Source: an uncultured Gammaproteobacteria bacterium (GTDB lineage Bacteria > Pseudomonadota > Gammaproteobacteria > GCA-001735895). Taken from it: DNA of 64,000 nt. Below are positions 1 to 64,000 of the stretch, piece by piece; positions within the stretch are counted from its first letter, which is position 1; every line of letters begins with the position of its first letter. The DNA is taken from NCBI GenBank assembly GCA_947260025.1, contig CAMYON010000029.1:1-64000 (forward strand), in the 5' to 3' direction. A program made the position numbers and the translations under genes. The notes below the pieces were generated by a model. The model did not search any database and was not told where the DNA came from. It saw only the letters and a list, made by a program, of their open reading frames with translations.

Positions 1-23
1 AACTGACTTAAGGGTAATTACTC

Positions 24-1142
24 ATGAAATTTAAAACTACTGCAATTGCATTGGCCGTGGCGGGAGTCGTCGCTACGCCGATGGCTGCACAAGCCGAAGG
101 CAGCATCTACGCGTCGGCTCGCGTGGGTTTCGTTAACACCGACACCGACAAGGGCGACCGACGCGAGATTGTTGCCGGAACCAACACCGCTGGCTATGCG
201 GCTAACGGCCCCTACTCGAACCTCAACGATGCTCTGGCTGGACTTGGCCGCAGCGAATGGGACACCACTAGCGCTTCTGACTCCGAAGACGACAACCAGT
301 GGGAAATTATGAGCATGGCGTCACGCTTCGGTGCCCGTGGTGAAACCGACCTCGGCAACGGTATGACCGGTTTTGGCCGTTACGAGTGGGACGTCGACTT
401 CGACAGCTCTGCTGGCGTCAAGAATCGTCATCGTTACGTCGGTGTCAAGGGTGACTTCGGTTCCGTGACCATCGGTCAAACTTACCACACCTTCTACAAC
501 CACATCGTTGGCCCGCTGGATAACCCCTGGTGGGGTTCAGGCTACTCCATGGTAGCTTACGTCGGTCGTACCGACAACGCGGCTAGCTATGCTGGCAGCG
601 CCGGCGCCATCGACTTCGGTGCAACCATTTACATGGTTTCTGACAGCGAAGAAGAAGACATCGATACCGTCGAAGCCGCCGTATCGTTTGCGGTCGGTGA
701 CCTCGGCACCGTCGGTATCGGTATGCGCGCCTTCCAGGGTGACGACGATCCGGGTACCTTCATCGACGAGGAAGAAGAAATCATCGGTGTGACCTGGTCC
801 GGCATCGGCATCGGCGACACCACGCTGGGTGTGGGTTACCAGAGCCGGGATGAAGACGACAGCATCGTGATCGACTGGGCAATCGGCAACGCCTACGTGC
901 ACGTCGAGTCGCTGAGTCTCGATGACACCGATGCGGATCCGCAGACCATCACGCTGGGTTACACCCAGAGCCTGGGTCGCAATACCACCATGTGGTATGA
1001 AATTCAGGCCACTGATCAAGACGATAATGTTGCTGGACTCACAGACGTAGACGAAGACGGACTTATCGGCGTTGGTGACACCATCGACGGAGCTCAAGAC
1101 TTCACCGTCATCCGTGCGATCCTGAAATACGACATCCTGTAA
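24..1142 (+). CDS. Gram-negative outer-membrane porin
   Basis: Signal peptide MKFKTTAIALAVAGVVATPMAAQA, then beta-rich porin sequence (SRFGARGETDLGNGMTGFGRYEWDVD, NRHRYVGVKGDFGSVTIGQ); preceded by a purine-rich leader. Confidence 0.9.
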   Translation: MKFKTTAIALAVAGVVATPMAAQAEGSIYASARVGFVNTDTDKGDRREIVAGTNTAGYAANGPYSNLNDALAGLGRSEWDTTSASDSEDDNQWEIMSMASRFGARGETDLGNGMTGFGRYEWDVDFDSSAGVKNRHRYVGVKGDFGSVTIGQTYHTFYNHIVGPLDNPWWGSGYSMVAYVGRTDNAASYAGSAGAIDFGATIYMVSDSEEEDIDTVEAAVSFAVGDLGTVGIGMRAFQGDDDPGTFIDEEEEIIGVTWSGIGIGDTTLGVGYQSRDEDDSIVIDWAIGNAYVHVESLSLDDTDADPQTITLGYTQSLGRNTTMWYEIQATDQDDNVAGLTDVDEDGLIGVGDTIDGAQDFTVIRAILKYDIL

Positions 1143-1170
1143 TTGCAGAAGTCGTAAAGCAGTACTTGAA

Positions 1171-1196
1171 GGGCTCCCTCGGGAGCCCTTTTTTAT
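1171..1196 (+). terminator. Rho-independent terminator downstream of the porin
   Basis: GGGCTCCCTCGGGAGCCC hairpin followed by TTTTTTATT. Confidence 0.9.
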
Positions 1197-1215
1197 TGCG
1201 CGGGCATTTGGCAGG

Positions 1216-2073
1216 CTAGAAATTACGTTTTTTGGGGCGCCAGAATTCCATGCGTTTATATTTGAAGAACAGTTGCTTGCCGAGCACGTCTTTGGCCGCC
1301 CATTGCCGATCGCGTAACTTTGGCGCCAGCCGGTGCAGGTTGGGAATGCCGTAGGCCGCGCCGTCGTCCTCCGCGATTTCTTTCTCGATGCGATCGAAAT
1401 AGTGCGTCTGCCCATCTCCCCAGGTCGCCTGCTCCGGGATGTCGAGAAAATCGTAGATCCTGCCCAGCACGGTCTCCGGGTCGCTGACCAGATCGCTGCG
1501 TTCGATTAGCAGCAGGTTGTCGCGATTCTTACCCTGCCAGGTTTGTTTCAGGTTTTGATAGCACCAGCCGACGCTGGTCGGGATTTTCGGGTCCATCATC
1601 GCCGCGCAGCGGTTGGCATCGGATAATTCCGCGCGCTGGTTACGCAGGAATTCGTCGATAAACGAGACGTAGTCGGGATTGCCACGGATCAGCATGATGA
1701 ACGAGGCCAGGCAGTCGGCGATGTCGTCCACCGGGCAGATCACTTTCATTTCCTCGCCCAGCACGTCACGCGCGGCATCGATCGCATCGTTCATATGCCA
1801 GGCCCAGGACTTGTCGATGATACAGGGCTCGGCGCGATGCTGGTACATACCGTCGCGAATCCCGCGCCAGACGTTGGGCAACTGTTCGGGATGCTTGTAG
1901 GCGCGCAGCGTGACCGTGTTCACGCGCCACTTGGCCAGCACCTCGCTGATGATTTCAGACAGCGGCGACGCCGGCGACACGTGAATGTTTTCATTCTGGT
2001 TGAGAATCTCGCCCAGCACGGTGCTGCCGGTACGCGGCAGGCCGGCGAGATAAAAAAATTTCTTGGATTCCAC
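1216..2073 (-). CDS. Sulfotransferase family protein
   Basis: N-terminal PAPS-loop-like motif FFYLAGLPRTGSTVLGEILNQN. Confidence 0.8.
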   Translation of the reverse strand: MESKKFFYLAGLPRTGSTVLGEILNQNENIHVSPASPLSEIISEVLAKWRVNTVTLRAYKHPEQLPNVWRGIRDGMYQHRAEPCIIDKSWAWHMNDAIDAARDVLGEEMKVICPVDDIADCLASFIMLIRGNPDYVSFIDEFLRNQRAELSDANRCAAMMDPKIPTSVGWCYQNLKQTWQGKNRDNLLLIERSDLVSDPETVLGRIYDFLDIPEQATWGDGQTHYFDRIEKEIAEDDGAAYGIPNLHRLAPKLRDRQWAAKDVLGKQLFFKYKRMEFWRPKKRNF

Positions 2074-2188
2074 GCTGATTGCAGGCTTGTCTAACGAACT
2101 CCGAGCTTATCATCGCGCCGTAGAATAGTCACCAGAGGCGGCTTTTTTGGGTTAAAATGCGCCTTGCTTTTAACCGACTCCACCTCGA

Positions 2189-2839
2189 ATGAAACAACTC
2201 TTCGACTTTTTCCCGATACTGCTGTTCTTCATCCTGTACAAGTTTTACCTGGACCTGCCGGACGAACTGATTCTCGGTATCAATGCCTGGGTGCCGCTGA
2301 TGGAGTTGACACCCGGGGAATCGAGCGACGCGATCTACCTGGCCACGCTGGCCGCGATCCTGGCGACGCTGATCCAGGTGGCGGCGGCCGCGATCGTGGT
2401 CAAAAAAGTCGAAAAGATGCCGCTGATTACGCTGGCGCTGTTAGTCTTTTTCGGCGGCGCGACGCTGGCGCTGAAAGACCCGCTGTTCATCCAGTGGAAG
2501 CCGACCGCGATCAACTGGCTGTTTGGGCTGGTGTTCCTCGGCAGTCATCTGATCGGCGACAAGCCATTGATCCAGCGCATGATGGGCAAGGCGATCGAGA
2601 TCCGTGAGCAGCGCGTCTGGCTGCAGCTCAACCTGGCCTGGGTCGGCTTTTTCGTCGTCGCCGGCATCGCCAACATGATCGTCGCGCCGGAGATCGACCC
2701 GCTCGGGCTGCAGTTCAGCGAGGATACCTGGGTCGATTTCAAACTGTTCGGACTGATGGGCATGACGCTCGCGTTCGTTGTCGCACAGGCGTTTTACCTC
2801 GCGCGCTACATGCCCAACACAGATGAGGAAACCAGCTAA
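2189..2839 (+). CDS. yciB: Septation protein A / inner-membrane protein YciB
   Basis: [20 protein letters not shown] start, multiple TM segments, typical YciB/IspZ family motifs; followed by YciI. Confidence 0.9.
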
Positions 2840-3138
2840 TGTTATACAGTATCGTCGGCATCGATAACGAAAACAGTCTCGAGGCCCGCATGTCGGTGCG
2901 CGCCGATCACGTGGCGCGCCTGAACGCGCTCAAGAATGAAGGCCGATTGATCATTGCCGGGCCCAATCCCGCGATCGACAGCCCCGATCCCGGCGAGGCC
3001 GGATTCAGCGGCAGTATCATCATCGCGGAATTCGATTCGCTGGCGGCCGCCCGCGCCTGGGCTGACGAAGATCCCTATATCAAGGCGGGCGCCTACGCCG
3101 AAGTTACGGTGAAACCTTTCAACAAGGTCCTGCCCTGA
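2839..3138 (+). CDS. YciI family protein
   Basis: 99 aa, [24 protein letters not shown] and [17 protein letters not shown] typical of YciI. Confidence 0.88.
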
Positions 3139-3243
3139 AACACCGGCTGCGGGAGCGCACCGACAATTAGCGCTCCGCGTACGCAGCAATGCGAAGCGTC
3201 GTAACGCTACTAAACGGGAAGGCCCCGGGTAAAACAGGCAGGG

Positions 3244-3753
3244 CTAGAGGGACTTGCTGGGGCTCTCGAGATTGTCGCTGATTTCACGCAACAGCATATC
3301 TTCGGATTCGATGCGCTCCGCCATCGCTTCGCCGATCGATGACAGGTCCTGGTAAAGGTCGAGAATGCTGTCGGCCTCGTCGGCACCCTCGTACTTGTCG
3401 TTAAAATCGACGAACAGTTGCGTGGTTTCGGAAATCGACGGGTAAACCCGGTCGGCTACCATCTTGATATTTCCGCGCCGCTCCTTGCCGTCGATGATTC
3501 GTTCATAAATCTCGAAGTGACCCATCGCGGTGTAGTCGACCAGCTGCTGGTTAAAGTTGCGCAGGTTATGAATCACGGTTTCCGCCGGCACCTCGCTCGA
3601 CTCGAGTTCCGCCAGTTCGCACATCGACACCAGCACCTGCTGCCTTTCCTCCAGCAGGCTGCTTATCGTATGCGTCTGCCGGGTACGTCGATTTTCTTCG
3701 GCCGATATTCTCTCGGCTATCTGCGCTATCTTGTCAATTTGTGATTCGCTCAC
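3244..3753 (-). CDS. Rsd/AlgQ-like anti-sigma-70 regulator
   Basis: FNQQLVDYTAMGHFEIYERIIDG matches the Rsd/AlgQ signature (LVDYLSAGHFSIYERI); helical, about 170 aa. Confidence 0.75.
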   Translation of the reverse strand: MSESQIDKIAQIAERISAEENRRTRQTHTISSLLEERQQVLVSMCELAELESSEVPAETVIHNLRNFNQQLVDYTAMGHFEIYERIIDGKERRGNIKMVADRVYPSISETTQLFVDFNDKYEGADEADSILDLYQDLSSIGEAMAERIESEDMLLREISDNLESPSKSL

Positions 3754-3906
3754 GGGGGAACCTCATTCTTATTACTGCCATGTAACCTGCGAACAGGTTG
3801 CTATGCGCGTATTATGCGATTGAATTCGCTATCGGTAAACCACCATTATATATATTGGCCCGGATAATTTTTGTTAAACTCGTCGGATTTGGCAAGGGCT
3901 ATTTCC

Positions 3907-4125
3907 GTGAATGATTCACTTCTGGCCAGGCTGGAGCGTCTCGAAGCGCTTTACAGCGAGCAGGAATACACCGTCCAGGCATTAAACGACGTGATTGCGA
4001 CTCAGGATCGCGAGATTACCAACCTTACCCTCGGCATCGAGCGACTCAAGGAACAGCTCAAGACGCTCGGGGCAGAAACCTCCAGCGACATTAGTTCCGA
4101 AATCGAGAAGCCGCCGCATTATTGA
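3907..4125 (+). CDS. slyX: SlyX family protein, probable GTG start
   Basis: NDSLLARLERLEALYSEQEYTVQALNDVIATQDREI...PPHY, typical SlyX coiled coil with PPHY C-terminus. Confidence 0.85.
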   Translation: MNDSLLARLERLEALYSEQEYTVQALNDVIATQDREITNLTLGIERLKEQLKTLGAETSSDISSEIEKPPHY

Positions 4126-4826
4126 TGAATCCGCGCGCCGCTCTCGCCCGGGATACCCTGCCTGCGCTCGCACGCCAGGCGCCGATCGAGCTCGAAATCG
4201 AAACCGACGACGGGGGTGTCGTTATCCGCCTGCCACAGGCGCCGCTGTCGTTTCATCATAGCTTCACCAGCGGCGCGCTCGCCAAACGCGCGAGGCAATC
4301 GAAACAGGCGCTGCTCAGGGCCTGTAACAATAAGGCTCGCAGTATCCGCCAGGTACTCGATCTGACCGCCGGTTGGGGCGCGGATAGCCTGACCCTCGCC
4401 TGCCATGGACAGCAGGTCACGCTGCTGGAGCAGAATCGGCTGATCTATACCATCCTCGATTATTCACTGCAATGCCTGGCGTACGAGTCGGCCAGCAGCG
4501 AGGTCGCTGGGCGTATGCGACTCGAACAGGCTGAGGCCGGCGCTTACCTGCGCAAGCTTGCCGACGATCACGCTTTCGACTGTATCTATCTCGATCCGAT
4601 GTTTCCGAATCATAAATCCAGCGCCAAGCCTGCCAAGGAAATGCAAATTCTGCAGGCGCTAACCACCAACCTCGATATCGAGTCCTGCTTCGAGCTGGCG
4701 CTGCAAAAAGCCCGCAGGCGCGTCGTGGTTAAACGGCCGGCAAAGGCGCCTGATCTGACCGCGATCAAGCCCGACGTCGTTTACCGTGAAAAAACAATTC
4801 GTTTCGACGTCTATTTGACCGGCTAG
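4122..4826 (+). CDS. rsmJ: 16S rRNA (guanine1516-N2)-methyltransferase
   Basis: VLDLTAGWGADSLTLA and YLDPMFP motifs of RsmJ. Confidence 0.88.
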   Translation: MMNPRAALARDTLPALARQAPIELEIETDDGGVVIRLPQAPLSFHHSFTSGALAKRARQSKQALLRACNNKARSIRQVLDLTAGWGADSLTLACHGQQVTLLEQNRLIYTILDYSLQCLAYESASSEVAGRMRLEQAEAGAYLRKLADDHAFDCIYLDPMFPNHKSSAKPAKEMQILQALTTNLDIESCFELALQKARRRVVVKRPAKAPDLTAIKPDVVYREKTIRFDVYLTG

Positions 4827-4874
4827 TCGGCATCGTGCAGCGGGGCGAATATTGGCATCGGGCCGGCGCCGACA

Positions 4875-5357
4875 CTAGTCCCGGAAATTGTTGAACTGTA
4901 GCGGGATTCCAAGCCCGGCCTCGCGCAGGTTTTGCATGACTTGCTGCAGGTCGTCCCGCTTCTTGCCAGTAACCCTGAGTTGCTCACCCTGGATCGCGGC
5001 CTGTACCTTGAGCTTGCTGTCCTTGATCAGTTTTACCATCTTGCGCGCCAGATCCTTGTCCAGACCCTCGCGCACGGTCACCGGCTGGCGTGCACGCTTG
5101 TTCATCTCGACAATATCGCCGAACTCGAGACAGTCGACATCGATGCCGCGTTTCGACATTTTCTCTTTGAGTATGGGCACCATTTGCTTGACCTGGAATT
5201 CCGACTCGGCTTCCAGCGCTAACTGGTTGCCGGCCTGCTCGATACGTGCATTCGAACCCTTGAAATCATAACGGGTGCCGATTTCGCGATTCGCCTGGTC
5301 GAGCGCATTACTCAACTCGTGGTGGTCGACTTCGGAGACAACATCGAATGAAGGCAT
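4875..5357 (-). CDS. YajQ family nucleotide-binding protein
   Basis: MPSFDVVSEVDHHELSNALDQANREIGTRYDFKGS, canonical YajQ. Confidence 0.95.
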   Translation of the reverse strand: MPSFDVVSEVDHHELSNALDQANREIGTRYDFKGSNARIEQAGNQLALEAESEFQVKQMVPILKEKMSKRGIDVDCLEFGDIVEMNKRARQPVTVREGLDKDLARKMVKLIKDSKLKVQAAIQGEQLRVTGKKRDDLQQVMQNLREAGLGIPLQFNNFRD

Positions 5358-5370
5358 ATTACTATCCTGC

Positions 5371-5898
5371 TCAGGGTCTGATCGTTAAGGTACTGAAATC
5401 CGTGGCAAAATTATAATCCGGAACATCCAGATTCCGAAACTTGTTTGCGCCCTTCAATGCCCTGCCGGCATAATCGTAGCGCGCCGCACTGCAGACTTCC
5501 CCGAGTTCCTTGCCGACAGCCGCAACCGGGCAGCCAAGATCGGTGCCGATCGCGTAGCTTACAAAATATCCGGGATGCCTCGAACGCAGGGGATTTCGCG
5601 CGAATTCAGGTTGACGGCTGTCGTCGGACCCCGGGTCCTGCAGATTATTCCCGGAATTCTCCAGTGCGGCAATGGTCTCGTCGGAACGCTTGATCACCAC
5701 TATCGCCAGGTTATCCTGACGTAATACTTCGACTCGATCGACAGCGAGATCGCGCAGACTGAAGCGGTAGGACTCCTGGATACCGGAGGGACGGATATCG
5801 ACCGCGAAATCGAGCAGGGTGTAAAGAAACGCGAAGACAATAAAGACAGCGCAGTACCTGATCAACGTTAACAGTAACTTTCTTTTCGCTAAACTCAC
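5371..5898 (-). CDS. Membrane-anchored degenerate Rieske-like domain protein
   Basis: N-terminal TM helix then GTDLGC...EVCSAARYDYAGRALKGANKFRNLDVPDYNF, parallel to CTHLGC...CPCHGSRYDxxGRxxKGPAPxNLxVPPYxF of PetA-type Rieske proteins. Confidence 0.65.
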   Translation of the reverse strand: MSLAKRKLLLTLIRYCAVFIVFAFLYTLLDFAVDIRPSGIQESYRFSLRDLAVDRVEVLRQDNLAIVVIKRSDETIAALENSGNNLQDPGSDDSRQPEFARNPLRSRHPGYFVSYAIGTDLGCPVAAVGKELGEVCSAARYDYAGRALKGANKFRNLDVPDYNFATDFSTLTIRP

Positions 5899-6001
5899 TT
5901 GTGACGCTCGTTTGGGTTCGCTGTGCCAGTCACTTAAATCTGTCGACAGTCGAGCTGCCGGGCCAGAGTTGCGACCACCGGCATCGCGTCAAGCCGTAAA
6001 C

Positions 6002-6322
6002 TTACCCGAGTACAACGTCCTCACCGGCCTGCTCGCTACAGTAGCGACCCAGGCAACTGAATAGCTCCTCGCCGCTTCCCTGTAAGCGCCAGCACTCCCC
6101 GGCAGCATCGTAATCGAAATGATAACCGCCCGAGCGGGCCGCAACCCAGATTTGGGTCAGCGGGGCCTGCTTGTTGACAATAATCTGGCTGCCGTCGGCA
6201 AATTCCAGCGTCAGGATACCGCCCGCGTTGTCGTAGTCGATATCGACACCGCAATCCTCGATCGCCTCCTCGATTGCGACCATGGTGTCCTCGGCTATCT
6301 GGTCGAAATCGGACTCATTCAT
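6002..6322 (-). CDS. cyaY: Iron donor protein CyaY (frataxin)
   Basis: MNESDFDQIAEDTMVAIEEAIEDCGVDIDYDNAGGILTLEFADGSQIIVNKQAPLTQIWVAARSGGYHF; the longer ORF-track start is not needed. Confidence 0.93.
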   Translation of the reverse strand: MNESDFDQIAEDTMVAIEEAIEDCGVDIDYDNAGGILTLEFADGSQIIVNKQAPLTQIWVAARSGGYHFDYDAAGECWRLQGSGEELFSCLGRYCSEQAGEDVVLG

Positions 6323-6699
6323 CGCCGACAGCCTCGAAATCGAGCGACAGCGAATTGATGCAATAGCGCTTGCCCGTGCTGTCCGCGGGTCCGTCGTCGA
6401 ATACATGGCCGAGATGGCTGCCGCAGCGATCACACATGGCCTCGACCCGGCGCATGCCGAGGCTGCTGTCTTCCTCGTAGCGAATAACCTGGTCCGAGGC
6501 GGGCCTGTCGAACGAGGGCCAGCCTGAGCCCGAATCATACTTGTCGGTGGAAGCGAACAACAACTCGCCACAGCATTTGCATAGGTACTTGCCTGTCTGG
6601 TGGTTATGGTAGTACTCGCCACTGAACGGCGGTTCGGTGCCCTTCTCGCGGCACACCCGGTACTCTTCGGCACTCAGCTTACTGCGCCACTGTTCATCG

Positions 6700-6707
<8 letters not shown>
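6315..6707 (-). CDS. msrB: Peptide-methionine (R)-S-oxide reductase MsrB
   Basis: YRVCREKGTEPPFSGEYYHNHQTGKYLCKCCGELLFAS...GWPSFDRP...CDRCGSHLGHVFDDGP...RYCINSLSL. Confidence 0.95.
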
Positions 6708-9825
<3,118 letters not shown>

Positions 9826-9826
<1 letters not shown>

Positions 9827-12800
9827 TACTGTACCCCGGCAAGGACCACCGCTTCACCGACGTCTACCGATACCAGGCGGGAAACTCCGGGTTCGTGCAT
9901 GGTCACACCGTTCAGGTTCTGTGCGATTTCCATGGTTATCTTGTTGTGTGTAATCATGATGAATTGCACCTGCTCCGACATTTCCGCAACCATGGTGCAG
10001 AAACGCCCGACGTTAGCGTCGTCCAGCGGCGCGTCGACTTCGTCCAGCATGCAGAAGGGCGATGGATTGAGCTCGAAGATCGCGAAGATCAGGGCAACCG
10101 CGGTCAGCGCCTTTTCGCCACCGGACAGCAACTGCAGGTTGGTAATGCGCTTGCCCGGCGGTCTTGCCATGATCTGGACGCCGGTGTTGAGTAAATCGTT
10201 CTCGGTCATTTCGAGGTGCGCTTCTCCGCCGCCGAAGAGTCTCGGGAATCTTTCGCCGAGACGAGTGTTAACCTGCTCGAAGGTTTCCTTGAAACGATCC
10301 CTGGTTTCGCGATCGATCTTGCGGATCGCGTCCTCGAGCGTTTCGAGGGCAGAGATCAGGTCCGCGTGCTGGGCGTCCAGATACTGCTTGCGTTCCGCCT
10401 GTTCCTGGTATTCCTCGATCGCCGCCAGGTTGATCGGACCCAGCCGCTCGATGCGATTGTTCAGCTTATCCAGGCGCCGGCTCCATTCCTGCAAATCGGC
10501 TTCCGGGTCGAGGTTTTGCTGCAACTCGTCCATATCCTGGCCGGACTTCTGCAGCTGCTCTTCGATCGTGGTGCCACGGATTCTGGCTTCCTGCAGCTGC
10601 AGTCGTTCCTGCTCGAGCTCGTTACGCATTTCATCGACGCGATGCTGCTGCTTGTGGCGCTCACCTTCCAGCTCACGCTGGCGATGATCGAGCTCGCTGA
10701 CCTTCTGCTGCGACTGCTGGAGTTCCTGCTCGTTCTGATTGCGCTGCTGCAACAACTCCTGCAGCGCAGATTCGAGCTCGACGATCGGGTCATCGGCACC
10801 ATTGATCGCGCTGTCGAGTTCTTCGATTCGCCGAGTAAACTGTTCGTTTTGCTGTCTGATCCGATCGATATTTGACGACGTTGCGCGCTGTTCCGATTCC
10901 AGCGCCTGATGTTTAATCTGCTGCTCGTGCGCGCTTTCCTGCGCCTGCTGCAGGTTTTCACGACTGTCGGCAAGTTTCTGTTGTAACTGGGTTTTTTGCT
11001 CTAGCAGGCCGCTTTCCAGTTCCGACATTTGTGTAATCTGCGCCAGAAAGTCGTTGCGCTTGGCGCTGTTAGACTGCAGTTCGGTGGTGTGCCCGGCTTT
11101 TAAATCGTCGAGCTCTGTCAATTCGCCATTTATTTGTTGGCGCCGATTCTGCACCTGCTCCGCGTGGCTCAACTGCTCCCCCAGTTGCTGACGCAGCTCG
11201 GATAGCTGATGCTGTAAACCGGCAAGCAACTGCTGATCCCGATCCCATTCCTGCTCCAGCAGCTGCAGGCGCTGGCGGTCCCCGTCATAACGCGATTTCA
11301 GGGCCATCGCGGATTGAGTGATGTTGCCCAGGCGCTGCTGGATATCCTCGATTTCCTGGGACCGCGCGAGCATGCCGGCGTGTTCGTCTTCGTCTCCCAG
11401 CTGCAGCAACCAGTTACCGCCAGCCCACAGGCCCTGCGGCGTCACCAGGCTTTCGCCCGATTTCAACTGCGGTCGCTTGGCGCGCAAATCTTCCAGGTCG
11501 GGGCATAGATAAATGCCTTCGAGAATAGCCGACAGGTCGACTTCACAATCGACCAGATCGGCCAGCCTGCCCCAGTTGCGCTCGGCCGCGCGTGCCGCTA
11601 CCGGTTCGCAATCGAACACCGTCAGATTATGATTCGGCACAAACGCGTCCGGTATCACTTCCCCCGGCTGCACGCAATAGGCGCCGAGATACGGTGCCAG
11701 CACGACTTCGAGCGCCTTTTCGATATTGCCCTTGGCCTTGATCAGACCGGCCAGGCGCCGGGTCGAATCGATATTGTTGCGTTGCAACCAGTCCTTGATT
11801 TCATCGCTGGTTTCGGCAAGCACGTGTTGCTGCAGGGCTTCCAGTGAACTCAGACGACCGCGCAGGGTCTGCACCTGGTTACGACGCTCATCGAGCTCGT
11901 TGGACGAATGCTCGCAGCTGCCGCGCAGTTTTTGAATTTCGTCGGCGCGGGCCTGCAATTGCGCCATGGTCGCGGCATATTCCTCCGACCTGGCATCGAC
12001 ATTAGCCTGGAGCTCATCGATTTCCTGGGCCGCGGCGGTCGCGTCGAGCGTGTCGAGTTCCTGTTGCAGCCTCGTGCGCTGCTGGTCGGTGCGCTGCACC
12101 TGGCGCTCGATGTGCTCGATACCCCGGTTTTCGATCTGGGCGGCCTCGTGCACCTGGTGAAACTCTCGCCGAAACTGATCCCACAGCTCCTGCCATTCCT
12201 GCATTTTCTGTTCTGCCTGCTCCAGCGCCTGTTGCTGCTGCTGCAAATTATCGCCGCTGGTTTCGAGCCCCGGTGCAATTTCTTCGAGCTGCTGCTTCAG
12301 CTGCTGCAATCGAGCCTCGTCGCTGGTCAGGATTTTCTGCGCATCCTGCAGCGATTGCTCGATGCCCGCCAGTTCCTGGCGATTAAGCTGGCGCAGGTTC
12401 TTCTGGTGCTCTATCGCCTGTTCCTTGCCGGAAATCTCCGAACCAAGCTTGTAATAGCGCCCCTGCACCTCGTTATGCTGCTCGCTGGCCTCGGTCAGTT
12501 GCTGCCGTGATTGCTCGATTTCTCGTTCGGTTTCGCGCAATGCCGCGGTGCGTTCTTCCATGGCGTTCTCGGAACTGGCGAGCTTGCGCCGCTGCACCTC
12601 GAATTCGTCGTCGAAGACCTGTTTCTGTAACAGCAGGCTTTCGGCTTCGAGCCGGCGCTGATCCTGTTTCAGTGTCTTGTACTTCTCCGCGGTTTTCGAT
12701 TGCCGATCGAGCCGGGTCAATTGCTTGTCGATCTCTTCGATCAAATCGATCAGGCGATCGAGATTTTCGCGCGAATGCCTGATACGCGTCTCGGTTTCGC

Positions 12801-13332
12801 GACGCCGCTCCTTGTACTTGGATATCCCGGCCGCTTCCTCCAGGTAAACCCTGAGCTCATCCGGTTTGGCGTCGATTACACGGCTCACCATGCCCTGCTC
12901 GATAATGGAATAGCTGCGCGGGCCGAGGCCGGTACCGAGAAATATGTCGGCGATATCGCGCCGGCGACAGCGGGTATTGTTTAAGAAATACTTGGATTTA
13001 CCCGCGCGGGTGGCAATGCGCTTCACCGATATTTCGTTGTACTTCGCATATTCTCCCTTGACCCGGCCATCCGAATTATCGAATACCAGTTCCACCGAAG
13101 CCTGTCCTACCGGCTGGCGACTGGAGGAACCGCTGAAAATGACGTCTTCCATCGATTCGCCCCGCAGGTTGCGAGCCGAGGATTCACCCATAACCCAGCG
13201 CACCGCATCGATGACGTTGGATTTACCGCAGCCGTTGGGACCGACGATGGCGGTGATGTTTGCTGGAAAGCCGATCGTGCTAGGGTCCACGAACGACTTG
13301 AAGCCGGAAATCTTGATTTGACTGAGACGCAT
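9826..13332 (-). CDS. smc: Chromosome segregation protein SMC
   Basis: MRLSQIKISGFKSFVDPSTI...GPNGCGKSNVIDAVRWVMGE; long coiled coils; LLSGGEKALTAVALIFAIF. Confidence 0.96.
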
Positions 13333-13499
13333 TGCAGCGAGCAATTCCAGGTAATATTTTTGCGGGGCGAGTATACCATCTGCATTACTCGCCAGCAGTA
13401 ATTCCCCGCAAATAATTGCCTATTCCGCAGGCCGATATATAATGGCGCGCCGCGGGCCGCGATGCGTCGTCCGCCCGATATCAATCTTGAGCAAACAAT

Positions 13500-13889
13500 A
13501 TGAGCACCGAGCCTTCCACCGCGCTGGACACCTTTGAAAATCCGAACCCGGAACGTGATTACACGATCCACATCGATACCCCCGAGTTTACCTGCCTGTG
13601 CCCGCTTACCGGACAGCCGGATTTCGCCACGATCGAGATCGAGTACGTGCCGGACCAGCGATGCCTGGAACTCAAGGCATTGAAGCTGTACTTCTGGACT
13701 TATCGCGACCGCGGTGCGTTTCACGAGGCGGTTACCAACCAGATCCTGTCTGACCTGGTCGCAGCGACGGCGCCACGCTTCATGCGTATCAACGCCGAGT
13801 TTAACGTGCGAGGCGGGGTTTATACCCGCATCGCGGTCGAACATCGCGCCGATGGCTGGACCGCCCCGGAACCGGTGCAATTACCCTAG
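13500..13889 (+). CDS. queF: NADPH-dependent 7-cyano-7-deazaguanine reductase (short type)
   Basis: [47 protein letters not shown]. Confidence 0.94.
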
Positions 13890-13900
13890 GCCGACTGGCG

Positions 13901-14653
13901 ATGCTGGCCGACATCACGACGGGCACCCGGGCACTGGCACGCGCGTTCAGCCTGCTCAACCTGCCCGGGGTGCGTATTTACGTGGTCATCCCGTTGCTGA
14001 TCAATTTTCTGCTGTTCGGCTTCCTGATCTGGTATGGGCACAGCCTGTTTACGCCGTTCGTCGACTGGCTGATGTCCTTCGTGCCAGGCTTCCTGGATTT
14101 TCTCGAAACCCTGATCTGGCTGTTTTTCGGCGTGCTGGCCGCAATGACGGTGTTTTTTGCCTTCACCCCGGTGGCCAATATCGTCGCCGCACCTTTCAAC
14201 GCCTTGATGTCGGAAAAAATCGAGACGCAGCTTACCGGGCGCGCGGTCTCGTCCGACATCAGCTTCATGAAGATGGCGATCGACGCGATCGGTTCGCAGT
14301 TACGCAAGCTGGGGTATATTGCGCTGTGGGCACTGGGACTGTTCCTGGTCACGCTGATTCCCGGCATCAACCTGATTGCGCCGGTGCTGTGGGTGGTTTT
14401 TGGCTCCTGGCTGCTGTCGCTCGAGTACTTCGACTACCCGATGGGAAATCACGACATCGTCTTCTCCGAGCAAAAACGGCGCCTGTCGCAGCGACGCGGC
14501 ATCTCCCTCGGCTTCGGCGGCGGCGTCATGATCATGACCAGCATCCCGATCGTGAATTTCTTCGCCATGCCGGTCGCCGTTGCCGGCGCCACCCTGCTCT
14601 GGGTCGAACAGTTCCAGCCTAACCAAGCCTCAAACACCGCATCACACCAGTAG
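13901..14653 (+). CDS. cysZ: CysZ/EI24-like membrane protein
   Basis: GTRALARAFSLLNLPGVRIYVVIPLLINFLLF; EYFDYPMGNHDIVFSEQKRRLSQRRGISLGFG. Confidence 0.78.
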   Translation: MLADITTGTRALARAFSLLNLPGVRIYVVIPLLINFLLFGFLIWYGHSLFTPFVDWLMSFVPGFLDFLETLIWLFFGVLAAMTVFFAFTPVANIVAAPFNALMSEKIETQLTGRAVSSDISFMKMAIDAIGSQLRKLGYIALWALGLFLVTLIPGINLIAPVLWVVFGSWLLSLEYFDYPMGNHDIVFSEQKRRLSQRRGISLGFGGGVMIMTSIPIVNFFAMPVAVAGATLLWVEQFQPNQASNTASHQ

Positions 14654-14690
14654 TGGTTCTACTCTAATACTTTCTGCTATCCCTTCGATC

Positions 14691-14885
14691 GGCAACCGCC
14701 GGAACCCCGCGCGACTGACAGGGTGGCCTGCGGCTTCCCGAAAAAGGGTGAATTTTTTAGGGCAAGGCGATACGCGACGTCCCTGTCGCGAATCGCCACA
14801 GGCCACGTCCATGTGGCCTGACCCTAAAAAATTCACCCTTTTTCGGCACCCTGTCTTTAGGTCGCGCGGGGTTGCGGCGGTTGCC
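14691..14885 (-). repeat. Palindromic element E1 (long form), reverse orientation
   Basis: Outer stem GGCAACCGCC..CCCCGCGCGAC / GTCGCGCGGGG..GGCGGTTGCC; inner stem 14738-14762 / 14822-14846; two apical hairpins at 14766-14797 and 14799-14820. Confidence 0.9.
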
Positions 14886-14942
14886 TTTCAGAATCCAAAG
14901 TTTGTAAAGTCGTAGCTCCAGTATCTAAACCCCAGGACGCCT

Positions 14943-15015
14943 GGGGTCAGACCCCGGTTTTCGCCAACGCTTTCGTACCCGGCCACCCATAGTTCCAAAA
15001 CCGGGCTCTGACCCC
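14943..15015. repeat. REP-like palindrome GGGGTCAGA-CCCCGGTTTT...AAAACCGGG-TCTGACCCC
   Basis: Arms GGGGTCAGAcCCCGGTTTT and AAAACCGGGcTCTGACCCC read directly; preceded by CCCCAGGACGCCTGGGG at 14930-14946. Confidence 0.8.
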
Positions 15016-15109
15016 TTCGAAGCGACCTGGCACATTAATCAATCGAAGCACATTGTTTCAGTCTGAATACAGCGACAGATTGACCTTCTGATAATTGGGC
15101 AACCAGAGG

Positions 15110-15300
15110 CAGCTGGCACGGTTCACCGCAACCTAAAGACCGGGTGCCGAAAAGGCTCGTTTTTTAAAGGGTCAGGTGGCATGGACGCCACCTGTGGCGA
15201 TCCGCGACATGGATGTCGCGTATCGCCTTGCCCTTTAAAAAACGAGCCTTTTCGGGAAGCCGCAGGCCACCCGGTCAGTCGCGGTGAACTGTGCCAGCTG
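15110..15300 (+). repeat. Palindromic element E2 (long form), forward orientation
   Basis: Outer stem CAGCTGGCACgGTTCACCGC / GCGGTGAACtGTGCCAGCTG; inner stem 15147-15171 / 15231-15255; apical hairpins 15173-15194 and 15196-15227. Confidence 0.9.
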
Positions 15301-15326
15301 TCGGATTGATTGAAGACCGACTCAGG

Positions 15327-16154
15327 CTAGATGTTTATTGGAGGGAGATTTAACGGTTGGCCGCGCTGCTGGCGTTCGGCTTCTGGCAGGATATCCGTGC
15401 CGGGCCAGAGGCCGTCGCCCAGCGCCTGGCCGTACTCGGACATGCCGACGGCGATGGTCGATTGTCGGCTGGCCTGGTAATCGTAGTCGAGGCGGTGCCA
15501 GCTGACCTGCAGGGCCGAGTCGACCGCTTCGATCAGCATGCACCAGCCATGGCTGCCGCCGTCGTTCGCAGGCATGCCGATCACACCGGCGTTGAGCCAG
15601 TGGTAATCCTCGATTTGCTGCCCGAACGGGATGCCGCAATGGCCGCCGATCACGACATCGACCCCGGACTGGCGAATCTGCGCCAGCTTGGGCGCCGCAT
15701 CCTGCGAAGCGAAGACGAATTCATTGATGCTCGTCGGGCTGCCATGAACCGCCTCGAAACGTTTGCCATGCATCTCGAACTCGATACTGCGCGGCAGGGA
15801 CTGCATCCAGCGTCGCTGCGCCGGCGTCACTAAGCGGCTGGCATATTGGTACCAGGTAATTGCCAGGGCGGAACAGCTGCTGCCCTCTTCGAAGCCGCAA
15901 CCGCAATCCGGTTCGCTGAAGGCCAGCGACTCTTCGCAGTTGCCCATGACCACCTGAATGCCCCAGTCACGGATCAGATCGAGTGTTTGCACCGGTTCGG
16001 CGCAGTAGGCTACCAGGTCCCCGGTGCAGATAACCCGTTCTGCCGGAATGTCGAGTTCCAGCGCACGCCGCTGCATCGCTTCGGTCGCCGCCAGATTACT
16101 GTAGGGCCCACCGAATACGAGCAGCCTGTCAAAGATGGTGCCTGTATCAGTCAT
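15327..16154 (-). CDS. Metallophosphoesterase family protein
   Basis: RLLVFGGPYSNLAATEAM...ICTGDLVAYCAEP...VVMGNCEESLAF...VHGSP...VIGGHCGIPF; start at MTDTG likely. Confidence 0.8.
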   Translation of the reverse strand: MTDTGTIFDRLLVFGGPYSNLAATEAMQRRALELDIPAERVICTGDLVAYCAEPVQTLDLIRDWGIQVVMGNCEESLAFSEPDCGCGFEEGSSCSALAITWYQYASRLVTPAQRRWMQSLPRSIEFEMHGKRFEAVHGSPTSINEFVFASQDAAPKLAQIRQSGVDVVIGGHCGIPFGQQIEDYHWLNAGVIGMPANDGGSHGWCMLIEAVDSALQVSWHRLDYDYQASRQSTIAVGMSEYGQALGDGLWPGTDILPEAERQQRGQPLNLPPINI

Positions 16155-16291
16155 CGTTGTCCTGAAGTATGAATAGAATTGCCGCAATCCTCGCGGGCGC
16201 GGTCAAAATACGGTCACAAACCACACTAGGACCTTGACCGGAATTTAAAAGTTCGCATACTGCAGGCGTATTCCCTGATACGGATCCGAAT

Positions 16292-17089
16292 GTGCGCCCT
16301 GCCCTGTTAATACTGATGTTGCTCTACCTGTTACCCGCCGGAGCGCAACCCCGACAGTTGCTGGTACCCGGCGGCATCGCGGTGATCGAACTCGGCAGCG
16401 ATGACCCGGCAGAGTACCGGTTTCGCGGCAAGCCGGTGCTGGTCACGAAGATCGCCGGGGTACCGAGCGCGCTGGTCGGACTGCCGTTAAGCCTGAAACC
16501 GGGCGAGCACTACATCGAGGCGCGCGCCAGCGACAAGATTCACAAGAAGTTTTTCGAGGTCGGGGGAAAAAAATACACCACCCAGCATATTACCATCACC
16601 GACGACCGCAAGGTAAATCCCTACGCCAGCGATATGGAGCGCATTCTCGCTGAAAAAGCGCGCAAACAAAAGGCACGTAACCATTATTCGAAGGGCGCGG
16701 TCGACGTCGATTTCCTGTCACCGGTATCCGGGGTGCGCAGCGGTAGCTTCGGGCGGCGCCGGGTATTCAACGGGCAACCGCGCAGGCCTCACAGCGGTAT
16801 GGATATCGCGGCCGCTACCGGCACCCCGATCGTGAACCCCAGCGCGGGTACGGTGATCGAACTGGGTGACTTCTTTTTCAGTGGCAACCTGGTTTACATC
16901 GATCACGGGCAGGGCCTGATTTCGATGTTCGCCCATCTCAGCGAGATCGACGTCAAGCTGGGAGAACGCGTGGTCAAGGGACAGGTCGTCGGCAAGGTCG
17001 GTGCCACCGGTCGCGTTACCGGGCCCCACCTGCACTGGAGCCTGGGGCTAAACGGAACCTGGATCGATCCAGCCCTGTTCATCGAATAG
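16292..17089 (+). CDS. M23 family metallopeptidase
   Basis: RPHSGMDIAAATGTPIVNPSAGTVIELGDFFFSGNLVYIDHGQGLISMFAHLSEIDVKLGERVVKGQVVGKVGATGRVTGPHLHWSLGLNG. Confidence 0.93.
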   Translation: MRPALLILMLLYLLPAGAQPRQLLVPGGIAVIELGSDDPAEYRFRGKPVLVTKIAGVPSALVGLPLSLKPGEHYIEARASDKIHKKFFEVGGKKYTTQHITITDDRKVNPYASDMERILAEKARKQKARNHYSKGAVDVDFLSPVSGVRSGSFGRRRVFNGQPRRPHSGMDIAAATGTPIVNPSAGTVIELGDFFFSGNLVYIDHGQGLISMFAHLSEIDVKLGERVVKGQVVGKVGATGRVTGPHLHWSLGLNGTWIDPALFIE

Positions 17090-17178
17090 CATTACACGAT
17101 ACCCGGCGCGATGATGCACCGTCCATGCACGCTGCTGGATAGCCTCGGCGCAGCAGAGACCCGGTGAGATATTACCGG

Positions 17179-17781
17179 CTAGAACGTGAGGCGCACGCCA
17201 AAATGGATGTTGTCGTCGTCGGCCTCGTAATCACCGTCATCCCCTTCGATCTCGAGATGCCGTACCCCGACGAACGCTATCGTCTGCGGCAGCGCTTCGA
17301 TCTGGAATCCGACGGTATAATCGGTCACTTCCTCGGTATCGCCGAAGCTCGTGATTTCCGGGGCGTAGTAACCTTCCACGTAAACGGCCATCGGCATGGT
17401 GCCGGCTATGGTATACCTGACCTGGCCACCGATTGCGAAGGCGAACACGTCTTCATCGGGATCGTCGAGCGTACCAAGATAACCCTTTACCCCGACGCCG
17501 AAAGTCAGCGGATTTTCCTCCGAGGCCTGGCGCATCTGCAGCAGACTCGCCTGCAGGATGAAATCGTCGTCTTCATTGTAAAACAGGCCGAGTGCCAGGT
17601 CGGATCCACCCCAACCGATCAGGCTTGAATCAGAGCGAAACGTAAACTGGGCAGTTTCCTGGCTTAGCGCGGCTTCGAAATCGTTGGCATTGGCATTTGA
17701 CAGGCTTGTAACCAGGAGCAGGCCGAGAGCGATCGGGCGAAACAGATTCATGACGGTACCGAGGTAAAAAATTCCGCGCAA
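17179..17781 (-). CDS. YfaZ-like outer-membrane protein
   Basis: Signal peptide and beta-barrel-like repeats ending in HFGVRLTF. Confidence 0.65.
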   Translation of the reverse strand: MRGIFYLGTVMNLFRPIALGLLLVTSLSNANANDFEAALSQETAQFTFRSDSSLIGWGGSDLALGLFYNEDDDFILQASLLQMRQASEENPLTFGVGVKGYLGTLDDPDEDVFAFAIGGQVRYTIAGTMPMAVYVEGYYAPEITSFGDTEEVTDYTVGFQIEALPQTIAFVGVRHLEIEGDDGDYEADDDNIHFGVRLTF

Positions 17782-17865
17782 TCATAGCATAGGCTTTGGC
17801 GTCGTTGCCGCTCGAAACAGCAATATTCCAAATAATTTACTTTGTCGCCGCGGGCGCGGCGAAAC

Positions 17866-18573
17866 CTATTGTTCGTGACTATTGAACAGTGGCGTGACGG
17901 GTGCGGATTCACTCACGACCGGGGAATCGAGCCAGCGAATAATCGGCGCCCATTGCTCCTTGTCGATCTTGTTGCGGGAGGTTGGAATTTCCTGTACGCC
18001 GATTCCCATTTCGATCGCGCGGGCATACAGTTGTGTATCGCGCAGGCTCGAAATAAACGGGATATTCAGACTGAACAGGAAGCGCTCCAGCGAATGATAC
18101 ATCAGGGTGTTTTTACGCACCCGGTTGGCCACCACCGCCAGTCGGATCATCTTCTTGCGTGCCCGCCCGGTGGTCAGCAGAGCCTTGATGAAATGGGCGG
18201 TGGCGTGGATGTCGATCGGCGACGGCAATACCGGGATTAGTACCGAATCGTTTTGCTGAAACAGAATGGCGAGTTCGGCGATATCGGCCCCGGCCGGCGA
18301 ATCGATAATGGCTACATCGGTTTCGGGCGGAATCCGTAACTGCCAGGAACGCGTCAGGCGGTGATCGGCATTCCTGGAGGCATCGACACCGAAAATTGTT
18401 ACCGCGTCTTCGGGTCGACGGTTGATCCAGGCCAGCGAAGAACCCTGGGAGTCATGGTCGAACAGGCGAACATTTTTGCCCAGTCGCGCATAATGCGAGG
18501 CAATGTTCGTGGTAATAGTCGTCTTACCACAACCGCCCTTGGCGTTGGTAACCATGATTCGCTGTAAACCCAT
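17866..18573 (-). CDS. Orphan ParA-family ATPase
   Basis: Deviant Walker A NAKGGCGKTTITTNIASHYA; DHDSQGSSLAWINRRP; AIIDSPAG; no parB beside it. Confidence 0.88.
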   Translation of the reverse strand: MGLQRIMVTNAKGGCGKTTITTNIASHYARLGKNVRLFDHDSQGSSLAWINRRPEDAVTIFGVDASRNADHRLTRSWQLRIPPETDVAIIDSPAGADIAELAILFQQNDSVLIPVLPSPIDIHATAHFIKALLTTGRARKKMIRLAVVANRVRKNTLMYHSLERFLFSLNIPFISSLRDTQLYARAIEMGIGVQEIPTSRNKIDKEQWAPIIRWLDSPVVSESAPVTPLFNSHEQ

Positions 18574-18651
18574 ATCCTAAAGTCTATGCTGAAATGGGCC
18601 ATTTTTTCAGGATTTTTGCGAAATTCGGGCTGATTTTTTAACTCAGTCTCG

Positions 18652-19992
18652 TTATTTACGCTTTTTTGCACTTTTTTTGCCCGCAAAGGGGTTTTTTCCA
18701 GCTTTCAGCTCGATTCGAAGCGGCGTTCCCTTGAGTTTGAGCTTGGTGATGAAGAAGTTCGTCAGGTAACGCAGGTAGGCATCGGGTAAATGCTGCGTCT
18801 GGTTGCCATGAATCACGATGACCGGGGGATTGCGTCCCCCCTGGTGCGCGTAACGTAACTTGACGCGCCGGCCATGGTGCAGCGGTGGATTGTGCTTGAA
18901 TACCGCCTCTTCCAGCAAATCGGTCAGGTAGCGAGTGTTGAGATCACGATAGGCCGACGCGTATGCCTGATCGACCGAGCTCATCAATTCCCCTACCCCG
19001 GTACCGTGCATGGCCGAAATGAAGTGCCGGGCGGCAAATGGCGCGAACGATAATCTGCGCTCCAGCGTGCTACGATTTTGTTCGCGTTGCTCGACATCGA
19101 GCCCATCCCATTTGTTGACTGCTATCACCAACGCACGCCCACTATTCAGCACATAGCCCAGCAGGGTCAGGTCCTGGTCGGTAAGCCCTTCGCGCGCATC
19201 GATGACCAGAATTACGACCTGCGATTTTTCGATGGCCTCGAGAGCCTTGATGACGCTGAATTTCTCGATAGCGGCACGCACCTTACCGCGGCGACGCACG
19301 CCGGCGGTATCGATCAGGGTATAAGGTTTGCCATGACGCTCGAACGGCACCTCGATCGTATCCCGCGTAGTACCCGGTTGATCGAAGGCGACCACGCGTT
19401 CTTCGCCGACCAGCCGATTAATGAGCGTCGACTTGCCGACATTGGGCCGGCCAATGACCGCAATCAGGGGTCCTGCACGAGGTCCCTGCTGCTCCTCTGC
19501 CTCGGGATAAGGCGCGAGCAGGTCGTCGAGCAATGCGCTGGTGCTTTTGCGGTGCGCGGCGGAAATCGATTGCACATGGTTAAAACCCAGGGCATAAAAG
19601 TCGGACTGCGCCTGGTCGGGATTGATACCGTCGACTTTATTGACGACCAGGTGGCAGGACTTACCGGATTTGCGCACCAGGTCGGCGATCAACCGGTCCC
19701 CGTTGGTGAGGCCGTCCTGCGCGTCGACCAGGAAGACGATTTCATCTGCCTCTTCCATGGCGAGCCGGGTCTGTCGCGCCATCAAATCATCCAGATCCTG
19801 TTTCTCACCGCTAAGGCCTCCGGTATCGACGACGATAAAGGTCTTGCCAGCACGCTCCCCCACCCCGTACTGGCGATCGCGGGTCAGTCCAGGCTCATTG
19901 GCGACAATGGCATCTCTGCTGCGGGTAAAAACATTGAAGAGCGTAGATTTGCCGACATTAGGACGGCCAATCAACGCGATAACGGGGATCAT
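18652..19992 (-). CDS. der: Ribosome biogenesis GTPase Der
   Basis: Two GTPase domains (GRPNVGKSTLFN and GRPNVGKSTLIN) plus KH-like C-terminus; start MIPVIALIGRPNVG. Confidence 0.96.
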   Translation of the reverse strand: MIPVIALIGRPNVGKSTLFNVFTRSRDAIVANEPGLTRDRQYGVGERAGKTFIVVDTGGLSGEKQDLDDLMARQTRLAMEEADEIVFLVDAQDGLTNGDRLIADLVRKSGKSCHLVVNKVDGINPDQAQSDFYALGFNHVQSISAAHRKSTSALLDDLLAPYPEAEEQQGPRAGPLIAVIGRPNVGKSTLINRLVGEERVVAFDQPGTTRDTIEVPFERHGKPYTLIDTAGVRRRGKVRAAIEKFSVIKALEAIEKSQVVILVIDAREGLTDQDLTLLGYVLNSGRALVIAVNKWDGLDVEQREQNRSTLERRLSFAPFAARHFISAMHGTGVGELMSSVDQAYASAYRDLNTRYLTDLLEEAVFKHNPPLHHGRRVKLRYAHQGGRNPPVIVIHGNQTQHLPDAYLRYLTNFFITKLKLKGTPLRIELKAGKNPFAGKKSAKKRK

Positions 19993-21091
19993 TGCTCTAG
20001 CGAAGACGAGGCAAGCACGCCATACTTGTCCAGCGTCAGGACCGTTTGTCGCCAGATAATCGGCTGCACGTAACTCCTCGCTGCACCGATGCGAATCCTG
20101 CCAACAAGCCTGCCGTCCTTGCTGTCGAACCAATGCAGTAAACCATCGAGGTCCGCGACCACAACATGGTCACCGCTGATCGAGGGTGCCGTTAGCCTGC
20201 GTGCATGCAGTACATCCTGCTTCCAGAACGCCGAGCCCGTGCGGCGATCGATCGACCACAGGTCGCTGTTATCCGCGCTCAGGAAAATCGCATCCTCACC
20301 GACTGCGATTGACTGGTAACTTGAAAACTCGCGTGACCATAAAAGGTCTCCGCTGACCGCCTGCACCGCCGCCAGTCGACCCTGAAAGGACGATATGTAA
20401 ATGATGCCGTCGCGCAGAACAAACCGTCCATCCAGGTCGACCAGTCGCTCAACCTCGGTACGGCCGCCTGGAACGCTGATCGTCGATTCCCATCGAACTT
20501 CGCCATCGGCGCGATCGAAGGCGACCAGCTTACCATCGTCGAACCCGGCAAATACCAGTTGGCCATCGACCAGCGGCTCGCTATTGCCGGTCAGGGACAA
20601 CACCGGAACCCGGCGTGAGACCAGCCACTGCTGGCTACCATCGGCCGTCGACAGGCTGCGCAGCTTGCCATCGACACTGCGTAAAAACAGCTGCTCGCCG
20701 TCGACTACCGGCGTCGCGCGAATCTCGCTATCGATGCGAATCTGCCACAGTAGTTCCGGCTCCGGGTAGGAATTCGAGTAGGCCGCGATATCGCCATCGC
20801 GGGAAGTCACGACAAGCATCTCCTGATCGCCGCCGATTCCGGTAATTGCGTTTAACCCGGTTTCGACGCGCCACAGGAAGGAACCGTTGGCGGCATCGAC
20901 AGCAGCGGTCGAAGTCGGTAGGAAGCCGCATTGGCCGCAGCTTGCGTATCGAGCCGCCAGTTGAGTATTAGCGGCCTGGGGTCGACAATTTCAGTCAACT
21001 CCGCCGGCGGTTCAGTATTGTCGGTGTCGGACGAACAGGCAACCAGTAATCCCGCCAGGATCAGAATGAGGATTCTTATCGCCGGGTTCAA
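19989..21091 (-). pseudogene. bamB: Outer-membrane assembly lipoprotein BamB, reading frame interrupted
   Basis: Lipobox start MNPAIRILILILAGLLVACSS in ORF 20852-21091; PQQ-repeat body in another frame (19989-20819 and upstream DAANGSFLWRVETGLNAITGIGGDQE); frame switch near 20900. Confidence 0.8.
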
Positions 21092-21711
21092 TCGCGCGCT
21101 CCCAGATCGTCGAGCTTCTGCTGCAGAAACGTCTCGCTGGCAGGTCCTGCAGCGGCGGTTTTCGCCGTACGGTAGGCCTCGATTGCCTCCGCGACCTTGC
21201 CCTGCAGTGCATAGGCATCGCCCCGCAGTTCGGCGACCCGAGCCGAAAACTCATCGGGAAAATCTGCTTCGAGCGTTGCCAGGGCCTGGTCGAACTGGCC
21301 ATTCTGTATTTGCACCGCCGCCAGCCTGGTGCGTGCAACATAGGCCAGCGGCTCCTGGCCAGCGCTACCGACAACCTGCTGCAGGGCAAGCCCGGCCTGA
21401 TCGAATTCACCGTTAGTCACGTGATTCCTGGCCAGTGCCAGTTGCGCCATTAACGCATAATCGGTGGCGGCGTATTCGTTGATCAGGATATCGGCCTGTT
21501 CATTCAGCGCCTGGCTATTGCCGCCGTCGAGTGCAGCAATCATTTTAACGTAATGGCCGGAGGCTTCGGCGGCGATCGTTTCCTGCCTTTCGGTCCAGTA
21601 TTTGTAACCACCGATACCGCCGATACCGATAATTATTCCAAAAACGATCGACATCCCGTTTTCTTTTAGCCAGGCTTTCAGTCTTTCGACCTGTTCTTCT
21701 TCGGTTTCCAT
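21088..21711 (-). CDS. yfgM: YfgM-like ancillary translocon subunit (TPR)
   Basis: METEEEQVERLKAWLKENGMSIVFGIIIGIGGIGGYKYW; hisS-yfgM-bamB synteny. Confidence 0.9.
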   Translation of the reverse strand: METEEEQVERLKAWLKENGMSIVFGIIIGIGGIGGYKYWTERQETIAAEASGHYVKMIAALDGGNSQALNEQADILINEYAATDYALMAQLALARNHVTNGEFDQAGLALQQVVGSAGQEPLAYVARTRLAAVQIQNGQFDQALATLEADFPDEFSARVAELRGDAYALQGKVAEAIEAYRTAKTAAAGPASETFLQQKLDDLGARD

Positions 21712-21720
21712 TTGGTTTCT

Positions 21721-22998
21721 CTAGTTATTACCCAGTAACGAGTTAATTCGATTGACTATATCCGCTTGCGGGATCTCGTCCTGCTGCCTGTCTTCGCGTA
21801 AATACTTGACGGACACCGTGTTCGCCGCGATTTCTGCCTCGCCAAGTATCAGTGCGATGCGGGCACCCGATTTGTCTGCCTTGCGCATCTGGCTCTTGAA
21901 ACTGCCGCCACCCGCGTGCACCACCAGCCCCAGGCGCGGCAACTGGTCGCGCAGGGTTTCGGCCAGCTGCTGCGCGCGGGGGACACTGTTGTCACCGCGC
22001 ATCAGCAGGTAGACGTCGCAACCGGACTCGCCCTGCGCTCGACCCTGATCGACCAACATCGACACCAGTCGTTCGCATCCCATCGAGAATCCGGCAGCGT
22101 AGTTGGGCTTGCCGCCGAGCTGTTCGACCAGGCCATCGTAGCGCCCGCCACCGCAAACCGTACCCTGGGCACCCAGTGTGTCGGTCACCCATTCAAAAAC
22201 CGTATGGCAATAGTAATCGAGACCACGCACCAGTCGCTGGTTAACCTGGTAAGCGACCCCGGTCTTGTCGAGGATATCCGTCAGTTCGTTAAAATGCTCA
22301 CGAGACTCCTGGTCGAGGCTATCCACGAGCGCCGGTGCGCTCTCGATCAGGGCCTGCATGTCGGGATTCTTACTGTCCAGGATCCGCAGCGGATTGGTCT
22401 CGAGTCGCCGCTGACTGTCTGCATCCAGCGAATCGTAGTGGTCACGAAAGTACTCGACCAGAATACTGCGGAAGCGTTGCCGACAGCCGCTGCTGCCAAG
22501 ACTATTGATCTGCAACTCGATATCCTCGAGGCCAAGCCGCTTCCAGAATCGCGCCGCCAGCAGTATCAGCTCTGCCTCGATATCGGCACCGGGAATACCG
22601 AAGGTTTCGGCACCCAGCTGGTGAAACTGCCGGTAGCGGCCCTTTTGCGGGCGCTCATGGCGGAACATCGGCCCGGAATACCAAAGCCTGTGTTGCTGAT
22701 CCTGCAGCATTCCAGCCTGCAAACCCGCGCGCACCACGCTCGCGGTATTCTCCGGGCGCAGGCTCAGGCTATCGCCGTTGCGATCCTCGAAACTGTACAT
22801 TTCCTTTTCGACGATATCGGTGACGGCACCGATCGAGCGCGCAAACAGCGCCGTCTTTTCGACCACAGGGGTTCTGATTTCGCGATAGCCGTAGGATTCG
22901 GCAAGGGCTCGATACTCATCCTCGAGCTGATTCCAGACGGGCATGTCGGCTGGCAGAATATCGTGCATTCCGCGAATGACCTGAAGTAACTCTGCCAC
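21721..22998 (-). CDS. hisS: Histidyl-tRNA synthetase
   Basis: VIRGMHDILPADMPVWNQLE; LRPENTASVVRAG; VCGGGRYDGLVEQLGG. Confidence 0.97.
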   Translation of the reverse strand: MAELLQVIRGMHDILPADMPVWNQLEDEYRALAESYGYREIRTPVVEKTALFARSIGAVTDIVEKEMYSFEDRNGDSLSLRPENTASVVRAGLQAGMLQDQQHRLWYSGPMFRHERPQKGRYRQFHQLGAETFGIPGADIEAELILLAARFWKRLGLEDIELQINSLGSSGCRQRFRSILVEYFRDHYDSLDADSQRRLETNPLRILDSKNPDMQALIESAPALVDSLDQESREHFNELTDILDKTGVAYQVNQRLVRGLDYYCHTVFEWVTDTLGAQGTVCGGGRYDGLVEQLGGKPNYAAGFSMGCERLVSMLVDQGRAQGESGCDVYLLMRGDNSVPRAQQLAETLRDQLPRLGLVVHAGGGSFKSQMRKADKSGARIALILGEAEIAANTVSVKYLREDRQQDEIPQADIVNRINSLLGNN

Positions 22999-23011
22999 AC
23001 TCGACCCCGTT

Positions 23012-24061
23012 CTAGCCGCCTATTTTGAGACGAGCGGTATTGTCGTCACGTATCCTGGACGAGAAATTAATCTCTTCGTCATTGAACAGGATTTCGACGC
23101 CAAAACCATTACCGAGGAAAACCGAGAACGGCGCCGCACCGGTTAACTCAACCGTCTGGTCCGCGCGCAGCAGGTCATAGACCAGCTGGTAGCCGGAACT
23201 GTCCTTGATGTCGGCCCAGGTATCGGCGTTGACGACAATGCTCAGTTTATCCGAACCGACGGGCGCATTCAGATTCGGCAGATCGCGGCTGCCCAGCACC
23301 GGCTCCAACGCCTCGGTGGTGGCCGCAGCGCTAGCGGCGGGCTCAGGCTGCTGCATCGCGACTGCTTCGTCGGGCTCGGATTCGAGCGGCTCGGGATCGA
23401 CCGGTTCGCTCGCGGCCGGTTCGCTGGCAACAGCCTCGGCTTCGACTGATTCTGCAGCGACCGTTTCACCCTGTGCCGGCGCCTCCGCTTCCGCCAGCTC
23501 CTGCTCCGCCTGGATCGCTTCATCGGCGGCTGCCTGCATCTCCGAAGCAGCCTCGATTTCGGTATTGACCACCTCCGATTCGACCGGCTCGGTTGCTTCC
23601 TGGCTCGAAGTTTGGGTATCCAGCGAAATGGGCGATTCTTCGTCCTGGCTTTTATTCCACCACCAGGCTGCCAGTAACGCCGCGAGCCCCAGGACGACGA
23701 GATAGGTGGTCCATTTTATGCGCACATCGGCGACCGACAATTCGGGTATCGTGTTACTGGTCGAGGATATCGGCGGATCCTCTTCAGAGTAATAATCGAT
23801 GTATTGCTCGATCATGTCGTCTTCATCGAGCGCGACGATTCGCGCATAGGCACGCAAATAGCCTTTGACAAAGATCGGGGCAGTAATTTCTTCGAAGTTA
23901 TTTTCCTCGATAGCCTCGAGGATACCGGGGCTCAGGTGCATACGTCCTGCAACATCTTCGAGCGACAATCCCTGCTGAATCCGAGCTGCCTGCAGACGCT
24001 CCCCTGGGCCGATACCACTCGGCCGGGTTTCCGTCTTCGTCTGTTGCTCTGCCGTTGACAT
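23012..24061 (-). CDS. rodZ: RodZ-like helix-turn-helix membrane protein
   Basis: N-terminal HTH LQAARIQQGLSLEDVAGRMHLSPGILEAIEENNFEEI, TM, Ala/Glu/Pro-rich linker, C-terminal DUF4115-like domain. Confidence 0.88.
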   Translation of the reverse strand: MSTAEQQTKTETRPSGIGPGERLQAARIQQGLSLEDVAGRMHLSPGILEAIEENNFEEITAPIFVKGYLRAYARIVALDEDDMIEQYIDYYSEEDPPISSTSNTIPELSVADVRIKWTTYLVVLGLAALLAAWWWNKSQDEESPISLDTQTSSQEATEPVESEVVNTEIEAASEMQAAADEAIQAEQELAEAEAPAQGETVAAESVEAEAVASEPAASEPVDPEPLESEPDEAVAMQQPEPAASAAATTEALEPVLGSRDLPNLNAPVGSDKLSIVVNADTWADIKDSSGYQLVYDLLRADQTVELTGAAPFSVFLGNGFGVEILFNDEEINFSSRIRDDNTARLKIGG

Positions 24062-24062
24062 A

Positions 24063-24812
24063 CTACTGAATCTTTAGCCAGTCCTGGTATTCGCGCGAGT
24101 CGGGAAACTCCGACTCCAAACGTTGCGCCAGCTCGGCAACGTCGCCTGCGCTATCCAGCTCGAGCGTGTTCCGGATTGCCAGCCACAGGCTTTTGGCACT
24201 GGCGCGCGCGGTCAGGTGATAACGATCGATATAAAGCTTCGTCTGGGCGTAATCGCCCTCGCTGAACAGCAATTCACTCATGGTCAGCAATGCCGGCGCA
24301 AAATCGCTCTTTGCGGCCAGCGCCTTGCGCAGGTATTCCCTGGCGTCGTCTCGCTCGTTAACCTTGAGCAAACATATCGCCGCATTGGTATAAGCAAACT
24401 CGGGGGTCTTGTAGAGCGGATCATCGAGTGCGCGCAGGAAGTACTTTTCCGACTCCCGTTCCCTGTTGTTACGGCACAGGAACGCGCCATAATTATTCGC
24501 TGCCTCGGGATTCTTCGGATCAAGCCTGGTCGCGATCCCGTAGTGACGTTCCGCAAGTTCTTTCTGCCCCAGGCGATCCTGCAGAATGGCGTAGGTATAG
24601 TTGGCTTTGACATTGTCGGGATTGTATTGCAGCGCCCTTAACAGTTTTTCACTCGCCAGCTCGAGATTGCCTTGCCGCAGATACCCGATTCCCAGCTCCA
24701 CATTAACGTTACTGGCCGCGTCATTGTCAGTTGGCTTCTTCGAACCCGAGGTTACGCAGCCCTGCAGCAGCCCGAGCAGCAGCAGAAGAACAACAATTTT
24801 CTCAATGCGCAA
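24063..24812 (-). CDS. pilW: Type IV pilus biogenesis lipoprotein PilW/PilF (TPR)
   Basis: Lipobox LLLLGLLQGCVTS; TPR repeats; NYGAFLCRNNRERESEKYFLRAL. Confidence 0.88.
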   Translation of the reverse strand: MRIEKIVVLLLLLGLLQGCVTSGSKKPTDNDAASNVNVELGIGYLRQGNLELASEKLLRALQYNPDNVKANYTYAILQDRLGQKELAERHYGIATRLDPKNPEAANNYGAFLCRNNRERESEKYFLRALDDPLYKTPEFAYTNAAICLLKVNERDDAREYLRKALAAKSDFAPALLTMSELLFSEGDYAQTKLYIDRYHLTARASAKSLWLAIRNTLELDSAGDVAELAQRLESEFPDSREYQDWLKIQ

Positions 24813-25923
24813 GATTCACCCCCTCGATCTGGCTGAGGCTCAACTGGTATTTGCTGCTGCGCCGGCTGCGGTCCTGGAAAGCACCGACCAGCTGGCCACA
24901 GGCGGCATCGATATCGTCGCCACGCGCGCGACGGGTCACCGTAACGATCCCCTTGCCCGCGGTGTAATCCCGAAAGCGATCGATCGTGGACTGTTCCGAA
25001 CAGCGGTAAATGGCGTGCGGGTAGGGATTGAACGGAATCAGATTCAGCTTGCAGGGCATGTCGCCTATCAGCTTCACCAGCTGGCGTGCATGTTCGAGGC
25101 TGTCGTTAACGCCTTCCAGCATGACGTATTCGAAAGTGATTTTACGACTCCGGTAGCCATCGATATAGCTGTGACAGGCCTGCATCAATTCCTTGATCGG
25201 GTACTTGCGATTGATCGGCACCAGTTGATTGCGCAACCGATCGTTGGGCGCGTGCAGCGATACCGCGAGCGCCACGTCGGTAACCTGTTCCAGCTTATGC
25301 ATGGCCGGCACGACACCGGCGGTGCTGATGGTGACGCGGCGTTTACTCAGCGCGTAACCGAAATCATCGCACATCATATCGACCGCGGCGATCACCGCAT
25401 CAAAGTTGAGCAGGGGCTCACCCATGCCCATCATCACGACATTGGTTACACCCTGCTCATAGCCTTCCGCGAGCAGGCTATGGTGCGCAAAGTGCAATTG
25501 GGCGATTATTTCAGCGGTGGTCAGATTGCGATTAAACCCCTGCTTCGCGGTCGAGCAAAAACTGCAGTTCAGCGTACAGCCCAATTGCGAGGAAACGCAC
25601 AGGGTCATGCGCGATTTTTCAGGAATCAACACGCACTCGATGGCGTTATCGCTGTCGTCGACGCCAAGCAACCATTTACGCGTACCGTCGGCCGATTTCT
25701 GTTGTTCCAGCATACGTGGATGCTCGATACAACAATGCCGCTGCAGGAACTCCCGCAGTTTCTTGGACATATCGGTCATCAACGCAAAATCCGTCACCCC
25801 GCGCTGGTGCACCCACTGCATCAACTGCCTGGCGCGAAACGGCTTTTCTCCATTGGAGACAAAAAACGTTTCTAGCGCCGCTCGATTGTAATCGAGTAAA
25901 TTAATCTTTTCGGTCACGGGCAT
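24802..25923 (-). CDS. rlmN: 23S rRNA (adenine2503-C2)-methyltransferase RlmN
   Basis: CVSSQLGCTLNCSFCSTAKQGFNRNL; GMGEPLLNFDAVI; start MPVTEKINLLDYN. Confidence 0.95.
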   Translation of the reverse strand: MPVTEKINLLDYNRAALETFFVSNGEKPFRARQLMQWVHQRGVTDFALMTDMSKKLREFLQRHCCIEHPRMLEQQKSADGTRKWLLGVDDSDNAIECVLIPEKSRMTLCVSSQLGCTLNCSFCSTAKQGFNRNLTTAEIIAQLHFAHHSLLAEGYEQGVTNVVMMGMGEPLLNFDAVIAAVDMMCDDFGYALSKRRVTISTAGVVPAMHKLEQVTDVALAVSLHAPNDRLRNQLVPINRKYPIKELMQACHSYIDGYRSRKITFEYVMLEGVNDSLEHARQLVKLIGDMPCKLNLIPFNPYPHAIYRCSEQSTIDRFRDYTAGKGIVTVTRRARGDDIDAACGQLVGAFQDRSRRSSKYQLSLSQIEGVNLAH

Positions 25924-26156
25924 CGGATTGGTTGCAGATACTCTGGCTAAGCCAAACATGATTACCCGGCAAGGATAAGGCCGCCGGGTCAATCGCCGAA
26001 TTTTACGCATAAATCAGTTGTAGTAGAAGTGAAAAGCTTCCACTGGAGAAGTATTTACCCGCTTTTGCCTCGATTTTTCGGTAAAACCGCTTGTTAGGTC
26101 CGAGTAGCCCGATATAATTCGGGTTTTTACAGGTTTGACACGGCCGCCCACCCCCG

Positions 26157-27632
26157 ATGATCTTCACCGAAACCCGCGGTAACGACGGCACTCGCGACGC
26201 CCAAATCAGCTTTTCAGGGGCGCTTTTATCACCCATTGCCTCGTTCGGAGGCATCTATAGCCCGAAGTCTCTGACGCCGCTGCCACCCGATTTTCTGGGC
26301 CAGCATATCGAGAGTTCTTACCAGGCCCTGTCGCTGGCGTTACTCGAATACCTGGACATCGACATCGAATCCTCGGTCCTGCGCTCGGCACTTGCCCTGT
26401 ACGATCGTTTCGACGATCCCGCCGACCCGGTGCCGCTGGCAAAGATCGAAGACAAACTGTTCGTCAGCGAGCTTTACCACGGCCCGACCAGGGCATTCAA
26501 GGACATGGCGCTGCAGCCCTTTGGCCTGATATTGTCGAACCTGGCGCAGCAACGGGAGCGGCAGTACCTGATCCTGACGGCAACCAGCGGCGATACCGGT
26601 CCGGCAGCGCTGGAAACCTTTCGCGACCGTCCCAATATTCGCGTCGCCTGCCTTTATCCGGCCGGCGGAACCTCCGACGTGCAGCGTCTGCAAATGGTTA
26701 CCGAGGCGGCGGCCAACCTCAAGGTGATCGGCATCCATGGAAACTTTGACGACGCGCAATCGGCGCTTAAATCGTTGCTGGCTTCGCCCTCATTCAATCA
26801 GCGTCTGGACGAACTCGATATCTCGCTATCGGCCGCCAACTCGGTTAATTTCGGACGCATCATCTTCCAGATGCTGTACCAGTTTCATTCCTATCTTGCG
26901 CTAGTACGCCAGCAGGAAATCGAACTCGGCGACGAAGTCGTTTTACATATCCCCAGCGGTAATTTCGGCAACGCGCTCGGCGCCTACTACGCGCGACGGC
27001 TCGGATTGCCGATCGCAAAGATCGTGATCGCATCGAACGCCAATAACGTGCTCACGGAGTGGATCGACAGCGGGCGCTACGATCTCAGCAAACGTCAATT
27101 GATTGCGACCACGTCACCGGCGATGGATATTCTCAAGTCATCCAACGTCGAGCGGGTGCTGTTTGACCTGTTCGGTGCCGCCCGCACGCGCGATTTGATG
27201 CGGCAGCTCGACGACAACGGCTGGTATCAACTCGAAGCCGACGAACATGACCAGATCAGCGAGATCTTTGCCGCGGACTTTTGTTCCGACGAAGAAAGCA
27301 TGCATTACATCAAACAGGCGTTCGACGCTGGATACCTGATGGACCCGCACACCGCCACCTGTTTCAAATCCTGTCGTGCGCCCGCGTTTGCGGACCGGGT
27401 AAATATCATCTATTCAACCGCGGAATGGACCAAGTTCGCACCGATTATCGATCAGGCGATCAATGGTAACCGCGGGCAGGCTGATCGCAGCGCGCTGGAA
27501 GCGATCGCCGCGTCCGCCAATGTCGAGGTTCCACCGATGATCGCCAGCCTGTTCGAGAAACCGGTCGCGCACCCCGACGTGGTTGCGAGACAGGATATCG
27601 AGGCCGAGATACTGAAATTCCTCGAAACCTGA
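26157..27632 (+). CDS. thrC: Threonine synthase
   Basis: ELYHGPTRAFKDMALQPFG; ILTATSGDTGPAALE; VHIPSGNFGNALGAYYARRLGLP. Confidence 0.94.
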   Translation: MIFTETRGNDGTRDAQISFSGALLSPIASFGGIYSPKSLTPLPPDFLGQHIESSYQALSLALLEYLDIDIESSVLRSALALYDRFDDPADPVPLAKIEDKLFVSELYHGPTRAFKDMALQPFGLILSNLAQQRERQYLILTATSGDTGPAALETFRDRPNIRVACLYPAGGTSDVQRLQMVTEAAANLKVIGIHGNFDDAQSALKSLLASPSFNQRLDELDISLSAANSVNFGRIIFQMLYQFHSYLALVRQQEIELGDEVVLHIPSGNFGNALGAYYARRLGLPIAKIVIASNANNVLTEWIDSGRYDLSKRQLIATTSPAMDILKSSNVERVLFDLFGAARTRDLMRQLDDNGWYQLEADEHDQISEIFAADFCSDEESMHYIKQAFDAGYLMDPHTATCFKSCRAPAFADRVNIIYSTAEWTKFAPIIDQAINGNRGQADRSALEAIAASANVEVPPMIASLFEKPVAHPDVVARQDIEAEILKFLET

Positions 27633-27634
27633 AC

Positions 27635-28855
27635 TTACTGTTCGGGTGGGAGTTCCGCCTCGGTCCAGCGCATCACCAGCAGCCCGGCGACCCCCAGTAC
27701 CGCGAAACCGAGGACCAGTGGCAACACCGTTGAGTTGTAGGCATCGGCCACGATCACGCCAAAAATCACCGAAATCAGCGTCGATATGGATCCCACAACC
27801 GCCGATCCGAGGCCGGCGATGTGCCCCAACGGCTCCATCGCCAGTGCATTCAGGTTGCCGAACAGAATACCGAAACAGAAGAACAGCGGCAGCAGGTAAA
27901 GCATCAGCAGGTTCAAATGTGGATGGCCATCGAAATACCATGCGCACAACAGGAAGCAAAAAGACAACAGGCATATCGACCGCAGGGCGATACGCGACAA
28001 CCGGCGCATGCCGAAACGCATGACCAGACGCGCATTGACCAGCGAGGCGCAGCCAATCGAGACCGCAAGGATGCCGAAATACAGCGGGAATAGCAGCTGT
28101 AACTGATACTGAACCTGGAATATCTGCTGCGAACTGCTGAGGTAGCCGAGGAAGGCGCCGAAGATGAAGCCCATCGTCAGCGTGTAACCCAGTGCGGCCC
28201 GGATACGTAGAATGGCTCTTACGTCGAAAATCAGCTGCGCGAACGAGAACGCGATGCGATTGCCCCTGGTCAGGGTCTCCGGCTGACGTCGCCAGAACCA
28301 AAAGCCGACCGCCAGCGCGAGGCACAGGAACATCACGTAGATGTAATGCCAGTCAGCCAGCAACAGGATGCCCTGGCCCACGGCCGGCGCGAACACCGGC
28401 ACCAGGATGAACACGGTCATGACGAAAGACATCACGCGCGCCATCTCGCGCCCCTTGTACTTGTCGCGCACCAGGGCGATCGAGACGATGCGCGGGCCCG
28501 AGGCGCCCAATCCCTGCAGGAATCGACCCATCAGCATTTGCGTAAAATCGACCGCGACAATCGATAACAAACAGCCCAGGGTAAATAGCAACAAGCCTGA
28601 CAGGATCGCGGGGCGGCGGCCGATGGAATCCGACAACGGTCCGAAAAAGAGCTGCCCCAGGCCCATACCGGCAAAAAATACCGAGATGACGTATTGACTG
28701 TCGTTGATACGAGTGACGCCGAGATCGGCCGCTATTTCCGGCAGCGCAGGCAACATCGCGTCGATGGACAACGCCACCAGCGAAATGATCAACGCGATCA
28801 GGATCACGAATTCGGCGAAACCCGGCCCGGGGCTGGCAGTTGCGCGCGTAGTCAC
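27635..28855 (-). CDS. Bcr/CflA-type MFS multidrug transporter
   Basis: 12-TM MFS with FAGMGLGQLFFGPLSDSIGRRPAILSGL. Confidence 0.88.
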   Translation of the reverse strand: MTTRATASPGPGFAEFVILIALIISLVALSIDAMLPALPEIAADLGVTRINDSQYVISVFFAGMGLGQLFFGPLSDSIGRRPAILSGLLLFTLGCLLSIVAVDFTQMLMGRFLQGLGASGPRIVSIALVRDKYKGREMARVMSFVMTVFILVPVFAPAVGQGILLLADWHYIYVMFLCLALAVGFWFWRRQPETLTRGNRIAFSFAQLIFDVRAILRIRAALGYTLTMGFIFGAFLGYLSSSQQIFQVQYQLQLLFPLYFGILAVSIGCASLVNARLVMRFGMRRLSRIALRSICLLSFCFLLCAWYFDGHPHLNLLMLYLLPLFFCFGILFGNLNALAMEPLGHIAGLGSAVVGSISTLISVIFGVIVADAYNSTVLPLVLGFAVLGVAGLLVMRWTEAELPPEQ

Positions 28856-28876
28856 TGTCGTATTGGCCCGGTCCTT

Positions 28877-29323
28877 TCAGCCGGATGTCAGAGCGGTCAT
28901 CAGGCAACTGGCGCTGTCCGGGCAGAGTGCAGCAAACTGCCTGGTTTGCGCGATGGCGGCAGGCACTTGCGCGCGCTCCACCCGGCTGAATCCCAGGTTT
29001 TCGAAGTACCCCGCGGCGGTTTCGGTCAACAGGTAAACCGCTTCCCTGCCCTGCAGTTGCGCCTGCCCGAGCAGAAATTCGACGATTGCTCGCGCCAGGC
29101 CACGCTCCCGGTACTCTGGCTGCACCACGACCGAACGCAGCAGGCCGAAATTACCCGCTGGTTCCAGCCCGCCAGCGGCAACCAGCCTGTCGCCATCAAA
29201 CATTCCGCAAAAAATCTCGGCACACTCACCGATATCCTCGATCGGCAAATCGTTGTTTTTCAACAGGTTTTCAAGTTGACCCAGGCAATCGGCTGACAGC
29301 CAGGCTATCGAACCGAGCGACAT
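28877..29323 (-). CDS. GNAT family N-acetyltransferase (ArsN2-like)
   Basis: LRSVVVQPEYRERGLARAIVEFLLGQAQLQGREAVYLLTETAAGYFENLGF. Confidence 0.85.
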   Translation of the reverse strand: MSLGSIAWLSADCLGQLENLLKNNDLPIEDIGECAEIFCGMFDGDRLVAAGGLEPAGNFGLLRSVVVQPEYRERGLARAIVEFLLGQAQLQGREAVYLLTETAAGYFENLGFSRVERAQVPAAIAQTRQFAALCPDSASCLMTALTSG

Positions 29324-29341
29324 TAAGCGCGTGCTCTCGAA

Positions 29342-30703
29342 TCAATCGCCATCCAGCGTCTCGACCCGGATACGGTGGACATCCCCATGCACGACGTCGA
29401 GTCCGGTTATCGCCGCGATCGCATCGTCCATCTGCTGCTCCCGGATCTTTTGCGTCAGCATGATGATCGTCGCACGGGTAACGCCTGACTCGGGTTCCTT
29501 CTGCAGGATTGCCTCGATCGAGATATCGTTATCGCCCATGATGCGGGTAATCTCCGCCATCACGCCGGGACGGTCATCGACCCGCATGCGCAGGTAATAG
29601 GCGGTCTGGATTTCGCTGATAGGCAAAATGGGAATATCGACGATCTGATCGGGTTGAAACGCCAGGTGCGGCACCCGGTTCTGCGCATCGGTGGTAATCG
29701 TGCGCGCGACATCGATGATATCGGCAATCACCGCCGAGGCGGTCGGGTCGGCGCCTGCACCGGCGCCATAGTAGAGCGACGGGCCCAGCTTATCGGCCAT
29801 CACCAGCACCGCGTTCATGACGCCGTCGACACTTGCTATCAGGCGTTTTTCCGGAATCAGCGTGGGATGCACTCGCATTTCAATGCCCTGTGCGCTGCGC
29901 CGGGCAACGCCGAGATGCTTGATGCGATAACCCAGCTGGCCGGCATAGACGACATCTTCGGCGGAAACGCCGCCGATGCCTTCGGTATAAACCGCGTCGA
30001 ACTGCAGCGGAATGCCAAATGCGATCGACGACAAAATACAAAGCTTGTGCGCCGCGTCGATTCCCTCGATATCGAAGGTAGGATCCGCCTCCGCGTATCC
30101 CAGCGCTTGCGCCTCGGCCAGCACGTCATCGAAATCGCGCCCTTTGTCCCGCATCTCGGTAAGGATGAAATTACCGGTGCCGTTAATGATACCTGCCACC
30201 GATTCGATATGATTCGCGCTCAAGCCTTCGCGAATCGACTTGATGATCGGAATACCACCGGCAACGGCGGCTTCGAATACGACATTGATCCCCTGATGCT
30301 GGGCCGCGGCAAAAATTTCGTTACCATGCAGGGCGATCATCGCCTTGTTGGCGGTGACCACGTGCTTGCCGTTTTCGATCGCCTGCATCACCAGTTGCAG
30401 TGCCGGCTCGTAGCCGCCGATCAGTTCGATGACGATATCGATCTCGGGGTTGTTAACGACCTCGAACGGATCGGCTACCAGCTCGATATCACCGCTACCC
30501 GTTGGCATGCCAGCGCCAACATCACGCCGCGACGCCTGCACGATCTCGATCTTGCGGCCCGCACGGCGGGCTATTTCGGCGGCATTGTTTTGCAGCACCA
30601 GCGCGGTGCTCGCGCCCACGGTACCAACGCCAAGTAAACCAAGTTTTACCGGTTTCAATACAAGTCTCCAGAAAGCTTTGCAGGGGGATTTTAGACCGCG
30701 CAA
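29342..30703 (-). CDS. hom: Homoserine dehydrogenase
   Basis: KLGLLGVGTVGASTALVL; VVTANKAMIA; ACT domain at C-terminus; true start may be a TTG near 30658. Confidence 0.94.
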   Translation of the reverse strand: MRGLKSPCKAFWRLVLKPVKLGLLGVGTVGASTALVLQNNAAEIARRAGRKIEIVQASRRDVGAGMPTGSGDIELVADPFEVVNNPEIDIVIELIGGYEPALQLVMQAIENGKHVVTANKAMIALHGNEIFAAAQHQGINVVFEAAVAGGIPIIKSIREGLSANHIESVAGIINGTGNFILTEMRDKGRDFDDVLAEAQALGYAEADPTFDIEGIDAAHKLCILSSIAFGIPLQFDAVYTEGIGGVSAEDVVYAGQLGYRIKHLGVARRSAQGIEMRVHPTLIPEKRLIASVDGVMNAVLVMADKLGPSLYYGAGAGADPTASAVIADIIDVARTITTDAQNRVPHLAFQPDQIVDIPILPISEIQTAYYLRMRVDDRPGVMAEITRIMGDNDISIEAILQKEPESGVTRATIIMLTQKIREQQMDDAIAAITGLDVVHGDVHRIRVETLDGD

Positions 30704-30790
30704 CCTTAAGAAATGTATACCCGGGTGTCAACCACGAGTAACGCTGCGGCGACGTTGATCACGCAATCGAATTACTTTATTCTGCCGCCC

Positions 30791-31165
30791 ATGCCGCTCT
30801 CTGAAGATATCGTCACCAGTCGCCATCGATTCACTTCCTATGGCCCCGCTTCTGTCACCATCAACGAAGTGGTCTACCGGCAAAGCCTGGTGCTAACTGC
30901 CAACGACATCTACAGCCCATGGGCGGTCTCCTCAATCGAGGACCTGAACCCCGAAAACCTGGCGCTCGTGCTCGAATCGAAACCCGCGGTTGTCCTGCTC
31001 GGTACCGGTGAACAGCAACGCTTTCCCGATGCCAGGACTTTCGCCCTGTTCGGCGAACAGGGCATCGGCCTCGAAGTCATGGACAATGGCGCGCTGTGCC
31101 GCACCTTCAACATCCTCGTCGCCGAAGACCGCGCCGTCACCGCCGCTGTCATACTTGGCAGCTAG
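30791..31165 (+). CDS. Mth938-like (DUF498) domain protein
   Basis: RFTSYGPASVTINEVVYRQSLVLTANDIYSPW; KPAVVLLGTGEQQRFPD. Confidence 0.82.
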   Translation: MPLSEDIVTSRHRFTSYGPASVTINEVVYRQSLVLTANDIYSPWAVSSIEDLNPENLALVLESKPAVVLLGTGEQQRFPDARTFALFGEQGIGLEVMDNGALCRTFNILVAEDRAVTAAVILGS

Positions 31166-31194
31166 GAACTTCTAGCCGTTAAAACGTCCCAGGC

Positions 31195-31302
31195 GGCAAC
31201 CGCAGGCCACCCTCTCGACTGACCAGTTTGTCTGCGGCTTCCCAAGAAAGGGTGTTTTCAGGACAACCGGTCTTTATGTCGAGAGGGGGGCCTGCGGTTG
31301 CC
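31195..31302 (-). repeat. Palindromic element E3 (short form), reverse orientation
   Basis: Outer stem GGCAACCGCAGGC..CCCTCTCGAC / GTCGAGAGGG..GCCTGCGGTTGCC; core TAAAGACCGGTTGTCC..GGGAAGCCGCAGACAAACTGGTCAGTCG on the minus strand. Confidence 0.9.
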
Positions 31303-31563
31303 TCTGAAATAGCATGGAAGACTCATATCCTTTTCTCGGAGACCGCAATCAACAATTGACTGCCGTCAGGTTCTAAATAGCTGAGATAATCTTTTCCTGA
31401 ATTGTCGGAAATAACTCGTTACGCGAGATGAATCGTCGAATCGCAAGTTGCAATCCCTGAACATGGTTCGACACGTTGGACCGGCAGTACCCAGTATTTT
31501 TGGCTGGGCATTCGAATGTTTTCTCGGAAATTAGATTCAGAATCGTTGAACATAAAGTCGGAA

Positions 31564-31671
31564 GGCAACCGGAGGCGTCACTTTCGACATAAAGGCCGGT
31601 TGTCCTGAACACATACACTCGTGGGAAGCCACAGGCAAACCGGCCAGTCGAAAGTGACGTCTTCGGTTGCC
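31564..31671 (+). repeat. Palindromic element E4 (short form), forward orientation
   Basis: Outer stem GGCAACCG..GTCACTTTCGAC / GTCGAAAGTGAC..CGGTTGCC; core TAAAGGCCGGTTGTCC..GGGAAGCCACAGGCAAACCGGCCAGTCG. Confidence 0.9.
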
Positions 31672-31722
31672 GTTTGGGAAGATAATGGTCCCGCGACCTG
31701 GCCGCGGGATGACAGGGAAAGG

Positions 31723-32795
31723 TTATTCTTCGATGATGTTTTCGCGGGAGTAGCCGCTGTGCTCGAGGATGCGGCGCAGCTTGCGCAGCGCGTCCATCTG
31801 GATCTGGCGCACGCGCTCCCGGGTCACGCCGAGCTCGAGCCCGACTTCTTCCAGCGTGCCGCGCGGATGATTGCGCAAACCGAAACGGCGCACCACGACA
31901 TCGCGCTGTTTTTCGTCGAGCTCGTCGAGCCAGCTGTCGAGATGCTTGATGACGCTTTCGTCCTGCAGGATGCTGGACGGATCGGGATTGCTGTCATCCG
32001 GAATCACGTCGAGTAGCGGGCGCTCGCCTTCGCCACCCATCGGAATATCGAAGGATGACACCCGGTCGGCCAGTTTGAACATTTTCTCGACGTCCTTGAC
32101 CGGCTTCTTCAACAGCTGGGCGACATCCTCGGGAGTCGCCTCGCGATTCAATTCCTGGGTCAGCTTGCGCGCCGCCCTGAGGTAAGTGTTCAGTTCCTTG
32201 ATAACGTGAATCGGCAGGCGAATGGTGCGGGTCTGGTTCATCAACCCGCGCTCGATAGTCTGCCGTATCCACCAGGTCGCGTAGGTCGAAAAGCGAAAAC
32301 CGCGTTCCGGATCGAATTTCTCGACCGCGCGGATCAGGCCGAGATTGCCCTCTTCGATCAAATCCAGCAACGCCAGACCACGATTCATGTAACGCCGTGC
32401 GATTTTGACCACCAGGCGCAGGTTGCATTCGATCATCTTGTCGCGCGCGGCGGTGTCGCCTTTCAACGCGAGGCGTGAGTAGTACACTTCTTCTTCGGCG
32501 GTTAACAGCGGGGAGACTTCGATTTCCTTGAGATAAAGCCGCGTCGGGTCGGCATCGGATCTTCCGGCTTGCGACGCTCGGTGAACTTTTCAGCTTCGAT
32601 TACCTCTGCGTCATTATCGTCGTCATCGTCGTCGTCATCATCATCATCATCATTGATAATGGTCGCTTGCTCGGAATCTTCTTCTTCGTCATCCGCCAGC
32701 TTCGCAGCCTCCTGGTCTTCGACAAGGTCTTCCACCAGGTCTTCGGCTGGTATTTCGGTATCTTCGATAAGCGACTTATCGGTAGATTTGGTCAT
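31723..32795 (-). pseudogene. rpoS: RNA polymerase sigma factor RpoS, reading frame interrupted
   Basis: N-terminus in ORF 32502-32795; region 1.2 ([34 protein letters not shown]) and all later regions in another frame; nlpD-rpoS synteny. Confidence 0.85.
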
Positions 32796-32807
32796 CCAGA
32801 GGTTCCT

Positions 32808-33527
32808 TTAACGATTGGGTAGATATTTCATGGGATCTACGGGTTTGCCATTGCGCCGAATTTCAAAATGCAGTTGCGGCGTGTTATCCCTGCTGCCCAT
32901 TTTTGCGACTACTTTGCCGGCTTTCACCGTAACCCCTTCCTGCACCAGACGTTCCTGACAATATGCATAGGCACTTAAATAAGTATCACTGTGACGTATA
33001 ATAATCAGATTACCATAACCCGCCAAACCATTACCACTATATACCACCTTACCATCGGCAACGGCGCGCACCGGCTGCCCAATTTTGCCGGCGATATCAA
33101 TGCCCCGACGATCGAGCTTCGAGGCCAGAAAAGTATTCAGCGGTTTGCCTTCGGTGGGCCAGAGCCATTTGTTCGGATCACGACCGCGGGGCTCGCTACT
33201 GCTCGGCCTGGTTTTCGCTTTGGTGCTAGTGGTCGGCGTTTTCCTGGTCGCATCCGACTTGCCGGGAGTCGTCGCGGCAACTACCCCACCCTGGGGTTTC
33301 AACAATCGCAGGCGCTGGCCAGGATAGATCGGCTCATTGACGTCGATCTGGTTCCAGCGCGCCAGTTGCTTGTAGTCGAGGCCGTAGCGCCACGCGATCG
33401 AGTAAAGCGTGTCGGATCTTTTTACCGTGTACCAGCCCGGCCCCCGCGATACCTGGCTCGGCGGACTGACCGTAGCGCAGGAAACCAACATGATCACGGC
33501 AAACGCGCTGACGATAGCTGATTTCAT
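32808..33527 (-). CDS. nlpD: LysM/M23 lipoprotein NlpD-like
   Basis: Lipobox SAFAVIMLVSCATV, LysM WYTVKRSDTLYSIAWRYGLDYKQLARWN, degenerate M23 domain, upstream of rpoS. Confidence 0.93.
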   Translation of the reverse strand: MKSAIVSAFAVIMLVSCATVSPPSQVSRGPGWYTVKRSDTLYSIAWRYGLDYKQLARWNQIDVNEPIYPGQRLRLLKPQGGVVAATTPGKSDATRKTPTTSTKAKTRPSSSEPRGRDPNKWLWPTEGKPLNTFLASKLDRRGIDIAGKIGQPVRAVADGKVVYSGNGLAGYGNLIIIRHSDTYLSAYAYCQERLVQEGVTVKAGKVVAKMGSRDNTPQLHFEIRRNGKPVDPMKYLPNR

Positions 33528-33544
33528 GACCCGAATTCTAAGGT

Positions 33545-34126
33545 TTACACATTATAAACAGCAATCGCCAGCAGCAGGGCAACGACGATAGCCCAGCCGA
33601 TAATTTCGATATATTTCAAAAGCCTGGGCTCGATTGCCGGGCCGAACCTTGCCAGGCACCAGGCCAGCAGGTAGAAACGCGAGCCGCGCCCGATGATCGA
33701 GGCCAGTAAAAACGGCAGGATGGCCAGGTTCAGCACCCCGGCCGCGATGGTGAATATTTTGTAAGGCACCGGGGAAAAGCCGGCCACCAGCACGGCCCAG
33801 AAGCCCCATTGGGCAAACCAGTTCATCACCGTCTGGAACCTGTCCTGGTAGCCCCACTCGACAATCAACGGTTGCGCCAGATCGAACAGAAATGCGCCTA
33901 TCAGGTAACCAATCAAACCGCCGAGCACGGAAAAAATCAGGGTCAGTCCCGCCAGCCGCATAGCGCGTTCCGGTTGCGCGAGCGACATCGGTGCCAGCAT
34001 CACGTCGGGAGGCGGAAACGGCAGAATAAATGATTCGACAAAACTCAGCAGCGAGAGGTAATACGGCGCATCTTTTCGCCGCGAAAATCGAATGACCCGG
34101 TGGTAAATGGGTTCGAACAGTTGCAC
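33545..34126 (-). CDS. YqaA/DedA-family membrane protein
   Basis: Multi-TM; YLSLLSFVESFILPFPPPDVMLAPMSLAQPERA. Confidence 0.85.
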   Translation of the reverse strand: MQLFEPIYHRVIRFSRRKDAPYYLSLLSFVESFILPFPPPDVMLAPMSLAQPERAMRLAGLTLIFSVLGGLIGYLIGAFLFDLAQPLIVEWGYQDRFQTVMNWFAQWGFWAVLVAGFSPVPYKIFTIAAGVLNLAILPFLLASIIGRGSRFYLLAWCLARFGPAIEPRLLKYIEIIGWAIVVALLLAIAVYNV

Positions 34127-34761
34127 TAACCGAGCCCCGGCAAAAGCGGCACGAATATGACTTTTTCCAGCTCGTCGCAGATCAGGCCATCCGGGCTGCG
34201 AGTCACTTTGGTCATCGTCTGATCGGCGCCGTTATCGATTGGCAGCACCATGATGCCCCCCTCGCTCAACTGCGCCACCAGCGCTTCCGGTATTTCGCTG
34301 CAGGCGGCGGTCATGATGATGCGGTCGAAGCGATAGCTGGGATTGGGCCAGCCCTCGATGCCGTCCGTGTGGCGCAACTGCACGTTGTATAATTCCAGCT
34401 CCGCGAGACGTTTCTTCGCCTGCTGATGCAGCGCCTCGATACGCTCGACGCTGTATACCTGCGGAAAAATACTCGCCAGTACCGCGGTCTGGTAGCCGCA
34501 ACCGGTGCCGATTTCGAGCACCGAGTTACCGACTCCGTCCTCCAGCAGCAACTGCGTCATGTAGGCCACGATGAAAGGTTGCGAAATCGTCTGCCCGTAA
34601 CCAATCGGCAACGCGGTATCCTCGTAAGCACGATGCGCCAGCGCTTCGTCGACGAACAAATGCCTTGGTACGCGGCGCATCACGTCGAGCACCTGCTCGT
34701 TGTGGATGCCCTGCTCCTGCAATCGGTTGATCAGGCGATCTCGCGTGCGCTGCGAGGTCAT
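34126..34761 (-). CDS. pcm: Protein-L-isoaspartate O-methyltransferase
   Basis: VPRHLFVDEALAHRAYEDTALPIGYGQTISQPFIVAYMTQLL; VLEIGTGCGYQTAVLA. Confidence 0.96.
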   Translation of the reverse strand: MTSQRTRDRLINRLQEQGIHNEQVLDVMRRVPRHLFVDEALAHRAYEDTALPIGYGQTISQPFIVAYMTQLLLEDGVGNSVLEIGTGCGYQTAVLASIFPQVYSVERIEALHQQAKKRLAELELYNVQLRHTDGIEGWPNPSYRFDRIIMTAACSEIPEALVAQLSEGGIMVLPIDNGADQTMTKVTRSPDGLICDELEKVIFVPLLPGLG

Positions 34762-34793
34762 ACCGATACCCTGGTGGTTGCGGCCCGCTGGAT

Positions 34794-35540
34794 TCACAGT
34801 TGAACCAGCCAGTCGCGCAGCGGCTCGATACCCAGGTGACGGGTCAGATCGATCTGCATCGGGGTAACCGAAGCGATACCGTGTTCAACCGCGTGAAAAT
34901 CGGTTCCCGGTCCGGCATCCTGGGCTTCCCCCGGCGGACCGACCCAGTAGACTGGCCGACCATGGGGATCGCTTTGTTTGACCATGGATTCGGCCTTGTG
35001 ACGAAAGCCCAGGCGGGTGGCCTGGACCTTCGGCATTTCGTCTGGCGGCAGATCCGGCACGTTGATATTCAGCAGGGTATCGTCGGGCAGCGGCTCTGCG
35101 CTTAGTCGTTCGATGATACGCCGGGTAATTTGCGCCGCGGTCAGGTAGTGCGTGGCCGGTTTCCCCGCGAGTGATACCGCGATCGCCGGCAATCCCAGGT
35201 AACGACCCTCCATCGCCCCCGCAACCGTGCCCGAGTAAAGCACGTCGTCACCGAGATTGGGACCGGCGTTGATCCCGGATACCACCATGTCGGGCGCCGG
35301 GTCGAGCAATCCGGAAAGCGCCAGGTGAACGCAATCGGTTGGCGTGCCGTCGACATAGTAAAATCCATCGCTCGACCGTTCCACGCGCAGCGGACGCATC
35401 AACGTCAGCGAGTTGCTGGCGCCGCTCTTGTTGCGATCCGGTGCCACCACGGAAATCCGGGCGACCTGGGCGAGTTCTTGAGCGAGTAATTTGATTCCGG
35501 GCGCGAGATAGCCGTCGTCGTTAGTAATGAGAATATGCAT
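34794..35540 (-). CDS. surE: 5'/3'-nucleotidase SurE
   Basis: MHILITNDDGYLAPGIKLLAQEL; VVAPDRNKSGASNSLTL; VSGINAGPNLGDDVLYSGTVAGAMEG. Confidence 0.96.
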   Translation of the reverse strand: MHILITNDDGYLAPGIKLLAQELAQVARISVVAPDRNKSGASNSLTLMRPLRVERSSDGFYYVDGTPTDCVHLALSGLLDPAPDMVVSGINAGPNLGDDVLYSGTVAGAMEGRYLGLPAIAVSLAGKPATHYLTAAQITRRIIERLSAEPLPDDTLLNINVPDLPPDEMPKVQATRLGFRHKAESMVKQSDPHGRPVYWVGPPGEAQDAGPGTDFHAVEHGIASVTPMQIDLTRHLGIEPLRDWLVQL

Positions 35541-35630
35541 CGATCTGGAATTCTATCTGATTTGAATGCAGGTCAAAGAGTATTTTCGGATAATATTGGC
35601 GAAAACCGGGTTTTACTACGCGATAAATTC

Positions 35631-36134
35631 ATGAACGACGACGATGATTCCGAATTTGCCAGCCTGATGGCGGGCGTCAAGCGACTGCATAGTGATCGCA
35701 TCAATGTCTATCGGCATCGCGGGCATAAAAAGTTCACGCCCCGTAGCCAGGATCATAAAGCCGCGGCGCCGGTAAATTTTCCATCCATATCAACACCGGC
35801 ACGCGACTCGCATTTCAACAGCGGCATGCAAACCAAACTGCAGCGCCGGATTCGGCAAGGGCAAATCCGGCCCGAGGCCAGTCTCGATCTGCACGGCTAC
35901 CGGCAACATGAGGCCGAGCAAGCGCTAGCAGAATTTTTTGGGCACGCACTGCAACGGGGCATGCGCATGGTAATCGTCATACATGGGCAGGGTTATCGTT
36001 CGCAAAGCGACGCCGTGCTCAAGCCGCTGGTACAGCGCTGGCTAGCGTGCCAACCAGGAGTGCTGGCCTGGTGCCCGGCGCAACCCCGTGACGGCGCCGC
36101 CGGCGCCAGCTACGTATACCTGCGTTCAAGCTAA
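35631..36134 (+). CDS. Smr-domain DNA nuclease (SmrA-like)
   Basis: PEASLDLHGYRQHEAEQALAEFFGHALQRGMRMVIVIHGQGYRS. Confidence 0.88.
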   Translation: MNDDDDSEFASLMAGVKRLHSDRINVYRHRGHKKFTPRSQDHKAAAPVNFPSISTPARDSHFNSGMQTKLQRRIRQGQIRPEASLDLHGYRQHEAEQALAEFFGHALQRGMRMVIVIHGQGYRSQSDAVLKPLVQRWLACQPGVLAWCPAQPRDGAAGASYVYLRSS

Positions 36135-36148
36135 TAGAAATTCCTGGT

Positions 36149-36922
36149 TTACTGGAAGTCGACGGGCCAGTTGATTTCGGCAGCGGTGTAGATACCGACG
36201 ATGACTTCACCCAGGCTCTCGGGCATTCGCGCCTGCCGCGGGGACAGTGGAATCCGCCCTCCCATGATTTCCGCCCTGGTTTGCGGGTACAGCGGCCGGT
36301 TAAACGGCTCGGCATAGCCCTGCGGATGCAAGGGCATACTGCCGGCATCGTACTTGTCCTTCGCTCCCAGCGTGTGCATCAGCTCGTGGGCAATCACCAC
36401 CTGGTTGGAACCGCTGTAAGCCTTGTCCGCAAACCCGTTGATCAGCGCAATCAACCCGCCCTGCAAGCCGGTGGAATGACGCAGGCTTTGCGTGGTGGCG
36501 GTATCGTAATAGCTGACAAACAGCTCGATATCACCGACATCGCTATCGCTGCTCCAGGCACGTCGCATTGCCCAGGCTCGAAACTTGAGACTCCACCAGA
36601 TGTTCTCAGCAATGTTCCGTCCCGAGGGTGGCTGCGGCGGGTGCGACTGCAAACGTCCATCATACTCGATCTGGATCGCCTCGATCGAGACACCGTGGCG
36701 TCGTGCTTCGCGATTGATAAATTTTTCGATTGGCTTGAAATCCTGCGATTCGAGACCGTCGATATATTTATCGGTGGTGCCGCGGCCGTCGCCGCTGACC
36801 GCGTAAACCCGCACCCAGAGCGGCCGGTCCCAGCTGGTGGTACGAAATTCGTTGACTGCTTCATTCACCGCCACGAACAACAGGATCAGCAGCAGGATCA
36901 GGTAGCGCAGATGCTTTCGCAT
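36149..36922 (-). CDS. Membrane-anchored putative zinc metalloprotease
   Basis: N-terminal TM segment; VVIAHELMHTLGAKDKYD (HExxH). Confidence 0.6.
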   Translation of the reverse strand: MRKHLRYLILLLILLFVAVNEAVNEFRTTSWDRPLWVRVYAVSGDGRGTTDKYIDGLESQDFKPIEKFINREARRHGVSIEAIQIEYDGRLQSHPPQPPSGRNIAENIWWSLKFRAWAMRRAWSSDSDVGDIELFVSYYDTATTQSLRHSTGLQGGLIALINGFADKAYSGSNQVVIAHELMHTLGAKDKYDAGSMPLHPQGYAEPFNRPLYPQTRAEIMGGRIPLSPRQARMPESLGEVIVGIYTAAEINWPVDFQ

Positions 36923-36928
36923 GGCGCG

Positions 36929-37942
36929 CTAACCTGCCAGCAGTTGCTCGGCACGATAGAGCACATCCATGCCAGCGTCTTTTCGGCAGGCGTTTTCGCT
37001 CAGATATCGGCGCCAGCGCCGCGCATGCGGTTGCCCGTTGAACAGGCCCAACAGGTGTCGCACCACACGCATCAACGGAATCCCCGATTCGAGTTGCTGT
37101 TCGATATAGGGATAAAAGCGGTGCAGCATTTCGCTGCGACCAGGTGTTGCGCACTGCTGACGACCAAAAACGACCTGGTCGACATCGTGCAACAGGTAGG
37201 GATTGCTGTAAGGCTCGCGACCGAGCATGACACCGTCGACCTGCTGCAAATGATCGAGGCAGGCGTCGAGGTTTCTGATACCGCCATTGACGATGATCTG
37301 CTGCTCGGGAAAATCCTGCTTCAAACGATATACCCAGTCATACTTCAACGGCGGGATCTCGCGATTCTGCTTCGGACTAAGGCCCTGCAGCCAGGCGTTG
37401 CGCGCGTGCACGATCAGGGCCGCGGCACCGGCCTCGACCTGCGCCGCGGCGAAGCCGGCGAAAACATCGTAGTCTTCCTGCTGATCGACGCCGGTACGGT
37501 GCTTGACCGTGACCGGTAACGACGATGCCGATTTCAGCGCCGATACGCACTCGGCTACCAGCGGCGGCTGCTTCATCAGACAGGCACCGAAGCTGCCGGA
37601 TTGCACCCGGTCGCTGGGGCAACCGCAGTTCAGGTTGATCTCGTCGTAGCCGTAATCATGGCAAATCTGCGCCGCGCGATACAGCAACTCCGGGTCCGAA
37701 CCACCCAGCTGAACCGCCAGCGGATGCTCTTGCTCGCTGAATCCCAGCAGCCGATCCCGATCGCCGTGCACGATGGCCGCCGCGGTAACCATTTCGGTAT
37801 ACAGCAGGATATTGTCCGAAAACAGGCGCAGGAAGAAGCGGCTATGGCGGTCCGAACAGTCCATCATCGGCGCGATACAGAATCGCCGGTTAAGCGTCGA
37901 ACGCGTTGCCGGGACCAGCGGGATTTCGTTAGCCAGCTGCAT
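36929..37942 (-). CDS. dusA: tRNA-dihydrouridine(20/20a) synthase DusA
   Basis: RFCIAPMMDCSDRHSRFFLRLFS; INLNCGCPSDRVQSGSFGACLM; VKHRTGVD. Confidence 0.93.
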   Translation of the reverse strand: MQLANEIPLVPATRSTLNRRFCIAPMMDCSDRHSRFFLRLFSDNILLYTEMVTAAAIVHGDRDRLLGFSEQEHPLAVQLGGSDPELLYRAAQICHDYGYDEINLNCGCPSDRVQSGSFGACLMKQPPLVAECVSALKSASSLPVTVKHRTGVDQQEDYDVFAGFAAAQVEAGAAALIVHARNAWLQGLSPKQNREIPPLKYDWVYRLKQDFPEQQIIVNGGIRNLDACLDHLQQVDGVMLGREPYSNPYLLHDVDQVVFGRQQCATPGRSEMLHRFYPYIEQQLESGIPLMRVVRHLLGLFNGQPHARRWRRYLSENACRKDAGMDVLYRAEQLLAG

Positions 37943-40063
37943 TCAGGCGATTCTCCTGACGTCCTGGACGTTGGGCAACTGCGATAGCTTGTCGATGATG
38001 GTTACCAGTTCGTCGACGCTGCGGATTTCCATGGTCAAGCGGGTATAAACCAGCTGCTCATCCTGTTTGGTATTGGAGTTGACGTTCAACAGGTTGATCT
38101 TGAGGTTTGCCAGAATAGTGCTGATATCCTGCATCAAGCCGGTGCGCTGGTAAGCGGTCACGCTGACCTCGACCGGGTACACCGAACCGCTTTGATGTCC
38201 CCACTCGACCTCGATCAGGCGTTGCCGTTTCTCCTCCGGCAAAGACAGGATATTGGGGCAACTGCGCTTGTGCACCGTGATTCCGCTGTTGACCGTGATG
38301 AATCCGATAATCGAATCGCCAGGTACCGGCTTGCAGCAGCGCCCGAACTGGGTCATCAGGTTTCCGACCCCGTGGATGCTGACCTCGTCCTTCGAGGACG
38401 GGGCCTGGGTTTCTTTCTTGAGTTTCCTGAAAGGATCCTGTTCGGGCTCGGTCTGCAGGTAACCCAGAATCTGGGCGGCGGTGATCAACCCGCGCCCGAT
38501 ATCGGCAAAAAACTGATCCGCATCCTTGCGCTTGAAATGCGCAACGACCTGCTTGAGATCCGCATTGTGAATCGAAAACTTGCTTAAGCTGCGATCGTAA
38601 ATCCCCTTGCCGTCGAGCAGGTTCTGCTCGAAATCCTGGTGGTTAAACCAGTTACGCACCTTGGATCGAGTCCCGGCGGACTTGATAAACCCGAGGTTCT
38701 TGTTCATCCAGTCGCGGCTGGGGCGGCCCTCCTTGGTGGTCAGGATTTCGACCTCGTCGCCGGTTTGCAGCACCGTTGTCAGGTTGACGATGCGCCCGTT
38801 GACCTTGGCCCCGCGGCAGCGATGACCGACCTCGGAATGAATACTGTAGGCAAAATCCAGCGGCGTACCGCCCTTCGGAATATCGATGATTTGCCCGGTC
38901 GGGGTAAAAACGTAGACCCTGTCATTAGACAGCTCGTTCGAGATTTCGGACATTGCATCCGACACCTCCTCCACCGAACCCTGCAGCAAATCGCGCATTT
39001 GCGAGATGCTTGCCTCCATACGCTGATCGAGCCTGGCACCCTCCTTGTAACGCCAGTGCGAGGCAACGCCGAGTTCCGCATTCTCATGCATTTCGTAGGT
39101 TCGTATCTGGACTTCGACGATCTTGCCGTCCTCGGCCACCACCGCGGTGTGCAGCGAACGGTAACCATTTTCCTTGGGGTTGGCGATGTAGTCGTCGAAC
39201 TCCTTGGGGATATGCTGCCAGCTGGTATGCACGACTCCGAGCACCGCGTAACAATTAGCCACCGAGTCGACCAGTATCCGCACCGCGCGTACGTCGAAGA
39301 GTTCATGGAATTCGAGATTCTTGCGCTGCATCTTGCGCCAGATACTGACGATGTGTTTCACCCGACCCTGCACGCTGGCTTCGATTTCCTGCTCCTGCAG
39401 TAACGACTGCAGCTGCGTCTTGAAGCCGTCGATGAAGGCCTCGCGTTCGCTGCGCTTCTCTTCCAGCAGTTTCGCAATGCGTTTGTAAACCAGCGGTTCC
39501 AGTGCGCGGAAGGCGAGATCCTCGAGTTCCCACTTGAGCAATCCCATGCCGAGGCGATTGGCCAGCGGCGCATAGATATCGAGGGTTTCGCGCGCGATCT
39601 GGCGGCGCAGCTCGTAATCGCCGTGTTTCAACAGCCCCAGGCGTTCGACGCGGTAGCACAGCTTGATCAACATAACCCGCACGTCGGTGATGACAGCCAT
39701 CAGCAGGCGCCGCAATTTCTCCGCCTGTTCCGGGCTGTCGATACGCGTCGGGACGCCGTCCTTGAGGGCATTGAGCTGGTTCACTCCCTGCGTCAATTGC
39801 GCGACTTTCTGGCCGAATTCTTCCTCGATAGACTTGCCATCGAGCACCTCGCGCAGTCCCGGATCGCTGAGCAACGTCGCAATTACCGCCTCGCGGTCGT
39901 TACCCAGCTCCAGCACCCTGCGAGCGACGTCGACGCTGCGCGGTCTGCTCTTGTCGGAATGCACCGAAACCGAGGCATAATCCAGCGCGCTGGCGAACTG
40001 TTCATCCCAGCCCAGGCTTTGGGTTACCTCGGTTACGAAAGAATCTTGAGCAACGCTATTCAC
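37943..40063 (-). CDS. relA: GTP pyrophosphokinase RelA
   Basis: RelA/SpoT synthetase, TGS and ACT domains (LFDVRAVRILVDSVANCYAVLGVVH; DFAYSIHSEVGHRCRGAKVNGRIV); degenerate N-terminal HD. Confidence 0.9.
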   Translation of the reverse strand: MNSVAQDSFVTEVTQSLGWDEQFASALDYASVSVHSDKSRPRSVDVARRVLELGNDREAVIATLLSDPGLREVLDGKSIEEEFGQKVAQLTQGVNQLNALKDGVPTRIDSPEQAEKLRRLLMAVITDVRVMLIKLCYRVERLGLLKHGDYELRRQIARETLDIYAPLANRLGMGLLKWELEDLAFRALEPLVYKRIAKLLEEKRSEREAFIDGFKTQLQSLLQEQEIEASVQGRVKHIVSIWRKMQRKNLEFHELFDVRAVRILVDSVANCYAVLGVVHTSWQHIPKEFDDYIANPKENGYRSLHTAVVAEDGKIVEVQIRTYEMHENAELGVASHWRYKEGARLDQRMEASISQMRDLLQGSVEEVSDAMSEISNELSNDRVYVFTPTGQIIDIPKGGTPLDFAYSIHSEVGHRCRGAKVNGRIVNLTTVLQTGDEVEILTTKEGRPSRDWMNKNLGFIKSAGTRSKVRNWFNHQDFEQNLLDGKGIYDRSLSKFSIHNADLKQVVAHFKRKDADQFFADIGRGLITAAQILGYLQTEPEQDPFRKLKKETQAPSSKDEVSIHGVGNLMTQFGRCCKPVPGDSIIGFITVNSGITVHKRSCPNILSLPEEKRQRLIEVEWGHQSGSVYPVEVSVTAYQRTGLMQDISTILANLKINLLNVNSNTKQDEQLVYTRLTMEIRSVDELVTIIDKLSQLPNVQDVRRIA

Positions 40064-40074
40064 GGCCGCCTTGA

Positions 40075-42525
40075 TCAGGAGCGTAGTATCTTCATCGGTG
40101 AAACATTATAGACCCTGCGGCTGACCATGATACCGGCAATCGTCAATACAAGGCAGGAAGACAGCAGGCTGTAAGCCCAAACGCTGGCCGAGAAATGAAA
40201 CTCGATATTGAAGAACTGGACGCTGATCAACCATGCGGCAACGGTCGCGAAACAGGCCGAGAAAAAGCCGATCAAGGCCCCCATCAGCGTGAATTCGAGC
40301 ACGTGTACGCGGTATAGCTGGTTGGTATGCGCGCTCAGCGCACGCAGCAGCGCAGACTCGATCTCGCGCTCGTGCCGGCCCGTCTGGATCGCGGCCAGCA
40401 GCACGATTAGCGCCGAGGCCAGCGCGAACAGGAAGAAGAACTGCAGCGCGACGCTGGCCTTGTCGACGATGTTACGCACCCGCGCCATCAGCTCGGTAAT
40501 ATCGAGTAGCGTAATCGACGGAAAACGCTGCAGCAGCCGCCTCAGATCCGCCTTGTTCTGCTCCTCGATAAGAGCGCTCAACAATCCTGTCTGCGGCAAG
40601 TCTGCCAGTAATCCCGGATTCGCTATCAGGTAAAAATTGGGTTTGAAATTCTCCCACACCACGGTGCGGATGCTGGTTACCGCAGCGCGCAGCGTCTTGC
40701 TGCCGACGGTCAGCGTCAACTCATCGCCAATTTCCAGTTCGAGCCTGTCCGCCATGCCCTGTTCCACCGAGAGCTGTCCGCGCGGATCGTCGGGATCGAG
40801 CCATTCTCCGGCAACGATTTCATTCTGGTCAGGGATTTCGCTTGCATGGGTGATATTAAACGTATGCCTGACCATGTTGTCCGCGCGCGGGTGCAGAAAA
40901 TCTATCTCGTCGACATCGATCGAGTTGATCTGAGTAAGGCGCGCCCGCGCCAGCGCATAGGGTGTGGATGCCTCGATCCCGTGCTGTTGCATGTAGGCGC
41001 CGACCGCCGCGATATCGTCACTGCGGATATTGATCAGGAAATAGTTGGGAATATCCTCGGGCAACTGCTCCTGCCAGGAACCCAGCAACTCGTCCTTGAC
41101 CACCGCGATCAACAGGATCGCTATCAGCACCAGGCTAAAGCCTGACATGACGTAAATCGCACCGCGCGAACTTGCCTGCAGGCGACTGAGCAGGTACTGG
41201 CGCAGCCAGAAACGGCGCTGCGAGGAAAACAGCAGCAGCTTGACCATCCAGCCCAGAATCAAGGGCAGTGCAAAGGCGCAGACTAACACCATGGCGAGCG
41301 TCGCCACCGCCAACATCGAGCTTTGCATTAACAATACCAGCACCCCGAAAATCGCAACGACGGCGCTGCCGGTGATCAGCAGCCCGCGCAACCACGAGCG
41401 CCGGTTGACCGCGGTGCGCAGTACCTGCATCGGCGGCGTTGCGGTCGCATTGATCAGGTAGGGCAGCGAAAATCCTGCCAGCGCCAGCAATCCGACCAGC
41501 CCCGCGAAAAAATAAGGTTTCAGGCTATACACCTGCGGCAGGGTCCTGCCGAACCATCCATCGAGTGCCCACTGCAGCGGAAACTGGGTAACCCAGCCGA
41601 CCGCGATTCCGGCGATCGTCGCCGCAATCCATAGACCGCCGAGTTGCTTCAGGTAATAGCGGAACAGGTTTTTCTGAGAAATACCGAAGGCACGCAGCAT
41701 CGCCACCTTGGGCGCCTCGCGGCTGGCGGTATAGCGCGCGGTGATAGCAATCGCCGCCATGGCGATCACCAGTGTCAATACAATCGCGAGTGCGAAAAAC
41801 TTGCGCGTACGTTCCAGCGCCTGGCGCATCTCGGGACGCGCGTTTTCGAGGTCCTGAACCTCTTCACCGGGTTTAAGGTTCTCCGTGAGCCAGATTTTGA
41901 AGCGATTGATATCGCCCTGCTCCCCGGCAAACATCATGCGGTAACGTACCCGGCTTCCCGGAACCACGAGGCCGGTCGCGGGCATGTCTGCGATATTCAT
42001 CAGCACGCGCGGCGCCAGGTTGAAAATCGCGCCGCCGCGGTCGGGTTCGAAAGTCAACAACCAGCGAGTGTCGAAGCTGGTCTCACCGAGCGACAGGGAT
42101 TGATCGACCAGTTGCGCCAGCTTGGTATCCACCCACACCTCGCCCCGGGCGGGAATCTCGCTGCTGACCGATCGCTCGCCGGCGACCTCTCGCGCTCGTT
42201 CGAGGCGACCGCGCAGCGGGTAGGCGTCGTCGACCGCCTTGAGTTCGACCAGCCGCGGATCGTCATCGACGAAAATCGCGGTGCGCAGGCTGACGCTGCT
42301 ACTGACCTGCAGGCCTCGCTGCCGCGCCGCCTGGCGGTAGGCGGGATCGAATTCGGCGCTCGAAACGATCACCATATCTGCCGCCAGCAACTCGCTGGCC
42401 TGGCGATCCAGCAACAGCCCGATACGCTCGGTAACCAGCTGGCTCGAGGTCACGATGCCCACGGTGATGACCGTGGCGACGAACATCAACCAGTAAGCGT
42501 GTATGGTTGCGCGCCTGACCTTCAC
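40075..42525 (-). CDS. ABC transporter permease (FtsX/YbbP-like)
   Basis: About 816 aa, repeated FtsX TM domains (ALVIAMAAIAITARYTASREAPKVAMLRAFGIS). Confidence 0.88.
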   Translation of the reverse strand: MKVRRATIHAYWLMFVATVITVGIVTSSQLVTERIGLLLDRQASELLAADMVIVSSAEFDPAYRQAARQRGLQVSSSVSLRTAIFVDDDPRLVELKAVDDAYPLRGRLERAREVAGERSVSSEIPARGEVWVDTKLAQLVDQSLSLGETSFDTRWLLTFEPDRGGAIFNLAPRVLMNIADMPATGLVVPGSRVRYRMMFAGEQGDINRFKIWLTENLKPGEEVQDLENARPEMRQALERTRKFFALAIVLTLVIAMAAIAITARYTASREAPKVAMLRAFGISQKNLFRYYLKQLGGLWIAATIAGIAVGWVTQFPLQWALDGWFGRTLPQVYSLKPYFFAGLVGLLALAGFSLPYLINATATPPMQVLRTAVNRRSWLRGLLITGSAVVAIFGVLVLLMQSSMLAVATLAMVLVCAFALPLILGWMVKLLLFSSQRRFWLRQYLLSRLQASSRGAIYVMSGFSLVLIAILLIAVVKDELLGSWQEQLPEDIPNYFLINIRSDDIAAVGAYMQQHGIEASTPYALARARLTQINSIDVDEIDFLHPRADNMVRHTFNITHASEIPDQNEIVAGEWLDPDDPRGQLSVEQGMADRLELEIGDELTLTVGSKTLRAAVTSIRTVVWENFKPNFYLIANPGLLADLPQTGLLSALIEEQNKADLRRLLQRFPSITLLDITELMARVRNIVDKASVALQFFFLFALASALIVLLAAIQTGRHEREIESALLRALSAHTNQLYRVHVLEFTLMGALIGFFSACFATVAAWLISVQFFNIEFHFSASVWAYSLLSSCLVLTIAGIMVSRRVYNVSPMKILRS

Positions 42526-43211
42526 GCCGCGGCACCGTTCAGCAAGCGACCGGATTCGATCAGGATCTGGCGATCGCCGCGCTCCAGCAACTCGCCTTCG
42601 TGCGTCACCAGCACCAGGGTGGTACCCGACTGGTCACGCAGGTGGAACATCAGGTCCGCGATCTGACGCCCGGTGGTGGCATCGAGATTACCGGTGGGTT
42701 CATCGGCGAACAGGACGCGCGGCTTGACCGCAAAGGCGCGGGCTATGGCCACTCGCTGCTGCTCGCCTCCCGACAGGTGCTCCACCAGGGTATCGGTCTT
42801 GGACTCGAGTCCAACCTGGTGCAGGCTTTGTTGCGCCTGATCGTGCGCACCGTCGACCCCCGACAGTTCCAGCGGCAGCATGACGTTTTGAATCGCGGTT
42901 GCGCCCTGTACCAGGTGGAACGACTGGAAAACGAAACCGACCCTGCCCGAGCGTATCGCCGAACGCTGCTCCTCGCTTTTGCCGGCAAGGTTTTCACCGA
43001 ACAGGAATACTTCGCCCGCGCTGGCCTGATCCAGACCCGCCATCAATCCGAGCAACGTGGTCTTGCCGGATCCCGATGCACCCTTGATGACGACCGCCTC
43101 CTGGTACTTAACATCCAGCGATATATTATTTACGATGTCGAGCTTGCCATCCGGCGTATCAACAAACTTACCGACCTGGTTTAAAGCGATGCAAAGATTA
43201 TCTTCAGCCAT
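42522..43211 (-). CDS. ABC transporter ATP-binding protein (YbbA-like)
   Basis: [52 protein letters not shown]. Confidence 0.94.
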
Positions 43212-43818
43212 ATTCCTGATTTTTTTGCTGGGATGTCCCACCTGGGGTTACGCGAAGCACGCCGCGATCAACATCCTGATTCTAGGTGACAGTCTGAGCG
43301 CCGCCTACAATATTCCGATAGAAAAGGGCTGGACGCGCATATTCACCGACAATATAAGGTCAAGTTTTCCGCAAACAAGCGTCACCAACGCCAGTATTAG
43401 CGGTGAAACTACCTTCGGCGGACTGCAGCGCCTGCCGCAATTGCTGCAGGAACATCAACCGACCCACCTGATTATCGAGTTGGGCGGCAACGACGGATTG
43501 CGCGGGCTGGGATTCGATCAGAGCAGCGATAACCTGCGGCAAATGGTGCAGTTGGCCCAGGCACAGCAGGTTACCGTCCTGCTGATCGGGGTGCGCATGC
43601 CGCCGAATTTCGGCGCCGCGTACAACACTCGTTTTCAGCAGGTGTTCGAGAACATTGCCGCCGAGACGCAGGTCCACTACCTGCCCAAATTCCTGGATGG
43701 CGTCGCCGCCAGCGATCCCGCGTTAATGCAGCAGGACGGGATCCATCCGACTGCCCTCGCCCAGCCGCTGCTGGCGCAGAAGGTCGAGACCCGCATGCGC
43801 ACAATCCTTAACCACTAA
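43189..43818 (+). CDS. tesA: TesA-like SGNH esterase/lysophospholipase
   Basis: NILILGDSLSAAYNIPIEKGWTRIF; IIELGGNDGLRGL; DGIHPTALAQP. Confidence 0.92.
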   Translation: MQRLSSAIFLIFLLGCPTWGYAKHAAINILILGDSLSAAYNIPIEKGWTRIFTDNIRSSFPQTSVTNASISGETTFGGLQRLPQLLQEHQPTHLIIELGGNDGLRGLGFDQSSDNLRQMVQLAQAQQVTVLLIGVRMPPNFGAAYNTRFQQVFENIAAETQVHYLPKFLDGVAASDPALMQQDGIHPTALAQPLLAQKVETRMRTILNH

Positions 43819-44515
43819 GCAGGACTTCCAGCTCGTGCAAATCCACCACCTGGTGCTGGGGATCGGGTAGTTCCTCGGGCCAGGGCGTTTGCTCGCGATT
43901 AATCCAGACCGCGTGATAACCCGCGTCGATCGAACCAACCACATCGTAATGTGGATGATCACCAACGTAGACGATCTGCTGCGGTGCGGCGTCGAAACGC
44001 TGCGCGAAATGCCGGTAAATCTGCGGATCTGGCTTGGCAGCCTGCACCTCCGATGCGCTCACCGTGTGTTCGAACAGGTGCCCGAGGCCGACATGCTCGA
44101 CGCTCGCGTTGCCATTGCTGATCGCGCCGAGGCGAAAGCGCTGCTTCAGCCGCTGCAGGCAAGGCAGCACATCGTCGTAAAACTCCACCTGTTGTCGGGC
44201 TTCGAAAAACACGTCGAATCCCTGTTGCGACACCTGGTTTCCGTCGTAATCGTGCAACTCACCGATATGATGCAGAAAATCGTAGCGCATCGCGGTCATA
44301 TCCACCGTGTAACGCCGATCGCGCGTGCTGAACTCACGCCGCAGAGCGATCATCTGGGTCGGGTCATAGCTCTCGGTGATGCGCGGGTAGTACTGCTGTA
44401 GCCACTGGTAGAGGGTTTCCTCGGCACGGTGGATGGTCGGCATGCAGGGCCAAAGCGTATCATCCAGGTCGAAGGCAACTACGGTAACTTGATCGAGCAC
44501 GGCTGTCGGTTCCAA
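43808..44515 (-). CDS. HAD family hydrolase
   Basis: VVAFDLDDTLWP; LGAISNGNA; KPDPQIYRHFAQRF; VGDHPHYDVVGSIDAGYHAVWINR. Confidence 0.92.
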   Translation of the reverse strand: MEPTAVLDQVTVVAFDLDDTLWPCMPTIHRAEETLYQWLQQYYPRITESYDPTQMIALRREFSTRDRRYTVDMTAMRYDFLHHIGELHDYDGNQVSQQGFDVFFEARQQVEFYDDVLPCLQRLKQRFRLGAISNGNASVEHVGLGHLFEHTVSASEVQAAKPDPQIYRHFAQRFDAAPQQIVYVGDHPHYDVVGSIDAGYHAVWINREQTPWPEELPDPQHQVVDLHELEVLLSG

Positions 44516-44665
44516 ATTCTACAGGGTAGAATTCTAAAGCTTTTATCGAGGCCGGGAAACACAGTGCATGCTTTTATCGATAACAGCTGTCAATCGGCGC
44601 GCATAATTCTTTAACTGGTATCGATTGTTCTTTAATATTGCCGCCGAGCACTTCGCAGACAGCAT

Positions 44666-45892
44666 TTGATGAATTCATTCCAGCACAGGCATGCCGTTGA
44701 CGTTTCCGGGATCGTAATCGGGGGCGCCGCCCCGGTCGTGGTGCAGTCGATGACCAATACCGATACCGCGGATATCGCCGCAACCGTGGCGCAGGTTAAG
44801 AAACTGCATGAATCCGGCTCCGAACTGATACGCATAACGGTAAATAACGATGCCGCCGCCAGCGCCGTCCCGCATATCGTCGAGCAGTTGGCACAGCAGG
44901 ATTGCCAGGTGCCATTAATCGGCGATTTCCATTTCAACGGCCACAAGCTGCTCAGGCAGCACGAAGCCTGCGCGCGCGCGCTTGCCAAGTACCGCATCAA
45001 TCCCGGTAACGTCGGTCGCGGCAAGAAACGCGATTTGCAGTTCAGTGAAATGATTGAAATCGCCTGTCGACATGACAAGCCGGTGCGGATCGGCGTTAAC
45101 TGGGGTAGCCTGGATCAACAACTGCTGGCCAACCTGCTGACCCGCAATGCCAATCTCGCCGACCCGCTATCGCTGGAAAACATCAACCGCCAGGCGGTGA
45201 TCGAATCGGCACTGGAGAGTGCTCGCTTTGCCGAAGACATCGGCCTGCAGTCGGATCGTATTGTCCTCAGCTGTAAAATGAGCCGCGTGCCGGACCTGGT
45301 AGACGTCTACCAGACGCTAGCCCAGCGCTGTCGCTACGCCCTGCACCTCGGCCTGACGGAAGCCGGCATGGGCGACCAGGGTATTATTGCCTCCAGTTCG
45401 GCGCTGGCAATACTGCTCAACCAGGGCATTGGCGACACGATTCGCGTCTCGCTGACGCCCGAGCCTGGCGCGGCGCGCGAACGCGAAGTCAAGGTGGCCC
45501 AGCAGGTTTTACAGGCGCTCGATATACGCTCGTTTACGCCCAGCGTTACCGCCTGCCCCGGCTGTGGGCGCACCACCAGCGAATACTTCCAGGTGCTCGC
45601 GAAGCAGATTCAGCAAGAGCTGGACACTTCCATGCCCGAATGGAAACATCGCTATCCGGGAGTCGAATCGATGAAGGTTGCGGTCATGGGTTGCGTGGTC
45701 AACGGTCCCGGGGAAAGTAAACACGCCAACATCGGAATTAGCCTGCCCGGAACCGGGGAGCAACCGGTGGCACCGGTTTACGAGGATGGGGAGAAGACGG
45801 TTACCCTGAAGGGCGATGATATTGCCAGTGAGTTTATCGGACTGGTTAAAAACTACGTTAAAAACCACTACGGCCCGGACCAGCCGGGTTAG
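44666..45892 (+). CDS. ispG: 4-hydroxy-3-methylbut-2-en-1-yl diphosphate synthase IspG
   Basis: [63 protein letters not shown]. Confidence 0.97.
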
Positions 45893-46182
45893 TTCTTGAT
45901 ATCCTCGATTTCGCAAGCTATTTCGAACAGAACATCGTTATTGACAACTCGCATTACCACAACCGTTGCTTCCATCGGCGGGGTCATCGAGTTGCTTGGC
46001 GTCAGGGTGATGTCCAGCTTGCTTCCGGATGCAAATTCGGAACTTGAGGTAAACAGGATTCCCTTGCTGCTAAGGTTAATCACGTTTCCCGTGTATTGTT
46101 TCGAGCTACCTGTTTCCGAAAAATTCAATTCACAATCGATAGGCATGCGCAGAAAGTCACGTTTCTCGGCGTAATCGACCAT
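45889..46182 (-). CDS. PilZ domain protein
   Basis: [15 protein letters not shown] (RxxxR-like) and downstream NLSSKG (D/NxSxxG). Confidence 0.8.
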
Positions 46183-46194
46183 TTACCAACCTCG

Positions 46195-46497
46195 TTACAG
46201 TTTGAAGAGTTTCCCGAAATTAGCCACGTCGAGTATTTTGCGGACTTCGGGCGAGGCCTGTGCAATTTCGATATTCGACGCCTCACCGCCCGCATGTTCT
46301 CGCAACAGCAATAACATGCCCAGCGCCGAACTATCCAGGTAATCGGTATCCGATAAATCAACCACGTAATCGACACCATTCCCTGCGGTATCCGCATATG
46401 AGGCACGAAACTCGTCGTAGAGCTGAAAATCGAACTTGCCGGCTACCGAGATGGTTACCTTGCTGCCATCATCTGAAACCGTCATATTTATACCCAT
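46195..46497 (-). CDS. STAS domain protein (anti-sigma-factor antagonist-like)
   Basis: VSDDGSKVTISVAGKFDFQLYDEFRASY...YVVDLSDTDYLDSSALGMLLLLREHAGG. Confidence 0.88.
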   Translation of the reverse strand: MGINMTVSDDGSKVTISVAGKFDFQLYDEFRASYADTAGNGVDYVVDLSDTDYLDSSALGMLLLLREHAGGEASNIEIAQASPEVRKILDVANFGKLFKL

Positions 46498-46585
46498 CAC
46501 TGTTACCTCTCTAACTAATTCAGGCCGGTGCCGATTTAAACACCTCATTATCGCAGTGGTCCAGCGAGTTATGCCGGGTTGCGAT

Positions 46586-46804
46586 TTACTTGGCCAGCGA
46601 GCGCAGCGGTTTAGCTTGCTCGTTACTGTACACTACTACCTGCGATACTACATCCTCAAACTGCGAGGCGTCGGTTTCGAGCCTTGCGGCTGAGCTGCTG
46701 TCAGCAAAAAGCACGGCATTCAACGCCAGAAGGTCGTATCGCAATGCGATATCGCCAAATTCTTGCTGCGGATTGGTAGCCCTTTCGATAGCGCCTTTTA
46801 TCAA
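46586..46804 (-). CDS. 72-aa protein resembling an isolated chemoreceptor (MCP) signalling tip
   Basis: FGDIALRYDLLALNAVLFADSSSAARLETDASQFEDVVSQV aligns without gaps to [36 protein letters not shown] of Tsr. Confidence 0.5.
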   Translation of the reverse strand: MIKGAIERATNPQQEFGDIALRYDLLALNAVLFADSSSAARLETDASQFEDVVSQVVVYSNEQAKPLRSLAK

Positions 46805-46878
46805 CTTCTTTATAGACTATTTTCAGGCCTTTTTCATCGAAGCCGTAACTGCGCTCCGCTAGCGGGTAAAGCCCGTGG

Positions 46879-47808
46879 CTAGCAAATAATAATCTGGTTC
46901 TTGCCGTTTAGCTTGGCCTGATACATGGCCTTGTCGGCGCGCTTGAATGTGCTCAGAAAGTTATCGCCATGGCGCACCAGGGTAATACCGATACTGACCC
47001 GAACCCGGCCATTTACGCCGAAGGCGGACAGGTCGAGGTTTTCGATACTACTGCGAATGCGCTCGCTGACATCGATAGCGCCATGTATATCGGTTTGGGA
47101 CAGACCACCGACGAACTCGTCGCCGCCGTAGCGAAAAACCAGGTCGGTGTTACGCACTACCTGGCGGATGGCCTCGGCCACTCCCCGCAATACCTGGTCA
47201 CCCACATCGTGCCCAAACTCGTCATTGATTTCCTTGAAACCATCGAGATCCATCATCAGCAACGCCATCGAATGACCGTAGCGTTTCGCCAGGTCGATTT
47301 CGCGCGGCAGGTTCTTTTCCATCGAGGTGCGATTATTGAGGCCGGTTAACGGATCACGATAGGCCGATTTAAGCGCAATCTGGTACATCAGCGAATTCTT
47401 CAGGGGATAAATCAGTGAACACAGTAAATCCTCGAGTTCGCAAAGTTCCCGGCTGTTGAAGCTGGCCAGCTTGTAAAGGGTCAATTCGCCCAGCAACCGG
47501 TTTTGAATGTTGAGTCGGTAGCTGGCATTGAATCCCTCGATCACACCATTTTCTATCGTGGTATCAATTTCGTCACATTTGAAACGATATCCGCAAAAGT
47601 TCATGTCTTCGGATATCTCTGCCATGAAGGTTTCGATAATCTGCTCGATCTCGAGATTGCGCGACAGCATGTCTGACAGCTGCAAAACACGGATGTGCCT
47701 TTTATCTCCGCCTGCCGGCTCACCTGGGCGCGGATCCAGCGCAATCACTTGCGCCGGCACCTGCGGTATGGATTTATGACTGTCAACCAGTTGTGTTGTT
47801 TGCGACAT
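46879..47808 (-). CDS. GGDEF diguanylate cyclase
   Basis: DPLTGLNNRTSMEKNL; LMMDLDGFKEINDEFGHDVGDQVL; FRYGGDEFVGGL. Confidence 0.93.
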   Translation of the reverse strand: MSQTTQLVDSHKSIPQVPAQVIALDPRPGEPAGGDKRHIRVLQLSDMLSRNLEIEQIIETFMAEISEDMNFCGYRFKCDEIDTTIENGVIEGFNASYRLNIQNRLLGELTLYKLASFNSRELCELEDLLCSLIYPLKNSLMYQIALKSAYRDPLTGLNNRTSMEKNLPREIDLAKRYGHSMALLMMDLDGFKEINDEFGHDVGDQVLRGVAEAIRQVVRNTDLVFRYGGDEFVGGLSQTDIHGAIDVSERIRSSIENLDLSAFGVNGRVRVSIGITLVRHGDNFLSTFKRADKAMYQAKLNGKNQIIIC

Positions 47809-48129
47809 TTCTCAATCACCTGTTTCTAGACTGCATCTATGTCTGAAATACATGCCAAATACGTGCCAAGTTGTAAAATTCATAATTATCAATAACTTAT
47901 AATATAAATTTTGTACTAAATACGAGGATCGGCAGTTTTTTGTCGTTTTATCGCGCTTACGGCAAGCATTTCGGCCGTCGATCGACCTCAAGAAGACGCC
48001 GCCGCGGCCGATAACCCCTGCAGGTGACGGAATTTTAACGCTCGCACCTGCCAGTCTGACCCGGAATTACCAATCCGGCGCAGAAATCCGCCGCAACAAC
48101 GGCAGCTCCTTACCCGGGGCGGACAATTA

Positions 48130-50121
48130 TTGCCAATTATGGAAATCAGAAACTCCAGCGATTTGCCAGGTGCACAGCCCGGGACTACCCGGGTTAGCGA
48201 TCTGCTGACACAACTCAGGGCGGCAGGTTCGATCGAGGCCGAAGTCGTCAAGTTGTTGCAGGATAGCAAGCTGTTGTTGAACACCCGGCTAGGGCAAATC
48301 CTGACCAGCAACAAGCTGCAATATCGGCCCGGCGATCGCGTCATCCTGCGACTCGACGACAGCGGGCAACAGCCGGTGCTCAAGGTCAGCGCGCCTGCCG
48401 TCAAAACGGTCAGCCTCGACGGCCGCCAGCATCCCGAGCTCGCCCGGCAGTTGCCGCCCGACCAACCGGTGCTCGCCAGGGTCGTTAAAGTCGTCGCCCA
48501 GCGTGCCGAGGTGCAACTCGCGGACCAGCTGCTGAGGCTGCCTGGACAGATTACCGCGGTTCGAAACCAGATACTGAGCCTGCGACGTAACGACGCGAAC
48601 CGCAGCATCGAAGTTACTCCGATCGATCGTAAGGCAATATACAAGGCCATCCTGCAGCAGCTCGTTCCCCGCCAACAAGACAACAGGGCCTCGAGCCTGG
48701 TAAGGCTGCTGGGCCTGGTTAATCGCGGTGCGGCCATGCCCGAACGCCTGCCAACGCCGCTGGTGGAATTCAACCGGCAGCCTCGGCCCGCGACCGCGGC
48801 ATCGCAAGTCGGCAATTCCCGGGGCTCGACACCGGCGGCCGATACCCTGCGCGGCAACGCAGGCGAGAACCGTGTCAGTGACCGGCCGCAAAGCGTTACA
48901 GGCACCAAACCTGGAACGAGCGTTGGGCGTGCAGGCCCGGCACCGCTATCTTCTGTCATTAACCCGGGCAAGCCGTCGACATCCTTACCTCCTGCCGTGG
49001 TTTCAGGCGGTAACATCGATCAGTCCAGAGCAGCCCAGCCGGTTCCGCGCAGCGACTACAAACCGAATACTTCCGCGCTGACGAGCAGTCCTGTCAAACC
49101 CGGCCCGGCGCCAGCCGCGCGCCCAGCCGCAATAACGGGTGCACCTGGCGTCGTCCCGGCAACGACTGGCCAGGCAAAGGTTAATCCGACAACGGGAGGG
49201 GCACCCGGGCAACCGGCAACGAACACCCGGGCACCAGCCACACCGGCGGGCGCCAGCGCCACGATGCGCACAGTGCGCGATACGAGCGCGGTAGACGCCG
49301 TGGCCGTCACTACCGGCAAGCCTGCGGTCACGCCCGCGGCGGATCAGACCATTGCCGCGTCCCGGGGCACGCCAGCGGTGCTGCAACCGCTGCTGCAGCT
49401 GGTCGCGCGTCTGCCCGAGATCGACTCCGCGCAGGTAAAACGCTGGTTCGAGCTTAGTCGCCTGATAAAACAGTCGAAATCAGAAAATGCAGCATCGGCC
49501 GCGCCCGATGTGTTTCGAATCCTGAAGCAGTTTGCCGAGCGCGAAAGCCTGAATCGCGAGCTCTCGCAGGTTTTACAGCAAACCATAAGAAACAAGGCTG
49601 ACGGCGATACATCCGCGACCCGTGCTCCGGTGCAGGATGCACAACTGTGGCAAATGCGCGAAGTTATGAAACTGGCAGACCAGAGCCTGTCGCATAATCT
49701 GCTGCAGCGCGCGACGCTCGGCCTGCAGCAGGAAACGCAGCAGCCTTTCTCGGTCAGTCTCGCCCTGCCATTCCTCGACAACCAGGCGGTCAAGCCAATC
49801 CATATCGACCTCGCCGAACGCAAGCAGACACAATCCGAAGATGATAAAAGCTGGGATATCCGTCTCAGTTTCGAGCTGGCCGGCCTCGGTCCGATCGCTT
49901 GCCATCTGGTACTCGAAGGCCGCGCGATTGGCGCCAGCTTTTATTCCGAGCACGAGCTGACCCGCGACCGCATCGAAGCGGAGTTGCCGTCGTTAAGAAA
50001 GCAGTTATCCAGCGCTGGATTTACGCCCGGAGAATTTCACAGCTTCCCGGGAGCGCCGGCGTCGTTACAGCCCTCGAGCACACCCGAATTTTCCGAATCG
50101 CTGGTCGATATCGAGGCCTGA
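48130..50121 (+). CDS. FliK-like flagellar hook-length control protein
   Basis: 663 aa, long Pro/Ala/Thr-rich middle, C-terminal domain WDIRLSFELAGLGPIACHLVLEGRAIGASFYSEHELTRDRIEAELPSLRKQLSSAGF. Confidence 0.72.
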   Translation: MPIMEIRNSSDLPGAQPGTTRVSDLLTQLRAAGSIEAEVVKLLQDSKLLLNTRLGQILTSNKLQYRPGDRVILRLDDSGQQPVLKVSAPAVKTVSLDGRQHPELARQLPPDQPVLARVVKVVAQRAEVQLADQLLRLPGQITAVRNQILSLRRNDANRSIEVTPIDRKAIYKAILQQLVPRQQDNRASSLVRLLGLVNRGAAMPERLPTPLVEFNRQPRPATAASQVGNSRGSTPAADTLRGNAGENRVSDRPQSVTGTKPGTSVGRAGPAPLSSVINPGKPSTSLPPAVVSGGNIDQSRAAQPVPRSDYKPNTSALTSSPVKPGPAPAARPAAITGAPGVVPATTGQAKVNPTTGGAPGQPATNTRAPATPAGASATMRTVRDTSAVDAVAVTTGKPAVTPAADQTIAASRGTPAVLQPLLQLVARLPEIDSAQVKRWFELSRLIKQSKSENAASAAPDVFRILKQFAERESLNRELSQVLQQTIRNKADGDTSATRAPVQDAQLWQMREVMKLADQSLSHNLLQRATLGLQQETQQPFSVSLALPFLDNQAVKPIHIDLAERKQTQSEDDKSWDIRLSFELAGLGPIACHLVLEGRAIGASFYSEHELTRDRIEAELPSLRKQLSSAGFTPGEFHSFPGAPASLQPSSTPEFSESLVDIEA

Positions 50122-50123
50122 CT

Positions 50124-50453
50124 ATGAACCGGATTCCCAAACTGGCTATTGCGCTGGAGTACGACGGCAAGCAGGCACCGCAGGTGACCGCGAGGGGCCA
50201 CGATGAAATCGCCAATCAGATACTCAAGCTGGCACAGGATAATGACGTGCCGATACAAATGGACAAGGATCTTGCGCTGGTGCTAGACCAGGTCGACCTG
50301 GGCGAGCATATTCCCGAAGCACTTTATGTCGTCATTGCCGAAATCCTGACCTTCGCCTACCGCCTTTCGGGCAAGCACAAGGATTTCATGGACGATATTG
50401 AAAAACACTCCCAACCCCGTCTCGAGCGACAAACGTCAGACGATAGTGTCTAG
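50124..50453 (+). CDS. FlhB C-terminal-domain homologue (type III export switch-like)
   Basis: KLAIALEYDGKQAPQVTARGHDEIANQILKLAQDNDVPIQMDKDLALVLDQVDLGEHIPEALYVVIAEILTFAYRL. Confidence 0.85.
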   Translation: MNRIPKLAIALEYDGKQAPQVTARGHDEIANQILKLAQDNDVPIQMDKDLALVLDQVDLGEHIPEALYVVIAEILTFAYRLSGKHKDFMDDIEKHSQPRLERQTSDDSV

Positions 50454-50574
50454 GCCGTTACCCGGGTTCGAGCCGGGAATAGCTATACAGAGATTCGAAT
50501 TCAGATACAATCAACGCCCAAAGGCAGTGATCTCGATCGAGCCTCAAACGGAAGTCGCTACCGAGGGCTGACTA

Positions 50575-51273
50575 TTGAATCAACAACATACGCTCGTATT
50601 GATGCCCGGGCTCGATGGCACGGGTAAACTATTCGCACCGCTGATCCCGCTGCTGCAAACACATTTCAGGCTGGTCATCGTGACCTATCCCGATCTCGAT
50701 TCGTTCTCGGAGTACGTCGATTGCGCACGCAATCAACTGCCGGAGACAGGCGATTTTTCGCTGGTTGCCGAATCTTTTTCCGGGCCGGTAGCGATGGCAA
50801 TAATGGCGCAACGGCCGGAGCGGATAGGCCCATCGGTATTGTCATCGACTTTCGCGCGCTCGCCGTTGGCAGCGCTAACGCGCATGTCGAGCTATGTGCC
50901 GGAGCAAATGTTTTCGATCGGTGCGCTGAGCGACTTCTGCCTCGATGTTTACGAGGTCAACGACGAAGATTTCTCCGAAACCCAGCCGTTACCGCTGAAC
51001 GTGATGGAGCAGCTGGACGGTGTCTTGTTGAAACGCCGGATTTCGGTTTTGAGCCGGATCGACGTATCTGCGCTGTTGCCAGACATCGAGATACCAATCC
51101 TCCACCTGCACGGAACGCAGGATCGCATCGTTTCCGAAACCGACGCTTTAATGTTGCAATCCAACCTGCCTGACGTTAACCGGATCGATATCGATGCGCC
51201 GCACCTGTTGCTGCAAACCCATCCGCAGCAGTGCGCCGAACTGATCTTCAACCACGTTCGGACGGCGGTTTAA
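50575..51273 (+). CDS. Alpha/beta hydrolase, probable TTG start
   Basis: HTLVLMPGLDGTGKLFAPLIPLL; FSLVAESFSGPVAMAIM; LHGTQDRIV; DAPHLLLQTHP. Confidence 0.87.
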   Translation: MNQQHTLVLMPGLDGTGKLFAPLIPLLQTHFRLVIVTYPDLDSFSEYVDCARNQLPETGDFSLVAESFSGPVAMAIMAQRPERIGPSVLSSTFARSPLAALTRMSSYVPEQMFSIGALSDFCLDVYEVNDEDFSETQPLPLNVMEQLDGVLLKRRISVLSRIDVSALLPDIEIPILHLHGTQDRIVSETDALMLQSNLPDVNRIDIDAPHLLLQTHPQQCAELIFNHVRTAV

Positions 51274-51298
51274 CCGGTACGGCCTGTTGGAGAAACAC

Positions 51299-51460
51299 GT
51301 GAAGAAAATTCTGTTGCTTTGGGTTTTGTTGATCCAGTTGGTCGCCTGCTCGGCCGAGGTAGGCAGCACCGAGTGGTGCCAAGATATGAAACAGAAACCG
51401 AAGGGTGAATGGACGGCGAACGAAGCCGGGGATTTCGCCAAACACTGCCTGTTCAACTAG
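51299..51460 (+). CDS. Small lipoprotein, DUF3012-like (53 aa, GTG start)
   Basis: VKKILLLWVLLIQLVACSAEVGSTEWCQDMKQKPKGEWTANEAGDFAKHCLFN read directly; lipobox LVAC; absent from the supplied ORF track. Confidence 0.75.
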   Translation: MKKILLLWVLLIQLVACSAEVGSTEWCQDMKQKPKGEWTANEAGDFAKHCLFN

Positions 51461-52410
51461 GCCCTCGCAGATCGATACGCCTCCGAACGCAGGCCGGGCG
51501 AACTGATAACCGCCAGGTCATTGCCAAACAGGTGGAAGCTGTTGCGCATGATAACCCGCCTGGCGGACCGCGTTTTTAGCTCGATCAGGTCGAGATAAGG
51601 CGCCATGTAATGATTTTTCAGATTCTCCTCGGTTAGCGGTTGCAGGATAAACTGTGCCGCGCGCAGCATGCTGTCGGCCGCTTCCAGGACCGCGTACCGG
51701 TCGTCTTTCAGCAGAATCACTTCCTTGCCCGCATGCCAGTAAATATCCAGGTTGCCGAGGTCCAGCGGATCGAAAGGCGGCAGCAGCGGAACCAGGTCGG
51801 TCGGGGTAACCACTCTAACGATATTGAGGTGCGCAATGCTGTTCGCTCCGGCCAGGTTGGTGACCTTGGGCTGCCCAAAGGTTATCACCTGTTCGATATC
51901 CAGGCGGTCGGCATCCAGGTACATCGCCAGTATCAGGGCGACCGCGCCGCCCAGGCTGTGACCGGTGAACTGTACCTTGTAATCCTGCTTAAGCAGGGGT
52001 TTGACTTGCGCGTAAACCTGTTTAGCCGCGTAAGAAAAGCCCTGGTGCAAACGCGCGCCCGTTTTCTCGTCGGGCAACAGTTTCAGCGCAATATCGACCA
52101 TCGCGTTTTCGACGTTCGAGGTACCGCGCACCGAGATCAAGTGGGTTCGGATCGAATCGTTGGTCGCGAGGAAAAACGTAATCCGGCTATCCGGGATGGT
52201 TTGATAAAGATCGAGTCGATACTCATAGGATTCGGCCAGCTCGCGTATGTCCTCTTCAGACCGATATACCGCGCTGGCAAACAGGGCCTGCTTTTTAATT
52301 TCGGCAAAATTTATCGCCTCCGCCGCGGCTGCCGGCAGCAGGATGCCGCAAGATAACAGCAGCAACAATACAGGGAAGCAAACAGGTTGCGCTAACCAGG
52401 TTTTTAACAT
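51457..52410 (-). CDS. Class 3 lipase family protein
   Basis: VQFTGHSLGGAVALILAMYLD (GxSxG); VRVVTPTDLVPLLPP; start MLKTW likely. Confidence 0.85.
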   Translation of the reverse strand: MLKTWLAQPVCFPVLLLLLSCGILLPAAAAEAINFAEIKKQALFASAVYRSEEDIRELAESYEYRLDLYQTIPDSRITFFLATNDSIRTHLISVRGTSNVENAMVDIALKLLPDEKTGARLHQGFSYAAKQVYAQVKPLLKQDYKVQFTGHSLGGAVALILAMYLDADRLDIEQVITFGQPKVTNLAGANSIAHLNIVRVVTPTDLVPLLPPFDPLDLGNLDIYWHAGKEVILLKDDRYAVLEAADSMLRAAQFILQPLTEENLKNHYMAPYLDLIELKTRSARRVIMRNSFHLFGNDLAVISSPGLRSEAYRSARA

Positions 52411-52531
52411 GGACAGGAAATTCTCGAAATAAAACGGATTGTACGCGCCGTGCGCAGAGCTTAAAACTTTAATCTGAACCTGCAAGCCCAGTAATTCACA
52501 AAGTGCAGGCGGTTCGATTCGCCGGGCTGAA

Positions 52532-52687
52532 CTAGGCGTAGGTGTCGATGATTCGCCTGGAATCCTTTTTACGGCGGTCCTTCTTTTGATGCTGTGCTTT
52601 TTGTTGTTTCTCGCGGTCAGGTTTTTTCAGCGCGTCGCGCACTCGCGGGGACTGGTTAACCGATTTGATGAGTGGATCGTCAGCCAT
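52532..52687 (-). CDS. Small highly basic protein (51 aa)
   Basis: MADDPLIKSVNQSPRVRDALKKPDREKQQKAQHQKKDRRKKDSRRIIDTYA. Confidence 0.55.
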   Translation of the reverse strand: MADDPLIKSVNQSPRVRDALKKPDREKQQKAQHQKKDRRKKDSRRIIDTYA

Positions 52688-52870
52688 GTTTATACTCCCG
52701 CGAATCTCCCGGGATCGGCTTCGGTCAACCGTCCGTCCTGCGGGTCTTTCGTCAGTTGTGGTGTCATGGTGGCTCCGAGTAATCTCGTATGTTCGTTGTA
52801 TCGACCGCTTGCTGAAATAATTAACTCCATGTTGCGCCAATATCGAGTGGGCCTGGCGCTTCCCCGGGCG

Positions 52871-53257
52871 TCAGCTTTCGAGACGCTCGAAGATCTTTTC
52901 GATCTTTTGTTGCAGCGTCGACGCGGTAAAGGGTTTTACGACATAACCATCGACACCGGCGTCGGCGGCGATCGCGATCTTCTCGCGTTTGGCCTCCGCG
53001 GTTACCATTAACACCGGAATATCGCACAGTTGCTCGTCCGAGCGCAGTGTCTTGAGCAGGGTGAGCCCGTCCATGCCCGGCATATACCAGTCGGTCACGA
53101 GGAAATCGAACTTGCCTGATTTAAGCATCGGCAAGGCGCTCTGCCCGTCGTCCGCCTCGGCCGTATTGTTAAAGCCCAGATCGTGCAGCAGGTTCTTGAT
53201 AATACCCCGCATGGTCGAAAAATCGTCAACCACGAGAATTTTCATGTTTTTATCCAT
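52871..53257 (-). CDS. cheY: Chemotaxis response regulator CheY
   Basis: [56 protein letters not shown]. Confidence 0.95.
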
Positions 53258-53396
53258 GCAACCGATCCACGGTCAGGCTGCATAGTGCCGATATCGAAAA
53301 AATCGGTTGCTGCAATTGCAGCGGCGAGGGAAATAAACTGAATTCGATTTTCATCTGTCGGGCGCGGGTTTTCTGTCCGAGACGACGTTAGCACGC

Positions 53397-54125
53397 TTAG
53401 CCAGATTTGCTCCACTCCGCCATGCGCGACTTGATGCGCAGCAGAGCCTGCCCGTGCAGTTGGCAAATCCGGGATTCGGTAACGTCCAGGATTTCGCCGA
53501 TCTCGCGGAAATTGAGTTCGTCGTCGTAATACAGGGACATTACCAGTTGCTCCTTTTCCGGCAGCAAGCGAATACTACCGGCCAGCTGTCGCTGGTACTC
53601 GTCACTGCTCAGGGCTTCTTCCGGGGTTTGCTCCGACGAGCTCGGAATGGCGGCATCCTGCGTGTTGTCCTCCATCGTGTCGATGCTGTAAATGCGAGAC
53701 GACGACGAATCGATCAGGATTTGATGATACTCGCTGAGACCGATGCCGAGCGCCTGCGCGACGTCGATATCCCTGGCGTCCTCGCCGGTTTCGTTTTCAA
53801 TCTTGCGAATCGCGTCGGTCACCGAGCGAAACTTGCGATGTACCGACCTCGGCGTCCAGTCGGAGCGGCGAATCTCGTCGATCATGGACCCGCGAATCCG
53901 AATTCCGGCGAAGGTTTCGAAACTGGCCCCCATTTCAGGGTTGAAATTGCTGGCAGCCTCCAGCAAGCCGACCATGCCGGCCTGGATCAGGTCGTCGACC
54001 TGCACCGTCGGCGGCAGGCGATTGAGCAAATGGTAAGCAATGCGCTTTACCAGCGAGGCATGACGAATAATCTGGTCTTCTGCGCCCAGATTTTCGACTT
54101 CGGCATACATCGCATGACCGTTCAC
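53397..54125 (-). CDS. fliA: Flagellar sigma factor FliA
   Basis: IRHASLVKRIAYHLLNRLPPTVQVDDLIQAGMVGLLEAA; RGSMIDEIRRSDWTPRSVHRK. Confidence 0.96.
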   Translation of the reverse strand: MNGHAMYAEVENLGAEDQIIRHASLVKRIAYHLLNRLPPTVQVDDLIQAGMVGLLEAASNFNPEMGASFETFAGIRIRGSMIDEIRRSDWTPRSVHRKFRSVTDAIRKIENETGEDARDIDVAQALGIGLSEYHQILIDSSSSRIYSIDTMEDNTQDAAIPSSSEQTPEEALSSDEYQRQLAGSIRLLPEKEQLVMSLYYDDELNFREIGEILDVTESRICQLHGQALLRIKSRMAEWSKSG

Positions 54126-54982
54126 AGTCGCTCTTCCTGCGCACTGTAATTCACCAGGCGCTCGATGAAAAATTCCAGATGTCCTTCCATGGAGCTAGGG
54201 ATCGGCCACTGCTGGGTCTTCTTGGCAATCTGCTTGAAAGCGGTTGCCGACTGGCTGCGCGGAAACGCCTCGACCACGGCTTTCTGCTTCTGCACTGCCT
54301 TCTTAAGGTTCTCGTCATAGGGAATACAGCCGAGATAGTCGAGGGTGACATCCAGAAAACGCTCCGACACTCGCGCCAGCTTGTTATAAAGCTCACGCCC
54401 CTGGCTGGCGCCATGCGCCTGGTTGGCCAGCACATGGAAACGCTCCACGCCGTAATCGCGATTCATGACCTTGATCATGGCGTAGGCGTCGGTAATCGAT
54501 GCCGGCTCGTCGCAGACCACGACGATGACCTCGCGCGCGGCGCGCGTGTAGCTGACGACGCTGTCGGACAAACCCGCGGCGGTATCGATCAGCAGGGTGT
54601 CCACCGGCTCGGTCAGCTCGGAGAAAGAGCGAATCACGCCGGCGTTTTGCGCCGGGGTCAGATCCGACATCGTCGCAACGCCAGAGGATGCGGGAACAAT
54701 CTTGATCCCCGCCGGGCCGTCGATAAGAGTTTCCTCCAGCGAACATTCGCCGTTGATGACGTGCGACAGGTTGAGACCGGGGCTCAATCCAAGCAGCACG
54801 TCGATATTGGCAAGTCCCATGTCCGCATCCATTACCATGACGCGCTCGCCGTTTTTCGCCAGCGTTACCGCGAGGTTGATGGTAACGTTACTTTTACCGA
54901 CGCCGCCCTTGCCGCTGGTAACCGCAATCACCCGCACCGGGTGCTGCGATTTCATCTGTCTTATACCTTGCGCCTGATCCAT
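54122..54982 (-). CDS. flhG: Flagellar number regulator FlhG/FleN (MinD-like ATPase)
   Basis: VIAVTSGKGGVGKSNVTINLAVTLAKNGERVMVMDADMGLANIDVLLG. Confidence 0.95.
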   Translation of the reverse strand: MDQAQGIRQMKSQHPVRVIAVTSGKGGVGKSNVTINLAVTLAKNGERVMVMDADMGLANIDVLLGLSPGLNLSHVINGECSLEETLIDGPAGIKIVPASSGVATMSDLTPAQNAGVIRSFSELTEPVDTLLIDTAAGLSDSVVSYTRAAREVIVVVCDEPASITDAYAMIKVMNRDYGVERFHVLANQAHGASQGRELYNKLARVSERFLDVTLDYLGCIPYDENLKKAVQKQKAVVEAFPRSQSATAFKQIAKKTQQWPIPSSMEGHLEFFIERLVNYSAQEERL

Positions 54983-54990
54983 GTGATTAC

Positions 54991-56472
54991 CTATGCCTGA
55001 TTCTTGTTGATGATGTGGTTATAACGCAGCGCCAGCGCTTCCTGGTCGAAATGCTCACCAAACTGCTGCATCAGCGACACCGCCCGGCTGATCAGGCGAT
55101 GACTCTTGGCAGGTTCCAGGTCTTCCGGCACCTGCTGCCCGGTACCGCAGTAAGCCAGCACCAGTTGATGGCGAATCGATGCGGTAATTATTCCGCCCAG
55201 GCTGGCGGCCTCGTCCAGCTTGGTGACGATAGCGCCCGCCAGTTTCACCTTTTTAAAATTGAGAATGGTCTGGTTCAGCGCCGCCAGCTGCGTGTTTGCA
55301 GACAGCACCAGGTAGGGCTTGATCTGCGGCGCGCCCGCCTGCAGACGATGGAACTGCTCACTTAAACGCAGATCGCGCTGGCTCATGCCCGCGGTATCGA
55401 TCAGCACCAGCTTCTTGTCGGACAGCATGTCCAGCCGATCGCAAAGTTCTTCGCTGTTGCCCGCGGTCAGCAGCGGTACCTCCAGCAGACGAGCGTAATG
55501 CTGCAATTGCTCCTGGGCGCCAATGCGAAACTGGTCGGTGCTAATCATTGCCACCGAGCGCTTGCCGTGCAGGTGCGCAAACCGCGCCGCGAGCTTGGCA
55601 ATCGTCGTCGTTTTACCGACCCCGGTTGATCCCACCAGCGCGATACGGCCGCCCTCGGCCAGCAGATCGCGGCGGTTGATCGGTAGGCAGCGCGCAATAA
55701 TGCCGAGCGCCTGCTGCCAGACCTTGTGCGGCTCGTCGTCCAGCTTGTCCAGGTGCGACAGCACCGTTTCGCAAACATCGGAGCCCAGTCCCATCTCTGA
55801 CATCAGGTTGAGCAACACGGTGCGCACCGGGTGCTTCTGGCTGAAACGATCCCACTGCAGTACCGAAAGCTGGCTTTCCATCAAATCACGCAGATTTTGC
55901 AGTTCGCTCTTGACCTCATCGATGACCGGCTTTTTTGCGACCGCCGGAGGCTGTCGTTTTCTAGTCGCGGTTTTCTTGACCTGCGGCTTTGCAGCAGCCG
56001 GCCGGCTAGACGCAGCCGGCTTGCGATGCGCTGGCGCTGGGCGCGCGGCCGGTTTGTCAGCCTGTTTGCGAATCGGCTGTTGCTGGATCTGGCTGACGGG
56101 CGCGGCGCTCGGCGCCTGGGCGATCTGCGCCACCTGGGTCGGTGAAGACTGCGCCTGGCGGCGCCCGGCGGGCACCGGTCCCAACGTCGGCTCTTTGCGA
56201 CCGTCATTCAGGATGGAGCCTACCCAGGCATCGCTGGCAACGTCGCTGGCCGCGCTGGCGACCGGGGCTACCGGCGGCCTCGACGGCTGCGGGGCTGGTG
56301 CACTATCGGCCATATTCGACAGCGCCAGCTCGTCGTAATCCATCGCGGAGAGGATTTCGACTCCTCCCGGCACTTTCTTGTTGCCGAGAATGACGGCGTC
56401 GGGGCCCTGCTCCTGCTTTACCAGCTGCAGCGCCTCGCGCATGGTCGGTGCAAATGTTCGTTTAATTCTCAT
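54991..56472 (-). CDS. flhF: Flagellar SRP-like GTPase FlhF
   Basis: MRIKRTFAPTMREALQLVKQEQGPDAVILGNKKV; VGSTGVGKTTTIAKLAARF. Confidence 0.96.
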   Translation of the reverse strand: MRIKRTFAPTMREALQLVKQEQGPDAVILGNKKVPGGVEILSAMDYDELALSNMADSAPAPQPSRPPVAPVASAASDVASDAWVGSILNDGRKEPTLGPVPAGRRQAQSSPTQVAQIAQAPSAAPVSQIQQQPIRKQADKPAARPAPAHRKPAASSRPAAAKPQVKKTATRKRQPPAVAKKPVIDEVKSELQNLRDLMESQLSVLQWDRFSQKHPVRTVLLNLMSEMGLGSDVCETVLSHLDKLDDEPHKVWQQALGIIARCLPINRRDLLAEGGRIALVGSTGVGKTTTIAKLAARFAHLHGKRSVAMISTDQFRIGAQEQLQHYARLLEVPLLTAGNSEELCDRLDMLSDKKLVLIDTAGMSQRDLRLSEQFHRLQAGAPQIKPYLVLSANTQLAALNQTILNFKKVKLAGAIVTKLDEAASLGGIITASIRHQLVLAYCGTGQQVPEDLEPAKSHRLISRAVSLMQQFGEHFDQEALALRYNHIINKNQA

Positions 56473-58565
56473 TACCAGTCCTCACTTCACTCTGGGACTC
56501 CGGCGCGCCGATGTTGGCGACGACCCGCAGTTGCTTGTCATCCGGTACTTCGTCATAGCTCAGCACGTGCAGCCCCGGAATCGCGTGGCGCACCATCCGC
56601 GCCAACATGGTCCTGAGACTTTGCGACACCAGCAATACCGCGACTTCACCGCGCGCCTGCTGGTTTTCCGATGCCTGTTTCAACGAGCTATGTATCATTT
56701 GTGCCATCCCCGGCTCCAACGCCATGACGCTACCGTCCTGACTCTGTACAGACTGAAGCAAAATCTGTTCCAACGAGGGGTGTAAAGTCATGACAGTAAG
56801 CTCTGAAGCCATTCCGTAGATGTTTTGCACAATCTGACGGCCCAGGCTGATGCGTACCTGGGCGCTGAGGACGCCGGCATCTTGACTCTTGCTGCCGTGT
56901 TCTGCCAATGTTTCGGCGATCGTGCGTAAATCGCGTATTGCAATCTGCTCCTGCAGCAGGTTTTGCAGGACCTTGACGATGACGCTGAGTTCGAGCGGTT
57001 TCGGCGTCAGGCCATCGACCAGCTTGGGCGAACTGCGCTTTAGCACGTCGAGTAACTCCTGCACTTCCTCGTGACCGATCAATTCATGCGCGTTATCCTG
57101 CAATAGCTGGCTCAAATGGGTCGCGATTACGGTCGACGCGTCGACTACGGTGTAACCCAGCGTTTGCGCATGATCGCGCTGCGACGGCTCGATCCAGTAG
57201 GCATCCAGCCCGAAAGCCGGATCCTTGGTCGGGGTACCGCTGAGTTCGCCGTAGACCGTTCCCGGGTTGATCGCCAGATCACGGTTGGGCAGTACCTCGG
57301 CTTCCCCCATCGGAACTCCGAGCAGACTGAGGCGATAGCTGTTCGGCGACAGGTCGAGATTGTCACGGATATGCACCGGCTGGATCAGAAACCCCAGTTC
57401 CTGCGACAGTTTCTTGCGTACACCCTTGATACGCGTCATCAATTCGCCGCCCTGGCGCACATCCACCAGCGGAATCAGGCCGTAACCGACCTCGAGACCG
57501 ATGATGTCGACGGTCTGCACGTCATCCCAGCTTAATTCGCGCTGCTCGGGCCGCGGTTCCACTTCTTCCGGCTCGACCTCCACCAGTTCGCCGCGCCGTT
57601 GCCGGCGGTGCAGCGTGTAGGCCAGCCCGCCGCCGATCGCGGCAATCGTCAAAAACGCGACGTTAGGCATGCCGGGAATCAGCCCAAGCAGCGCGATAAT
57701 GCTGGCTGCCACCACCAGTGCGCGCGGATTATCGAACATCTGGCTGAAAACCTGGCTCGACATCGCTTCCGAATTGGATACCCGGGTGACGATGATTGCG
57801 GTCGCGGTTGACAACACCAGCGACGGGATCTGTGCCACCAGGCCGTCGCCGATCGTCAACAGGGTGTAATTGCGCATCGCCACTCCAGGTTCGAGATCAT
57901 GCTGAAACACGCCGATCGAAAGTCCGCCGATAATATTGATGAACAGGATCAGGATGCCGGCGATGGCGTCACCGCGCACGAACTTGCTGGCACCATCCAT
58001 GGAACCGTAGAAATCCGCCTCCTGGGCAATCTCGGTACGGCGCTGGCGCGCCTCGTCCTGGCTGCATAGTCCGGCGTTCAGATCGGCGTCGATCGCCATT
58101 TGCTTGCCGGGCATGGCGTCGAGGGTAAAGCGCGCACTGACTTCCGACACGCGTCCGGCACCCTTGGTGACAACCACGAAGTTGATGATTACCAGGATGG
58201 CGAACACCACCAGGCCAACCGCATAGTTGCCACCGATAGGCCTCTATCACCTTGCCCGCGGCCGCTGTACCGGTATGCCCTTCCAGCAGCACCACGCGCG
58301 TCGAAGCGATGTTCAAGGCCAGCCGCAGCAGGGTCGCCACCAGCAGGATGGTTGGGAACACGGTGAAGTCGAGCGGCCGCAGCGCGTATACCGACACCAG
58401 CAGCACCACCAGCCCGAAGGCGATGTTGAACGTGAACAGCATGTCCAGCGCCATCGGCGGCAGCGGTATCACCACCATTGCCAGCATCATGATGACGATC
58501 AGTGGCGCACCCAGGCCCTGGGGATTGAGCCCCCTGAGTTGTGCGGTTAACGTATCTCCGGCCAT
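56462..58565 (-). pseudogene. flhA: Flagellar export gate FlhA, reading frame interrupted
   Basis: N-terminus in ORF 57969-58565 up to EGHTGTAAAGKVIEA; remainder in another frame (GGNYAVGLVVFAILVIINFVVVTKGAGRVSEVSARFTLDAMPGKQMAID...) ; switch near 58235. Confidence 0.88.
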
Positions 58566-58581
58566 TTATCGTGCTCCTGTA

Positions 58582-59712
58582 TCAGGCTTGTTCGTCGGTT
58601 GGCATATAGGGATCGGGGCGCTCGGGCATCTCGGATCCATGCTCACGCGCGAGGCGTAACTGGAAAACAAAAGCCAGCACCTGGGCCACGGCAAAATAGA
58701 GATGCGACGGAATTTCCTGGTCGATCTTGCAGTTGGCGTAGAGCGCGCGCGCCAGCGGCGGCGCTTCGAAAATCTCGATGTCGTGGAAGGCGGCAATTTC
58801 CCGGATCTTGAGCGCGATCAAATCCCTGCCCATCGCCAGCACCAGCGGCGCCGCCATATTGTCGTTATCGTATTTCAGCGCCACCGCGTAATGCGTCGGG
58901 TTGGTGATGATGACGTCGGCATCGGGCACCGCTTCCATCATGCGGCGTTGCGCCATTTCCTGCTGCACCTGGCGAACGCGGGACTTGACCTCGGGTTTAC
59001 CTTCGGTGTCTTTCATTTCGTCGCGCACTTCCTGCAGCGTCATTTTCAGCTTTTGCGAGTGATCCCACAGCTGGAACGGCACATCGATAGCGGCGATCAA
59101 TATCAACGTCGAAGACACCACCAGGAAGCTCAACCCGATCAACCAGGCACCGTTCTGCAGCGCCAGCGACAGCGACTGAGCACCCAGCCCGAGAAAATCA
59201 TCGGACTTGCTCCACAGGAACGTTATCGCTACCACCGAAACCACGAGGAACTTGGCCATCGCCTTGATCAATTCCATCAAACCCTTTGACGAAAACATGC
59301 GTTTGAAACCGTTGATCGGATTGATGCGATCGGTTTTGAACGCCATGGCCTCGACGCTGAAGGCCCAGCCGCCGATCGCCAGCGGCGTGAATATCGCAAC
59401 CACCGTCATCAGCAATATGAACGGCCCGATCCCGGCCAGGGCATCGGAAACCGCAAGGGAAAAGCGCTCCAGCAGGGTTTGCTGGGAAAAAACTTCCGCG
59501 CGCGTCAGGGTAAACCCGCGCGCCATGAAACCCGAGATACTGGCAATCATGTGCGAACCCATGAACAGCAGCCCGAGCGCACCGAACACCATTACCGTCA
59601 TGCTGTTGAGTTCCTTGGAGCGCGGTACCTGACCCTTTTTCTTCGCGTCGCGAAGTTTTTTCGGGGTTGGTTGTTCGGTCTTTTCCTGACCGGAGTCGCT
59701 TTCGCTCGCCAT
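58582..59712 (-). CDS. flhB: Flagellar export protein FlhB
   Basis: EKTEQPTPKKLRDAKKKGQVPRSKEL; ADVIITNPTHYAVAL. Confidence 0.96.
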   Translation of the reverse strand: MASESDSGQEKTEQPTPKKLRDAKKKGQVPRSKELNSMTVMVFGALGLLFMGSHMIASISGFMARGFTLTRAEVFSQQTLLERFSLAVSDALAGIGPFILLMTVVAIFTPLAIGGWAFSVEAMAFKTDRINPINGFKRMFSSKGLMELIKAMAKFLVVSVVAITFLWSKSDDFLGLGAQSLSLALQNGAWLIGLSFLVVSSTLILIAAIDVPFQLWDHSQKLKMTLQEVRDEMKDTEGKPEVKSRVRQVQQEMAQRRMMEAVPDADVIITNPTHYAVALKYDNDNMAAPLVLAMGRDLIALKIREIAAFHDIEIFEAPPLARALYANCKIDQEIPSHLYFAVAQVLAFVFQLRLAREHGSEMPERPDPYMPTDEQA

Positions 59713-59722
59713 CGCCGTGTCC

Positions 59723-60502
59723 TCAGGGAGTTACTATCGATTGCGACAGCTGCATCGCCTGCAGCATCATCTGGTTGATGCGCGGCAGGAATCCCGGCAG
59801 CACCAGTAACAATATGATGAAGCCCATGAACATGGTCACCGGGAAACCGACCGAAAAAATATTGAGCTGCGGCGCGGCCCGCGTCATGACGCCCATCGAA
59901 AGCGTAATCACCAGCATCGAAATCAGTGCTGGAATCGCCACCCACAGGGCGCCGATAAACATTTGGCTGCCCCAGGCAAACAGCGCCCAGAAACTGTCGC
60001 GCCCGACACCGGTGGGCGATATCGGCAGGGACTCGAAGCTGCTGACGACCAGCTGGATCAAGGTCAGGTGTCCGCCCAACGCCAGAAACAGTAGCGTGCC
60101 GATGATTATCAGAAACTGCGATATCACCGGCACGTTAACGCCGTTGGTCGGATCGACCATGGAAGCGAAACCGAGCCCCATACTCATTGCAATCGCTTCA
60201 CCGGCGATCATCAACGCACCAAACACCAGCTGCAGCGTGAAGCCCATCGACAGGCCGATCAGGATCTGTTGTACAGAAACCAGTAGCCCCTCGAGCGACA
60301 GCGCTTCGACCTGCGGCATGTCGGGTAGCAGCGGTATCACCAGCACCGACAGCACGAAGGTGATAATGATTTTGACGCGAGTCGGCACCAGGCGGGTGCC
60401 AATTACCGGCATGGCTATCAGCATGGAACCGATGCGCATCATCGGCCAGATCAGTGAGCCGACGAAAGCGGTAGCCTGGGCGAAGTCGAAATCCATTCGC
60501 AC
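59723..60502 (-). CDS. fliR: Flagellar export protein FliR
   Basis: Multi-TM, LIGLSMGFTLQLVFGALMIAGEAIAMSMGLGFASMVDP. Confidence 0.95.
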   Translation of the reverse strand: MRMDFDFAQATAFVGSLIWPMMRIGSMLIAMPVIGTRLVPTRVKIIITFVLSVLVIPLLPDMPQVEALSLEGLLVSVQQILIGLSMGFTLQLVFGALMIAGEAIAMSMGLGFASMVDPTNGVNVPVISQFLIIIGTLLFLALGGHLTLIQLVVSSFESLPISPTGVGRDSFWALFAWGSQMFIGALWVAIPALISMLVITLSMGVMTRAAPQLNIFSVGFPVTMFMGFIILLLVLPGFLPRINQMMLQAMQLSQSIVTP

Positions 60503-60503
60503 A

Positions 60504-60773
60504 TCAACCGATCAGTCCGGGAATACTGAGGTAAAGACGCCGGGTGTAACTCAGTAACAGCTCCAGCATCCACGGCCCCGCAATCAGAACCGACAGTAAC
60601 AGAACCATCAGCTTGGGGATAAAACTCAGCGTCTGCTCGTTGATCGAAGTCGCGGCCTGGAACATACCGATCAACAGTCCGATACCCAGTGCGGACAGCA
60701 ACATCGGCGCAGAAATCATTGCGATCAGATAGAGCGCCTGTTGCGACAGGTCGATTACCTTGTCGGGAGTCAT
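60504..60773 (-). CDS. fliQ: Flagellar export protein FliQ
   Basis: 89 aa, IGLLIGMFQAATSINEQTLSFIPKLMVLL. Confidence 0.95.
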   Translation of the reverse strand: MTPDKVIDLSQQALYLIAMISAPMLLSALGIGLLIGMFQAATSINEQTLSFIPKLMVLLLSVLIAGPWMLELLLSYTRRLYLSIPGLIG

Positions 60774-60774
60774 C

Positions 60775-61518
60775 TCAGGCGCCCAACAGGAAGCTGGATG
60801 CCAGCGTTCCCATGATCAGGGCCCAGCCATCGACCATGACAAACAGCATCAGTTTGAACGGCAGCGACACGATCATCGGCGACAGCATCATCATACCCAT
60901 CGACATCAATACGCTGGCAACTACCAGGTCGATGATGACAAAAGGAATGAAAATCAGAAATCCGATCTGGAACGCGGTTTTAAGCTCGCTGGTGACAAAG
61001 GCCGGCATCAGCAGGGTGAGCGGCGTTTTTTCCGGGGACTCGATGTCGGTGACGCCAGCGATATCGGCGAACATGCGAATATCGGTTTCGCGCGTCTGCG
61101 CCAGCATGAAGGTCTTGAAAGGTTCGGTCGCCGCGCGCAGCGCATCCAGCGACGACAGGCTGCCGTCCATGTAAGGCTGAACCGCAAGCTGGTACACCTG
61201 GTCGAAAACCGGTGACATGATAAACAGTGTCAGAAACAGGGCCAGCCCGAGAATAATCTGGTTAGACGGGGTTTGCGCGGTACCCAGCGCCTGGCGCAGT
61301 ATCGACAGCACGATGATGATTCGAGTGAAGGATGTCATCATCAGCAGAATCGCCGGCAACAGTGTCAGCAGGGTCATCAACGCCAGGATTTCGAGGGTGA
61401 CGGTATAGGTTTGCCCGTCGCCACTGCCACCGTTGACCGAGATCGCGGGGATACCGATCGATTGTGCCTGCACCTCAGGCATCAGCAATAGCAGGATCAG
61501 GCCGGCCAGGTATTTCAT
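60775..61518 (-). CDS. fliP: Flagellar export protein FliP
   Basis: [41 protein letters not shown]. Confidence 0.97.
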
Positions 61519-61937
61519 GACTTGTCCCGTTCACCCATCAGGCGATTAAGCTTGCTGGCGAAGGAAGCGCCAACCGCCGGCTGCTCCCCGGCCACTTCCA
61601 GCGGCTGCGACAGGGTATGCAGTTTCTCGATTTTGCCCGGCGTCAAGCCGACCAGGATCTGTTCTTCGCCGACCTGCAGCAGCACGATGCGATCGCGGGT
61701 GCCAATCGGAAGCCCGGCGATAATTTTAATCAGGCCGCTGTGCGAGCCCTGATTCAGGTTGAATTTCCTGACCAGCCAGGCCAGCAGGAAAATCAGTACC
61801 ACGATCAGAACCAGGCCGGCGCTGAGCTTCAGCAGGTAAGGCGACGACATCGGTTCCAGCGCACTGCCCGCCTGGTTCTCGGACTGCGCCAGCAGCGTGG
61901 CGGGTAGCCACCCAATTGCCAGTATCAACCAGCGCAT
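61515..61937 (-). CDS. fliO: Flagellar protein FliO
   Basis: Single [48 protein letters not shown]. Confidence 0.92.
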
Positions 61938-62362
61938 CAGCGTAGATTCTTGATCCGGTCGGCCGGACTGATCACGTCGGTCAGGCGAATACCGAACTTG
62001 TCGTTGACCACGACCACCTCGCCATGCGCCACCAGGGTGCCGTTTACCAGCACGTCCATCGGTTCGCCGGCAAGCCGGTCGAGCTCGACGATCGAGCCCT
62101 GGTTGAGCTGCAGCAGGTTACGAATGCTGAGCTGGGTGCGGCCGATCTCCATCGCGATGGTGACCGGTATGTCGAGAATGACGTCCAGCTTGACGTCGCC
62201 CGAATTGGGGGTCGAGGAATCGTTCAGCTGCTTGGCGGTTACCTGCTGGAAACCGTCGTCACCGGCCTCGCCGCCATCGGTGCCTCCCTGACCTTCCGTT
62301 GCCGCTGACAAGTCGGCGGCCATTGCATCCTGATCCACAGCTTGTTCTGTTTCAGTACTCAT
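61937..62362 (-). CDS. fliN: Flagellar motor switch protein FliN
   Basis: LDVILDIPVTIAMEIGRTQLSIRNLLQLNQGSIVELDRLAGEPMDVLVNGTLVAHGEVVVVNDKFGIRLTDVIS; start MSTETEQ. Confidence 0.96.
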   Translation of the reverse strand: MSTETEQAVDQDAMAADLSAATEGQGGTDGGEAGDDGFQQVTAKQLNDSSTPNSGDVKLDVILDIPVTIAMEIGRTQLSIRNLLQLNQGSIVELDRLAGEPMDVLVNGTLVAHGEVVVVNDKFGIRLTDVISPADRIKNLR

Positions 62363-62378
62363 ATCAGTCTCCTGCAGA

Positions 62379-63398
62379 CTATTCGGGTTGCGCAATTGCG
62401 CTCTTGATTTCTTCGTTGTCGGTATCGTGTATTTCCAGGATATCTTCGACCTTGACCGCGGTGTTGCCCTGGTGCTCGCCATACTGACCGCGGATAATCG
62501 GCATTTCCTCGGCCAGTAACACGACCTGCTCCGGCATATCGATAGGGATAATGTCACCAGCCCTGAAATTGATAAGCTCGGATACCGGTAACTGCTTTTC
62601 GATGAACAGCGCCTGCATATCTATCCTGGCGTGCATCAATTGTTCCTTGAGTAGAATCGCCCAGCGTTCGTCGACGTCGCCGCGGTCGCTCTGAACGCCG
62701 GCATCGAGCACCGTGCGAATCGGTTCGATCATCGAATACGGATAAATCACGTGCAGATCGCCGCCTCCGCCGTCGAGTTCGATATGAAAATTCGAAACCA
62801 CGATGACTTCGCTAGGGCTGACAACATTCGCCATATGCGGATTAACTTCGTGATCGTGGTAGCTGTAATCTACCGTCATTACCGGCGCCCAGGCTTTTAC
62901 CAGGTCGATGAAGCACATATGCACCACCTTCTCGATGACCCTGAGCTCGGTACTGGTAAATTCGCGGCCCTCGATGTTGGCGTTTATCTTGCCGTCGCCA
63001 CCGAAGAAGTTGTCTACCAGTATGAATACCAGTTTGGGATCGAGCATGATCAGCCCGGTGCCGCGCAATGGCGCCATCTTTATCATGCTCATGCTGGTAG
63101 GTGCGGGAAGCGTGTCGATGTATTCGGAGAACTTGATCATCTCGATGCCGTTACCCGAGATTTCCGGAGACTTGCGTAACATGTTGAAAAAGCTGACACG
63201 AAAATAACGCGCAAACCGGTCGTTAATCATTTCCAGGGTCGGCAGTCGCCCGCGAATAATTCGTTCCTGGTTATTGAAGTCGTACGCCCTGGCTTCGCCA
63301 TCGAACTCGTTGTCATCCGCAGAGGTATCGATCGCGCCCTCATCGACGCCTCCGAGCAAGGCATCAACTTCGTCCTGACTGAGAATATCAGTGCTCAA
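62379..63398 (-). CDS. fliM: Flagellar motor switch protein FliM
   Basis: ILSQDEVDALLGGVDEG; RGRLPTLEMINDRFARYFRVSFFNMLRK. Confidence 0.97.
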   Translation of the reverse strand: MSTDILSQDEVDALLGGVDEGAIDTSADDNEFDGEARAYDFNNQERIIRGRLPTLEMINDRFARYFRVSFFNMLRKSPEISGNGIEMIKFSEYIDTLPAPTSMSMIKMAPLRGTGLIMLDPKLVFILVDNFFGGDGKINANIEGREFTSTELRVIEKVVHMCFIDLVKAWAPVMTVDYSYHDHEVNPHMANVVSPSEVIVVSNFHIELDGGGGDLHVIYPYSMIEPIRTVLDAGVQSDRGDVDERWAILLKEQLMHARIDMQALFIEKQLPVSELINFRAGDIIPIDMPEQVVLLAEEMPIIRGQYGEHQGNTAVKVEDILEIHDTDNEEIKSAIAQPE

Positions 63399-63408
63399 GC
63401 TGACCCCC

Positions 63409-63918
63409 TTATTGCATCACGAAACTGGTGAAAAAAACGTTGTCGACTTCGCCACCCGAACCATGTTCATTGATGACTGTCTGCACCGTTTCAAGCGCCG
63501 ATTGCTGCAGGCGTTCCTTGCCGTCGGGCGCGCGCAGCTCGGCTGACTTCTGTTGACCGAACAGCACCAACAGGTTGTTGCGAATCAGCGGCTTGTGTTT
63601 CTCCAGTTCCTCGGCGACGTCGTCGTTGAAGGTCAGCACCTGCATCGATATTTGCAGGAAGCCGACCGGATCTTCCGGTGCCAGGTTGACGGTAAAGGCC
63701 GGTTTCAGCTCGACGTAGCTGGGATCACCGCGAGAAATTTCGACTTCCTCCTCGACTTCGGCCTCGGCGCTGTCGCCACCGCCGCCGACAATCAGCAGCG
63801 TGCCTCCAATCGAACCGACAACCAGTACCAGCGCACCAACGATAATCAAGATCAGCTTCAACTTGCCGCTTTTCGCCGGTTCTGCTTCCGCGTCCGCCTG
63901 CTTCTCTTCTTCCGCCAT
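63409..63918 (-). CDS. fliL: Flagellar basal-body protein FliL
   Basis: Single TM after acidic/Lys N-terminus; YVELKPAFTVNL; SAELRAPDGKERLQQSALETVQ. Confidence 0.92.
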   Translation of the reverse strand: MAEEEKQADAEAEPAKSGKLKLILIIVGALVLVVGSIGGTLLIVGGGGDSAEAEVEEEVEISRGDPSYVELKPAFTVNLAPEDPVGFLQISMQVLTFNDDVAEELEKHKPLIRNNLLVLFGQQKSAELRAPDGKERLQQSALETVQTVINEHGSGGEVDNVFFTSFVMQ

Positions 63919-64000
63919 GATGGATCCTCGATATTTAGCGATACCAAAGGCAGAGCAATTCCTGTGCCAATAAATTAATCCTTTTAATATCAGTGACTTA

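Follow-up and report, generated by a model that had tools for sequence, protein, structure and literature searches.

Mirror-paired TwoAYGGAY-type elements at convergent gene ends: an internally deleted pair beside rpoS and candidate CsrA-binding modules among its relatives

The junction between the convergent DUF498 and rpoS genes holds two inverted elements, E3 and E4 (pair B), which alignment with their relatives shows to be an internally deleted pair of the TwoAYGGAY type (RF01731). The intact modules of this type are candidate CsrA-binding sites in the 3'-UTRs of converging mRNAs, and we give this reading about an even chance of being right. TwoAYGGAY is an RNA motif described in 2010 (Weinberg et al. 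2010, PMC2864571), and no function was reported for it in the literature searched. The motif is thus already known; its paired anatomy, the rule that ties it to convergent gene ends, the related families X and Y and the evidence for a constrained strand were not found in that literature. Pair B alone is an eroded member, and its interest lies in the system around it, in which a known RNA family is arranged in a new way.

The short-form pair at the DUF498/rpoS junction

E3 lies at 31195-31302 of the window (the whole stretch of 64,000 nucleotides that was analysed) on the + strand, in the 'L' orientation, and E4, its mirror image, lies at 31564-31671 on the - strand. Both are short-form elements of 108 bp that start with GGCAACCG and end with CGGTTGCC. 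Their 25-nt arms (31195-31219 and 31278-31302 in E3, 31564-31588 and 31647-31671 in E4) are 96% and 92% complementary, respectively, and enclose loops of 58 nt. The folding energies of both elements are 7-11 SD below those of dinucleotide shuffles on either strand. When E3 and E4 were compared as inverted repeats, arms of 117 nt with 79% complementarity were found, with 259-261 bp between them. The spacer (31303-31563, 261 bp) is unrelated in sequence to those of three further pairs, A, C and D. The DUF498 gene (30755-31165, + strand) stops 29 bp short of E3, and the C-terminal 254 codons of rpoS (31723-32487, - strand) end 51 bp from E4, with both genes converging upon the pair. The original prediction had described this geometry, a reverse and a forward element of 108 bp about 260 bp apart between convergent genes, and it proved exact. 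Within 31723-32795, the rpoS open frame has 288 codons compared to about 354-378 in congeners, and a coding-like ORF in a different frame is present upstream of rpoS (32502-32795); a frameshift in rpoS, either genuine or an assembly error, is probable.

We refer to the strand on which Rfam reads RF01731 as F; it is the candidate functional RNA strand, - for E3 and + for E4. The outer flank of E3 (31187-31194) is TCCCAGGC, or GCCTGGGA on the F strand, and contains a conserved GGA motif 5-9 nt past the F hairpin; the mirror copy of this motif, GTTTGGGA, is at 31672-31679 beside E4. A small terminator-like hairpin (TCCCGCGGCCAGGTCGCGGGA, tail CCATTATCTT; 31689-31709, - strand) is located directly 3' of rpoS, ahead of E4.

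E3 and E4 had no RF01731 match in Rfam, even at E 10, and the only other Rfam matches for pair B were chance miRNA-like ones. The family link is provided by pair A (14691 to about 15310), which has the pair B layout plus an inner double hairpin. The left element of pair A (14691-14885, + strand) is full length, with TwoAYGGAY occupying its interior on the - strand (14853-14731). The right element (15098-15310, - strand) is also full length with an eroded foot, and here the TwoAYGGAY interior is on the + strand (15140-15262). The RF01731 scores in Rfam were 61.6 and 55.3 bits for pair A, 54.3 for pair D and 44 for a related element, Y, with a gathering score of 43. Eight elements from four pairs align as one family, E, with a shared layout of a GGCAACCG foot, ~13 drifting bp, a CGAC head, an inner stem GACCGG..CCGGTC and a conserved GGCCTGCGGCTTCCC. 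Pair B scores nothing because RF01731 corresponds to the inner domain, which is missing from E3 and E4; the AYGGAY-loop hairpins, present in full-length E elements of the same genome and of congeners, are absent from both. Homology and orthology together mark pair B as a deletion derivative rather than a full RF01731 member. Phage and plasmid collections gave no match. Integron attC sites were also considered, and no matching core boxes were seen by eye. Within the spacer of pair A, at 14932-15018, there is a smaller inverted repeat (GGGGTCAGACCCC / GGGCTCTGACCCC) that looks like a separate REP-like element.

The rpoS/DUF498 junction was compared in 30 genomes of the genus. E4 is full-length and E3 short in G017, whereas in G028 E3 is full-length and E4 has collapsed to GGCAACTGCAGTTGCC. 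In G023 the junction holds a single palindrome whose left half comes from one element and whose right half comes from the other. The short E3 retains CCTGAAAA..ACCCTT, which is one arm of the inner stem that is complete in G028. This remaining arm, together with the full-length orthologues, shows that the short form is derived, as expected after an internal deletion. From alignment with the full-length G028 E3 and G017 E4, the E3 deletion junction is placed approximately at 31252-31272 (GTGTTTTCAGGACAACCGG), where the one-arm remnant stands beside the base of the inner stem. The original prediction was right that pair B repeats the mirror arrangement of pair A and that the double-hairpin insert is absent from it, but these orthologues indicate that the insert is better regarded as lost. 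The E4 junction, GTGTTCAGGACAACCGG on the - strand, resembles that of E3. Source-genome E4 shares the junction TTCAGGACAACCGG with E3 even though G017 E4 is full-length, and the simplest reading is that the E4 loop was probably converted by E3. In the rpoS tree G028 adjoins the source genome (G000), so that the full-length E3 of G028 was either retained or restored by conversion. At rpoS, then, the module has been lost and the stem kept, and the related genomes offer a natural series of full-length, half-deleted and missing modules after one gene. In G014, which has neither E nor X, a different inverted repeat family (GGGGACAGA...TCTGTCCCC, 20-bp arms) occurs twice downstream of rpoS.

Pairing, orientation and the constrained strand

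The source genome was surveyed by searches and retrieved stretches, with genes from a home-made caller, and five pairs were found: A, B, C (contig 67), D (contig 16) and a Y-Y pair (contig 1) located between GreA-like and YhbY-like genes, which were named from their translations alone. Each of the five occupies a convergent junction, and the sense of mirroring is the same throughout. Convergent junctions make up 10 of the 64 gene junctions in the window, and a pair is present in two of the 10. The genus contains three related families, E (= RF01731), X and Y. Family X has a 27-bp stem and up to about 50 copies per genome; family Y has a 29-bp stem and up to 17 copies in X-bearing genomes, with one Y reaching the RF01731 cut-off. 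For E and X, 116 contexts had a gene call on either side, and these comprised 82 convergent, 34 co-directional and 0 divergent junctions, compared to 12, 73 and 37, respectively, for background junctions of the same stretches; since genes were called heuristically and orthologous loci are included, these counts do not represent independent events. The distance from stop codon to element core is about 60 bp. Distinct E/X pairs were inverted in the same sense in 28 of 28 cases, and X-Y pairs, by inspection, in 16 of 18. Inverted pairing at convergent 3' ends is therefore a real rule, beyond a chance agreement between two loci. The layout had originally been tied to convergent 3' ends on the basis of two loci, with random orientation or single arms as the outcome that would speak against it; neither was observed in the wider survey.

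Selection at the RNA level is evident from the stems. Covariation extends along the full length of the outer stems: in 38 of them, 97.1% of cells are paired compared to 30-48% when the arms are slid, and both-sided changes are seen at 24 of the 25 outer-stem pairs. Strand-symmetric mutation in a palindrome yields G.T and A.C mismatches in equal numbers. On the F strand, G.U:A.C was 26:8 in E, 46:11 in X and 22:0 in Y, giving a pooled ratio of 94:19 (p = 4e-13, taken as independent). This G.U excess shows that the RNA read from F is what is constrained. A role of the palindromes as DNA (as supercoiling buffers, cruciforms or protein-binding sites, with perfection kept by template-switch repair) would fit stems that are very perfect and drift freely in the middle, and both the collapsed pair of G023 and the probable loop conversion between E3 and E4 indicate DNA-level exchange between copies. 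A double-strand role nevertheless predicts equal G.T and A.C rather than the observed 94:19, and we regard it as highly improbable.

The F strands of paired elements point outward, so that the F module at the end of each converging transcript would be that of the element closer to the other gene. F is the strand opposite to that of the nearest gene, which counts against the CsrA-module reading. An F-strand promoter belonging to the elements seems unlikely: only a weak box, T...AA.T...GA, is present upstream on F, the pair B spacer has no consensus promoter, and the 13-nt linkers of E-X units are too short to hold one. Pairing is not significantly relaxed in the short forms, with outer-stem mismatches of 6.4% in short and 4.6% in long copies (p = 0.37). 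The hexaloops have thus been lost without visible release of the stems, which may serve another role or stay perfect through template switching.

CsrA-type loops and the ends of converging mRNAs

Read on F, full-length elements of families E, X and Y contain two ANGGAN-loop hairpins, often inside ACA(G/U)GGAUGU, and almost all first hairpins of full-length E have ANGGAN. SELEX with CsrA gave the consensus RUACARGGAUGU, ANGGAN hexaloops are contacted by RsmE, and a single CsrA dimer can span sites separated by 10-63 nt (PMC7652899); the two GGAs of the full-length module are about 33 nt apart. A third GGA, 5-9 nt past the F stem, is found in 32 of 44 E copies compared to 14 expected (0 of 2000 shuffles); X shows a weaker form of this tendency. 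Full-length relatives have ANGGA loops at two or more sites, and pair B, with its hairpins lost, does not. The original description of pair B had overlooked these CsrA-type loops, as well as the TwoAYGGAY membership and the deletion origin of the short form.

CsrA is encoded in the genus. The source assembly (94% complete genome) yielded only a 64-aa CsrA paralogue, and the canonical csrA of congeners is missing from it. Several congeners bearing E, X or Y have a divergent 67-aa CsrA paralogue (MLVLGCTNHQSVIID...) or a tandem two-domain CsrA of 112-147 codons. Extra csrA paralogues were found in 11 of 14 element-bearing congeners compared to 1 of 17 others (p = 9e-5); as the genomes are related and incomplete, this association is confounded by kinship and is a lead only. 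G016, with ~20 Y-like matches and a single csrA, runs against it.

In two genomes of another gammaproteobacterial family, G192 and G302, RF01731 elements likewise form outward-facing pairs. Some of their second loops are ACACGA and have no GGA, which weakens the CsrA reading outside the source genus. These RF01731 pairs have 14-bp hairpins and outward-pointing, T-rich tails at their flanks (GGGGTGTCYTTCTTTTCG), which gives the impression of a separate terminator for each F strand. In G044, another gammaproteobacterial genome, at least 21 weak matches to RF01731 were found, most of them confined to the inner hairpins.

The intact module, read from F, consists of a long outer stem with a conserved GGCAACCG foot and CGAC head and a ~13 bp middle that drifts with full compensation; inside it are the inner stem and the two small ANGGAN hairpins, ~33 nt apart and of the kind bridged by one CsrA/RsmA dimer, with the further GGA usually 5-9 nt beyond the module stem. 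With two such modules back to back and F strands outward between convergent genes, read-through from either gene would give an mRNA ending with exactly one F module before the opposite gene. We propose, as the most likely reading, that a module in the 3'-UTR would then bind CsrA, either titrating it or marking or stabilising mRNA ends. At rpoS in the source genome, both modules have been stripped of their hexaloop hairpins by internal deletion, E4 probably via conversion from E3. Pair B would consequently be a weak or dead CsrA site, with the long stems and the GGA after each stem left.

In a second explanation, the pair is a bidirectional 3'-end module that allows Rho-dependent release and exonuclease trimming to a distal long hairpin and prevents antisense runs into the other gene, the GGA loops being secondary. 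The convergent placement, the mirror layout and the ~60 bp from stop to core would suit such a module, as would a structurally constrained F strand that supplies each transcript with a distal hairpin, the survival of long stems in short forms, and the outer ends in G192/G302 that run into T-rich tails such as GGGGTGTCTTTCTTTTCG. In the source genus the hairpins have no T tract behind them, rpoS already has a small terminator-like hairpin, about a quarter of the contexts are co-directional, and the conserved ANGGAN loops and post-stem GGA would be left unexplained; we consider this explanation possible but doubtful. An intrinsic terminator was rejected for pair B, since no T run follows either hairpin end. 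The terminator originally suggested for the pair is thus not supported in the usual sense.

If the CsrA reading is correct, the anatomy, orientation and strand bias give TwoAYGGAY a concrete and testable function, namely CsrA docking on converging mRNA tails. A global regulator would then be buffered by dozens of mRNA tails rather than by a few sRNAs, and a repeat family resembling REPs would gain a role at the RNA level. As a tentative extension, which we think improbable as a whole, up to about 70 mirror-paired modules in this marine lineage might give many unrelated mRNAs a single CsrA-dimer docking site each in the 3'-UTR. They would then form a distributed network that titrates CsrA or tags mRNA ends, moves about as a mobile unit and has evolved together with the extra CsrA paralogues.

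Mobility and comparison with known repeat and RNA families

The pair may instead be a non-autonomous mobile or selfish unit, REPIN-like, that is tolerated at convergent 3' ends as the least harmful place. The patchy distribution among species, the high copy numbers (as many as ~50 of X and 17 of Y in one genome) and the presence of RF01731 in 18 of 274 sampled gammaproteobacterial genomes are consistent with this. Units of E and X joined by a constant 13-nt linker are found at several loci, and at rpoS the unit has one orientation in G007, G019 and G020 and the opposite in their sister species G002, G009 and G030. REPs, too, are often located between convergent genes (PMC1525189), and REPINs consist of inverted doublets that show compensatory changes (PMC3116915). 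On the other hand, the spacers of E-E pairs have no common sequence, no target duplication is visible, no recent identical copies are present in the source genome, and neither PF01797 transposase genes nor csrA paralogues have an element nearby. Neutral tolerance also leaves the one-strand G.U bias and the conserved GGA loops unexplained. We judge this explanation unlikely. A REP/RAYT system was rejected on the nine PF01797 (Y1 transposase) genes of five genomes, none of which has E or X within 1.5 kb or before the contig end. The composite mobile unit of the original prediction is thus partly supported, by E-X units that recur and differ in orientation at rpoS, but no transposase, target duplication or recent copy was found.

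The elements share with REPs, BIMEs and REPINs their form as dispersed intergenic palindromes, the inverted doublets, the convergent preference and the compensatory stem changes. They differ in their arms of 25-29 bp, loops of 58-160 nt, units of 108-200 bp and unrelated pair spacers, and in having no RAYT nearby, a strand-specific wobble bias and CsrA-type loops. Pairs A, D and Y-Y have the inner stem of TwoAYGGAY and, on the same strand as in that RNA, its two AYGGAY loops. The RF01731 model, judging by its matches, spans this inner part only, and the outer 25-bp stem with its drifting middle, the mirror pairing, the convergent-end rule and the third GGA lie beyond it. RF01731 and CsrB belong to the same Rfam clan, CL00106. 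The literature searched on CsrA together with repeats, sponges or 3'-UTRs contained nothing relevant. The CsrA SELEX hairpins have short stems (PMC7652899), whereas the stems here are very stable. Hairpin ANGGA loops and multiple sites per RNA are, like the clan, common to these modules and to CsrB/RsmB and RsmX/Y/Z (RF00018). Those RNAs, however, are free-standing sRNA genes with many sites, whereas the modules described here have two (plus one) sites and no recognisable promoter and terminator, and occur as many dispersed copies, in inverted pairs, at gene 3' ends.
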